Source: Oscillospiraceae bacterium | GTDB lineage: Bacteria; Bacillota; Clostridia; Oscillospirales; Oscillospiraceae | Length of the DNA: 43,386 nucleotides | Direction of reading: 5' to 3' | Assembly (NCBI GenBank): GCA_017624915.1 | Contig: JAGAMC010000003.1 | Span: 1-43,386 of the forward strand | Shown: piece after piece, positions 1-43,386 of the stretch | Numbering within the stretch: the first letter of the stretch is position 1 | Layout of the letters: the number at the start of each line of letters is the position of its first letter | Position numbers and translations under genes: made by a program | Notes under the pieces: generated by a model | What the model was told of the DNA's origin: nothing | The model's database searches: none | Seen by the model: the letters and a program-made list of their open reading frames with translations, nothing else

Positions 1-139
1 ACCATGCATAATGAAGCTACCAAGTCCCTGAGTGTGACGGCTCACGCCGGGACGAGGGAATGTAAATAACCGTCTGCGCCCGGAGAAGTTCCCATGGAAG
101 GGTTTTCGGACGGGGGTTCAACTCCCCCCGCCTCCACCA
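1..139 (+). ncRNA. ssrA: tmRNA (ssrA), 3' part
   Basis: This is the 3' portion of transfer-messenger RNA, which rescues stalled ribosomes together with SmpB. The sequence ends with a tRNA-like T arm (GGGGG-TTCAACT-CCCCC around 113-129), then an acceptor strand ending GCCTCCACCA, with the encoded CCA at 137-139. GC-rich segments before it (about 30-110) fit the pseudoknot region. The 5' end and the tag-peptide frame lie before the window. A strong terminator follows directly. A second copy of the last 18 bases plus terminator occurs 202 bp downstream. Confidence 0.88.
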
Positions 140-383
140 AAAAAGACGGCGGTCCTGTATGGGACTGCCGTCTTTTTCTGCGCGAGGGGGAGTTGAAGCC
201 TAAGAGGGCTGCGAGCGCTTAGACAGACAGTCCGGTGGACTGTCTGTCCGCGAGCAGGTGCGCAGGCGGGCACCCGAGGCAACGCCGCAGGGTCGCCAAG
301 CACTGCAGACGCGAAGCGGCTGCCTCCCCCCGCCTCCACCAAAAAAGACGGCGGTCCTGTATGGGACTGCCGTCTTTTTCTGC
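122..383 (+). repeat. 60-bp direct duplication of the tmRNA 3' end and terminator
   Basis: Bases 122-181 and 324-383 are identical (60 of 60, offset 202). They include half of the T arm, the acceptor strand, CCA and the terminator. The 142 bp between them encode nothing recognisable. They contain a perfect 12-bp inverted repeat with a 3-base loop (222-248, GACAGACAGTCC / GGACTGTCTGTC), and GGGGGAGTTGAA (187-198), which is an inverted copy of the T-arm strand. tmRNA 3' ends are well-known integration sites, so this may be an att-like scar of a lost island or a family-specific repeat. No integrase is present. Confidence 0.75.
140..177 (+). terminator. tmRNA terminator
   Basis: A hairpin pairs AAAAAGACGGC (140-150) with GCCGTCTTTTT (167-177), extended inward by GTCC/GGAC, with a six-base loop and a T run. 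It starts right after the CCA end of tmRNA. An identical hairpin recurs at 342-379. Confidence 0.9.
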
Positions 384-444
384 ACCGGAAGAAGTGTGGA
401 AATGTAAAATATACGTAAAGTTCCTAATTCATAAGTGCCGGCTC

Positions 445-473
445 TTGAATTTTGCTTTTGAAATCGATACTAT
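445..473 (+). promoter_or_regulatory. Sigma-A promoter of the phoP-phoR operon
   Basis: -35 TTGAAT (445-450), 17-bp spacer, -10 TACTAT (468-473), about 30 bp before the TTG start of the response regulator. Confidence 0.6.
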
Positions 474-502
474 GTAGAAAAACGGCAAGGGAGGTAACTG
501 TT

Positions 503-1183
503 TTGATCTGGTGCGTGGAGGATGATTCCAGTATCCGGGATATTGAGGTATATGCTCTGACCTCCACCGGATTTGAAGCCAAGGGTTTTGAAGATGGAGA
601 CAGTTTTTGGAATGCCCTGCGATCCGCAAAGCCGGAACTGGTAGTCCTGGATGTGATGCTCCCCGGCAAGGACGGTGTGACTTTGCTCAAAATGATGAAA
701 GCTTCCGAGGAATTTCGGGATATACCGATCATCATGGCAACCGCCAAAGGCACAGAATACGACAAAATTCAGAGTTTGGACTTAGGCGCTGACGATTATT
801 TGGTAAAGCCTTTCGGTATTATGGAAATGGTCAGCCGGGTCAAGGCGGTGCTGCGCCGCTGTAAGCAGACGCAGGGATCCAATCTGCTGAAAGCGGATGG
901 CCTGGTTCTGAATCCCGACGAGCATACCGTTACGGTCGACGGAGAACGGGTGATTTTAACCTACAAGGAATATGAACTTCTGCATCTGTTTCTCTCTCAA
1001 CCGGGAATTGCTTTCACGCGGGAGCAATTGCTGACGAATATCTGGAAAACGGATTATCTGGGCGAAACCCGGACGGTGGATATGCACATCCGGACCCTGC
1101 GGCAGAAGCTGGACCGCTATGGCCCCCTGATCGAAACCGTCCGCAATGTAGGATACCGACTGGAGGTCAGGCATGACAAGTAA
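503..1183 (+). CDS. phoP: OmpR-family response regulator, PhoP/PhoB-like
   Basis: DNA-binding response regulator of 226 aa, the usual length for the OmpR/PhoB family. The receiver domain (about 1-118) has the acidic pocket E6-D7-D8, phosphoacceptor D50 in VVLDVMLPG, T80 and K102 (LVKPF). A winged-helix domain follows (about 130-224, with ...TREQLL... and ...RTVDMHIRTLRQKL). The start is taken as TTG at 503 because GGGAGG lies 8 bp before it and the receiver fold begins there. An upstream ATG at 452 has no such site and would lie before the predicted transcription start. The gene overlaps the sensor kinase by 11 bp. The phosphate role is inferred from the kinase/phosphate-transporter context and the Pho box at 2844. 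Confidence 0.88.
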   Translation: MIWCVEDDSSIRDIEVYALTSTGFEAKGFEDGDSFWNALRSAKPELVVLDVMLPGKDGVTLLKMMKASEEFRDIPIIMATAKGTEYDKIQSLDLGADDYLVKPFGIMEMVSRVKAVLRRCKQTQGSNLLKADGLVLNPDEHTVTVDGERVILTYKEYELLHLFLSQPGIAFTREQLLTNIWKTDYLGETRTVDMHIRTLRQKLDRYGPLIETVRNVGYRLEVRHDK

Positions 1184-2807
1184 GATCTTCCGGTCTACCG
1201 TGTTTGTTGCCGTGGTGGTTCTGCTGTGCAGTCTGGGTGTTGTGATGGGTGTTCTGTACAGTCATTTTTCTGAGGTACAGGTGGAACAGCTGAAAGATGA
1301 ATTGAGCCTTGCGGTCACCGGAACAGAGCAGTACGGCAACGCTTTTCTGAAAAATGTGGAACCCGGCCGTTTCCGCGTCACCTGGATCGATGTTGATGGC
1401 ACCGTTCTCTATGACACCCAAGTGGACGAATCTGCCATGGAAAACCACGCTGACCGCGAGGAAATTCAAGAAGCGCTGCAAACCGGAACCGGCAGCGCGG
1501 TCCGTACCTCCTCCACACTCACCAAGCAGACCTTTTATGAGGCGCAGCAATTGGCAGATGGAACGGTCCTGCGTATCTCCACCAGCCAGGAATCGGCGTG
1601 GTTCTTGATGCTCGGGATGCTGTGGCCCATCATTCTAATCGCGGTTCTGGCCATCGGTCTTTCCGCGGTTTTGGCCCGGCGGATGGCAGTGAAAATCGTA
1701 GAACCGCTGAATGCCCTCAACTTGGAACAGCCACTGAAGAACGATGTGTACGAGGAAATCTCTCCGCTCCTGCACCGTATCCACCGGCAGCACAATCAGA
1801 TCGCGGCCCAGATGGAGCAGCTTCGCAGAAAAGCAGACGAATTCGAGCAAATCACCGGAAATATGCAGGAGGGTCTGGTGCTTCTGAGCCATGAGGGGAT
1901 CATTCTTTCTATCAACCCCACTGCCAAGCGGCTGTTTGATGCGCAGGATGATTGCGTCGGAAAGAACTTTCTGATGATCGACCGCTCCAGCGGCATGCGC
2001 ACTGCCGTCAACGATGCGCTGGATAAGGGCCGGGGCTCTACCCGGGCAAACAAAAACGGCAGAGATTATCAGTTCGACCTGAGCCGCATCGAATCCGAAG
2101 GCACGGTGACCGGCGCGGTGGTATTGGCCTTTGATATTACCGAGCGGCTCCATTCCGAGCAGATGCGCCGGGAATTCTCTGCCAATGTGTCCCACGAGTT
2201 GAAAACGCCTTTGCAGGGCATCATCGGCAGCGCGGAACTGATGGAAAACGGCTTGGTAAAGCAGTCCGATATGCCGCGATTCGTAGGCCACATCCGCAAG
2301 GAAGCATCCCGGTTGGTGAATCTGGTTGAAGATATTATCCGTCTTTCTCAGTTGGATGAAGGTGCAGAGCTGCCCAGGGAGCAAGTGGATATGCTGCGGC
2401 TTTCTGAGGATGTAAAGGCAATTTTGGCCTCCAGCGCTGCCGATAAGCAGGTATCGATCACTGTTTCCGGTGAGGGCTTTTTTGTGGACGGTGTCCACAG
2501 GATGCTCCATGAGATGTTATATAATCTTTGCGACAATGCCATCAAGTACAATGTTCCCGGTGGCAGTGTCCGCATCCATATGGAGCAGAACAGGCTGATC
2601 GTCAGCGATACGGGCATCGGCATTCCGACGGAACATCAGGGCAGAGTGTTTGAACGGTTCTACCGGGTCGATAAGAGTCACTCCAAAGCATCCGGCGGAA
2701 CAGGGCTTGGCCTTTCCATCGTCAAACACGCGGCAGCCTACCATAAGGCAGAAATTCATCTGGACAGTACTCCCGGAAAGGGAACAACGATTTGTATACA
2801 GTTCTGA
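1173..2807 (+). CDS. phoR: Sensor histidine kinase, PhoR-like
   Basis: Membrane histidine kinase of 544 aa that would phosphorylate the preceding regulator. Two membrane segments (about 8-29 and 144-167) flank an extracytoplasmic region. A HAMP-like/coiled linker, a PAS domain (about 225-320) and the catalytic core follow. H341 is in the H-box SHELKTPL, the N-box has DNAIKYN (N455), and the G1 box has SDTGIGIP. The F-box has VFERFYRV and the G2 box has GGTGLGLSIVKH (about 508-519). This order is that of PhoR/WalK-type kinases. The ATG lies inside the end of the regulator gene, so the two are translationally coupled. The phosphate signal is inferred from the downstream Na/Pi cotransporter. Confidence 0.9.
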   Translation: MTSKIFRSTVFVAVVVLLCSLGVVMGVLYSHFSEVQVEQLKDELSLAVTGTEQYGNAFLKNVEPGRFRVTWIDVDGTVLYDTQVDESAMENHADREEIQEALQTGTGSAVRTSSTLTKQTFYEAQQLADGTVLRISTSQESAWFLMLGMLWPIILIAVLAIGLSAVLARRMAVKIVEPLNALNLEQPLKNDVYEEISPLLHRIHRQHNQIAAQMEQLRRKADEFEQITGNMQEGLVLLSHEGIILSINPTAKRLFDAQDDCVGKNFLMIDRSSGMRTAVNDALDKGRGSTRANKNGRDYQFDLSRIESEGTVTGAVVLAFDITERLHSEQMRREFSANVSHELKTPLQGIIGSAELMENGLVKQSDMPRFVGHIRKEASRLVNLVEDIIRLSQLDEGAELPREQVDMLRLSEDVKAILASSAADKQVSITVSGEGFFVDGVHRMLHEMLYNLCDNAIKYNVPGGSVRIHMEQNRLIVSDTGIGIPTEHQGRVFERFYRVDKSHSKASGGTGLGLSIVKHAAAYHKAEIHLDSTPGKGTTICIQF

Positions 2808-2812
2808 TCGCA

Positions 2813-2840
2813 GGCCGCATCCGCTTTGGGTGCGGCCTTT
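2813..2840 (+). terminator. Terminator after phoR
   Basis: GGCCGCA (2813-2819) pairs with TGCGGCC (2831-2837), extended by a GU pair and CC/GG to an 11-bp stem with a 5-base loop. Only a short T run follows, and it merges into the first Pho-box repeat. Confidence 0.65.
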
Positions 2841-2843
2841 CAC

Positions 2844-2909
2844 TTTACATGGATTTTACACAGGCTTTTCATCCCCTCTATAGTATTTAAAAATGATAAA
2901 TTTTATAAT
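2844..2909 (+). promoter_or_regulatory. Pho box and promoter of the Na/phosphate cotransporter
   Basis: Four hexamers sit exactly 11 bp apart: TTTACA (2844), TTTACA (2855), TTTTCA (2866) and TCTATA (2877). This matches the Bacillus PhoP box (TT-A/C/T-ACA repeats with about 5-bp spacers). A -10 element TATAAT (2904-2909) follows. No good -35 is present, as is usual for PhoP-activated promoters. Confidence 0.78.
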
Positions 2910-2952
2910 ATAACCTGTCAAAACGAGCATACTATCTCAAAGGAGCATTTTC

Positions 2953-4722
2953 ATGACAACTTACATTTTTAAAATCATATCCCTGCTGGGCGGCCTTGCG
3001 TTGTTTCTGTTCGGCATGGATGTAATGGGCAAGGCACTGGAGCGGCAGGCAGGCGGTAAGCTGCAGACCATTCTGGCAAAAATGAGCAGCAATGTCTTCA
3101 AGGGCCTTCTGTTGGGTCTGGGTGTCACGGCTGTGATCCAGTCGTCCTCCGCAACCACGGTTATGGTAGTGGGCTTTGTAAACTCCGGCATTATGACCCT
3201 AAAGCAGGCCGTTGGCGTCATCATGGGTTCCAATATCGGTACAACGGTCACCGCATGGATCCTCTCCCTCAGCGGGCTGGAAGGAGACAGCTTCCTGATC
3301 AAATTCTTTAAGCCGTCCACGCTGGCACCGTTGATCGGTATCATCGGCATTATCCTCTATATGGGAAAGTCCGAAAAGAGAAAAGGTGTCGGCACCATCA
3401 TGCTGGGTTTCATGGCTCTGATGACCGGCATGGATCTGATGAGCAGTTCCATGTCTTTCCTGAAAACGGAAAGCTGGTTTGCTGACCTGATGGTCTCCTT
3501 CACCAATCCCATCGTGGGCATCCTGTTCGGTGCGGTGCTGACCGCCATCATTCAGTCTTCCTCCGCGTCTGTGGGTATTTTGCAGGGCCTTTGTGTCACC
3601 GGTGCTGTGACCTATGGTGCAGCGATCCCCATCATTCTGGGTCAGAACATCGGTACCTGCGTGACTGCTATGATGGGTGCCATCGGCGCCAACCGGAATG
3701 CACGCCGCACCGCCATGGTCCACCTGCTGTTCAATGTGGTGGGTGTGCTTATGTTCGTCGTGATCTTCTATGGGCTGGGCCTGTTCATTGACTGGACATT
3801 CCTGCGTGACCCCGTGTATGCATGGAACATCTCCGTGATCCACACGGGCTTCAATCTTGCGGCAACCTGCGTGCTGCTTCCCATGAACGGCCTGCTGGTG
3901 AAGCTGGCTTATGCCATTGTTCCCGAGGTCAAAGAGCCGGAAAAGACCGAGCTTTTGGACGAGCGTCTGCTGGCGACCCCTGCTGTTGCGGTACAGCGCG
4001 CCCAGACAATTGCCGGCCAGATGGCCGCTGACGCGGCGCAAGCCATGCGCCTTGCCATTGGCCTGACTAAGAAGTTTGATCCGTCCGCCATGGAGCAGGT
4101 CACTGCCCTGGAAGATCGCACGGACCGTTATGAGGATGCGCTGGGCACATATCTGGTGAAACTGTCCGGCATGAACCTTTCTGTCCATGACAACCGGATC
4201 CTGAACACTCTGCTGTATACCACCTCTGATATCGAACGGATGGGTGACCATGCTCTTGCTGTTGCGAAAGCAGCCTTGGAGATCGAAGAGAAGAAAATTG
4301 AATTTTCCGCTCAGGCCAAGGGAGAACTGGCCGTTCTATATCAGGCGGTTCTGGATATCGTGGACCGCACGGTTGCGGCATATGGCAGCTTTGATCTGGA
4401 ACAGGCGATCAAAATCGAGCCCCAGGAGCAGGTGGTGGACGCCCTTGTCCGTGAAGTCAAGAGCCGCCATGTCCGCCGATTGAGAGACGGCCTGTGTACC
4501 GTGGAATATGGCTTTGTGCTGGAGGATCTGCTGACCGCCTGCGAGCGCACCGCAGACCACTGCTCCAATGTGGCGGTTGAGATGCTTCAGGTTTCCGAGG
4601 GCAAACTGGAGGCCCACGAATATCTGAACGCCCTAAAGGCAGGCGAGCTCTACGAGAGCGCCGCTTTCTCTGAGCGCTTTGCCCGGTACAAGGCCCAGTA
4701 CGCCTTCCCTGAGGACCTGTAA
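2953..4722 (+). CDS. Na/phosphate cotransporter II family protein with PhoU-like domain
   Basis: Sodium-coupled phosphate uptake protein of 589 aa in the cytoplasmic membrane. The N-terminal half carries the two inverted repeats typical of the family, each with a QSSSA motif (Q63-SSSATT and Q201-SSSAS), and each followed by a Gly-rich NIGT segment. Hydrophobic helices run to about residue 320. The C-terminal part (about 345-560) is a helical PhoU-like domain, a common fusion in Firmicutes. AAGGAG precedes the ATG by 7 bp. The gene is a monocistronic unit behind a Pho box and just after phoP-phoR, so phosphate-starvation control is very likely. Confidence 0.92.
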   Translation: MTTYIFKIISLLGGLALFLFGMDVMGKALERQAGGKLQTILAKMSSNVFKGLLLGLGVTAVIQSSSATTVMVVGFVNSGIMTLKQAVGVIMGSNIGTTVTAWILSLSGLEGDSFLIKFFKPSTLAPLIGIIGIILYMGKSEKRKGVGTIMLGFMALMTGMDLMSSSMSFLKTESWFADLMVSFTNPIVGILFGAVLTAIIQSSSASVGILQGLCVTGAVTYGAAIPIILGQNIGTCVTAMMGAIGANRNARRTAMVHLLFNVVGVLMFVVIFYGLGLFIDWTFLRDPVYAWNISVIHTGFNLAATCVLLPMNGLLVKLAYAIVPEVKEPEKTELLDERLLATPAVAVQRAQTIAGQMAADAAQAMRLAIGLTKKFDPSAMEQVTALEDRTDRYEDALGTYLVKLSGMNLSVHDNRILNTLLYTTSDIERMGDHALAVAKAALEIEEKKIEFSAQAKGELAVLYQAVLDIVDRTVAAYGSFDLEQAIKIEPQEQVVDALVREVKSRHVRRLRDGLCTVEYGFVLEDLLTACERTADHCSNVAVEMLQVSEGKLEAHEYLNALKAGELYESAAFSERFARYKAQYAFPEDL

Positions 4723-4856
4723 AATATAATCATTTTATTTGCTATGATGAAAGCAGATAACACAAATGCAAGCAAATAAAGCAATGGAGCCTGTTAAGCA
4801 GTATAGAAATCTGACCGGCTGTTTTCATGATGCTCAAATTCCCGTTTCCCGAAACT

Positions 4857-4875
4857 GCCCACCCCGGGCTTTTTT
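4857..4875 (+). terminator. Weak terminator-like hairpin
   Basis: GCCC-acccc-GGGC is followed by six T. The stem is only 4-5 bp. It is the only candidate end for the Na/Pi transcript in the 4723-4905 gap, which otherwise shows nothing. Confidence 0.3.
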
Positions 4876-4905
4876 CCCTAACATAACACAAAAAGCTCAA
4901 CGTCC

Positions 4906-4934
4906 TTGAACATTTCTTCCGGTTCGGTTATAAT
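4906..4934 (+). promoter_or_regulatory. Sigma-A promoter of the YcxB-like gene
   Basis: TTGAAC (4906-4911), 17-bp spacer, TATAAT (4929-4934). A perfect -10 places the transcription start near 4941, before the AAGGAG at 4951. Confidence 0.8.
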
Positions 4935-4965
4935 GGTCTCAGACCGTTATAAGGAGCCGCACACT

Positions 4966-5493
4966 ATGGAAAAGATCTGCGTTGAATATCAGATAACCGT
5001 CTCCGATTTCCGGCAGGCCACTTATTACGGCCTGTTCCTGCGCCACCGCACCGCACTGCGCATCATGTTTGTAGTGCTGGCTGTGGCCGTCATCTATGTG
5101 ATCGCCGGCTCCCTCGGACTTGGTACCATCAATCCGCTGGTTTTGTTTCTGGGGCTGGCCTACCTGATCTGGGGGCTTTTCCTGTTTGCCGGAGCCGAAA
5201 AAGGAATTCGTGCCTACCTGCGCAGCGAAGGATCCATGATCGGCTGTACGTACCGGGCAGAGCTGGAAGCGCACCGCATCCGTCTGGAAGTTCCCGAGCG
5301 AGACATCCACTTTACCACCCCGGTGCACAAGCTGACCTGCGTGTTCGAATTCAGCAACCTGTTCCTGCTCTACACCTCCCTGCAGGACGTCTATCTGCTG
5401 CCCGCCCGCTGCCTGACGCAGGCACAGCGCGCCGCCCTGCGCGCCAACTTCCGAAATCGTCTGGGCGAAAACTTCGGCTCCCGTTTCCGCTGA
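4966..5493 (+). CDS. YcxB-like family membrane protein
   Basis: Membrane protein of 175 aa. An N-terminal strand region (MEKICVEYQITVSDF) is followed by two adjacent membrane helices (about 31-49 and 56-76) and a C-terminal cytoplasmic domain. That domain ends with the family-typical pattern in which a strand and LLPARCLTQAQ lead into a helix. This is the layout of YcxB-like proteins, whose function is unknown. The ATG at 4966 is chosen because AAGGAG lies 10 bp before it and the promoter excludes the longer frame beginning at 4906. The gene stands alone. Confidence 0.75.
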   Translation: MEKICVEYQITVSDFRQATYYGLFLRHRTALRIMFVVLAVAVIYVIAGSLGLGTINPLVLFLGLAYLIWGLFLFAGAEKGIRAYLRSEGSMIGCTYRAELEAHRIRLEVPERDIHFTTPVHKLTCVFEFSNLFLLYTSLQDVYLLPARCLTQAQRAALRANFRNRLGENFGSRFR

Positions 5494-5523
5494 GGCAGAA
5501 TGAAACCGGCACACCGCCAAAAC

Positions 5524-5582
5524 TGAACTGCACCCCATTTGTAGACAGTATGATGTACTATCTACAAATGGGGTGCAGTTCA
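5524..5582. repeat. Solitary 22-bp inverted repeat, IS3-end-like (MITE-like)
   Basis: TGAACTGCACCCCATTTGTAGA (22 bp, 5524-5545) is perfectly inverted at 5561-5582. The 15-base centre itself pairs AGTA/TACT. The outer TGAACTGCACCCC sequence resembles the terminal repeats of IS3-family elements in Firmicutes (from memory, not searched). No transposase lies between or beside the ends. It sits between two convergent genes and could also act as a terminator, although it lacks T runs. Confidence 0.6.
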
Positions 5583-5605
5583 TATAAACCTGCCGTTTTT
5601 GTTGT

Positions 5606-5800
5606 TCATTTTCTGCGAAGCTTTGACCGCAGCCATGTCCGAAGCGTATAAAGCGCCGGACAGCGGCGTGTCCGGACGATGACGGGCTTCCATTCACCGC
5701 ACTCCTCGCACAGGTCCAATTCCCCGGAAAGGATATAGTCCTTTTCCGTAAAATTTTTCCCGTTGAGCTTGTTCCAGCAGTCCAGACAAAATTCTGCCAT
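5606..5800 (-). CDS. Small zinc-ribbon-like protein
   Basis: A 64-aa protein with two Cys pairs, C5-x2-C8 (CLDC) and C31-x2-C34 (CEEC), which should bind one zinc. The segment FCLDCWNKLN...LDLCEECGEWKPVIV matches a small conserved protein seen across Clostridia and their mobile elements, of unknown function. The internal ATG at 5800 is preferred over the one at 5815 because GGGAGGTG sits 6-7 bp before it. It is divergent from the ribbon-helix-helix gene. The last 15 residues are basic (RTWLRSKLRRK). Confidence 0.7.
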   Translation of the reverse strand: MAEFCLDCWNKLNGKNFTEKDYILSGELDLCEECGEWKPVIVRTRRCPALYTLRTWLRSKLRRK

Positions 5801-5880
5801 AAATTCACCTCCCATCTTGCATTATAAATTACATTGCTTTTTGCGGTGCATTTTTATTGCAAAGAGTATTGTAAACTATT

Positions 5881-5900
5881 TGCAATGCAGATGCAATGCA
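5881..5900. promoter_or_regulatory. Tandem TGCAATGCA repeats between divergent small genes
   Basis: TGCAATGCA occurs at 5881-5889 and 5892-5900 (11-bp period). More TTGCA/TGCA elements lie at about 5833-5865. Ribbon-helix-helix proteins usually bind tandem or inverted half-sites one helical turn apart, so this is a plausible autoregulatory operator for the gene at 5927. Confidence 0.4.
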
Positions 5901-5926
5901 AAATACAGTGCAGGAGAGTGAGCAAC

Positions 5927-6118
5927 ATGGCACACTTTAAACTTCCCACACCGCCTTCGTCCACCAACAAAACCATCCGGTTCCCCAACGACGTGATTGA
6001 AGGAGTGGAAGATGCCATCCGGGGAACGGACTGCAACTTCTCCGCCTTTGTCATCGCCGCCACCCGCATGGCGCTGGAGGACCTGAAGGAGCAGGCCGCA
6101 GACAAGGCCGATACCTGA
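5927..6118 (+). CDS. Ribbon-helix-helix (Arc/CopG-like) small protein
   Basis: A 63-aa protein. After a Pro/Ser-rich lead (MAHFKLPTPPSS), the segment TNKTIRFPNDVIEGVEDAIRG...NFSAFVIAATRMALEDLK shows the beta strand and two helices of ribbon-helix-helix regulators or YlcI/YnfO-like proteins. The ATG at 5927 is chosen because AGGAGAG lies 8 bp before it; the longer frame from 5834 covers AT-rich repeat DNA. No toxin partner is visible, although the divergent zinc-ribbon gene at 5800 shares the control region. A strong terminator follows. Confidence 0.65.
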   Translation: MAHFKLPTPPSSTNKTIRFPNDVIEGVEDAIRGTDCNFSAFVIAATRMALEDLKEQAADKADT

Positions 6119-6149
6119 CTCTACCACGTCAACTGTCCAATAAACGTCG

Positions 6150-6194
6150 AAAAGCGTCGAAGGAACAGATTTTCTGTGCCTTCGACGCTTTTTG
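6150..6194. terminator. Bidirectional terminator
   Basis: AAAAGCGTCGAAGG (6150-6163) pairs with CCTTCGACGCTTTT, with ACAG/CTGT extending the inner stem. T runs lie on both strands. It serves the ribbon-helix-helix gene (+) and the convergent membrane protein (-). Confidence 0.85.
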
Positions 6195-6203
6195 TGTCAA
6201 TTT

Positions 6204-6833
6204 TTATTTGATCTCTGCCTGTGGGCAGTGCTTTTTCAGCCAGTCCAGTACAAAATCAAACTGTTCGCTCTCCACGCAGATCCGGTTTACCCTTGCCCCA
6301 CTTTTAATCCGCAACAGGTTTCTGCCCCGATCGGGCACGATGGTTTTTATGCTGTCAAAACGGGACTCAATGGGTTCTTCAAAGCGCAGGGAAGGCTGGC
6401 TCTGTCCTCCCGCCCACACGGCCACCGTGTGGGCCACCGCGTCCCGGTCCGCCTTTCCTTTCACCTGCTGGCGGCGGATCATGGTCTCGTCCATGGTAAC
6501 CAGCACACAGCAGCTTCCGCCGTCGGACAGGCATTCCATCCCATGGCGCAGCAGGACCAGCAGCGCACCGCATACGGCAAAGGCCGGCACAAAACGAAGC
6601 ACTGCAGAAAGGCCGGCACTCAGGCCATCACCAAAATCCGACAAGGCGGGCACGATACCAAGAAGGACACCCACGCAGAAATATTTCTTCAGCTTCGCCG
6701 TCAGCTTGCTGGTGTCCGCCCACTTATTCAGCCGGCACACCCAGCGCAGCTTTCCGTCCGTACTCCAGATGATGCCCTCCGGGCTTACATGTGCTTTCTG
6801 TCCGGGGCAGGTCGCATGGTCCGTATTCAGCAT
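6204..6833 (-). CDS. Hypothetical membrane protein with a C-terminal PH-like domain
   Basis: Unrecognised protein of 209 aa. A short cytoplasmic start with a possible partial zinc site (C9 and C33) leads to two membrane helices (about 50-64 and 74-96). The C-terminal half ends in ...GARVNRICVESEQFDFVLDWLKKHCPQA, which resembles the last helix of bacterial PH-like domains in Clostridia. The ATG at 6833 is preferred because GGAGG lies 9 bp before it; the one at 6854 lacks a site. It stands alone between two terminators. Confidence 0.55.
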   Translation of the reverse strand: MLNTDHATCPGQKAHVSPEGIIWSTDGKLRWVCRLNKWADTSKLTAKLKKYFCVGVLLGIVPALSDFGDGLSAGLSAVLRFVPAFAVCGALLVLLRHGMECLSDGGSCCVLVTMDETMIRRQQVKGKADRDAVAHTVAVWAGGQSQPSLRFEEPIESRFDSIKTIVPDRGRNLLRIKSGARVNRICVESEQFDFVLDWLKKHCPQAEIK

Positions 6834-6918
6834 GGGTGGTATCCTCCGTTTCATTTCTCAGCCGAGCGGCTCAGTCTGTTTTTCTGCATTATAGCACACG
6901 GGCCGCCTGCCCACAACT

Positions 6919-6951
6919 AAAAAGGGCTGTGCCTGACGGCACAGCCCTTTT
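6919..6951 (-). terminator. Terminator of the 2-hydroxyacid dehydrogenase gene
   Basis: A 14-bp inverted repeat, AAAAGGGCTGTGCC / GGCACAGCCCTTTT, with loop TGAC, 12 bp after the stop codon. Confidence 0.9.
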
Positions 6952-6962
6952 AGATACGATGA

Positions 6963-7904
6963 TCACTGCAGGTTCAGAGCGCCCTTCACCTTGCCGATGA
7001 TGTGCTGACCGATGTCGTAAGAGGCATCCACGGTCTGCGCGCCGATGTGGGGGGAGACGATGAAGTTGTCGCACTGGAACAGGGGGGAATCGAAGCCCGC
7101 GCCCTCGGTCAGACCGCCGGCAGCCAGCTCGTTCTCCATCACGTCGGTGGCATAGCCGCCGATCTTACCGGCCACCAGAGCCTCGTACATATCCTGCTCG
7201 TTGACGATGCCGCCGCGGGCCATGTTCAGAACAACGGCGTCATTCTTCATCTTGCCGATGGACTCGGCGTTGAACATATTGCGGGTCTCGTCGTTCAGGG
7301 GCAGGTGGATGGTAACGAAGTCGGACACGGCGCACAGGTCGGCAATGCTCATGGAAGTGGCTTCGTTCTTCTCGAAGATCTCGGCGGGCAGGTAGGGGTC
7401 ATAGGCCACAACCTTCATGCCGAACACACGGGCGATCTCGCCCACGCGCTGGCCGATGCGGCCGAAGCCCAGAACACCCAGCGTCTTGCCGCGCAGCTCG
7501 CGGCCCACAAACTTATACTTATCCCACTGCTTGAGCACCTTGACGTCGTGGTTGGCCACCATGGTGCCGCGGGAGATGTCCAGCATCTTGGAGATGGTCA
7601 GCTCGGCAACAGCGTTGCCGTTCAGGCCGGGGGCGTTGAACACCTGGATGCCCTTTTCCTCGGCATACTTGGTGTCAACATGGTTCAGACCTACGGAGCA
7701 CACGCCGATGACCTTCAGGTTGGCGGCGGCGTCCAGAATGTCCTTGTTGATGGCGGGGTCCACGCGCATGATCAGCACGTCCACGTCGGGGATCAGGGCC
7801 TTCAGCTCGTCCTGGGTGGGCAGCATCTTGGTCTGGACCTCCATGTACATGCCCAGTTCCTCGGCAATCGCGGAATGGACGGCGTCAATGATCAGGCATT
7901 TCAT
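6963..7904 (-). CDS. D-2-hydroxyacid dehydrogenase, SerA-like
   Basis: NAD-dependent dehydrogenase of 313 aa interconverting a 2-oxoacid and a D-2-hydroxyacid. The Rossmann motif is GVLGFGRIGQRVG (about 143-155), with acidic D169 ending the second strand. The catalytic triad is visible as R230 (NMARGG), Glu at about 257-259 (ATDVMENE) and H286 (SPHIG). There is no C-terminal ACT domain, so it is a short phosphoglycerate-dehydrogenase-like or lactate-type enzyme; the substrate cannot be read from sequence. GAGGAGG precedes the ATG. It is divergent from a LysR gene across a region with a perfect palindrome, suggesting control by that regulator. A role beside the LarA-like and CoA-transferase genes is inferred. 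Confidence 0.85.
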   Translation of the reverse strand: MKCLIIDAVHSAIAEELGMYMEVQTKMLPTQDELKALIPDVDVLIMRVDPAINKDILDAAANLKVIGVCSVGLNHVDTKYAEEKGIQVFNAPGLNGNAVAELTISKMLDISRGTMVANHDVKVLKQWDKYKFVGRELRGKTLGVLGFGRIGQRVGEIARVFGMKVVAYDPYLPAEIFEKNEATSMSIADLCAVSDFVTIHLPLNDETRNMFNAESIGKMKNDAVVLNMARGGIVNEQDMYEALVAGKIGGYATDVMENELAAGGLTEGAGFDSPLFQCDNFIVSPHIGAQTVDASYDIGQHIIGKVKGALNLQ

Positions 7905-8031
7905 GGTCGTTGTTCCTCCTCATATTTTTTCATATTTTTCTGTCTGACACACTTCAGACAGATGCTTACTTTACTTTTTTAATTATGGCACAGTTTTCCT
8001 GCTTTTAACAGTACATTTTTTGTGAGGGTTG

Positions 8032-8051
8032 CCACAACCATTTGGTTGTGG
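8032..8051. promoter_or_regulatory. Perfect palindrome, candidate LysR operator
   Basis: CCACAACCA (8032-8040), TT, TGGTTGTGG (8043-8051). It lies 55 bp before the LysR start and 128 bp from the divergent dehydrogenase start, a usual position for a LysR recognition site. Confidence 0.55.
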
Positions 8052-8106
8052 TAAAATATGTTCACTTCCGACAAACTGTTGTCTTTGCCTGCAAGGAGGT
8101 CCTGCT

Positions 8107-9057
8107 ATGAATTTCCAGCATCTGCGATACTTTCTGATGGTGGCGGAGGAACTGAATATCACCCGGGCCGCCGAGCGTCTTTACATCTCCCAGCAGTCCC
8201 TGTCCAATCACATCAGCAATCTGGAACGGGAGCTGGAAACCAAGCTGTTCACCCGTTCCCCCAAGCTGTCTTTGACCTATGCCGGCGAGCAGCTGGTGGA
8301 TACCGCCACCCAGATCCTGGACCTGCACAGCCAGTACCTTGTCAAGGTGGGCGACATCAATCACCACTACATCGGCACGCTGCGGGTGGGCATCTCCCAC
8401 ACCTGCGGTCTGGCTCTGCTGCCCGATGTTCTGCCCAAGTTCCGCGCGGAGTTCCCGCAGGTGGAGTTCTCCCTGTTCGAGGGCAACTCCACCCAGATGG
8501 AGGACGACCTGTCCCACCGGCGGGTGGACCTGATCATCTGCTTCCAGCCCATTATCATGGAGGGGGCTGTGACCATTCCCCTGACCGACCAGCGGCTGAT
8601 GCTGGTGGTCCCAAAAGTTTTCACGGACCAGATCTTCGGGGCGGAGGCTGAGCAGGTACGGCAGAAATTCCTGCTTGGAGCGGATATCTCCGCGTTCCAG
8701 CAATCGCCGTTCATCCTTATCAAGCGGGGCAACCGCACCCGCAGCATCGTGGATCAGTATTTCAGCCGCTATACCTTCAAGCCCAAGCTGGTGCTGGAAA
8801 CGGAGAACACCGTCACCACCCTCGCCATGGCCCAGGCCGGCATGGGCATCACCATCTGCCCGGAGCTGTTTCTGCGTGCCCAGCCCACCTCCTCCTCCGG
8901 CGGGGGCATCGACGTGTTCCCCCTGTCCGACCCATCTACTTCCGGCAAGCTGGTGGCCGGCTACCGGCAGGACCGCTATCTGCCCCATTACGCCGAGCGG
9001 TTTGTGGAGATCACCCGGGAGGCGCTGGAAAACGCCGCCCCACTCACCACCCGATGA
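8107..9057 (+). CDS. LysR-family transcriptional regulator 1
   Basis: A 316-aa regulator. The N-terminal winged helix (1-60) shows MNFQHLRYFLMVAEELNITRAAERLYISQQSLSNHISNLERELE (written here only to mark the family signature region); an effector-binding domain follows (about 90-300). ATG at 8107 is chosen because AAGGAGGTC precedes it and the family signature begins there. An in-frame TTG at 8029 would place the operator palindrome inside the gene. It is divergent from the 2-hydroxyacid dehydrogenase, its probable target, and runs into gluQ with almost no gap. The effector is unknown. Confidence 0.88.
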   Translation: MNFQHLRYFLMVAEELNITRAAERLYISQQSLSNHISNLERELETKLFTRSPKLSLTYAGEQLVDTATQILDLHSQYLVKVGDINHHYIGTLRVGISHTCGLALLPDVLPKFRAEFPQVEFSLFEGNSTQMEDDLSHRRVDLIICFQPIIMEGAVTIPLTDQRLMLVVPKVFTDQIFGAEAEQVRQKFLLGADISAFQQSPFILIKRGNRTRSIVDQYFSRYTFKPKLVLETENTVTTLAMAQAGMGITICPELFLRAQPTSSSGGGIDVFPLSDPSTSGKLVAGYRQDRYLPHYAERFVEITREALENAAPLTTR

Positions 9058-9080
9058 GTTCACAGGAAAGGAGCCTGCCC

Positions 9081-10016
9081 ATGTCGCCTGTCCCCAACAC
9101 CGTATGTGGGCGCTTTGCCCCCAGTCCCAGCGGCCGCATGCACCTGGGCAACCTGTGGTCCTGCCTGCTGGCATGGCTGTCGGCCCGCAGCGCCGGCGGG
9201 CGCATGGTTCTGCGTCTGGAGGATCTGGATGTGGACCGCTGCCGTCCGGAGTACTGTGATCAGGTCATGCGGGATCTGGAGTGGCTGGGTCTTGACTGGG
9301 ACAACGAGCCGGTATATCAGAGCCGACGCGGCCACATCTATGAGGAGTTTTTTCATCAACTGGAGCAGCAGGGACTCATCTATCCCTGCTACTGCACCCG
9401 GGCCGAGCGGCTGGCCGCCAGCGCCCCCCACCGCAGCGACGGCGCAGCTGTCTATGACGGGCGCTGCCGCCGGCTGACACAACAGGAGCAGCAAACTCTC
9501 GCCGCCACCCGCCGCCCCGCATGGCGGGTGGCCGTACCGGCGGAGGAGTTCGCCTTTGACGACCTGTGTCAGGGCCGCTGCCGTCAACAGCTGGACACCC
9601 AGTGCGGCGACTTCATCCTGCGCCGCTCGGATGGGGTGTATGCCTATCAGCTGGCGGTGGTGGTGGACGATGCGCTGATGGGTGTGACACAGGTAGTGCG
9701 GGGCAGCGACCTGCTGGACTCCACTCCCCGGCAGCTGTGGCTGTGTGAGACGTTGGGCTTTGCACGTCCGGAGCACGCCCACGTACCCCTGCTGCTGGCC
9801 CCGGACGGCCGGCGGCTTGCCAAGCGCGACCGGGATCTGGAGTTGGGTCAGCTGCAGCAGGTTTGCACCGCGCCGGAGCTGGTGGGCCGTCTGGCCCACC
9901 TGGCCGGGCTTATCCCGGAATACGCACCCGTGACCCCTGCCCAGCTTGTACCCATGTTCTCCTGGGACAAAGTCCCAAAAGGCGATTTGGTCGCCCCGAC
10001 CGCATCAGATTTCTGA
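9081..10016 (+). CDS. gluQ: Glutamyl-Q tRNA(Asp) synthetase
   Basis: Truncated glutamyl-tRNA synthetase paralogue of 311 aa that attaches glutamate to queuosine in tRNA-Asp. The class I signature GRFAPSPSGRMHLGNL (about 10-25) holds the HIGH-like HLGN. A KMSKS-like LAKRDRD lies near residue 246. The zinc site C103-x-C105...Y125-x3-C129 matches the GluQ-RS pattern, and the anticodon-binding domain is absent, as expected. The start at 9081 has AAAGGAG 7 bp before it; an alternative ATG at 9054 overlaps the LysR stop by 4 bp. Coupling to a LysR gene is unusual. Confidence 0.88.
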   Translation: MSPVPNTVCGRFAPSPSGRMHLGNLWSCLLAWLSARSAGGRMVLRLEDLDVDRCRPEYCDQVMRDLEWLGLDWDNEPVYQSRRGHIYEEFFHQLEQQGLIYPCYCTRAERLAASAPHRSDGAAVYDGRCRRLTQQEQQTLAATRRPAWRVAVPAEEFAFDDLCQGRCRQQLDTQCGDFILRRSDGVYAYQLAVVVDDALMGVTQVVRGSDLLDSTPRQLWLCETLGFARPEHAHVPLLLAPDGRRLAKRDRDLELGQLQQVCTAPELVGRLAHLAGLIPEYAPVTPAQLVPMFSWDKVPKGDLVAPTASDF

Positions 10017-10021
10017 ACAGC

Positions 10022-10059
10022 AAAAAGGGCTCCGCTTCCATGGAAGCGGAGCCCTTTTT
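10022..10059. terminator. Bidirectional terminator between gluQ and hbd
   Basis: Perfect 19-bp palindromic arms, AAAAAGGGCTCCGCTTCCA and its complement, with no spacer and T runs on both strands. It serves two convergent genes. Confidence 0.92.
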
Positions 10060-10068
10060 CCAATTGAA

Positions 10069-10917
10069 TTACTCGTAGTCGTAGAAGCCGTGCTTGGTCT
10101 TCTTGCCCAGACGGCCCTCCTCGTACAGCTTGGAGATCATATCATAGCCGTAAGACTTCACACCGGTCTCCTCATAGCGGCGCTTGAGCACGTTGTAGCG
10201 CACGTCGATGCCGCTCATGTCGTCCAGCTCAAAGGGACCCATGGGATGGCCCAGACCCAGCTTGACGGCGGTATCCAGATCTTCCAGAGAGCACACGCCC
10301 TCGCTGACCAGGCGGTAAGCCTCCTCCTTGATGGCCTTGAGGACGTTGTTGACAATGAAGCCGTCCTCTTCCTTCTTCACCAGAGCGGGGGTCTTGCCGG
10401 TGGTGCGGCCGAACTCCATCAGCTTATCCACAGTCTCCTGAGAGGTGTGGTCGCCCTTGACCACCTCGACCAGCTTCATGACCAGAGCGGGCATGAAGTA
10501 GTGCAGGTTGGCCAGACGCTCGGGATGCTCCACAGCGCCGGCAAAGGTGGAGGACACCATAAAGCTGGAGTTGGTGGCGATGATGGCATCGGGGCGGGTC
10601 AGCTTGCTGACCTGGCTGAGCAGATCCATCTTGGCCTGCTTGTCCTCGATGATGGCCTCGATGACGATGTCGGTATCCTTGCAGGCCACGGCCAGATCGT
10701 CAGTAACGGAGAAACGGGCCTTGATGTCGGCCACCTGCTCCTCGGTCATGCGGCCCTTGGCGATACGGCCTGCCAGATACTCTTCCTTCCATGCCTCCAG
10801 GCTCTCACGGGCAGCGGGGAAGCTTTCGCACACGACCACTTCGTAGCCGTGGATGGCGGTGTTCAGGGCGATCTGACGGCCCATGGCGCCGCCGCCGATA
10901 ACGGTACACTTTTTCAT
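10069..10917 (-). CDS. hbd: 3-hydroxyacyl-CoA (3-hydroxybutyryl-CoA) dehydrogenase
   Basis: NAD(P)-dependent enzyme of 282 aa, exactly the usual bacterial Hbd length, oxidising 3-hydroxyacyl-CoA to 3-oxoacyl-CoA or the reverse. The nucleotide-binding loop is GGGAMG (8-13). Catalytic residues fit the family: S117 (NSS), H139 (LHYF), E151 (KLVEV) and N190 (GFIVNN). The ATG at 10917 is used, with GAGGTG 6 bp before it; the GTG at 10926 lies within that site. It is the last gene of a minus-strand operon (thiolase, pseudothiolase, LarA-like, hbd), 47 bp after the LarA-like gene. No crotonase or acyl-CoA dehydrogenase is nearby, so ordinary butyrate synthesis is not complete here. Confidence 0.9.
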   Translation of the reverse strand: MKKCTVIGGGAMGRQIALNTAIHGYEVVVCESFPAARESLEAWKEEYLAGRIAKGRMTEEQVADIKARFSVTDDLAVACKDTDIVIEAIIEDKQAKMDLLSQVSKLTRPDAIIATNSSFMVSSTFAGAVEHPERLANLHYFMPALVMKLVEVVKGDHTSQETVDKLMEFGRTTGKTPALVKKEEDGFIVNNVLKAIKEEAYRLVSEGVCSLEDLDTAVKLGLGHPMGPFELDDMSGIDVRYNVLKRRYEETGVKSYGYDMISKLYEEGRLGKKTKHGFYDYE

Positions 10918-10964
10918 AGTTAACACCTCATATTATGAATTTAAGGGATCTTGATTGGTACAGC

Positions 10965-12236
10965 TCAGATGTACAGGCTGTCGCACTGCCACAGACCCAG
11001 GGCCGCATTGCGAACAAAATAAATTTCTTCGCCGTTGTCCAGGGTTCTCCAGCCGGTCTGCCAGTCCTCACAGGGATAGGCGGCCAGCGCGTCCTCCACG
11101 CTCATGTAGTGGAAGCCGGCGTGCTCGATCTCGGCCTGAGGGATCTGGTCGGTGCAGTAGGTCAGACGGGTCTCCATGCTGGGGACACAGCGGATCAGGT
11201 GGCCCGCCAGAGACATGTTGCCGCTGAGCAGAGGATCGCTCTTGTACAGCTCCAGCATCTCCTCACGGGGACGGTAGCCGTACTTGCGGATGGCCTGATC
11301 GGCCAGATCGTTCTCGCCGAAGACGTGCAGGCCCGGGGCGATGACGATGATCTCGCCGCCCTCCTCCACCATCTTCATGGTGCGGTAGAAGGCCTTGTTG
11401 GTGACCCAGGTGGAGTGGTAGCTGTGGGGGTCCATCCAGACCACGCACTTCTTCACGGGCTTTTCCACGTGGGTGATGTTGACCTTCTGGCTCAGGGCCA
11501 CAGCCTGCTCGAAGCTGTCGCGCTCCTTGCCGATGAAGATGCCCTTGAAGATGTCCTCGCCGTCCTGCTGGGCCATAACGGTCAGCACGAAGGTGATGGG
11601 CAGCTTGTCCAGGAAGTTTTTCTGGATGTAGTCAAACAGACGGCGGGGAGGGGTATCCACGTTGCCCACGATACGGTGACGGCCGTGGAACACGCCGAGG
11701 AAGTGGCTGACATTGATCATCTCGCCGCCGCCGCAGCCCACCACCAGATTCTTGGTGTAGCCTGCCATACCGGCCAGCTCGTGGGGGACCACCTGACCGA
11801 TGGACAGGATGGCATCGTACTTGCCGCTGAGCAGTTCCCGGTTGACGGAGACGGTCACGTCATCCTTGAACAGGCCCTCGGACACCTCGTCCAGATAGGC
11901 GCCGGGGACAGTGCCCACCACCTCGATGGAGGTGCGGAAATCGTGGGCGATATAGGCGTCCATGGGGATGCTGTCGCCGAACATCTCACGCAGCTGCTCC
12001 TCGGTCATGGGCAGGTGGGTACCAAGAGCGGGCATGACCTTCACGCTGACGCCCTTTTGGGTCAGCTGCTCATAGTAGTGGGCGGTGATGAGACCCGCAC
12101 CGGAGTGGGAACGGGTAATGTCGGGGGGCAGCAGCAGGACACTGGACCAGTTGTTTTCCGCCATGTGGCGGTCCAGCAGTGCGGTGATCTGGTCCTTGGG
12201 GATAAACTGCTGCTGATTCTGAAGGGAATAGTTCAT
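10965..12236 (-). CDS. LarA-like nickel-pincer 2-hydroxyacid racemase/epimerase
   Basis: A 423-aa LarA/DUF2088-family protein. LarA racemises lactate with a nickel-pincer nucleotide covalently held by Lys; homologues act on other 2-hydroxyacids. Visible: PPDITRSHSG (38-46), GTHLPMTEEQL (72-82), H98, and PHELAG...GYTK with H152 and K162. H178 follows 16 residues after the Lys. The His-Lys-His spacing (10, 16) equals that of LarA H174, K184 and H200. Start ATG 12236 with AAAGGAA upstream; TTG at 12257 is the alternative. larB, larC and larE, needed for the cofactor, are not in the window. The operon neighbours are CoA-ester enzymes, so the substrate may not be lactate. Confidence 0.8.
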   Translation of the reverse strand: MNYSLQNQQQFIPKDQITALLDRHMAENNWSSVLLLPPDITRSHSGAGLITAHYYEQLTQKGVSVKVMPALGTHLPMTEEQLREMFGDSIPMDAYIAHDFRTSIEVVGTVPGAYLDEVSEGLFKDDVTVSVNRELLSGKYDAILSIGQVVPHELAGMAGYTKNLVVGCGGGEMINVSHFLGVFHGRHRIVGNVDTPPRRLFDYIQKNFLDKLPITFVLTVMAQQDGEDIFKGIFIGKERDSFEQAVALSQKVNITHVEKPVKKCVVWMDPHSYHSTWVTNKAFYRTMKMVEEGGEIIVIAPGLHVFGENDLADQAIRKYGYRPREEMLELYKSDPLLSGNMSLAGHLIRCVPSMETRLTYCTDQIPQAEIEHAGFHYMSVEDALAAYPCEDWQTGWRTLDNGEEIYFVRNAALGLWQCDSLYI

Positions 12237-12257
12237 ATCTGCTATTTCCTTTCTCAA

Positions 12258-13361
12258 TTACTTTTCGACCAGAGCGGCCATGCCCTGACCGCCGGCGGTA
12301 TAGGTGCACAGAACGCCCTTCTGGCCCTCTTTCAGGCCGGCCACCAGACGCATGAGCATGATGATGCCCTCGGCGCCATCGTTCTTGCCGTAGGCCAGAG
12401 CGCCGCCCATGGGGTTGACCTGAGCGCTGCCGCCCAGCGTCTTCATGGTGTCGACAACATCCTGAGCGCTGTTCTCAATGACCTCGATCACGGCGATGTC
12501 GTCCATGGTCAGGCCCTTGTTCTTCAGAAGCTTAGCCACGGCGGCAGCACCGGCGGTCTGCTGCTGCTTGGGGTCGCAGCCGGACACGGCAAAGCCGGAA
12601 ATGGCGGCCTGCGCCTTCACGCCCAACTCCCTGGCCTTGTCCTCGCTCATGAGCATGGTCACGGCGGCACCGTCAGCATAGGGAGCCAGAGCCTTCTCGG
12701 CAGAAGCGGAAGCCACCAGTTCATCCTTATCCACGGTGATGGTGCCCTTCTTGCGCACCTCGTAGGAGATGGGCAGGATCTGGCCAGCGCAGTCGGCGGC
12801 CTGAGCCTTGGCGATGCTCTGCTGGGCATACTCCACAGCCTCAGCGCTCAGCTCCTTGCCGTGGGCCAGCTCGTACTGCTCCAGACGGCTCATGGCCTCG
12901 GGCTGGGTGCACTGCTCAGCCTCCTCGATGGAGTCGATGAAGGTGCGGTGCTGGGGATAGAAGTGGTTGCGGGCGTCGCGCAGCACGAAGGGCGCTGCGG
13001 AATAGCTGTCCGCGCCGCCGGCCACGCAGATGTCCTCGTTGCCGGTGGCGATGAGATAGTAGCAGTTGCGCAGAGCCTGCAGGGCAGAGCCGCTGACACT
13101 CTGAACGGTATAGCCGGGAACTTCAACGGGCAGCTCCGCCTTCAGCCAGGCGTAGTGACCGATGTTGTTGGGCATGGTGGAGGGGTGAGCCTGACCGAAC
13201 ACCACCTGATCCACAGCGTTGGCGTCCACGCCGGTACGCTCCAGCAGGGACAGCAGGATCTTGGCAGAGAAGTCGGAGGAGATGAAAGGAGCAAGGCCCG
13301 CGCCGGGCTTGCCCCAGGCGGTACGGACGCTGTCGGCGATAATGACTTTCTTCATTTCCAT
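12258..13361 (-). CDS. Thiolase-fold protein lacking all catalytic residues
   Basis: A thiolase homologue of 367 aa by sequence pattern, including RTAWGK near the start, VPGYTVQ and a GGQGMA end. Aligned by eye to the next gene's product, the nucleophilic Cys is Ser (S90 in QSVSGSALQ). The NEAFA loop reads IENSAQ, the GHP His is Lys (ALAYGKNDGAEG), and the C-terminal Cys is lost (CTYTAGGQG). Thiolysis or Claisen condensation by the normal mechanism is therefore not expected. The frame is intact and the start overlaps the upstream thiolase stop (TGATG), so it is probably a structural or binding partner, for example in a heteromer. ATG at 13355 is an alternative start. LarA-like follows 21 bp later. 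Confidence 0.82.
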   Translation of the reverse strand: MEMKKVIIADSVRTAWGKPGAGLAPFISSDFSAKILLSLLERTGVDANAVDQVVFGQAHPSTMPNNIGHYAWLKAELPVEVPGYTVQSVSGSALQALRNCYYLIATGNEDICVAGGADSYSAAPFVLRDARNHFYPQHRTFIDSIEEAEQCTQPEAMSRLEQYELAHGKELSAEAVEYAQQSIAKAQAADCAGQILPISYEVRKKGTITVDKDELVASASAEKALAPYADGAAVTMLMSEDKARELGVKAQAAISGFAVSGCDPKQQQTAGAAAVAKLLKNKGLTMDDIAVIEVIENSAQDVVDTMKTLGGSAQVNPMGGALAYGKNDGAEGIIMLMRLVAGLKEGQKGVLCTYTAGGQGMAALVEK

Positions 13362-14566
13362 CAACCTTCCTTTCTGCACTGCTCAAAGATGGAGGCAAAG
13401 CCCATGCCGCCGCCGATGCACATGGTGACCATGGCATAGCGCACGTCGGGGCGCTGCTTCAGCTCATAGAACAGCTTGGTGGTCAGGATGCCGCCGGTAG
13501 CGGCCAGAGGATGACCCAGAGAGATACCGCTGCCGTTGACATTGGTGCGCTCCCAGATGGTGTCAAAGGTCTCGGTGTCGGACCACTTGACCCACTCGCG
13601 CATGACGGCCACGGACTGGGCGGCAAAGGCCTCGTTGAGCTCGATCAGACCGATGTCCTCGATCTTCAGACCGGCCTTGGCAAGGGCCTCCCGGGAGGCC
13701 TCGATGGGACCGACCCCCATGATCTTGGGCTCCAGACCCACCACGGCGGAGGACACATGACGCAGGTAGTAGTCGTAACCCAGTTCGTCGGCCTTCTCAC
13801 GGCTCATAACCAGTACGGCGGAAGCGCCATCGTTACGGCCGGAGGAGTTGCCGGCGGTGACGCAGCCGTCCTTCTTGAAGGCGGGCTTCATGGCGGCCAG
13901 CTTCTCGTAGGTGGTGGAGCGGGGATGCTCGTCGGTGTCGAAGTCGCCCACGGGGACGATCTGCTCCTTGAACTTGCCCTCGTCAATGGCCTTGCGGGCG
14001 CGCTCCTGGCTGCCCAGAGCAAATTTGTCCTGGATCTCGCGCTCGATACCGTACATGTCGGCCACATTCTCGGCGGTCAGACCCATGGGCAGCACGCCGA
14101 AGATCTCCTCAGGGGAGTTGCCGGCAGTACCTTCCAGAATGTTGTCCATCAGGGTGACATTCTTGGTGCCCAGACCGCCGCGGGCGTTGCGCAGGTAGTA
14201 GCAGGACTTGGTCATGTTCTCCGCGCCGCCGGCCAGAATGATGTCCGCGTCGCCGCAGGCGATGATCTGGCTGGCATCATAGATGGACTGAGAGCCGGAT
14301 GAGCAGGCGCGCTGCAGGGTGTAGCCGGGCACGCTGTCGGGCAGGCCGGCCTCCAGCCAGCCGTAGCGGGCCAGATTCATGGGGTATGTATTCATCTTCA
14401 CGTGGCCGAAGATCACTTCGTCCACCTGATCTGCCGTGATCTTGGAGCGCTCAAGCACTTCCTTCATCACGATGGCGGCAAGCTCCTGCTCGTCATACTC
14501 GCTCAGCGCGCCATTCATTTTTCCGATGGCGGTTCGCACGCAATCGGTAATTACTGCATCACGCAT
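13361..14566 (-). CDS. Acetyl-CoA acetyltransferase (thiolase), catalytic
   Basis: A complete thiolase of 401 aa, condensing or cleaving 3-oxoacyl-CoA. All catalytic elements are present: nucleophile C88 (QRACSSGSQ), N311 (NEAFA), H352 (LGHPLAATG) and C383 (MCIGGGMG). It is the first gene of the operon, with GGAGGG before the ATG, and the promoter region is shared with the divergent LysR gene. The stop codon overlaps the start of the thiolase-like pseudoenzyme. Short-chain specificity is usual for this family but cannot be proved here. Confidence 0.9.
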   Translation of the reverse strand: MRDAVITDCVRTAIGKMNGALSEYDEQELAAIVMKEVLERSKITADQVDEVIFGHVKMNTYPMNLARYGWLEAGLPDSVPGYTLQRACSSGSQSIYDASQIIACGDADIILAGGAENMTKSCYYLRNARGGLGTKNVTLMDNILEGTAGNSPEEIFGVLPMGLTAENVADMYGIEREIQDKFALGSQERARKAIDEGKFKEQIVPVGDFDTDEHPRSTTYEKLAAMKPAFKKDGCVTAGNSSGRNDGASAVLVMSREKADELGYDYYLRHVSSAVVGLEPKIMGVGPIEASREALAKAGLKIEDIGLIELNEAFAAQSVAVMREWVKWSDTETFDTIWERTNVNGSGISLGHPLAATGGILTTKLFYELKQRPDVRYAMVTMCIGGGMGFASIFEQCRKEG

Positions 14567-14666
14567 TACAATTATCCCTCCAGTTTATTGATTCAGATTT
14601 TTACACAAAATCCCACGTTACATTGTCAGTATACCATTGACAAAGGAAAATGAATATCTCATAATT

Positions 14667-14691
14667 AGTTTAGAACTCATAAGTTTAAACT
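14667..14691. promoter_or_regulatory. Candidate LysR2 operator (two half-sites)
   Basis: AGTTTAGAACT (14667-14677) is followed by CATAAGTTTAAACT (14678-14691), whose last ten bases are a perfect palindrome. The second motif recurs exactly at 17045-17058. The site lies 23 bp before the LysR start and about 100 bp upstream of the divergent thiolase start. A minus-strand -10 TATACT lies at 14628-14633. Confidence 0.6.
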
Positions 14692-14713
14692 GATAGTGGG
14701 ATGGAGGTGTCCT

Positions 14714-15601
14714 ATGATCACCCTGCTTCAACTGGATTATTTCCGCAAGCTTGCGGCCACCGAACATATCACCCAGACCGCCAAGGAGCTCTACATCTCC
14801 CAGACGGCGCTGAGCAGCATGATCATCGGTCTGGAGAAGGAACTGGGCATTCAGCTGTTTGACCGCTCCAAGCGCTCCATCCGTCTGAACGAGGCAGGCA
14901 AGCTGTATCTGCAGTATGTCAACGATGTGTTTACCGCTCTGGACAACGGACGCTCCGCCCTGCAGGAGCTGACCGACTCGGCAGAAAAACAGGTAAGCAT
15001 CGCCGTGGGCTCGTCCCAGGTGTGGCTGCCCATGATCCGCGACTTCCGCAAGCAATACCCCGAGTGCTCCATCAAGCAGCACAACAACACGCTGGAGGAG
15101 CTCATCGACGCCCTGCACTCCATGACAACGGATTTCGTCATTGCCAGCACGGACGAGATCCCCGATGCCGGGCTGGAGCACATTTTTTTAAAAAAAGACA
15201 GCGTATACCTGTGTGTACCAAAAAGCCATCGTCTGGCCGGGCGTGAGTCGGTCTGGCTGCGGGAACTGGAGGACGAGGCCTATATCGACCTGCCTGCAGG
15301 AACGCCCTGGCGGGAGTACTGCAGCCACCTGTTCCAGCGGGCCGGGGTAAACATCCGCACGGTGCTGGAGTGCGACTACTCCATCCGTGCCGCTCTGGTG
15401 GACTCCGAGTTCGGCGTGGCTCTTACCTCCGCCTCCGCCTACGAGGTAGATCTGCTCAGGCCCAACTGCTACATCCCCATCGCCGATGAATTTGCCTGCC
15501 GGGATATGGCCCTTTTCTGGAACCCGAGAAAGTACATGTCCAGAGCAGCGCAAAGTTTCCGTCAGTTCTGTGTCTCCTATTGGGAGAAAAATCAGGTGTA
15601 A
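14714..15601 (+). CDS. LysR-family transcriptional regulator 2
   Basis: A 295-aa LysR regulator. The winged helix spans about 1-60, with ITQTAKELYISQTALSS as the recognition region, and a substrate-binding domain follows (about 88-290). ATG 14714 is chosen because GGAGGTG lies just before it. It is divergent from the thiolase operon, the classical arrangement for the regulator of that operon. The shared CATAAGTTTAAACT motif suggests it also controls the CoA-transferase/ilvD intergenic region. A strong terminator ends it. Confidence 0.88.
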   Translation: MITLLQLDYFRKLAATEHITQTAKELYISQTALSSMIIGLEKELGIQLFDRSKRSIRLNEAGKLYLQYVNDVFTALDNGRSALQELTDSAEKQVSIAVGSSQVWLPMIRDFRKQYPECSIKQHNNTLEELIDALHSMTTDFVIASTDEIPDAGLEHIFLKKDSVYLCVPKSHRLAGRESVWLRELEDEAYIDLPAGTPWREYCSHLFQRAGVNIRTVLECDYSIRAALVDSEFGVALTSASAYEVDLLRPNCYIPIADEFACRDMALFWNPRKYMSRAAQSFRQFCVSYWEKNQV

Positions 15602-15607
15602 TAAACA

Positions 15608-15643
15608 GGAAATGCCCTGCGGCTTGCGCCGCAGGGCATTTCC
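15608..15643. terminator. Terminator between LysR2 and the CoA-transferase gene
   Basis: Perfect 16-bp inverted repeat, GGAAATGCCCTGCGGC / GCCGCAGGGCATTTCC, with loop TTGC, between two convergent genes. T runs are short. Confidence 0.8.
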
Positions 15644-15683
15644 TCATGTAAGTCAAAGAGGGAATCGGTTTGCGTTCGGGCGA

Positions 15684-16901
15684 TCAGCTCAGAGCGCCCT
15701 TTTCGATGATAGCATCGATCTCGGCTTCGGAATAGCCCAGATCAGCCAGCACCTGACGGTTGTGCTCACCGTAGAGGACGGGAGCACCGAACTTCAGCGC
15801 ACCCTGGGAGCCCAGACGCACGGGGCAGGTGGGCAGCACACGCTCGGCACCGTTGCCGCACTTATAGGTCTGCAGGTACTGGTTGGCCCAGGCCTGCTCG
15901 TCCTTGAGCACGTCGGCAAAGTGGAACAGACGGCCGCTGACGATGTCCAGGTCGCTGAAGATCTTCAGCCACTCGGCAGAGGACTTCTTGATGAATGCCT
16001 TCTCGTAGATGGGGACCACCACATCGGCCTTTTCCATAAGCTGGGCCATGTTGGTGATGCCCATGTCGGCCATGATCTCAGTCACGCCGATGGCATCAAA
16101 GAACTTGTCGGCATAGCGCTCGTACTCGAAGATGGTGCAGCGCACCCACTCGCCGTCGGAGCAGCGGTAGGCCAGGTTGGTGGGCATGCCGGAATTGCGC
16201 TTCTCGGGATACTCGTGGTTGTAGGGATCCTCAGCCATGACGATACAGCCGCCGGACATCCAGATACCGGCGTTGTACAGGGACATGGTAACAAAGTCGC
16301 CCTTGCCGGTGCGCTCGCGCTGATACAGGGCAGTCATGACACCGCCGAACAGGGTGGTGCCGGACAGCACGTCACCCATGGCGTAGCGGGAGTTGGTGGG
16401 GTAGCTGCCGGGAGCATCAAAGCTCATGTCGGCAGAGAAGCCGGAGCGGGACCAGAAAGCGATGTTGTCAAAGCCGGGAGCGTTGCAGTCGGGGCCCTCG
16501 TAGCCGTAGCCGGTCAGGGTGGCGTAGATCAGGCGGGGGAAGCGGTCCTTGATGGACTCGTAATCCACGCCCAGCTTCACCAGAGACTGGTTGCGGGTGT
16601 TGGTGATCAAAATGTCGGCACCCTCCAGCAGCTTGAAAAAGATTTCCTTGCCTTCCTCACTCTTCATGTTCAGGGAGATAGACTTCTTGCCCACGTTGAA
16701 GATGTCAAACAGGGGGTTCTCCTCGGGGCCGGTCTTGGTATGGCCCATAGAAGTGGCACGCCATGCGTCGCCGCCGCGGCCCTCGATCTTGATGACCTCA
16801 GCGCCCAGATCGGCGGCGATGCGGCCCACGATGGGGGCGGCAACATAGTTGGCCAGCTCGATCAGACGAATGCCCTCAAGGGGCTTTTTGTTCTCGCTCA
16901 T
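15684..16901 (-). CDS. CaiB/BaiF (type III) CoA-transferase
   Basis: A 405-aa family III CoA-transferase that moves CoA between carboxylic acids through aspartyl-acyl intermediates. The N-terminal LEGIRLIELANYVAAPIVGRIAADLGAEVIKIE segment (not quoted in full elsewhere) is characteristic, and D177 in AMGDVLSG fits the catalytic Asp of formyl-CoA transferase. Length and family resemble FldA/HadA, which activate aryl- or alkyl-2-hydroxyacids. However, no radical 2-hydroxyacyl-CoA dehydratase (BC subunits) or activator is in the window. AGGAGG precedes the ATG. It is divergent from ilvD with the shared motif at 17045. It could supply the CoA ester used by the thiolase/Hbd operon. Confidence 0.87.
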   Translation of the reverse strand: MSENKKPLEGIRLIELANYVAAPIVGRIAADLGAEVIKIEGRGGDAWRATSMGHTKTGPEENPLFDIFNVGKKSISLNMKSEEGKEIFFKLLEGADILITNTRNQSLVKLGVDYESIKDRFPRLIYATLTGYGYEGPDCNAPGFDNIAFWSRSGFSADMSFDAPGSYPTNSRYAMGDVLSGTTLFGGVMTALYQRERTGKGDFVTMSLYNAGIWMSGGCIVMAEDPYNHEYPEKRNSGMPTNLAYRCSDGEWVRCTIFEYERYADKFFDAIGVTEIMADMGITNMAQLMEKADVVVPIYEKAFIKKSSAEWLKIFSDLDIVSGRLFHFADVLKDEQAWANQYLQTYKCGNGAERVLPTCPVRLGSQGALKFGAPVLYGEHNRQVLADLGYSEAEIDAIIEKGALS

Positions 16902-16972
16902 TATTCATTCCTCCTGAATTGTTCTTTTGTCGGCCGCATTACCGCAGACCGCCGCATTATCTCGATGCTACC

Positions 16973-17002
16973 ATTATATGGGGCAAGCCCCGTTGGTTTC
17001 AA
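16973..17002 (-). promoter_or_regulatory. Promoter of the CoA-transferase gene
   Basis: Minus strand: -35 TTGAAA (17002-16997), 18-bp spacer, -10 TATAAT (16978-16973). The CATAAGTTTAAACT motif lies 43 bp upstream of the -35. Confidence 0.65.
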
Positions 17003-17044
17003 GTGCTTTTTCGCCCTTTTATCCACGGTTTATACTGGACAATC

Positions 17045-17058
17045 CATAAGTTTAAACT
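17045..17058. promoter_or_regulatory. Second copy of CATAAGTTTAAACT, candidate LysR2 operator
   Basis: Exact 14-base match to 14678-14691, containing the palindrome AGTTTAAACT. It lies between the divergent CoA-transferase and ilvD genes, about 70 bp upstream of the ilvD -35. The rest of the 16902-17194 gap holds two promoters and nothing else visible. Confidence 0.55.
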
Positions 17059-17129
17059 TGACATTCAACTCAAATGAAGAAGTTTTGCCTGAGGAAACCT
17101 CATTTCCCTGTGGCCCTCGCATTTTTATA

Positions 17130-17159
17130 TTGTGCTTATCTGTCCGCCTGTGCTATAAT
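17130..17159 (+). promoter_or_regulatory. Promoter of ilvD
   Basis: TTGTGC (17130-17135), 18-bp spacer, TATAAT (17154-17159). AAAGGAGA follows before the ATG at 17195. Confidence 0.6.
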
Positions 17160-17194
17160 GCTTTATCACACCAAATTGCAAAGGAGACTTTTCC

Positions 17195-18855
17195 ATGCGT
17201 TCCGACGTCATCAAAAAAGGCATCCCCGCCGCCCCCAACCGCTCCCTGCTCTACGCTCTGGGCTATACCGCAGAGGAGCTGGAGCGCCCCCTGATCGGCG
17301 TGGTCTGTTCCTATAACGAAATCGTCCCCGGCCACATGAATCTGGACAAGATCGCCGAGGCCGTCAAGGCCGGCATCCGTGCCGCCGGCGGAACCCCCGT
17401 GGAGTTCCCCGCCATCGCCGTATGTGACGGTATCGCCATGGGCCACGTGGGCATGAAGTATTCTCTGGTCACCCGTGACCTCATCGCCGACTCCACCGAG
17501 GCCATGGCCATGGCCCATCAGTTCGACGGTCTGGTCATGATCCCCAACTGCGACAAGAACGTGCCCGGCCTGCTCATGGCCGCCGCCCGTGTCAATGTGC
17601 CCACCATCTTTGTCTCCGGCGGCCCCATGCTGGCCGGAACCCTGAACAGCGGCAAGCGCACCTGCCTGAGCCACATGTTTGAGGCGGTGGGTGCCTACTA
17701 CGCCGACAAGCTGGACGAGGCGGGCGTGGAGGACTATGAGAACAACGCCTGCCCCACCTGCGGCAGCTGCTCCGGCATGTATACCGCTAACTCCATGAAC
17801 TGCCTGACCGAGGCCATCGGCATGGGCCTGGGCGGCAACGGCACCATCCCCGCCGTCTATTCCGCCCGCCTGCGCCTTGCAAAGCACGCGGGCATGAAGA
17901 TCATGGAGCTGGTGGAAAAGGACATCCGCCCCCGGGACATCATGACCGAGGCCGCCTTCCACAACGCGGAGACCATCGACATGGCGCTGGGCTGCTCCAC
18001 CAACACCATGCTCCATCTGCCCGCCATCGCCCACGAGTGCGGCATCGAGCTGAGCTTTGACATGGCAAACGAGATCTCCGACAAGACCCCCAACCTGTGC
18101 CATCTGGCCCCCGCGGGTGATACTTATATGGAGGATCTGGACCGGGCCGGCGGCGTATATGCCGTTATGGCGGAGTTGGCCAGGAAGGGCCTGATCGACA
18201 CCAGCCTGATCACCTGCACCGGCAAAACCATTGCCGAAAACCTTGAGGGCGTTGTCAACCGCAACCCCGAGGTCATCCGTCCCATCGAGAATCCCTATAC
18301 TACCACCGGCGGCATCGCCGTGCTCAAGGGCAATCTGGCCCCCAACGGCTGCGTGGTCAAGCAGTCCGCCGTAGCCCCTGAGATGATGGAGCACGAGGGC
18401 CCCGCCCGTGTGTTCAACTCCGAAGAGGAGGCCATTGAAGCCATCTACGCCGGCAAAATCGTGGCCGGTGATGTGGTGGTCATCCGCTACGAGGGCCCCA
18501 AGGCGGCCCCGGCATGCGCGAGATGCTCAACCCCACCTCCGCCATTGCGGGCATGGGTCTTGACAAGGATGTGGCTCTGATCACTGACGGCCGTTTCTCC
18601 GGCGCCACCCGCGGTGCCTCCATCGGCCACGTCAGTCCCGAGGCGGCCTCCGGCGGCAGCATCGGTCTGGTGGAGGAGGGCGATATCATCGCCATCAACA
18701 TCCCCGCCCACACCATCCAGCTCAAGGTCAGCGACGAGGAGCTGGCGGCCCGCCGGGCCAAGTGGGTGTGCCCCGAGCCCAAGATCAAGACCGGTTATCT
18801 TGCCCGCTATGCCAAGCTGGTGTCCTCCGCCGACCGGGGCGCGATTCTGGAATAA
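17195..18855 (+). pseudogene. ilvD: Dihydroxyacid dehydratase, single-base frameshift
   Basis: The dehydratase converts 2,3-dihydroxyacids to 2-oxoacids in branched-chain amino-acid synthesis, using an Fe-S cluster. The first frame runs to a stop at 18580 (461 codons). The proper sequence leaves it at 18502-18503, where AAGGCGGCC replaces the expected AAGGGCGGCC (missing G). The rest continues in another frame as [14 protein letters not shown]... to 18855. Corrected length would be about 553 aa, normal for IlvD. Cluster motifs NCDKN (C119) and CPTCGSCSG (C189, C192) are intact. A sequencing or assembly error is as likely as a real mutation, since the downstream third is fully conserved. Confidence 0.85.
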
Positions 18856-18865
18856 GACCTACCAC

Positions 18866-18897
18866 AAGCGGCCTGCGCTGTGCGCAGGCTGCTTTTT
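18866..18897 (+). terminator. Terminator of ilvD
   Basis: AAGCGGCCTGCGC pairs with GCGCAGGC-TGCTT around loop TGT, followed by five T. Confidence 0.8.
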
Positions 18898-18939
18898 ATG
18901 CTATCCGTCGCGCCAATTTTCCTTCGTTTTCGATTTTCC

Positions 18940-18968
18940 TTGTTCTGGACATATATTTCTGTTATAGT
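18940..18968 (+). promoter_or_regulatory. Promoter of the DUF4234-DUF2752 pair
   Basis: TTGTTC (18940-18945), 17-bp spacer, TATAGT (18963-18968), followed by AAAGGAGG before the ATG at 18998. Confidence 0.65.
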
Positions 18969-18997
18969 AATACCATAAACAAAAAGGAGGGATCTAT

Positions 18998-19345
18998 ATG
19001 GTCCGCTATCGCAGTGTGGCGCTTGCCATCGTCTTATCCATCATTACCTGCGGCATCTATTCCATCTACTGGTTCATCGTCCTCACGGACGAGGTGAACG
19101 AAGTCACCGGTCAGCCCGGCACCTCCGGCGGCATGGCCTTCCTGTTCAACCTGATCACCTGCAGTATCTACGGTATTTACTGGGGCTACAAAATGGGTGA
19201 AAAGCTGGACAGCGCCCGCCATCGCAACAACGTGCCCTCCGGTTCCTTCCCCATCATCTTCCTGCTGCTCAATCTGTTCGGCTTCCAGATCATCACCATG
19301 GCACTGATCCAGAACGAAGTCAACCGCTACGCTCCCGCCGCCTGA
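18998..19345 (+). CDS. DUF4234 domain membrane protein
   Basis: A 115-aa protein with three hydrophobic segments (about 6-28, 45-62 and 84-104). The repeated motif ITCGIYSIYWF / ITCSIYGIYWGYKMGEKL is the DUF4234 hallmark. Function is unknown. Its TGA overlaps the ATG of the next gene by one base (TGATG), so the two are co-translated. The start has AAAGGAGG 8 bp before it. Confidence 0.85.
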   Translation: MVRYRSVALAIVLSIITCGIYSIYWFIVLTDEVNEVTGQPGTSGGMAFLFNLITCSIYGIYWGYKMGEKLDSARHRNNVPSGSFPIIFLLLNLFGFQIITMALIQNEVNRYAPAA

Positions 19346-19719
19346 TGCCCCGTCAACGCCTTAGCCGTCTGCTGACGTGGACGGCAGTGCTGCTTGCCGC
19401 CGGAAGCGCCTACGCGGTCTTTGTTTCCGTCACCGGCCTGTTTATCCCCTGCCCCTTCCGGCAGGTCACCCAGCTGCTGTGTCCCGGCTGCGGGGTATCG
19501 CATCTATGTCTGGCCCTGCTGCACATGGATCTTCCCGGTGCGTGGGCCGCAAACCCGGGCCTGTTTCTCTTGCTGCCCCTGCTGGCTCTTTTCCTGCTGT
19601 ACCGGGCCGTGTGCTATGTGCTGCGGGGCAGCAGCCCCCTCAGCCGCCGGGAAAGCGTGCTTGTGTGGCTGATGGTCCTATGGCTGGTGCTTTGGGGCTT
19701 TGTGCGCAACTTTATATAA
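19345..19719 (+). CDS. DUF2752 domain membrane protein
   Basis: A 124-aa membrane protein with three helices. The motif FIPCPFRQVTQLLCPGCGVSHL (centre about 33-54) carries the CPGCG signature of DUF2752. Function is unknown. It is translationally coupled to DUF4234, a pair often seen together in Firmicutes. The terminator hairpin begins within its stop codon. Confidence 0.85.
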   Translation: MPRQRLSRLLTWTAVLLAAGSAYAVFVSVTGLFIPCPFRQVTQLLCPGCGVSHLCLALLHMDLPGAWAANPGLFLLLPLLALFLLYRAVCYVLRGSSPLSRRESVLVWLMVLWLVLWGFVRNFI

Positions 19720-19756
19720 AAAATATCCTGCGGCTATGCCGCAGGATATTTTTTAT
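19716..19756. terminator. Bidirectional terminator
   Basis: A 19-bp perfect inverted repeat (ATAAAAAATATCCTGCGGC, loop TAT) overlapping the 3' ends of the DUF2752 gene (+) and the DUF975 gene (-). Confidence 0.92.
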
Positions 19757-20670
19757 TTCCGATATTCGTATGTTACAGGCTCTGCTTTTTTCAGCTCATC
19801 GTAGTATTTGCACTTGGTCATAGCAATATAGGGTGTCAGCCAGACGGAAAGAGGCAAACTCACAAGAGCCAGCACCACTGTTATGATGATATCGGCTATC
19901 ATGTTCAGCTCCGGCGTGCCGCCCATGCCGATCAGGGCATATACTCCGGCTGCAATCTGCACGCCTACTCCGCTGATCAGGCTGCCCAGCAGAAACCATC
20001 CGGCAAAGGACAGCAGGATCACAAACAGTTCAACGCATCTGCCCCGCATCAGCCGCAGACTGGAGCGCAGGGCATAGAACACGCCCTTTTCCGGTTCATC
20101 CATCAGGCAGTAGCTCGCCATGCTGTAGCGCAGGATGCAGATAAAATACAGCACCATCGCCGCAAGAAACACTGGTGTAGCTGCCAACATTGTCAGTCCG
20201 AAAGAAATGCGGACCATAACCTGAATTGCAACCACCCAAAGCATAGCGATAACTACAGCCCACATCAGGCCGTACATCAGTGTGGCAATTCGCAGCAGAA
20301 TAATGCGGCCCACCATGGAGAAACCGCTCATCAGATCCGCAAATTCGCCAACACCGCCCCGGGTGGTTCCCAGACACCACTGGGAGTAGCTGAAATCCAT
20401 CACCACATTGTAAATCAGCATCAGGATATTTAAAAACAGGCCCACCGCGCCTACGCGGGATACCGCCAGCATGAGTGCGCGGCCCAGATCCACTCCCTCG
20501 GCAAACAGGGACAGTGTCTCCATCAGCGGATCTGCCGTCACCAGTCCCACAACAAGGCTCAGCCCGGAGGTAAGCAACAGGTATACAAACGTCATAAGAT
20601 AGGCGTTGGGACTGGCCCTGTGCATGGACAGTCTTGCCTCCCGCTTCAGCGCCCGGGGATGGATCTTCAT
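19753..20670 (-). CDS. DUF975 family integral membrane protein
   Basis: A 305-aa protein starting MKIHPRALKREARLSM with about six membrane helices. It carries the DUF975 pattern RYSMASYCLMDEPEKGVFYALRSSLRLMRG...LSFAGWFLLG...WLTPYIAMTKCKYYDEL. Function is unknown. GAGGAA precedes the ATG. It follows the beta-CASP gene by 33 bp on the same strand and is probably co-transcribed. Confidence 0.85.
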   Translation of the reverse strand: MKIHPRALKREARLSMHRASPNAYLMTFVYLLLTSGLSLVVGLVTADPLMETLSLFAEGVDLGRALMLAVSRVGAVGLFLNILMLIYNVVMDFSYSQWCLGTTRGGVGEFADLMSGFSMVGRIILLRIATLMYGLMWAVVIAMLWVVAIQVMVRISFGLTMLAATPVFLAAMVLYFICILRYSMASYCLMDEPEKGVFYALRSSLRLMRGRCVELFVILLSFAGWFLLGSLISGVGVQIAAGVYALIGMGGTPELNMIADIIITVVLALVSLPLSVWLTPYIAMTKCKYYDELKKAEPVTYEYRK

Positions 20671-20703
20671 GTGTCGTTCCTCTTTTCTCTTTCTTGTGCG
20701 CCC

Positions 20704-22302
20704 TCAGGCTTCCCATTTGTCCAGCAGCAGCTTCAGCTGGTCGGCCAGCTTGGCCAGATCCTTGTTGCTGCGGCCGCGGCTGCGGCCAATGACCTCCTGC
20801 AGCCGCTTGCCCACCTGCTCCAGACGGCTGTACGCGGGCGAGGGCGCAGAGGCCCCGCCTGAGGTCTTTTTGCGCTCCAGCACCACACCTCTGGCCAGCA
20901 TAACGTCCTGAGCAAGGTCATAAACCTCCTCATACAGGGGGGCGTGGGCATCCAGCCCCAGATCCCGCAGAGTCCGGGCAAAGATCTCGGTCACTTCGTC
21001 GTCGCCGTGCACCACAAAGATATGCTGTGGCTTGGGGGTGAAGTTCTGCGCCCATGCGATCAGATGCTCCCGGTCAGCATGGGAGGACAGGCCCTTAAAG
21101 TTGACGATGCGGGCGTTGACAGAGATCTCCTCTCCAAACAGTTTGACCGTCTTCGCGCCCTCCAGCAGCCGGCGGCCCAGGGTACCCTGCGCCTGATAGC
21201 CCACAAAGACCACGGCGCTCTCCGACCGCCACAGGTTGTGCTTCAGATGGTGGCGGATGCGGCCCGCATCACACATGCCGGAGGCGGAGATGATGACCTT
21301 GGAGGTTTTGTCCATATTCAGCAGCTTGGACTCCTCACTGGTCTGTACCAGTTTCAGTCCCGGGAATGTGAACAGGTCGTCGCCGCCCTGCACAAGGGCG
21401 ATGGCCTCCTCGTCCAGATAACCGCGCAGGTCTCCTGCATAAATTTTGGTTGCCTCCGCCGCCAGGGGACTGTCCACACACACGGCAAAGTCGGGTGCGC
21501 TCTTTACCAGTCCCTCGTTCTTGATCTCGCGGATAAAATAGAGCAGTTCCTGTGTCCGCCCCACCGCAAAGGAGGGGATGATCACATTGCCGCCCCGGGC
21601 AAAGGTCTCGTCGATCAGCTGAGCCAGCGCTTGGGTGTAACTCTCAGGCGGTTCGTGGCTGCGGTCACCGTAGGTGGACTCCATGACCACATAGTCTGCC
21701 TGCTCCAGCAGCTGAGGGTCCCGGATGACCGGCTGGTCCACGTTGCCGATGTCCCCGGAAAACACGATCTTTTTGGTCACATCCCCCTCAGTCAGCCACA
21801 GCTCCACACTGGACGAGCCAAGCAGATGTCCCGCATCCGTAAAGCGGACCATCACCCCCTCGCACAGGTCAAAGGTCTGTCCGTATTCAAAGGTGACCAG
21901 CTGCTGCAGGGCCTGCTCCGCATCGGCAAGGGTATACAGAGGCTCCACCGCTTCCCTGCCGGCGCGCTGGGCCTTGCGGTTTTGCCACTCGGCGTCGCTT
22001 TCCTGAATGTGGGCGGAATCCCGCAGCATGATACCCAGAAGCCGGGCTGTCAGCCGAGTGGCAAAGATCTGACCCTGAAAGCCCTGCTTTACCAGCAGAG
22101 GGATGCGTCCGGAGTGGTCGATATGAGCGTGGGTCACGATGACATAGTCAATATAATTGGGGGCGAAATCCAGCGCGTTGTTGTCGTGCTCGTCCCGCCC
22201 CTGCTGCAGTCCGCAGTCGATCAGGATCTTCTTCCCGTTGACCTCGATACAGTGGCAGCTTCCGGTCACCGCATGGGCCGCGCCGAAAAATGTCAGCTTC
22301 AT
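20704..22302 (-). CDS. MBL-fold beta-CASP ribonuclease-like protein
   Basis: A 532-aa metallo-beta-lactamase/beta-CASP protein, of the family of RNA exo/endonucleases related to CPSF73 and YSH1. The metal motif HAHIDHSG (H58, H60, D62, H63) is present. So are a later ...DAGHLLGSS... and GDIG motif, the beta-CASP region, and SGMCDAGRIRHH and SSHADREHL motifs of the RMMBL part. A Ser/Gly/Arg-rich stretch and a helical tail form the last 60 residues. ATG at 22302 is used because GGGAGG precedes it; the frame extends to 22395 without support. Likely role: RNA processing in the cytoplasm. Confidence 0.87.
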   Translation of the reverse strand: MKLTFFGAAHAVTGSCHCIEVNGKKILIDCGLQQGRDEHDNNALDFAPNYIDYVIVTHAHIDHSGRIPLLVKQGFQGQIFATRLTARLLGIMLRDSAHIQESDAEWQNRKAQRAGREAVEPLYTLADAEQALQQLVTFEYGQTFDLCEGVMVRFTDAGHLLGSSSVELWLTEGDVTKKIVFSGDIGNVDQPVIRDPQLLEQADYVVMESTYGDRSHEPPESYTQALAQLIDETFARGGNVIIPSFAVGRTQELLYFIREIKNEGLVKSAPDFAVCVDSPLAAEATKIYAGDLRGYLDEEAIALVQGGDDLFTFPGLKLVQTSEESKLLNMDKTSKVIISASGMCDAGRIRHHLKHNLWRSESAVVFVGYQAQGTLGRRLLEGAKTVKLFGEEISVNARIVNFKGLSSHADREHLIAWAQNFTPKPQHIFVVHGDDEVTEIFARTLRDLGLDAHAPLYEEVYDLAQDVMLARGVVLERKKTSGGASAPSPAYSRLEQVGKRLQEVIGRSRGRSNKDLAKLADQLKLLLDKWEA

Positions 22303-22425
22303 ATACAGATCCTCCCTTCGCCCATTTCGGGTCTTTCTGCTTTTATTGTACACACTGTATGGTGCAAAATCCACCACTATTTGTAAACAATACAAAAACA
22401 GTCCTGTTTACAGGCAGACCTCATG

Positions 22426-23199
22426 TCAGATCAGCCCGAAATGCTCCAGCGCATCCACGGTGCCTCCCTGATCTACCGGTCCGGTCACATAGTCCGCCTC
22501 TGCCTTGACCCCATCGCTGGCGTTTCCCATGGCAACGCCCACCCCGGCGAAGCGCAGCATGGAGATGTCGTTCTCCCCGTCGCCGAAGGCCATGGCCTGC
22601 TCCCGCGGGATGTCCGCCCAGCGCAGAACGGCTTCCATGCCCACGTCCTTGCCGCCCCCGGGAGGCAGGGCGTCCAGAAAACCGGGGTGCCAGCGGGTGG
22701 TGGTCAGGCAGTCAGCCCTGTCCAGCAGCAGATGCTCCCGCTCCCTGTCCAGCATGACGATGACCTGGTACACGTCATTGGTCAGCCCCCGCTCTGCCGG
22801 ACACACCGGCGGAGTCGGCACGGCAAACTCACGGATGAACTGTCTGGCCCACCGGTCATCCAAATTGAGCCAGCATTCCTCTCCCCCCAGAAACATACCG
22901 GAAAAGCCCCCCTGCTGTGCAGCCGATATGATCTGCTCCATCCCCTGCCGGGGGATCGGGTTTTTATAGACCACCTGATCCCCGCACAGGCAGAACTGGC
23001 CGCTGACCGTGACATAGCCGTCAAACTCGAACTGTTCCCTCACCTGTGCCAGCATGGTAAGATGCCGGCCGGTGGACAGAAACAGCCGAACCCCCTTTTG
23101 GCGCAGGGTATGCAGCGCCTGCAGGGTGCGCGGCGGGATAACTTTTCCGCCCATTTCCAGCAGGGTGCCGTCCACATCAAAGAAAATCGCTTTGATCAT
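22426..23199 (-). CDS. Cof-type HAD-superfamily hydrolase
   Basis: A 257-aa Mg-dependent phosphatase of the HAD IIB (Cof) type, acting on small phosphorylated metabolites. Motif I is FFDVDGTLL (D8, D10), motif II is LSTGRH, and motif IV is FGDGENDISML near residue 207. The cap domain lies between II and III. AAAGGAG precedes the ATG. A hairpin separates it from the CorC-like gene upstream. The exact substrate is not readable. Confidence 0.87.
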   Translation of the reverse strand: MIKAIFFDVDGTLLEMGGKVIPPRTLQALHTLRQKGVRLFLSTGRHLTMLAQVREQFEFDGYVTVSGQFCLCGDQVVYKNPIPRQGMEQIISAAQQGGFSGMFLGGEECWLNLDDRWARQFIREFAVPTPPVCPAERGLTNDVYQVIVMLDREREHLLLDRADCLTTTRWHPGFLDALPPGGGKDVGMEAVLRWADIPREQAMAFGDGENDISMLRFAGVGVAMGNASDGVKAEADYVTGPVDQGGTVDALEHFGLI

Positions 23200-23223
23200 C
23201 CAGTCTCGCTCCTTTGCGCATAA

Positions 23224-23251
23224 GAATGGGACTGCAGATGCAGTCCCATTC
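23224..23251 (-). terminator. Terminator of the CorC-like gene
   Basis: GAATGGGACTGCA (13 bp) pairs with TGCAGTCCCATTC around GA, between the CorC-like and HAD genes. The T run on the minus strand is weak. Confidence 0.65.
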
Positions 23252-23256
23252 GTTGT

Positions 23257-24159
23257 TTATTCTTCCGCCGCGGGCTCTTCCAGCTTTTCTACCAGAGCCC
23301 ATTCCACCCGGCGGTCGGTCAGCTTCTCCACCCGCACGCGCAGGCCCAGCGCCTCCACCACGGGGCAGCTGCCATCCTCCGGGATGACGGACATCTGGGC
23401 GAACACAAGGCCGCCCACCGTATCATAATCCCGCTGATCCTCTTCGTCCTCGTCCAGTTCCAGCCCCATGGCCGCAGCCAGATCTTCCAGATCGGCGGTG
23501 CCGGATACACGCCACAGGTTGTCCTCCAACCGGATGATGTCCTGTTCGTCCTGAGGATCAAATTCGTCGTAGATATTTCCCACGATCTCTTCCAGCAGAT
23601 CCTCCATGGTGACAAGACCGCTGGTTCCGCCGTACTCATCCACCACCAGGGCCATATGTATCTTCTTGTTCTGCATATCCCGGAACAGCACATCGGCCCG
23701 CACCGTCTCCGGCACGAAATAGGCCGGCCGCAGCAGCTGCTCCAGCGGCTTGGGCTGCTCCAGCCGGGCGTTGAGCAGATACTCCCGGGTAGACAGGATG
23801 CCCACCACGTCGTCGGCATTTTCCTCGTAGACCGGGAAGCGGGACAGGCCGGATTCCCGGATAGTGGTCACGATCTGCTCCTGGCTGTCCTGCATGGAGA
23901 GCATGACCATGTCCGTGCGGTGGACCATTACGTCCTCCGCCGTGTTGTTGTTGAACTCGAAGATATTTTCGATCAGTTCCTTTTCACTGCTTTCGATGGC
24001 GCCGGACTCCTCGCCCTCCTCCACCATGGCCATGATGCCGTCCTCAGACACTTCGTCCTCTCCTTTACGAAGCAGGCGCAGCACAGGCTTGTACAGCAGC
24101 AGAATGTTTACGACCAGACTGACTCCAAACAGGATCTGCCATAAATGGTCACCCAACAC
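23257..24159 (-). CDS. CorC/HlyC-like CBS protein without the CNNM membrane domain
   Basis: A 300-aa protein. One membrane helix (about 5-24) replaces the usual four-helix DUF21/CNNM domain. Two CBS domains (about 70-185, with MVHRTDMVML and ALVVDEYGGTSGLVTMEDLLEEIVG) and a CorC_HlyC domain (about 205-290) follow. Full-length relatives transport or regulate Mg/Co ions; a form without the pore domain is more likely regulatory, as with CorC. The start is GTG at 24159 with AAGGAGG 8 bp before it. It is divergent from the CLC gene. Confidence 0.8.
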   Translation of the reverse strand: MLGDHLWQILFGVSLVVNILLLYKPVLRLLRKGEDEVSEDGIMAMVEEGEESGAIESSEKELIENIFEFNNNTAEDVMVHRTDMVMLSMQDSQEQIVTTIRESGLSRFPVYEENADDVVGILSTREYLLNARLEQPKPLEQLLRPAYFVPETVRADVLFRDMQNKKIHMALVVDEYGGTSGLVTMEDLLEEIVGNIYDEFDPQDEQDIIRLEDNLWRVSGTADLEDLAAAMGLELDEDEEDQRDYDTVGGLVFAQMSVIPEDGSCPVVEALGLRVRVEKLTDRRVEWALVEKLEEPAAEE

Positions 24160-24248
24160 GGGATATTCCTCCTTTTGTACCCCGCCGTCTTAATATTTCT
24201 CATGCGGGATTTTTGTAATTATATCATATCTGTGGAAAAAATCAAATA

Positions 24249-24276
24249 TGGACATTTTTATTTTCTGTGCTATAAT
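24249..24276 (+). promoter_or_regulatory. Promoter of the CLC gene
   Basis: -35 TGGACA (24249-24254), 16-bp spacer, -10 TATAAT (24271-24276). The leader to the ATG is 60 bp. Confidence 0.5.
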
Positions 24277-24336
24277 GACGCCTGCTGTAATAATTTTTGC
24301 AGGACCGCTGTGTTCTGCCATTTCAGGTGATATTCC

Positions 24337-25593
24337 ATGAATGAGTTAAAACCAAAGATTCGGGAAGCGGTACAATATCTGGTGAACTTTTTTCGCTGGG
24401 TGATCCTGTCCTGTCTGCTGGGACTTGGCATCGGCGCGGTGGCCGTGATCTTCCACCACGGCATTGACCTTGCCACCGAACTGCGCATGACACATCCTGC
24501 CCTGCTGCTCGCGCTGCCTGCGGCGGGCGTAGTCATCGTCTGGCTTTACAACGTGTGCGGCATGGCTCACGACAGGGGCACCAACCAGATCTTTGTCTGC
24601 GTACGAAGCGCCACCCCCGTGCGCCTGCGCACCGCGCCCCTTATCTTTGTGTCTACCATCCTGACCCATCTCGCAGGCGGCTCGGCAGGCCGGGAGGGCG
24701 CCGCCCTTCAGCTGGGCGGCTCCATGGCCGCCGCCGCGGGACGTGCCATCCGTCTGGATGAAAAGGATGAGCGCATCATGGTCATGTGCGGCATGTCCGC
24801 TGCTTTTTCCGCCCTGTTTGGAACCCCGCTCACCGCTGCCATCTTCTCTCTGGAAGTCGTCAGTGTAGGCGTGATGTACTATGCTGCCATCGTGCCCTGT
24901 CTGCTGTCCGCCCTGACGGCACTGGAGGTGGCAAAATTCATGGGGCTTCCTCCTGCGGGCTACGCGGTGACCGGCATTCCCGATGTGAGCATGCTCTCCA
25001 TTGGGCAGGCAGCCCTTATAGGCGGCGCGTGTGCTCTTTTGTCCATCCTGTTCTGCAAAGCCATGCACGCCGCACCCCACCTGTATGAACGCATCACCAA
25101 AAACCCTCTGCTTCGGGCGGCACTGGGCGGCGTGATCATTCTTGCGCTCACCGCCCTGGTGGGCAGTCAGGATTACAACGGCGCCGGCGGCCACATTATC
25201 ACACTGGCGTTGGCTGGCGAGGCCCGGCCGGAGGCCTTCCTGCTCAAAATCCTGTTTACCGCCGTCACCTTGGGGGCCGGCTTCCGGGGCGGCGAGATCG
25301 TCCCCATCCTGTTCACCGGTGCAACCTTCGGCTGCGTTGCAGGCCCGCTGGCAGGCCTGTCCCCATCCTTTGGCGCAGCTCTGTCCATGGCCGCCCTGTT
25401 CTGCGGCGCCACCAACTGCCCCATCTCCTCCATGCTGCTGGCCTTCGAGCTGTTCGGCGGCCGGAGCCTGTCCCTGTTCGCCCTGTGCTGCTGGGTATCC
25501 TATATGCTGTCGGGCTACTTTGGTCTGTACGCGGAACAGAAGATCGTCTATTCCAAGTTCCGCACCGAATGGGTGGACAAGAAAACACATTAA
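24337..25593 (+). CDS. CLC-family antiporter, probably the fluoride type
   Basis: A 418-aa CLC transporter with about ten hydrophobic segments. The gating glutamate is E120 in AGGSAGREGAALQLGG. The chloride-selectivity motif GSGIP is replaced by GTNQIF (81-86). The second signature reads GFRGGEIVPILFTGATFG instead of GxFxP, and the Tyr near the C-terminus of chloride CLCs is not evident. These changes resemble CLC-F fluoride/proton antiporters, which expel fluoride. No fluoride riboswitch is visible in the short leader, so the subtype is inferred. AGGTGAT precedes the ATG, and a strong terminator follows. Confidence 0.75.
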   Translation: MNELKPKIREAVQYLVNFFRWVILSCLLGLGIGAVAVIFHHGIDLATELRMTHPALLLALPAAGVVIVWLYNVCGMAHDRGTNQIFVCVRSATPVRLRTAPLIFVSTILTHLAGGSAGREGAALQLGGSMAAAAGRAIRLDEKDERIMVMCGMSAAFSALFGTPLTAAIFSLEVVSVGVMYYAAIVPCLLSALTALEVAKFMGLPPAGYAVTGIPDVSMLSIGQAALIGGACALLSILFCKAMHAAPHLYERITKNPLLRAALGGVIILALTALVGSQDYNGAGGHIITLALAGEARPEAFLLKILFTAVTLGAGFRGGEIVPILFTGATFGCVAGPLAGLSPSFGAALSMAALFCGATNCPISSMLLAFELFGGRSLSLFALCCWVSYMLSGYFGLYAEQKIVYSKFRTEWVDKKTH

Positions 25594-25598
25594 CTGCA

Positions 25599-25631
25599 AC
25601 AAGCGGCTGCGCACTCTGCGCAGCCGCTTGT
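25599..25631. terminator. Bidirectional terminator
   Basis: ACAAGCGGCTGCGCA pairs with TGCGCAGCCGCTTGT around CTC, between the CLC gene and the convergent chromate-transporter gene. Confidence 0.85.
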
Positions 25632-25634
25632 TTG

Positions 25635-26198
25635 TTACAGTTTTAAAATGATACCCGCCAGCGCGCTCAGGCCGATGAACACGATGGGATGCAGCTTTTT
25701 CAGCTTTTTGAGGCGCAAGGCAGCAAAGACCACGGCGGCTATGAGCAGCGCGCCCCAGTTCAGGCCAAACGTGTGCTGTACCGTCCCACCCACAGCCACA
25801 AACACGGCCAGAGCCAGATTCAGCCCGGCAGCGGCGATCAGCGCCGTGGAGGCCGGGCGCAGCCCTCCAAACACGTTGTTGACCGCGGCAGAACTTCGGA
25901 ACCGCTGCAAAAAGCCCGCAATGATCAGGATCACCACGACAGAGGGGGTGACCAGCCCCAGCGTGGCCACCACCGCGCCGAGAACGCCCGCGAGTTCAAA
26001 GCCCACGTAGGTGGCCATGTTTACGCCGATGGGGCCGGGGGTAGACTCGGACACGGCGATCATGGTAGACAGCTGCTCCATGGTAAACCAACCGGTGGTC
26101 CTTCCCATGTCCTCAAGAAAGGGCATGGTGGCCAGTCCGCCGCCTACGGCGAACAGCCCCACTTTGGCAAATTCGAAATACAGGTGAAGAAGGAGCAT
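25635..26198 (-). CDS. Chromate transporter, half-size CHR protein B
   Basis: A 187-aa single CHR domain. The family signature GLFAVGGGLATMPFLEDMG...SESTPGPIGVNMATYVG lies in the first 75 residues, with about six membrane helices. Short CHR proteins function as pairs. The ATG overlaps the stop of partner A (TAATG, one base), and AGGAGGG lies upstream, so translation is coupled. Substrate: chromate or another oxyanion, or unknown. Confidence 0.88.
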   Translation of the reverse strand: MLLLHLYFEFAKVGLFAVGGGLATMPFLEDMGRTTGWFTMEQLSTMIAVSESTPGPIGVNMATYVGFELAGVLGAVVATLGLVTPSVVVILIIAGFLQRFRSSAAVNNVFGGLRPASTALIAAAGLNLALAVFVAVGGTVQHTFGLNWGALLIAAVVFAALRLKKLKKLHPIVFIGLSALAGIILKL

Positions 26199-26752
26199 TA
26201 CGCTTTTCCCTCCTTCTTTTTCCCGTTCCACAGGCCGGACAGACCGCCCACAGCACCCGCCCCCAGAACCAGCACCACAGGGGACACATCCAGCAGGAAC
26301 GCAAGGGCCAGCACCGTAAGGAAGATACCCACAGCAAGCCGCCCCTTCAGGGATGACTTACCCAGCTTGATCACGCTGGCTGCGATCAGCGCCACCACAC
26401 AGGCGTTGACCCCTCCCATGGCGTGCTGAACCACGGGGAATCGGGCAAAATTGGCAATCAGGGCAGCTATGGCACTGATGATGACCACCGGGGGAGCGAT
26501 CACCCCCAGTGTGGCCGCCACACCCCCTGCCACACCCTTGAACTTGTGGCCGATAAAAGTGGCCACATTCACCGCGATGATGCCGGGTGTACACTGGCCG
26601 ATGGCGTAATAGTCGGTCAGCTCCTCATCGGTGGCCCAGCCCTTTTTTTCCACCACTTCCCGCTGGAGGATGGGCAGCATGGCATAGCCTCCGCCAAAGG
26701 TACAGACACCCATCCGGGCAAAGGTCAGGAACATATCAAGATAAATATTCAA
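26198..26752 (-). CDS. Chromate transporter, half-size CHR protein A
   Basis: A 184-aa CHR-domain membrane protein with GVCTFGGGYAMLPILQREVVEKKGW (signature region) and AIGQCTPGIIAVNVATFIG. The start is TTG at 26752: GAGGTG overlapping the nadE stop lies about 5 bp before it and no ATG fits. It is the second gene of nadE-chrA-chrB, 4 bp after nadE. Confidence 0.86.
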   Translation of the reverse strand: MNIYLDMFLTFARMGVCTFGGGYAMLPILQREVVEKKGWATDEELTDYYAIGQCTPGIIAVNVATFIGHKFKGVAGGVAATLGVIAPPVVIISAIAALIANFARFPVVQHAMGGVNACVVALIAASVIKLGKSSLKGRLAVGIFLTVLALAFLLDVSPVVLVLGAGAVGGLSGLWNGKKKEGKA

Positions 26753-26756
26753 TGGG

Positions 26757-28658
26757 TCACCTCAGCGTTTCCAGCTCTTCCATCCACAAAGCGGCGCAGG
26801 CATCGCTGGGCATGGTCCAGTCACCCCGGGGAGACAGGGAGACCGAGCCCACCTTGGGTCCGTCGGGCAGGCAGGAGCGCTTGAACTGCTGGGCAAAGAA
26901 GCGGCGGTAGAAATTTTTCAGCCACTTGAGTATGGTTTGGCTGTCATACTGCCGGCCCAGGGCATGCCGGGCAAGGCGATAGACCTTGGCCGGTGGGAAG
27001 GCCCAGCGCAGGGCGTAGTACAGGAAGAAATCATGCAGCTCGTAAGGTCCCACCAGATCCTCCGTCTTCTGGCTGATTTTGCCCTCGATGGCGGGCAGCA
27101 GCTCGGGAGAGACGGGGGTGTCCAGAATATCCTCCAGCACGGCGGACAGACGGCTGTCCTCCTGCGCCTTGTCTCCGGCCACAAAGGACACCAGATGGCG
27201 CACCAGCGTCTTGGGGATGGAGGCGTTGACCCCGTACATGGACATATGGTCGCCGTTGTAGGTGGCCCAGCCGAGAGCCAGCTCGGAAAGGTCACCTGTG
27301 CCCACCACCATGCCGCCGGTCTGGTTGGCGATGTCCATGAGCACCTGGGTACGCTCACGGGCCTGGCCGTTTTCAAAGGTAACACTGTGGTCATCCATGG
27401 ACTGGCCGATATCCTTGAAATGCTGCTTCACCGCCTCACCGATGTCGATGCGCATCAGGGTAGCGCCAAGCCGCCCGGCCAGCTCCACCGCGTTGTCCCG
27501 GGTGCGGTCGGTGGTACCGAAACAGGGCATGGTCACGGCGATAATATCCTGCGCGGGCCGGCCCAGCATCTTCATGGCAAGGGCGGTGACGAGGATGGCA
27601 AGAGTGGAGTCAAGACCCCCGGACAGGCCCACCACAGCGGTCCTGGCCCCGGTGTGCTCCAGCCGCTTTTTCAAGCCAAGAGCGGCGATGCACAAAATCT
27701 CGTTGCACCGGGCCGCCCGGTCCCCTGCATCCTCAGGGACAAATGGCATGGGGTTGATGTGGCGGCTCAGGACGGTATCGCTGAGGGCCAGATCAAAATC
27801 CGTGCGTTCCACACCCGCATCCTGCGCCGTCTGACCGATACGCCGGCGTTCAAACATCAGCCGGCTCACATCCACTTCCGAGATGAGCAGGCCGGTGGCA
27901 AAGCGCCGCTCGGCCAGCAGCACACCGTTTTCCGCGATCAGGTCATGGCCGGCAAAGACAAGGTCGGTGGTGGACTCGCCCTCTCCGGCATTGGCATATA
28001 CATAGGCACACACCAGCCGGGCGGACTGCCCGGTGACCAGTCCCCGGCGGTAGGCCGCCGTGCCCACCACCTCGGCGTTGGCGGACAGGTTGAGCATCAG
28101 GGTGGCGCCGCCGTCCTTTACCAGTCCGGCAGCGGCGGGCTGCGCCGCCCACAGGTCCTCGCCCAGCTCCACACCGATGATAAGCTCGGGCAGACTGCTG
28201 CAAACGAACACCCGGTCAGGGCGCACCGCAAACGCGGTGCCAAACAGGGTAACCTGCCGCACGCCGGCGCCGGACACAAACCATCTGCTCTGGCTCTGGG
28301 GCACACAGGTCTTGGGCACAAGGCCCAGCAGTTTTCCCTTATGGATGACCGCCCCGCAGTTGTACACCGCGCCGTCCGCACACCGGACAGGCAGTCCCAC
28401 GGCACACACCATATCCAGATTTTTTGTGGCCTCCATCACGGTGGCCAGAGCCTCCTGCGCGCCGCGCAGCAGGGTATCGTGCAGAAACAGATCTCCGCAG
28501 GTGGCGCCGGTCAGGCAAAGTTCGGGCAGGCACAGCACCCGCACGCCCTGCTTGGCCGCCTCCCGCATCAGGGTAAAGACCTGCTCGGCATTATAACGGC
28601 AATCAGCCACCCGGATTTTGGGTGTTCCGGCAGCTACTTTGACAAATCCATCTTTCAT
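26757..28658 (-). CDS. nadE: NAD+ synthase with altered glutaminase domain
   Basis: A 633-aa enzyme that amidates nicotinate adenine dinucleotide to NAD. The N-terminal nitrilase-like domain (1-290) normally takes ammonia from glutamine through Glu-Lys-Cys. Here E46 (LPELCLTG) and K116 (LVPKTCVP) are present, but the Cys of the usual EICEDLW motif is Gly (G166 in GVELGEDLW). The C-terminal synthetase (about 300-633) has an intact P-loop GLSGGLDST and the downstream GTGDLSELALGW motif. The enzyme is thus likely ammonia-dependent, unless another residue serves. GGAGG precedes the ATG. Two chromate-transporter genes are coupled behind it. Confidence 0.88.
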   Translation of the reverse strand: MKDGFVKVAAGTPKIRVADCRYNAEQVFTLMREAAKQGVRVLCLPELCLTGATCGDLFLHDTLLRGAQEALATVMEATKNLDMVCAVGLPVRCADGAVYNCGAVIHKGKLLGLVPKTCVPQSQSRWFVSGAGVRQVTLFGTAFAVRPDRVFVCSSLPELIIGVELGEDLWAAQPAAAGLVKDGGATLMLNLSANAEVVGTAAYRRGLVTGQSARLVCAYVYANAGEGESTTDLVFAGHDLIAENGVLLAERRFATGLLISEVDVSRLMFERRRIGQTAQDAGVERTDFDLALSDTVLSRHINPMPFVPEDAGDRAARCNEILCIAALGLKKRLEHTGARTAVVGLSGGLDSTLAILVTALAMKMLGRPAQDIIAVTMPCFGTTDRTRDNAVELAGRLGATLMRIDIGEAVKQHFKDIGQSMDDHSVTFENGQARERTQVLMDIANQTGGMVVGTGDLSELALGWATYNGDHMSMYGVNASIPKTLVRHLVSFVAGDKAQEDSRLSAVLEDILDTPVSPELLPAIEGKISQKTEDLVGPYELHDFFLYYALRWAFPPAKVYRLARHALGRQYDSQTILKWLKNFYRRFFAQQFKRSCLPDGPKVGSVSLSPRGDWTMPSDACAALWMEELETLR

Positions 28659-28729
28659 GGCATACGCCTCCAGTATTTGTTATAACAATCATACCCCAAT
28701 CTGCCGTTATTTGCAACACAGGCAGCAAA

Positions 28730-28758
28730 AAAACGGAGCGTCACAGACGCTCCGTTTT
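28730..28758 (-). terminator. Terminator of the SH3b protein gene
   Basis: AAAACGGAGCGTC / GACGCTCCGTTTT, 13-bp stem, loop ACA, 9 bp after the stop codon. Confidence 0.88.
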
Positions 28759-28767
28759 CCTTGGGTC

Positions 28768-29793
28768 TTATTTGACTTTGATATAGTCCTTGGACACGTA
28801 GCCCGTGGTGGTCTTGCCGCCCAGACCGGTATAACTGACCTTGTACCAGCCGGTTCCGGTGTCCTCCAGCAGGGTCAGTTCCGCACCGTTCTCGGCGGTG
28901 TCCTGTGCCTCGTAATTGCTGCCGGGGCCCTTGCGCACAAACAGTCCGGTGGATGTTCCGGTGACCACGCCGGTGCCGGAGATGGCGGTGGCAGAGCCTG
29001 TGGAGCCGGGGTTTCCGCTGCCGGTTCCGGTGCTTTCACCGCTGCCGGTGCTGCCCGGTCTGCAGCGCACAACACACGTGGCGGTAACATTGCCTGCCTT
29101 GGCGGTGATGGTGACCTGGACCTGCCCGCTGCCGGTATGCACGTTGGTCACGCTGCCGTCCGCAGCCACTTTGGCGGCAGCCTCGTTGCTGCTGGTCCAC
29201 ACCACAGCGTCATCGCTGTCGGCGGGGGTCACGGTGGCCTTGAGCCGACAGATCTCGTTGGGTGCCAGCGTAACATCGGCCTTGTCCAGTGTGATTCCGG
29301 TGGCGGAGACGATGGGGGTCACCACACCGGAGCTGGTGCTGGGGTCGGGCACCTGCGGGGTGCTTACGCCGGGATCGGGCTGGCTCACGTCAGGCTGAGA
29401 GGCGCTTGCATCAGGCTGAGACTGGCTTGCGTCGGGCTGGGACTGGCTGACGGAAGACTGCACGCCGCTCTGGCTGTGAGCGGGGTCCTTGCCCCCGCCC
29501 AGCAACGGGCTGATAACGGTGTAGACGATATATATCGCCGCAATGATCAGGATAACGGACAGGGCGATGCCGATGATCTGGACGGGCTGGATGGCCCCGC
29601 CGTAACCGCCGCCCCGCTTATTGGTTGGCGCTACGCGCTTTCCGCCCCGGCCGGCAGTGCGGCCGCCGGCGGCGCTGCCGGCCATGTCATCACAAAACGG
29701 GCAGTGCCTGTATGTAACGGAATAGTCCTCGCCGCAAAACTCGCAGCGGATCACATCGCTGCGCCGGCTGTTTTCCTGCTGTTTCGTCGCCAT
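28768..29793 (-). CDS. Zinc-ribbon, Ig-like (Big2) and SH3b membrane protein
   Basis: A 341-aa modular protein. A cytoplasmic zinc ribbon (C17-x2-C20, C31-x2-C34) is followed by a Gly/Arg-rich linker and one membrane helix (about 72-94). A Ser/Gln/Pro-rich extracellular linker with QSQPDAS repeats (about 100-155) leads to a Big2-type Ig domain (about 158-245) and a Gly/Ser/Thr-rich spacer. A C-terminal bacterial SH3 domain (about 277-341: GLFVRKGPGSNY...GYVSKDYIKV) ends it. It probably binds cell wall. ATG 29793 is used because GGAGG precedes it. Confidence 0.83.
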   Translation of the reverse strand: MATKQQENSRRSDVIRCEFCGEDYSVTYRHCPFCDDMAGSAAGGRTAGRGGKRVAPTNKRGGGYGGAIQPVQIIGIALSVILIIAAIYIVYTVISPLLGGGKDPAHSQSGVQSSVSQSQPDASQSQPDASASQPDVSQPDPGVSTPQVPDPSTSSGVVTPIVSATGITLDKADVTLAPNEICRLKATVTPADSDDAVVWTSSNEAAAKVAADGSVTNVHTGSGQVQVTITAKAGNVTATCVVRCRPGSTGSGESTGTGSGNPGSTGSATAISGTGVVTGTSTGLFVRKGPGSNYEAQDTAENGAELTLLEDTGTGWYKVSYTGLGGKTTTGYVSKDYIKVK

Positions 29794-29922
29794 AAATAAA
29801 GACCTCCGTCCCAATTGGATGTGCGCTGCCATGCGGTGCGCTTGTTTTTATTTTATCCTGCTTTTGCTGTTACGTCAACCGGAAAGGGCGAAAAGGCGGG
29901 AAATTTTGCGCCCCGCTTTTTC

Positions 29923-29951
29923 TTGACCCATACCGCCTTTTCTTCTATAAT
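29923..29951 (+). promoter_or_regulatory. Promoter of cupin-mtaB
   Basis: TTGACC (29923-29928), 17-bp spacer, TATAAT (29946-29951). A near-consensus promoter. Confidence 0.85.
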
Positions 29952-29996
29952 GACAGCATGATCTTTCTCAAAATCTGATTTTTGGAGGAACCTGAC

Positions 29997-30341
29997 ATGA
30001 TCATCAACTTTAACGAAATTTCCGATACTGTTCTGGAGCGCTTCAAGGGCGGCGAAGGCACCCTGATCTCCAAAATGTTCACCGACACCAATGGCAAAAT
30101 CATGTCTGCCAGACTGCAGCCCCATTCCAGCGTGGGTCTGCACACCCACGTTGGCAACAGCGAGATCATCTTTATCCTGTCCGGCACGGGCAAGGTTCTT
30201 TACGACGGAGAATACCTGTCCCTCAAGGCCGGCGACTGCCACTACTGCCCCATGGATCACGAGCACAGTCTCATCAACGACACAGACGACGAGCTGACCT
30301 TCTATGCCATCGTGCCCGAGCACGGCGCAGTCAACGCCTGA
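29997..30341 (+). CDS. Small cupin-domain protein
   Basis: A 114-aa single-domain cupin. The first cupin motif has H49-x-H51 (LHTHVGNSEIIFILSG) with E56; the second has H90 in CPMDHEHSL. These would form a metal site. The function of such stand-alone cupins ranges from sugar isomerase to regulatory roles and is not readable here. GGAGG lies 7 bp before the ATG at 29997. mtaB follows 6 bp later. Confidence 0.82.
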   Translation: MIINFNEISDTVLERFKGGEGTLISKMFTDTNGKIMSARLQPHSSVGLHTHVGNSEIIFILSGTGKVLYDGEYLSLKAGDCHYCPMDHEHSLINDTDDELTFYAIVPEHGAVNA

Positions 30342-30347
30342 CCCTGC

Positions 30348-31634
30348 ATGAAAGTCGCGTTTTATACGCTGGGCTGCAAGGTAAACCAGTATGAAACTCA
30401 GGCCCTGGAGCAGCTTTTTACCCAGCGCGGACATACCCTTGTCCCCTTTCACGGGGCGGCGGACGCGTATATCATCAACACCTGCTCCGTCACCGCCGTC
30501 AGCGACAAAAAGTCCCGGCAGGTCATCCGCCGTGCCCGCAAGGAGCACCCGGAGGCTGTGGTGGCCGTCTGCGGCTGCTACCCCCAGACACACACCGGCG
30601 ACATGGACAAGCTGGGGGTGGATCTGGTCAGCGGCACGGGAGATCGTCTTGGTTTTGCAGATCTGGTGGAACAGGCCGTGCGGGAGCGAAAGCCCATCAC
30701 CGCCGTGGACGACGCCATGAAGCGCCTTGATTTCGAGGTGCTGCCCGCCGGCGGTCTGGAGGGCCGTACCCGTGCCATGCTCAAGGTGGAGGACGGCTGT
30801 GTCAACTTCTGCACCTACTGCATCATCCCCTATGCCAGAGGGCGCATCCGCTCCCTGCCCATGGAGCAGGCAAAACAGCAGGCGGCCCAGCTGCAGCAGC
30901 AGGGCTACCGCGAGATCGTTCTGACCGGCATCGAGATCTCCTCCTGGGGACATGATCTGCGGAACGGCACAAGTCTGATCGACCTGATTCAGGCGGTGTG
31001 TCATGCTGCCCCCCAATGCCGCATCCGTCTGGGTTCGCTGGAGCCGCGCACTGTCACGCAGGAATTCTGCCTGCGGGCGGCAAAGCTTTCCAACCTGTGT
31101 CCCCACTTCCATCTGTCCCTCCAGTCTGGCTGTGACAGCGTGCTCAAGCGCATGAACCGCAAATATGACGCCGAACGCTATCTTCAGTCCGTCACTCTGC
31201 TTCGGCAGCATTTTGACCGGCCCGCCATCACCACCGACCTGATCACCGGCTTCCCCGGCGAGTCGGAGGAGGAGTTTGCACAGACTCTGGCCTTCATCCA
31301 AAGGTGCGCTTTTGCCGCCATGCACGTCTTCCCCTACTCCAAGCGGCCCGGCACCCCCGCCGCAGCCATGCCCGACCAGCTTCCCAACGCGGTAAAGGAA
31401 GCCCGGGCCCATGCCGCCGCTCAGGCGGCCGGCCGGATGGAGCAGGAATATCTGTCGCAGTTTCTGGGGCAGACGATTCCCGTCCTGTTTGAGGAGGAGC
31501 GTGGCGGTCTGTGGTTTGGACACACGCCCAACTATATCCCCGTGCTGGCCCCGGGTCATGACCTGCACAACTGTGTTGTCCCCGTGCTGCTTGAACAGAT
31601 AGACGGCAGCACCCTTTTGGGCAAAGTTGTATGA
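30348..31634 (+). CDS. mtaB: tRNA t6A37 methylthiotransferase MtaB
   Basis: A 428-aa radical-SAM enzyme that converts t6A to ms2t6A at position 37 of ANN-decoding tRNAs. The N-terminal methylthiotransferase domain holds three cluster cysteines (C10 in LGCKVNQ, C46 in NTCSVT, and C75/C77 in VCGC). The radical-SAM motif is C151-x3-C155-x2-C158 (GCVNFCTYC). A TRAM-like C-terminal region follows (about 365-428). No clear ribosome site precedes the ATG, so reinitiation after the cupin stop (6 bp) is likely. Confidence 0.92.
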   Translation: MKVAFYTLGCKVNQYETQALEQLFTQRGHTLVPFHGAADAYIINTCSVTAVSDKKSRQVIRRARKEHPEAVVAVCGCYPQTHTGDMDKLGVDLVSGTGDRLGFADLVEQAVRERKPITAVDDAMKRLDFEVLPAGGLEGRTRAMLKVEDGCVNFCTYCIIPYARGRIRSLPMEQAKQQAAQLQQQGYREIVLTGIEISSWGHDLRNGTSLIDLIQAVCHAAPQCRIRLGSLEPRTVTQEFCLRAAKLSNLCPHFHLSLQSGCDSVLKRMNRKYDAERYLQSVTLLRQHFDRPAITTDLITGFPGESEEEFAQTLAFIQRCAFAAMHVFPYSKRPGTPAAAMPDQLPNAVKEARAHAAAQAAGRMEQEYLSQFLGQTIPVLFEEERGGLWFGHTPNYIPVLAPGHDLHNCVVPVLLEQIDGSTLLGKVV

Positions 31635-31657
31635 ATCCTCTTGCCTCACAAACAATC

Positions 31658-31697
31658 AAAGCCGGAGACCGACAATCTGTCGGTCTCCGGCTTTTGG
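31658..31697. terminator. Bidirectional terminator
   Basis: AAAGCCGGAGACCGACA / TGTCGGTCTCCGGCTTT, 17-bp stem with a three-base loop, between convergent mtaB and the DUF4838 gene. Confidence 0.9.
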
Positions 31698-31704
31698 TTT
31701 GTTA

Positions 31705-33651
31705 TTACTGGTCAAACTCGGATTTGGTATTGACAATGGCATTCAGCGCATTGGTGGCCATGAAGTGATCGTAATAGTGCTCCATAGCCAATTCCCGCTT
31801 GCCGAACTCCTTCAGGAATTCAGCCGCCTGTTCCCTCGCCTCATCATCCTTGCCCAGGCACTTAATGGCCATAAACTTGGCATAACCGGTACAGAAATCG
31901 GTATGCTGACGCATAAGCCGCATGGCAACGGTCTGGACGCGGTAGGGCATATTCTTATGCGCATCGAAAACAGCGGCATACTTTTTGGCAACTTCCTCAA
32001 CGCACAGCAACTGCGCTTCCATTTCGGGCTTATAGAAGTTGGTGGGAACGGGGGCTGTGTGCAGTGCCTCCAGGTAGGTCTGGGGCATCAAGCGGTCGAT
32101 CTCCTTCAGGAATTCCACCACGATCTGCCACTGGTCGCCATAAGCATGGGAGAAGTAATCCTCAATCAGCTCTTCCAAAGTCAGGCTGTTGTCAAACAGC
32201 ATGGCGCCATAGACATAGAAGCTGAACGCGTTGGGGAAATAGCACCGCTGAGAGCCATCCACCACCATGCCCTTAAAGTCGTTGTCACGGTAGGCAAAAA
32301 CATCCTCACGGATGCGGTTGGCAAAAGACAGCACACCGGGAGCATAGAACTGGTGCTTCCAGAAATAGTACTCGTACACATAGTTCTCATAACACTTGGC
32401 TTTTTCCCGCCACAGGTCAAACCGGTGCATAGACTCTTCCAGGGTGCCCAGCCGTCCGGATACGTTGCGCACATAGGGGGTCAGCTTCTCCACTCTGGGA
32501 TGAATGGGGGCAGAATAAGTATAACTGCGGGTAATCGGTGCAAAGGTAAACACAAATCGGGAAGGATTCCGGATCTCCTCCTCCAGGGGCTCGTAAGCGG
32601 TGTCGGAATATGCGCTGAACTTAATGCGGCTGGGCAGGTTTTGGGCAGTCATTGCTTCATCCAGCTCGTTGAGCATAATAACATACCAGTCGGAGGGGCG
32701 CTTTTTCCGGCATTCCGCACATTCGCAGTGCCCCTTCTGTCCGTCCGCCAGAGAGATCGCCAGCAGATCCACATTGGTAGCCGTCTTGGCGTAGTTGCAG
32801 ATGTAGTCGATCACGATTTTTCTCGCCTTGGGGTTGGACATACAGAACTGGGTGTTCAGCGCGATGCCGTTATAGAGGCCTCTTACACCATTCAGTTCAG
32901 CCAAATACTGACGGGTCTCTTCCGGAACCGGATTTTCATCGTCCTTGTTCCAGCCGCCGGTAGAACTGATGCCAAAGGGCTCGGCATTCCAGCCGTGTCC
33001 CATATCATGCATCTGGATACCGCGCTTGGCAAACTCGACTTCGCAAACACGCTTCCACTGGAGAACAGTTGTCTCGCTGACAGGCTCTGGTTCACGGTTT
33101 TCGTCATTGAATCTATGGGAATAGTACCAATCATAATAAATCTTGGGGATATCGAATTCGATCATGTAGCAGTTCAAGCCGACCTTGGGAGTAAAATCAA
33201 TGCTCTCCAGCATGACCTGCTGACTCTCTGCGCCCTCATTGCACTGACCGCGATAGCGGCAGTCGGCCATTTTGTGATACTGCACCGGAACAATATTCTG
33301 CATGGGGATAAACTCACCGTCAACACCGGGGAACAGCCAGCGGCAACCGTTTTTCTTTAAGTACTCATAAACAGCCAGCAAGACACTGCGGTAGTTGGAT
33401 CCGGCAATGATGCCGCCGTTTTCGTCCGTATCGATGTGGACAATATCATCCAATTCAGGCTCTTGCGTTTCCGCCGCGGTGGACAGACCAAAATCCGCCA
33501 TCAGGCCCAACCGGAAGCCCTCAGTGGCATCGGGTTTATAATCAATGGTAATGTCGCCGCAGCGGGGCATCATCATGCGCAGATACTTTTTGAGTTCTTC
33601 TGCGGCAAAGTCCACCACAGTGTTGGACGCAACTTTGTAAATATGATACAT
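31705..33651 (-). CDS. DUF4838 domain protein (glycoside-hydrolase-like)
   Basis: A 648-aa protein with no signal peptide. The N-terminal part (1-110: AAEELKKYLRMMM ... YLKKNGCRWLFPG) resembles the alpha-glucuronidase/GH20-type accessory domain that precedes a TIM barrel. DUF4838 follows, with the typical Cys pattern CECAECRKK around residue 330. The substrate and catalytic residues are not known to me. It is monocistronic behind a near-consensus promoter and an AT-rich leader with tandem repeats. Codon use looks more AT-rich than the flanking genes, suggesting acquisition. No transporter or other sugar gene lies beside it. Confidence 0.75.
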   Translation of the reverse strand: MYHIYKVASNTVVDFAAEELKKYLRMMMPRCGDITIDYKPDATEGFRLGLMADFGLSTAAETQEPELDDIVHIDTDENGGIIAGSNYRSVLLAVYEYLKKNGCRWLFPGVDGEFIPMQNIVPVQYHKMADCRYRGQCNEGAESQQVMLESIDFTPKVGLNCYMIEFDIPKIYYDWYYSHRFNDENREPEPVSETTVLQWKRVCEVEFAKRGIQMHDMGHGWNAEPFGISSTGGWNKDDENPVPEETRQYLAELNGVRGLYNGIALNTQFCMSNPKARKIVIDYICNYAKTATNVDLLAISLADGQKGHCECAECRKKRPSDWYVIMLNELDEAMTAQNLPSRIKFSAYSDTAYEPLEEEIRNPSRFVFTFAPITRSYTYSAPIHPRVEKLTPYVRNVSGRLGTLEESMHRFDLWREKAKCYENYVYEYYFWKHQFYAPGVLSFANRIREDVFAYRDNDFKGMVVDGSQRCYFPNAFSFYVYGAMLFDNSLTLEELIEDYFSHAYGDQWQIVVEFLKEIDRLMPQTYLEALHTAPVPTNFYKPEMEAQLLCVEEVAKKYAAVFDAHKNMPYRVQTVAMRLMRQHTDFCTGYAKFMAIKCLGKDDEAREQAAEFLKEFGKRELAMEHYYDHFMATNALNAIVNTKSEFDQ

Positions 33652-33694
33652 TTTCGTTCCTCCTTATGGTCGTTCTGTGTCTTTGACCGACACC

Positions 33695-33723
33695 ATTATA
33701 CCAACCCCCATCAACGAAGTCAA
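33695..33723 (-). promoter_or_regulatory. Promoter of the DUF4838 gene
   Basis: Minus strand: TTGACT (33723-33718), 17-bp spacer, TATAAT (33700-33695). AAGGAGG lies before the ATG. Confidence 0.85.
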
Positions 33724-33730
33724 TCTTTCC

Positions 33731-33762
33731 CATTTTTCCAATATCATTTTTTCAATAATATC
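33731..33762. promoter_or_regulatory. Tandem imperfect repeats upstream of the DUF4838 promoter
   Basis: CATTTTTCCAATATC (33731-33745) is followed by CATTTTTTCAATAATATC (33745-33762). The pair sits just upstream of the -35, a typical activator position. The 33652-33883 stretch is otherwise AT-rich DNA with nothing else recognised. Confidence 0.4.
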
Positions 33763-33883
33763 TATTCCATTTATCAATTATTAATCGAAAATATAAATGC
33801 AAAGCAAAGACACCCCGCATAAGGCCGAATCAAGCAACCGCTGATCATCTGAACATGCTTCCACAAATTCCCCCAAAGGGATA

Positions 33884-33912
33884 TTGAATCTTTTTGCTTT
33901 TTATGCTAGAAT
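33884..33912 (+). promoter_or_regulatory. Promoter of ychF
   Basis: TTGAAT (33884-33889), 17-bp spacer, TAGAAT (33907-33912). Confidence 0.7.
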
Positions 33913-33944
33913 GATGCAAAATATTTGCTGTAAGGAAAGTTGTT

Positions 33945-35033
33945 ATGAAATTAGGTATCGTGGGTCTGCCCAACGTGGGCAAGAGCACCCTGTTCAACGC
34001 CATCACAAACGCCGGCGCGGAGAGCGCCAACTACCCCTTCTGTACCATCGACCCCAATGTGGGCATGGTGGCTGTGCCCGACTACCGTCTGGACAAGCTG
34101 ACGGAAATGTACAACCCCAAGAAGACCACCCCCGCGGTCATCGAGTTTGTGGACATCGCCGGTCTTGTAAAAGGTGCCTCCCGGGGCGAGGGTCTGGGCA
34201 ACAAGTTCCTGGGCAACATCCGCATGACGGATGCCATCGTCCACGTGGTGCGCTGTTTTGATGACGAGAATGTCATCCATGTGGAGGGCTCCACCGATCC
34301 CCTGCGTGACATCGACACCATCGATCTGGAACTTGTCATGGCCGACCTTGAGATGGTGGAGCGCCGCATCGACAAGGCCAAAAAGGCCGCCAAGGGCGAC
34401 AAGAAGTTTTTGCAGGAGGCCGCCGACTTCGAGGGCCTGCGGGACTGGCTCAATGACGGCAAGTCCGCCCGCACTTACAGCGAAGTGGACATTGCCGCCG
34501 AGTATCCCGATTGCGAACTTCTGTCCCTGAAGCCCGTGATCTACGCCGCCAATCTGGATGAGGACGGTTTTTCCGATCCCCAGTCCGTCCCCTACTACAG
34601 ACAGGTGGAGGAGCGGGCCGCCGCTCAGGGCGCGCAGGTGGTCCCCGTCTGCGCCAAGCTGGAGGCCGAGATCGCTGAGCTGGACGGCGAGGAAAAAAAG
34701 ATGTTCCTGGAGGATCTGGGCATCGCCGAAAGCGGTCTGGACCGTCTGGTCAAGGCCAGCTATACCTTGCTTGGCCTCATTTCCTACCTGACCTCCGGCG
34801 AGGACGAGTGCCGTGCCTGGACCATCACCCGAGGCACCAAGGCCCCTCAGGCCGCAGGCAAGATCCACTCCGACTTCGAGCGCGGCTTCATCCGGGCCGA
34901 AGTGGTGTCCTACGACGACCTGATGGCCTGCGGCACCATGGCCGCCGCCCGGGAAAAGGGTCTGATCCGCTCCGAGGGCAAGGAGTACGTGGTGCAGGAT
35001 GGCGACATCATCCTGTTCCGGTTCAACGTATAA
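33945..35033 (+). CDS. ychF: Obg-family P-loop ATPase YchF
   Basis: A 362-aa ribosome-associated ATPase of the OLA1/YchF group, linked to translation and oxidative-stress response. The P-loop GLPNVGKST (7-15), switch motif [22 protein letters not shown] (about 67-88) and C-terminal TGS domain (about 280-362) are all present. The length is standard. It stands alone between its own promoter and a terminator. Confidence 0.95.
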
Positions 35034-35038
35034 ACAAC

Positions 35039-35072
35039 AAAACAGCACGGGCCGATGGCCCGTGCTGTTTTT
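35039..35072. terminator. Terminator of ychF
   Basis: AACAGCACGGGCC / GGCCCGTGCTGTT, 13-bp stem, loop GAT, A run before and T run after. It also serves the convergent gene at 35076. Confidence 0.9.
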
Positions 35073-35075
35073 CTG

Positions 35076-35474
35076 TCAATCGTCCCACTCGTTTTTTCTC
35101 TGCTGCTCCTCCAGTTCCCGCCGCAGAAGGTCCTGACTGCCCCGTTCCACCCTGCAGATGACCTTGCTGCAGGTTGTGAACATGACCCGGACATAAAACT
35201 TCTCGTCCACCTTGTCATAGATGCGGCCGGCACTCATGGTTCCGCCGGCCACTGTGCTCACGCTGTTGGCAACATATCCCACCGTCCCCAGCATGGGCAG
35301 CGTGCACCGGATGGCCTCACAGTCATAGCGGTTATCGGGCTCCTTCCGGCAGCGGATCAGGTTTCCGATGGCAAAGGGCTTCTTATCATAATAGTTGTAG
35401 AACCCTGTCAGCGTAACATAAAGTTCCCGCCCCTCCTGTATGCCCAATGTACGAGTCTCTGTTTTATTGAACAT
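35076..35474 (-). CDS. HIRAN-like domain protein
   Basis: A 132-aa protein. The region TGFYNYYDKKPFAIGNLIRCRKEPDN...DCEAIRCTLP...VGYVANSVSTV has the HIRAN pattern seen in DNA-end-binding domains of helicases and in stand-alone clostridial proteins. A GTMSAGRIYDKV segment and a charged C-terminal helix follow. Its role is unknown; nucleic-acid binding is inferred. AAAGGAGGG precedes the ATG. It is divergent from spoIIID. Confidence 0.7.
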   Translation of the reverse strand: MFNKTETRTLGIQEGRELYVTLTGFYNYYDKKPFAIGNLIRCRKEPDNRYDCEAIRCTLPMLGTVGYVANSVSTVAGGTMSAGRIYDKVDEKFYVRVMFTTCSKVICRVERGSQDLLRRELEEQQRKNEWDD

Positions 35475-35544
35475 TTCAATCCCTCCTTTATGTAATACTA
35501 TCCTATCAAACCTCCAGTGACATAAACCGGACTTTTCGCTCCGT

Positions 35545-35573
35545 TCATATTTCCTCCCGCCGCAGCATATAAG
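35545..35573 (+). promoter_or_regulatory. Sigma-E-type sporulation promoter of spoIIID
   Basis: -35 TCATATT (35545-35551) fits the Bacillus sigma-E consensus KMATATT exactly. A 14-bp spacer and -10 CATATAAG (35566-35573) follow, matching six of eight positions of CATACAAT. It implies mother-cell expression. Confidence 0.65.
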
Positions 35574-35607
35574 TGTGGCAGTATCGGAGAAATGGAGCGT
35601 GTTGTCT

Positions 35608-35856
35608 TTGAAAGGAAATATTGAGGAGCGGGCCTGCCAGCTGGCCCTTTACATCATAGAAAACAAGACAACAGTCCGGGGCGCGGCCCGGAAGTTTGGC
35701 ATCAGCAAATCCACAGTGCACAAGGACATTCAGGAGCGCCTGCCCACCTTCAACCGCCCGCTGTATCTGCAGGTCAAGCAGGTTCTGGACGAAAACAAGG
35801 CCGAGCGGCATATCCGGGGCGGTATTGCCACACGCAAAAAGTACAAAGGAGCCTGA
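35608..35856 (+). CDS. spoIIID: Sporulation transcriptional regulator SpoIIID
   Basis: A small mother-cell regulator of sporulation genes, 82 aa, close to the Bacillus protein. A helix-turn-helix (about 22-42: TTVRGAARKFGISKSTVHKD) and the typical tail RHIRGGIATRKKYKGA are present. The TTG at 35608 is chosen: GGAG lies about 10 bp before it and the product begins MKGNIEERA like known SpoIIID. The GTG at 35575 is next to the sigma-E -10 and would be at or before the transcription start. It shows that the organism is a spore former. Confidence 0.92.
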   Translation: MKGNIEERACQLALYIIENKTTVRGAARKFGISKSTVHKDIQERLPTFNRPLYLQVKQVLDENKAERHIRGGIATRKKYKGA

Positions 35857-35861
35857 GCAAA

Positions 35862-35902
35862 GCGCCGGACGCAACTTTTTGGTTGCGTTTCCGGCGTTTT
35901 GT
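35862..35902 (+). terminator. Terminator of spoIIID
   Basis: GCGCCGGA-CGCAAC pairs with GTTGCG-TTTCCGGCG around a T-rich loop, followed by TTTT. The thyA promoter overlaps its distal arm. Confidence 0.75.
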
Positions 35903-35910
35903 GTTATGAT
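35883..35910 (+). promoter_or_regulatory. Promoter of thyA-folA
   Basis: TTGCGT (35883-35888), 16-bp spacer, TATGAT (35905-35910), inside and after the spoIIID terminator. Confidence 0.5.
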
Positions 35911-35942
35911 AGAGAAAATGCCGTACAAAGGAGCTGTTCACC

Positions 35943-36773
35943 ATGAGCTACGCCGATCAGGTCTTTATCCAGAACTGCAAGGATATTCTCTCCAAGGGTG
36001 TCTGGGACACCGACCGGCCCGTGCGCCCCAAATGGGAGGACGGCTCCCCCGCCCACACCATCAAGCTGTTCGGTGTGATCAACCGCTACGACCTGAAAAA
36101 GGAATTCCCCATCATCACTGTGCGCAAGCAGTTTCTCAAGTCCGCCGTGGACGAGCTGTTGTGGATCTGGCAGAAGAAATCCAACGACATCCACCAGCTC
36201 AACAGCCATGTCTGGGACGCCTGGGCAGACGAAAACGGCACCATCGGCAAGGCCTACGGCTATCAGCTGGGCGTCAAGCACCGCTACCCCGAGGGGGAAA
36301 TGGATCAGGTGGACCGGGTGCTGTGGGATCTGAAGCACAACCCCGCCTCCCGCCGCATTATGACCAACCTCTACAACCACCACGACCTGAGTGAGATGGC
36401 TTTATACCCCTGCGCCTACAGCATGACCTTCAACGTCAGCGGCAACACCCTCAACGCCATCCTCAACCAGCGCTCTCAGGATATGCTCACCGCCAACGGC
36501 TGGAATGTGATGCAGTACGCGGTGCTCACCCACATGCTGGCCCAGGTGTCCGGGCTGGAAGCGGGCGAATTTGTCCACGTGATCGCCGACGCCCACATCT
36601 ATGACCGCCACGTCCCTGTGGTGGAGGAGCTGATCGCCCGCACCCCCTACGCCGCGCCCAAATTCACCCTTGACCCCTCCGTCACCGATTTCTACGACTT
36701 CACCCCCGCCAGCGTGAAGCTGGAGGGCTATCAGGCCCACGCGCTGGATCAGAAAATCCCTGTGGCTGTATAA
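35943..36773 (+). CDS. thyA: Thymidylate synthase
   Basis: A 276-aa enzyme making dTMP from dUMP with methylene-tetrahydrofolate. Catalytic C157 lies in LYPCAYSM. The Arg-rich phosphate site (SRRIMTNLYN, 136-145), the QRSQDML segment, the NGWNVMQYA segment and the HIYDRH motif are all conserved. AAAGGAG precedes the ATG. folA follows 11 bp later, the classical pairing because the reaction yields dihydrofolate. Confidence 0.96.
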   Translation: MSYADQVFIQNCKDILSKGVWDTDRPVRPKWEDGSPAHTIKLFGVINRYDLKKEFPIITVRKQFLKSAVDELLWIWQKKSNDIHQLNSHVWDAWADENGTIGKAYGYQLGVKHRYPEGEMDQVDRVLWDLKHNPASRRIMTNLYNHHDLSEMALYPCAYSMTFNVSGNTLNAILNQRSQDMLTANGWNVMQYAVLTHMLAQVSGLEAGEFVHVIADAHIYDRHVPVVEELIARTPYAAPKFTLDPSVTDFYDFTPASVKLEGYQAHALDQKIPVAV

Positions 36774-36784
36774 CGGAGGTTTCC

Positions 36785-37261
36785 ATGAATCTCATTGTTG
36801 CCGTAGATGAAAACTGGGCCATTGGCAGGGGCGGCGACCAGCTGGTCTATATCTCTGCGGACCTGAAGCGGTTCAAGGCGCTGACCACAGGACACCCCGT
36901 CATTCTGGGCCGCAAGACGCTGGCCACCTTTCCCGGCGGACGCCCCCTGAAGAACCGCCGAAACCTGATCCTGTCGGCCACTCCGGGTTACACCGTGGAG
37001 GGGGCTGAGATTTATCCGGACCTCAACAGCCTGCTGGCGAGCGCCCCGGAAGACGCCTTTGTCATCGGCGGTGAGAGCGTGTACCGCGCTCTGCTGGACA
37101 AGTGCGACACCGCCTATGTGACCAAGATCCTCTCCTCTTTCCCCGCAGACCGGTATTTCCCCGATCTGGATGCACACCCGGACTGGGCCGTTGCGGAGCA
37201 GAGCGAAGTTCTGGAAGAAGACGGGATTAGCTTTCAGTATGTGACCTACCGGAAAAACTAA
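36785..37261 (+). CDS. folA: Dihydrofolate reductase
   Basis: A 158-aa NADPH-dependent reductase regenerating tetrahydrofolate used up by ThyA. MNLIVAVDENWAIG starts the fold. The catalytic acid is D26 (SADLKRFK), NADPH-binding GRKTLATFPGGRPL covers about 42-55, and VIGGESVY (about 93-100) is conserved. The usual Trp after the glycine loop (LLWH) is V here (QLVYI). CGGAGG precedes the ATG. Confidence 0.95.
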   Translation: MNLIVAVDENWAIGRGGDQLVYISADLKRFKALTTGHPVILGRKTLATFPGGRPLKNRRNLILSATPGYTVEGAEIYPDLNSLLASAPEDAFVIGGESVYRALLDKCDTAYVTKILSSFPADRYFPDLDAHPDWAVAEQSEVLEEDGISFQYVTYRKN

Positions 37262-37299
37262 AAAGTGGTCTGTGTCCTTTGGACACAGACCACTTTTTT
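37260..37299. terminator. Terminator of folA
   Basis: AAAAAGTGGTCTGTGTCC / GGACACAGACCACTTTTT, 18-bp stem, loop TTT, shared with the convergent anti-sigma gene. Confidence 0.93.
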
Positions 37300-37305
37300 C
37301 AACCC

Positions 37306-37866
37306 TTACGGAGTATAGAGCCGGGCTGCCAGCCACTTTCCATCCGTCATCTGAATATAGAGCATGGTACCGTCGGCGCTCTCCCACACGGAGCAGCCCA
37401 CAAGTTCCTGTGTGCCGGTGGCCGGATAGGCTTTTGTCCCGGGCACTGCACTCACCAGCGCGCCAAGCTCTATGCAGTCTTCGGGCAGGCTCTGCACCGT
37501 TGGCGGGACAGTCACAAGATAGACACCCCGCTGGGTGAAGAACTTGGGCTCCAGCGGGTGGTTGTTCTCCTTTCCCGCCGCTGACGGTGCCTCAGTGCTG
37601 GTTTCCTGATCGCCCCGGCACTGATCCTGCAGTACGTCGGAAACACCCGCCGCGTTATCCGACTCCTGCACGGCGCTGCCGGAGAGCGCGCCGCGCCATG
37701 GCAATACTCCGGGGATCCGGGCGATACCCACGCACAGTACCACCGCCGCCGCAATTCCTGCAATGCTTCCCCAGGGGATGGGGCGGCGTTTTGGTATCTG
37801 CCGGGCTTCCAGCACCAGATCATCGTCAATGTGCCCGACGGCGTCCAGAAGAAATTCACTTGTCAT
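37306..37866 (-). CDS. Anti-sigma-factor-like membrane protein
   Basis: A 186-aa protein. A short N-terminal cytoplasmic helix (MTSEFLLDAVGHIDDDLVLEA) of the kind that binds ECF sigma factors is followed by one membrane helix (about 34-51) and an extracellular Ser/Gln-rich linker. An outer sensory domain (about 105-186) ends it. Its ATG overlaps the sigma-factor stop by 4 bp (ATGA), so the pair is translated together. The signal is unknown. Confidence 0.78.
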   Translation of the reverse strand: MTSEFLLDAVGHIDDDLVLEARQIPKRRPIPWGSIAGIAAAVVLCVGIARIPGVLPWRGALSGSAVQESDNAAGVSDVLQDQCRGDQETSTEAPSAAGKENNHPLEPKFFTQRGVYLVTVPPTVQSLPEDCIELGALVSAVPGTKAYPATGTQELVGCSVWESADGTMLYIQMTDGKWLAARLYTP

Positions 37867-38423
37867 ACGGCGACGCCCTCCTTTTCAAGTTCCGCGCGCA
37901 GCTTTTGGCGTGTGCGGTGCAGCCGGGATTTGACCTGACTTTGGGTCATGTGAAACCCCGCGGCAAGGATTTGGATGCTGTCCAGATACCAGTACCGCCG
38001 CAGGAACAGCTTTCGGTCCGTGTCCGGCAGGGTGCGCAGAAAGCGGGAAATGACCGCCCCTGTCTGCTCGGCGTTGAGGGCGTCCTCCACCTGCTCCCTG
38101 GCAGACAGACAGCCCTCCAGCTCCTCCAGTGCAAGCTCCGTCTGGCTTCCGCCCCGCTTAGCCGCCCGCTCCCTGCGCCAGCGGTCAAGGGACAGGTTGC
38201 GGGTCAGCTTGCCGAAAAAGGCCTGCAGCACCGTTGGCCTCTGGGGCGGCATGGCGTTCCACGCCCGCAGCCACGTGTCGTTGACACACTCCTCGGCGTC
38301 CTCCGCCCGGTCAAGAATATTCAGGGCAATGGCCCGGCAATAGGCCCCGTATTTGTTCTGGCTTTCCGCAATGGCCTGCTGGGAGCGCGCCCAGTACAGG
38401 TCAATGATCTTATTGTCGTCCAT
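37863..38423 (-). CDS. ECF-type sigma-70 factor
   Basis: A 186-aa alternative sigma factor. Region 2 (about 10-80: AYCRAIALNILDRAEDAEECVNDTWLRAWNAMPP) and region 4 (about 120-175: LPDTDRKLFLRRYWYLDSIQILAAGFHMTQSQVKSRLHRTRQKL) are complete; no region 3. The ATG at 38423 has AAGGTG upstream; the GTG at 38429 lies in that site. It is followed by its likely anti-sigma factor. Confidence 0.9.
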   Translation of the reverse strand: MDDNKIIDLYWARSQQAIAESQNKYGAYCRAIALNILDRAEDAEECVNDTWLRAWNAMPPQRPTVLQAFFGKLTRNLSLDRWRRERAAKRGGSQTELALEELEGCLSAREQVEDALNAEQTGAVISRFLRTLPDTDRKLFLRRYWYLDSIQILAAGFHMTQSQVKSRLHRTRQKLRAELEKEGVAV

Positions 38424-38455
38424 TGGCACACCTTCTTTGCGGTAAATTTACTTTT

Positions 38456-38484
38456 ATTGTAGCCCGCCTTCCGGGCTAAGGCAA
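38456..38484 (-). promoter_or_regulatory. Promoter of the ECF sigma/anti-sigma operon
   Basis: Minus strand: TTGCCT (38484-38479), 17-bp spacer, TACAAT (38461-38456). It looks like a housekeeping promoter; no second ECF-type promoter is evident. Confidence 0.55.
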
Positions 38485-38508
38485 GGGTTCCTCAATTGGA
38501 AAAGACGC

Positions 38509-38544
38509 AAAAACACGCCGGAGGTTGCACTCCGGCGTGTTTTT
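38509..38544 (-). terminator. Terminator of thrS
   Basis: AAAAACACGCCGGAG / CTCCGGCGTGTTTTT, 15-bp stem, just beyond the thrS stop codon. Confidence 0.92.
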
Positions 38545-38549
38545 CAGGA

Positions 38550-40334
38550 TTACTTTTTGGCCTTGGTGTCCACAACATCCTTCAGCAGGGCGGCAAAGTC
38601 CTCAAAAGACATGGCACCCAGATCGCCGTCGGCCCGGTGACGGGGAGAGACAGTGCCGTTCTCCATATCCCGGTCGCCCACCACCAGCATATAGGGGACT
38701 TTCTCCAGCTGGGCCTCGCGGATCTTCTTGCCGATCTTCTCGTTGCGGTAGTCCACCTCCACGCGGTAGCCCATGGACTCCAGCACCTTGGCCTTCTCGG
38801 CGCAGTAGTCGGCAGCGCGGTCGGTAACGGGCAGGAAGCGGACCTGCTCGGGGGCCATCCAGGTGGGCAGGGCGCCGGCATACTCCTCGATCAGGTAGGC
38901 CAGCGTGCGCTCGTAGCAGCCCAGAGAGGTGCGGTGGATGATATAGGGCAGAGCCTTCTCGCCGTTCTCGTCGATATAGTACATGCCGAACTTGGCGGCC
39001 AGCAGCATATCGATCTGGATGGTGACAATGGTGTCCTCCTTGCCAAAGACGTTCTTGTACTGGATGTCCAGCTTGGGACCGTAGAAGGCGGCCTCGTCAA
39101 TGCCAATCTCGTAGTTCACGCCCAGATCGTCCAGGATCTGGCCCATGACCCGCTGAGCCTCGTTCCACTGTTCGGCCGTACCCTCGTACTTGGCGGTGTT
39201 GTTGGGATCCCACTGGGAGAAACGGAAGGTGCACTTGTCCAGCATACCCACGGTATCCAGACAGTACTTGGCCAGATCCAGGCAGCCCTTGAACTCCTCC
39301 TGCAGCTGGTCGGGGCGCAGCACCAGATGACCCTCGGAAATGGTGAACTGGCGCACACGGATCAGGCCGTGCATCTCGCCGGAATCCTCGTTACGGAACA
39401 GGGTAGACGTCTCGCCAAGGCGCATGGGCAGGTCGCGGTAGGAGCGCTGGCGGTTCAGATAGGCCTGATACTGGAAGGGGCAGGTCATGGGACGCAGGGC
39501 AAAGCATTCCTTGCTCTCGTCCTCGGGATCGCCCAGAATGAACATGCCGTCGCGATAGTGATCCCAGTGGCCGGAAATCTTATACAGGTCGCTCTTGGCC
39601 ATCAGGGGGGTCTTGGTCAGCAGGTAGCCGCGCTTCTGCTCCTCATCCTCCACCCAGCGCTGCAGGGTCTGGACGGTGCGGGCGCCCTTGGGCAGCATGA
39701 TGGGCAGGCCCTGACCGATCACGTCAACGGTAGTGAAGTACTCCAGCTCGCGGCCCAGCTTGTTGTGGTCGCGCTTGAGAGCCTCTTCCCGCTCGGCAAC
39801 GTAGGCATCCAGCTCGTCCTTCTTGGCAAAGGCCACGCCGTAGATGCGCTGGAGCATCTTGCGGCTGGAATCGCCCCGCCAGTAGGCGCCGGTGGCGGAG
39901 GTCAGCTTGATGGCGTTGCCCTTGATGCGGCCGGTGGAGTCCAGATGGGGGCCGGCGCACAGGTCGGTGAAGTCGCCCTGCTTATAGAAGGAGATGACGG
40001 CATCCTCGGGCAGGTCGTTGATCAGTTCCACCTTATAGGGCTCGTCCTTCATCAGCTCCAGCGCCTCGCTGCGGGGCAATTCGAAGCGCTCCAGCTTCAG
40101 CTTCTCCTTGCAGATCTTGCGCATCTCCGCCTCAAGAGCCTCCAGATCCTCGGGGGTGAAGGGGCGGGGGGTGTCAAAGTCGTAGTAGAAGCCGTTCTCG
40201 ATGGAGGGGCCGATGGCCAGCTTGACCTCGGGGTGCAGACGCTTCATGGCCTGAGCCAGCACGTGGGAGCAGGTGTGCCAATAGGTCTTGCGGTACTCCG
40301 GATTTTCAAAGGTGTAGATGTTTTCTTCGGACAT
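38550..40334 (-). CDS. thrS: Threonyl-tRNA synthetase, lacking the TGS domain
   Basis: A 594-aa class II synthetase charging tRNA-Thr. It begins directly at the editing domain (H20-TCS-H24, later DLCAGPHL); the usual 60-residue N-terminal TGS domain is absent. The catalytic core shows RPMTCPF (zinc Cys), motif 2 around FRNEDSGEMHGLIRVRQF, and motif 3 PYIIHRTSLGCYERTLAYLIE. A HisRS-type anticodon domain (about 490-594) ends it. The ATG at 40334 has AAAGGAG 6 bp upstream. A T-box controls it. Confidence 0.94.
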   Translation of the reverse strand: MSEENIYTFENPEYRKTYWHTCSHVLAQAMKRLHPEVKLAIGPSIENGFYYDFDTPRPFTPEDLEALEAEMRKICKEKLKLERFELPRSEALELMKDEPYKVELINDLPEDAVISFYKQGDFTDLCAGPHLDSTGRIKGNAIKLTSATGAYWRGDSSRKMLQRIYGVAFAKKDELDAYVAEREEALKRDHNKLGRELEYFTTVDVIGQGLPIMLPKGARTVQTLQRWVEDEEQKRGYLLTKTPLMAKSDLYKISGHWDHYRDGMFILGDPEDESKECFALRPMTCPFQYQAYLNRQRSYRDLPMRLGETSTLFRNEDSGEMHGLIRVRQFTISEGHLVLRPDQLQEEFKGCLDLAKYCLDTVGMLDKCTFRFSQWDPNNTAKYEGTAEQWNEAQRVMGQILDDLGVNYEIGIDEAAFYGPKLDIQYKNVFGKEDTIVTIQIDMLLAAKFGMYYIDENGEKALPYIIHRTSLGCYERTLAYLIEEYAGALPTWMAPEQVRFLPVTDRAADYCAEKAKVLESMGYRVEVDYRNEKIGKKIREAQLEKVPYMLVVGDRDMENGTVSPRHRADGDLGAMSFEDFAALLKDVVDTKAKK

Positions 40335-40356
40335 GATAATTGCTCCTTTCCAAATT

Positions 40357-40456
40357 GGCTCCCCCCTTGTGGGGGAGCTGGCGAGCAAAGCGAGACTGAG
40401 GGGGGTACCCCCTCCGCTTCACTTCGTTCAGCACCTCCCCCGTCAAAGGGGGAGGC
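40357..40456. repeat. GC-rich triple-hairpin repeat inside the thrS leader
   Basis: A 100-bp element. GCTCCCCC-cttgt-GGGGGAGC, then a centre with GAGGGGGTACCCCCTC, then CCTCCCCC-gtcaaa-GGGGGAGG. The end arms and the inner GGCGAGCAAAGCGAGACTGAG resemble a MITE-like repeat abundant in Oscillospiraceae genomes (from memory). It lies between the T-box terminator and the thrS ribosome site, ending 10 bp from the latter. Confidence 0.7.
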
Positions 40457-40462
40457 GGCGGG

Positions 40463-40706
40463 GCAAAACAAAACGTCTCACCCCTGAATGTTCAGGGGTG
40501 AGACGTAATAATACGACCCACGGTTCCACCCTTATTACGGAACGGTTCCGTCACTTGTGACTTTCTGTAACGGGAAAGCCCCGGTCTGCTCCTCGCAGAC
40601 AGCTCGGGAGTGGTACCGACCGTCTTCCCCGCAGGACACTTGCAGCAAGATGTGTCCCTCTCTGAGCGTTTTGAACGGTCTCGTCTCCGTCAAAGCCGAT
40701 TTGACA
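40463..40706 (-). promoter_or_regulatory. T-box riboswitch (threonine) of thrS
   Basis: On the minus strand the leader contains the T-box sequence AGGGTGGAACCGTG (about 40532-40519), which binds the tRNA acceptor end. The terminator hairpin CGTCTCACCCCTGAA / TTCAGGGGTGAGACG (40505-40474) and a T-rich tail follow. The upstream stem region has a Thr ACC specifier candidate (40614-40612, in GGTACCACT) and an AGAGAGGGAC element. Uncharged tRNA-Thr should favour readthrough. Confidence 0.88.
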
Positions 40707-40711
40707 GGGGT

Positions 40712-40740
40712 ACTATAACATTTTGGTTGAGAAATGTCAA
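40712..40740 (-). promoter_or_regulatory. Promoter of thrS
   Basis: Minus strand: consensus TTGACA (40740-40735), 17-bp spacer, TATAGT (40717-40712). Confidence 0.88.
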
Positions 40741-40753
40741 GTGGCAGCTGCTG

Positions 40754-41281
40754 TCAGCCCGGGTTTCCTTCCAGCAGAAGACTCAGGATTTCCGCCTCCC
40801 GCAGCACGAACCTGGATTTATAGCTGTGGGTGCGGCACAGTTCCAGATTGACCGCGCGGGCTTTCTCCATATCCACCCACTCAAGGGTATAGCCCTGCTC
40901 CCGCTCGTAGTCGTCCAGCACCTGCTTGCCCAGTTCCTCTTCCGCGTCCGCGAAATAATAGTAGGAGGTCTGGTCGAAAATGGTCTCCGGGGCAAACTGG
41001 GATGCACGCACCTCCCGCACAATGCCAAGAGGGCGACTGGTGCCGGGGATAACGGTCAGCCCCGTCTCCTCCAGTGTCTCCCGGATGAGGGCCTGTTCAT
41101 GGCTCTCCCCCGGCTGAATCCCGCCGCCGGGAAACTGGTAAAAGCCCTTGGTCTCGCTTTTGACCATGGCCACCGTCCTGCCCCGCAGGATAATGCTGCG
41201 CACCGCATGGCGCACATGGCGGTGCCATGCCGGTTCATAGTTGCGGTCCTCGTAGACCGCCAGAACGGGCAGCTCAGCCAT
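40754..41281 (-). CDS. Nudix hydrolase
   Basis: A 175-aa pyrophosphohydrolase. The Nudix box G53-x5-E59-x7-R67-E68...E71-E72-x-G74 is complete. The substrate (a nucleoside diphosphate derivative) is not readable. The ATG at 41281 overlaps the flavodoxin-like gene by 8 bp; there is no strong ribosome site, so translational coupling is likely. Confidence 0.87.
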   Translation of the reverse strand: MAELPVLAVYEDRNYEPAWHRHVRHAVRSIILRGRTVAMVKSETKGFYQFPGGGIQPGESHEQALIRETLEETGLTVIPGTSRPLGIVREVRASQFAPETIFDQTSYYYFADAEEELGKQVLDDYEREQGYTLEWVDMEKARAVNLELCRTHSYKSRFVLREAEILSLLLEGNPG

Positions 41282-41777
41282 TGGCCGCCAGCCAGTCCTG
41301 AATAGGCTTGAGGTTCTGATACTCCACAAAGCTGCCGCCCCGGATGAGCATATTCAGATAGGCCTGCTCCTGCTCGGTACGCTTGGCTTTGGCCTGCAGA
41401 GTCTTACGAACGCCCCGGGTGACCATGCCCACCGCACGGCGCTGGAACCAGCCCACCTTTTTGGGTGCCCAGCCGCCCTGCAGGTAGAATACCGGGGCGT
41501 TTGGAACATAGTTTGCCTTGGCAATAGTGGCCAGCACGGACTTGTCCGCCGGGCTCATGCCAACAGCCACGGCGCACCGCACATCCCAGCGGCGCACCGC
41601 CTGATCAATTCCGCTGATATGCCCGGCCATGAGCCAGCCCATATAGATAACCGGCTCTTTCTCCGGCAGTTCGGTCTGAGCCTCCTGCACGGAGTACACC
41701 TTCAGCTTCTCCGCCTTGGCCAGCATCTCGGCATACTGGCGGGTGTGGCCTGTTTTGGAGTTATATACGATGGTCAT
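41274..41777 (-). CDS. Flavodoxin-domain protein
   Basis: A 167-aa protein beginning MTIVYNSKTGHTRQYAEMLA, the FMN-phosphate loop pattern of flavodoxin/HemG-like proteins. A long basic C-terminal helix region (FQRRAVGMVTRGVRKTLQAKAKR) follows. Probably an FMN-binding redox protein; the partner is unknown. ATG 41777 is used because AAAGGAG precedes it; the frame opens earlier at 41837. Confidence 0.75.
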   Translation of the reverse strand: MTIVYNSKTGHTRQYAEMLAKAEKLKVYSVQEAQTELPEKEPVIYMGWLMAGHISGIDQAVRRWDVRCAVAVGMSPADKSVLATIAKANYVPNAPVFYLQGGWAPKKVGWFQRRAVGMVTRGVRKTLQAKAKRTEQEQAYLNMLIRGGSFVEYQNLKPIQDWLAANG

Positions 41778-41824
41778 ATCAGTCGCTCCTTTTTTCTTGT
41801 CCGGACGCGGCATCTGTGCGCCGG

Positions 41825-41864
41825 TTGTTTTTTTCATTATACTATGTTATAATTTTATAATCAA
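41825..41864. promoter_or_regulatory. Interleaved divergent promoters
   Basis: Plus strand: TTGTTT (41825-41830), 17 bp, TATAAT (41848-41853), for the gene at 41889. Minus strand: TTGATT (41864-41859), 17 bp, TATAAT (41841-41836), for the flavodoxin gene. The two overlap face to face. Confidence 0.7.
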
Positions 41865-41888
41865 CAAAAAGTGAGGAGGGATGGATGA

Positions 41889-43043
41889 ATGAAACGCAGG
41901 ATGCTTGCGCTGGTATGCGCTGTGGTCATGCTCATTTGCTCTGTTCCCGTCCGGGCCATTACAGAGGCCGATATATATTTCACCTCTGTGAACGACCATC
42001 TCCTCCCCCTCACCGCCGACACCATGCCCACGTGGGTAGGCAATAAGATCTACGTTCCGGCCACCGTATTTGACAGCAACAGCACAAATACAAAGCTGGG
42101 CATTTACTGCAGGCAGAGCAGCACCAGCAACACCGTCACCCTTTATACTCTGAACCAGACGCTGGTATTCGACTTAATAAAGGGAAACGCCTACGACCAG
42201 AACACAAAAGAGCCGTTCTCTTACCGGGCGGTAAACCGCAACGGAAGGATCTATCTGCCCGTTGACGGGGTGTGTGACTTTTTCGGCCTGTCAGACACCT
42301 ATACCTATACAAGGTACGGTTATCTGGTCCGCATCAGGAACGAAAACTCCTATCTGGATGACGAGCGGTTTGTAGACGCCGCCGGCATTGAGCTGAAAAA
42401 TCGCTCAAAGGCATTCCTCCAAAGCCAGAACACAGTGGTCCCGGACCCTCCCGACGTCCCGGACCCGCCCCCCGTGACAGACGACCCCATTATTCCTCAG
42501 CCTCCCGAGCAGGACCGCCCCAAGGCGCAGCTGTATCTGGCCTTCCGCTGCACCACGGGAGACGGATTGGATGAGATCCTCAACAGTCTGGACCGCCACG
42601 GTGTCCATGCCCTGTTCCTGTTCAGCAGCGAACTGTTGGTCCTCCGGGATGATCTGGTTCGTCGGGTGGTTGGCTCCGGCCATTCCATCGGACTGCTGTC
42701 CGAGGAGGAAAACGCCGCGCGGGAGCTGACCCGCGGCAACCGTCTGCTTTCCCGCATCGCCCACACGGCGGCCACCACGGCTCTTGTCCCCGCCGCTCAG
42801 CGCGCCGGGTTGGAGGCCGAGGGGTGGGTCTGCTGGAACGAGACCTTCAGCGCACTGCCCCGCAGCGGCGAGCGCGCGGCAGCCTATGCTCAGCGCATCA
42901 TCAATTCCATCGGCAGCCGCCAGCGCGCGGTCTACCTGACCATGGACGACACCCGCAGCATGGCCAACGTGATCAACACTGCCCTTTCGCAGTTTGAGCA
43001 GGAAAAATTCACCATTGTTACTCCTTTGGAAACAAGACTTTAA
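41889..43043 (+). CDS. Exported protein with stalk domain and degenerate polysaccharide-deacetylase domain
   Basis: A 384-aa protein. A signal peptide (1-23, ending VRA) is followed by a copper-amine-oxidase-N-like stalk domain (about 28-155), a Pro/Asp-rich linker (about 183-210), and a deacetylase-like barrel (about 212-384). The catalytic TFDDG motif is replaced by LAFRCTTGD, and the usual HxxxH metal motif reads GHSIGLLSEE with only one His. It is probably not an active deacetylase. GAGGAGGG precedes the ATG. A terminator separates it from eno. Confidence 0.72.
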   Translation: MKRRMLALVCAVVMLICSVPVRAITEADIYFTSVNDHLLPLTADTMPTWVGNKIYVPATVFDSNSTNTKLGIYCRQSSTSNTVTLYTLNQTLVFDLIKGNAYDQNTKEPFSYRAVNRNGRIYLPVDGVCDFFGLSDTYTYTRYGYLVRIRNENSYLDDERFVDAAGIELKNRSKAFLQSQNTVVPDPPDVPDPPPVTDDPIIPQPPEQDRPKAQLYLAFRCTTGDGLDEILNSLDRHGVHALFLFSSELLVLRDDLVRRVVGSGHSIGLLSEEENAARELTRGNRLLSRIAHTAATTALVPAAQRAGLEAEGWVCWNETFSALPRSGERAAAYAQRIINSIGSRQRAVYLTMDDTRSMANVINTALSQFEQEKFTIVTPLETRL

Positions 43044-43050
43044 TTGAGAC

Positions 43051-43090
43051 AAAACAGCCCGTCTGTGCATTTGCACAGACGGGCTGTTTT
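43051..43090. terminator. Bidirectional terminator
   Basis: AAAACAGCCCGTCTGTGCA (19 bp) and its complement with a TT spacer, between the exported-protein gene and convergent eno. Confidence 0.93.
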
Positions 43091-43114
43091 ACATTTCAGA
43101 TATCACACTTAAGC

Positions 43115-43386
<272 letters not shown>

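Follow-up and report, generated by a model that had tools for sequence, protein, structure and literature searches.

What does a thiolase-fold protein without thiolase catalytic residues do when its gene directly follows that of an intact thiolase? The question is raised by a gene pair in a 43,386-nucleotide stretch of DNA from an Oscillospiraceae bacterium (the window), in which a classical thiolase, here called T, is followed on the minus strand by a pseudothiolase, P, across a TGATG junction with the sequence GGAAGGTTGATGGAAATGAAG (Table 1). The two proteins are 30% identical (E 2e-42), and P matches both Pfam thiolase domains, Thiolase_N at 2.7e-28 (99.5 bits, cut-off 26.4) and Thiolase_C at 1.1e-17 (64.2 bits, cut-off 27). 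Among the best 25 of its 37 NCBIfam matches, P falls under the curated cut-off of every model. Its best match in the PDB is an ordinary thiolase, 8gqj (129.6 bits), and the best-matching chains of either protein (the best 60 of 89 for P and the best 60 of 103 for T) are, by name, thiolases, acetyl-CoA acetyl- or acyltransferases or trifunctional-enzyme subunits. Because P matches both Pfam domains, shares this identity with T and recurs with it in 15 other genomes, the observation goes beyond chance. The original prediction gave the coordinates, reading frames and residues of T and P correctly, and its view that P has kept the signatures of the thiolase fold agrees with the recognition of both domains. 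The exact TGA/ATG overlap of the two genes is present in the window and in loci L001, L003, L008 and L009 and absent from L004, L005, L006, L007 and L010, and is thus not universal; a second in-frame ATG of P, two codons on, marks the start of the MKK common to most close relatives.

Table 1. Features of the window around the T-P gene pair
Feature	Position	Strand	Details
D-2-hydroxyacid dehydrogenase	6966-7904	minus	class as in L007
Second LysR gene	8104-9057	plus	
3-Hydroxyacyl-CoA dehydrogenase family protein	10069..10926	minus	Pfam and NCBIfam matches
LarA-like protein (nickel-dependent putative hexonate epimerase)	10965..12236	minus	NF052594, 518.6 bits, cut-off 500
P, pseudothiolase, 367 aa	12258..13361	minus	TIGR01930 207 bits, below cut-off 240.55
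P Y354, second-Cys place (TYTAGG)	12300..12302	minus	Y/F/N/A in 13 readable P rows
P K326, GHP-His place (GKNDG)	12384..12386	minus	K/R/L/N in 13 readable P rows; His never
P I295, NEAF-Asn place, rewritten loop VIENSA	12477..12479	minus	I/M/A/N in 13 readable P rows
P residues 214-230, shortened where T has the pantetheine-loop segment	12674..12722	minus	row alignment
P S90, nucleophile-Cys place (QSVSGS)	13092..13094	minus	S/T/A/C in 14 P rows
T, classical thiolase, 401 aa	13361..14566	minus	C88 (RACSSG), N311 (NEAF), H352 (GHP), C383 (CIGGG); TIGR01930 417.5 bits, cut-off 240.55
Divergent LysR-family regulator	14696..15601	plus	longest frame, start uncertain; Pfam match
17-pair terminator-like hairpin	15607-15644	minus	just 3' of the CoA-transferase gene
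Family III CoA-transferase	15684..16901	minus	PF02515, 1.9e-81
Dihydroxy-acid dehydratase (IlvD)	17195-18580 and onward	plus	C-terminal part in another frame

Relatives of P have had the same catalytic places rewritten in differing ways. At the nucleophile place, the 14 aligned P rows have Ser (eight), Thr (three), Ala (two) or Cys (one, L042), the Thr of L033 and the Ala of L034 each being followed by an Asp one residue later. The 13 rows that are readable further on have Ile (seven), Met (three), Ala (two) or Asn (one, L043) at the Asn place, Lys (nine), Arg (two), Leu (one) or Asn (one) at the His place and Tyr (ten), Phe, Asn or Ala (one each) at the second-Cys place; the nearest Cys to this last place in the window's P is C352, two residues before it. 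A further P piece, from L027, has Arg at the His place. The Glu after the Asn place is retained in 13 of 13 rows. Among T rows, Asn, His and the second Cys are present in 15 of 15 and the first Cys in all 14 that are readable there. The full Cys-Asn-His-Cys set is absent from every one of the 14 aligned P rows. That all four catalytic positions have been lost, as originally predicted, is right for the window's P. In its family the His is gone wherever this place is readable, but L042, past an N gap, has Cys at the second-Cys place as well (with Arg at the His place) and L043 keeps the Asn. The same two relatives bear on the proposal that homologs with their catalytic residues in place would mark the window's copy as a decayed gene: single residues survive in them, but no homolog with the full set was found. 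The losses were accordingly piecemeal. The L042 relative (7723-8676, minus strand), with its nucleophile-place Cys and Arg for His, may represent a stage in the evolution of a pseudoenzyme.

The changes in P extend to the region that would hold CoA. A VTAGNxSG-type segment is present in all 15 T rows and in all 15 rows of ordinary thiolases, a set that excludes the thiolases of L050 and L052, and is missing from all 14 P rows. An MGxTAEN segment is missing from 13 of the 14, L043 having a version of it. A motif alignment made here assigns these segments to the pantetheine loop and the start of Lalpha2 of human T2 thiolase, which line the pantetheine tunnel according to the available part of the T2 study (PMC6790690).

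P is rare, yet spread over several families of one phylum. A scan of genome contigs found 10 loci with a P protein (63-92% identity), whose titles name Oscillospiraceae (eight) and Lachnospiraceae (two), six of them with sheep, goat or yak gut. P was found in 7 of 64 genomes of the window's genus and in one genome each of the family (300 genomes), order (394) and class (391) searches, the two other matches in the order sample being ordinary thiolases. In a second genus, that of G710, 4 of 16 genomes have P and three other matches are ordinary thiolases; the family of G710 gave 2 of 299 and a phylum sample 3 of 398. These samples contain the window's own genome or that of G710, and six of the seven P genomes in the window's genus are either the window's or among those of L001-L005 and L008, as their coordinates agree; others overlap the contig scan too. 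With each genome counted once (the genomes of L001-L005 and L008 recur as L017-L022, and L023-L026 and L028 are repeats too), P occurs in 16 genomes: those of the window, L001-L010, L033, L034, L041, L042 and L043. The searches stayed within one phylum and applied strict E-value limits (1e-40 to 1e-66), at which copies as diverged as that of L043 may escape the order, window-genus, family and class searches. Relatives examined on plasmids are ordinary thiolases, part of them shown to stand alone.

In all 16 genomes, T lies directly upstream of P on the same strand, with T partial at contig ends in L002 and L041, P partial in L009 and L010 and the P of L042 interrupted by the N gap. Since these genomes had been found through P, we also searched for T independently. 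In the window's genus, the T search alone found 6 of 64 genomes, all of which are among the seven P genomes; in the remaining one, a contig edge leaves the last 118 residues of T. In the second genus, T matches above 850 bits occur in 4 of 16 genomes, the same four that have P, and three further matches (375-381 bits) belong to a different thiolase, whose operon includes a CoA-transferase and a dehydrogenase and lacks P. Over the 80 genomes of the two genera, searched separately for each protein, co-occurrence is complete, with one T cut by a contig end. Ordinary thiolases are arranged differently: 14 distinct genes with about 0.9 kb of flank or more, a count that leaves out L058-L060 (too little flank) and takes L029/L057, L035/L056 and L049/L055 as the same genes, each counted once, all stand alone. 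A conserved pairing of the kind that the original prediction asked to be sought elsewhere exists in 15 genomes besides the window's, with losses that vary between relatives. Sister operons in the same Lachnospiraceae genus (L056 1170-5213 and L035-L037) combine a CoA-transferase and a dehydrogenase with a single ordinary thiolase, lack P and are natural controls; by sequence reading, that of L056 also has a short-chain dehydrogenase/reductase (SDR).

P is under purifying selection and is not decaying. Ten pairwise comparisons give dN/dS of 0.067-0.173 for P, nine for T give 0.028-0.096, and the 11 P genes translated for this test contain no stop codon. A tree of 44 rows separates T (15 rows, 98/93), P (14 rows, 98/95) and the ordinary thiolases (15 rows, 95/88) from one another; it excludes the P proteins of L009 and L010, which contig ends truncate, as well as the L027 piece, and carries a long-branch warning for the P of L043. 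When that row is removed, T (100/99) and P (100/100) are still separate clades and the ordinary thiolases are no longer one group; as the sole P row, it falls outside T and outside the ordinary thiolases. These separate clades give no support to an origin of P inside the T clade of today. The branching order is identical in T and P (L043, L042, L041, then the rest), and pairwise distances in the two proteins correlate with r = 0.966 over 13 genomes, a value that none of 5000 permutations reached; P changes about 2.3 times as fast as T. Shared species history accounts for part of this correlation, and plain operon inheritance would also produce both strict pairing and matching distances.

The distribution of conservation within P points to the part of the molecule that selection has kept. 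Across eight diverse P rows, conservation is highest in the 20-residue stretches 115-134 (0.73), 82-101 (0.69), 316-335 (0.69) and 60-79 (0.66); the value for P as a whole is 0.50, and that of the loop domain, its least conserved part, is 0.38. The best-conserved stretches of T are instead those with the pantetheine loop, NEAF, CxG and GHP. According to the available portion of the human T2 study, interface residues of that enzyme include N93, G100, Q101, K124, H144, Q145 and N158 (PMC6790690); because the alignment of T and P is gap-free before about residue 140, we carried these places to P by their distance from the nucleophile Cys, which by our own arithmetic puts them at 57, 64, 65, 88, 108, 109 and 122. 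This mapping covers seven residues and leaves out two more in the loop domain. Places 64, 65, 88 and 122 belong to the three N-terminal conserved stretches and the other three are beside them, and a paper on the thiolase-like protein TLP1, as far as its text was available, likewise places the dimer interface at Nbeta3 and the preceding loop (PMC3406046). Three of the four best stretches of P therefore hold dimer-interface places, which supports, without proving, the view that P still dimerizes by the normal thiolase face. The fourth, 316-335, lies at the vestigial GHP loop and is conserved as well as the interface stretches, which would be compatible with a function of P's own pocket.

A selected, catalytically dead protein that always accompanies T fits a heteromer in which P is a structural partner, and T and P are probably the two subunits of one heteromeric thiolase, with P a kept pseudoenzyme. 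The roles follow from P having neither the chemistry nor the CoA loop, being selected, being best conserved on the dimer side and being inherited with T. We infer a 1:1 complex, in which T, with its complete Cys-Asn-His-Cys site and CoA-binding loop domain, would cleave or form a 3-oxoacyl-CoA. P descends from a thiolase; its His, most of the remaining catalytic residues and the segment of the pantetheine loop are gone, and it would be kept as a pseudoenzyme. The subunits would meet through the ordinary thiolase dimer face, giving a T-P dimer or (TP)2 instead of a homodimer. P may stabilize T and shape the dimer-side wall of its pocket, speculatively for an unusual, probably hydroxylated, acyl-CoA.

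The main rival, which we consider unlikely, is that P is an enzyme with a new chemistry on the thiolase fold that works beside T, its ENSA and G[KR]xDG loops holding new catalytic residues. ENSA is invariant in 11 P rows, and the 316-335 stretch that includes G[KR]xDG is among the best conserved of P. Thiolase-fold aldolases do exist: the accessible text on the steroid side-chain aldolases Sal and Ltp2 describes enzymes with Y-D-H/C-F/Y at the NEAF place that bind DUF35 domains (PMC12329534), and these share with P a thiolase fold with rewritten catalytic residues and work in a complex. However, the nucleophile place of P is Ser, Thr, Ala or Cys and the His place Lys, Arg, Leu or Asn, L041 has GLNEG, L043 has NEIS and GNP, and the pantetheine loop is missing from all 14 aligned rows. 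The catalytic Tyr of Sal and Ltp2 (YDHF/YDCY) and the rest of the aldolase motif are absent from the NEAF place in the 13 readable P rows, and a Pfam scan of the window's operon proteins and the neighbors in L004, L006, L007, L009 and L010 found no DUF35 partner.

Considerably less probable is a CoA-binding or substrate-channelling partner, as first proposed for P. Although the thiolase fold and the adjoining genes for CoA-ester enzymes would suit such a role, CoA binding by P is unlikely because the pantetheine-loop segment is missing from all 14 aligned rows; the MGxTAEN segment is nearly always gone as well, and the loop domain is the least conserved part of P. Slightly more doubtful still is that P is a metabolite-binding sensor or regulator and no stable subunit of T: its vestigial pocket does contain conserved non-thiolase residues, but P strictly tracks one thiolase clade while the other operon genes differ between loci. 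Finally, the notion of a decaying duplicate, suggested by the piecemeal loss of catalytic residues and the faster change of P, is refuted for the window's clade by dN/dS and merits almost no credence, given also the stop-free frames, the long invariant stretches and the presence of P in several families.

The neighbors of the heteromer candidate include CoA-ester enzymes and vary between loci. In the window, T, P, the LarA-like gene and the 3-hydroxyacyl-CoA dehydrogenase gene run one way, with the divergent LysR gene and the CoA-transferase gene upstream. Homologs are found at at least 11 of 16 loci for the dehydrogenase (at least 41% identity), at least 9 of 16 for the CoA-transferase (at least 67%) and at least 6 of 16 for the LarA-like protein (at least 63%); these are lower bounds because several loci end at contig edges. 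SDR reductases lie near the pair in L006, L009 and L010, and L007 has a D-2-hydroxyacid dehydrogenase and a TRAP transporter gene. By sequence reading alone, L033 and L034 have a TctC-like protein and L043 a type I CoA-transferase and a symporter. The window itself has a D-2-hydroxyacid dehydrogenase gene beside a second LysR gene. The hairpin suggests that the genes from T to the dehydrogenase form a separate transcript, in a region where terminator-like matches are no commoner than in shuffles. The frame break in IlvD reflects either an assembly error or a broken gene. The LarA-like protein is only just over the NF052594 cut-off, and its substrate might reveal the pathway; for LarA group 18, with which NF052594 is equated by its family name, the available text presents hexonate epimerization as hypothesized, not shown (PMC7583248). 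A hydroxy acid is a reasonable guess as the pathway substrate. It is a bolder and, on balance, unlikely extension that an obligate heteromeric CoA thiolase, its live site remodeled by the dead subunit, would let anaerobic gut bacteria cleave polyhydroxylated acids in a beta-oxidation-like manner, for example as 2-hydroxy-3-oxoacyl-CoA derived from sugar acids, and the LarA-like epimerase would set the stereochemistry.

The general description of thiolases is of dimers or tetramers whose subunits are alike. Pairs of an active thiolase-fold subunit and a paralog without catalytic residues are familiar from the ketosynthase/chain length factor of type II polyketide synthases and from PqsBC, and chain length factors reshape the pocket wall for their ketosynthases. 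T-P resembles these in pairing an active with a dead paralog; they belong to ketosynthase branches and are known complexes, whereas T-P would be a putative complex of a classical CoA thiolase with its dead twin.

Other known systems share single features with the pair. TLP1 of Mycobacterium smegmatis has, like P, a thiolase fold and none of the thiolase catalytic set; in the available text, it is monomeric and 15% identical to the Zoogloea ramigera thiolase and has a YSCF motif, an extra C-terminal domain and a CoA groove (PMC3406046). P differs in lacking the YSCF motif and the extra domain, in its lost pantetheine loop and in its pairing with T; with IENS or similar at the NEAF place and 367 residues ending with the thiolase C-terminal domain, it does not belong to the TLPs. 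In anaerobic toluene degradation, as far as the consulted text goes, BbsCD is an alcohol dehydrogenase with inactive pseudoenzyme subunits and BbsAB a thiolase with a Zn-finger subunit (PMC10818641). The former shares with T-P a dead paralogous subunit in an anaerobic CoA-ester pathway but is another enzyme class, and the latter is likewise a two-subunit thiolase, although its helper is no thiolase paralog. Dead paralogous subunits and two-subunit thiolases are thus each known separately; among the open-licence papers searched, partly by best matches only, we found no classical thiolase with a dead thiolase twin.

On the best reading, the T-P heteromer would be kin in principle to the ketosynthase/chain length factor, and its module would also comprise a CoA-transferase, a 3-hydroxyacyl-CoA dehydrogenase and, at some loci, a LarA-like epimerase. 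Such a conserved pair of a live and a dead thiolase would show the same division of labor as a separate case within CoA metabolism. Because some relatives of P keep single catalytic residues, the family displays stages of pseudoenzyme formation, and the order of the losses is testable. Genes of the P type are easily annotated as acetyltransferases, which they very probably are not, and the T-P module points to an uncharacterized acid-degrading module of gut bacteria. Overall, our analysis suggests that some gut and related anaerobic bacteria have a two-part thiolase, the dead half of which supports or tunes the working half.
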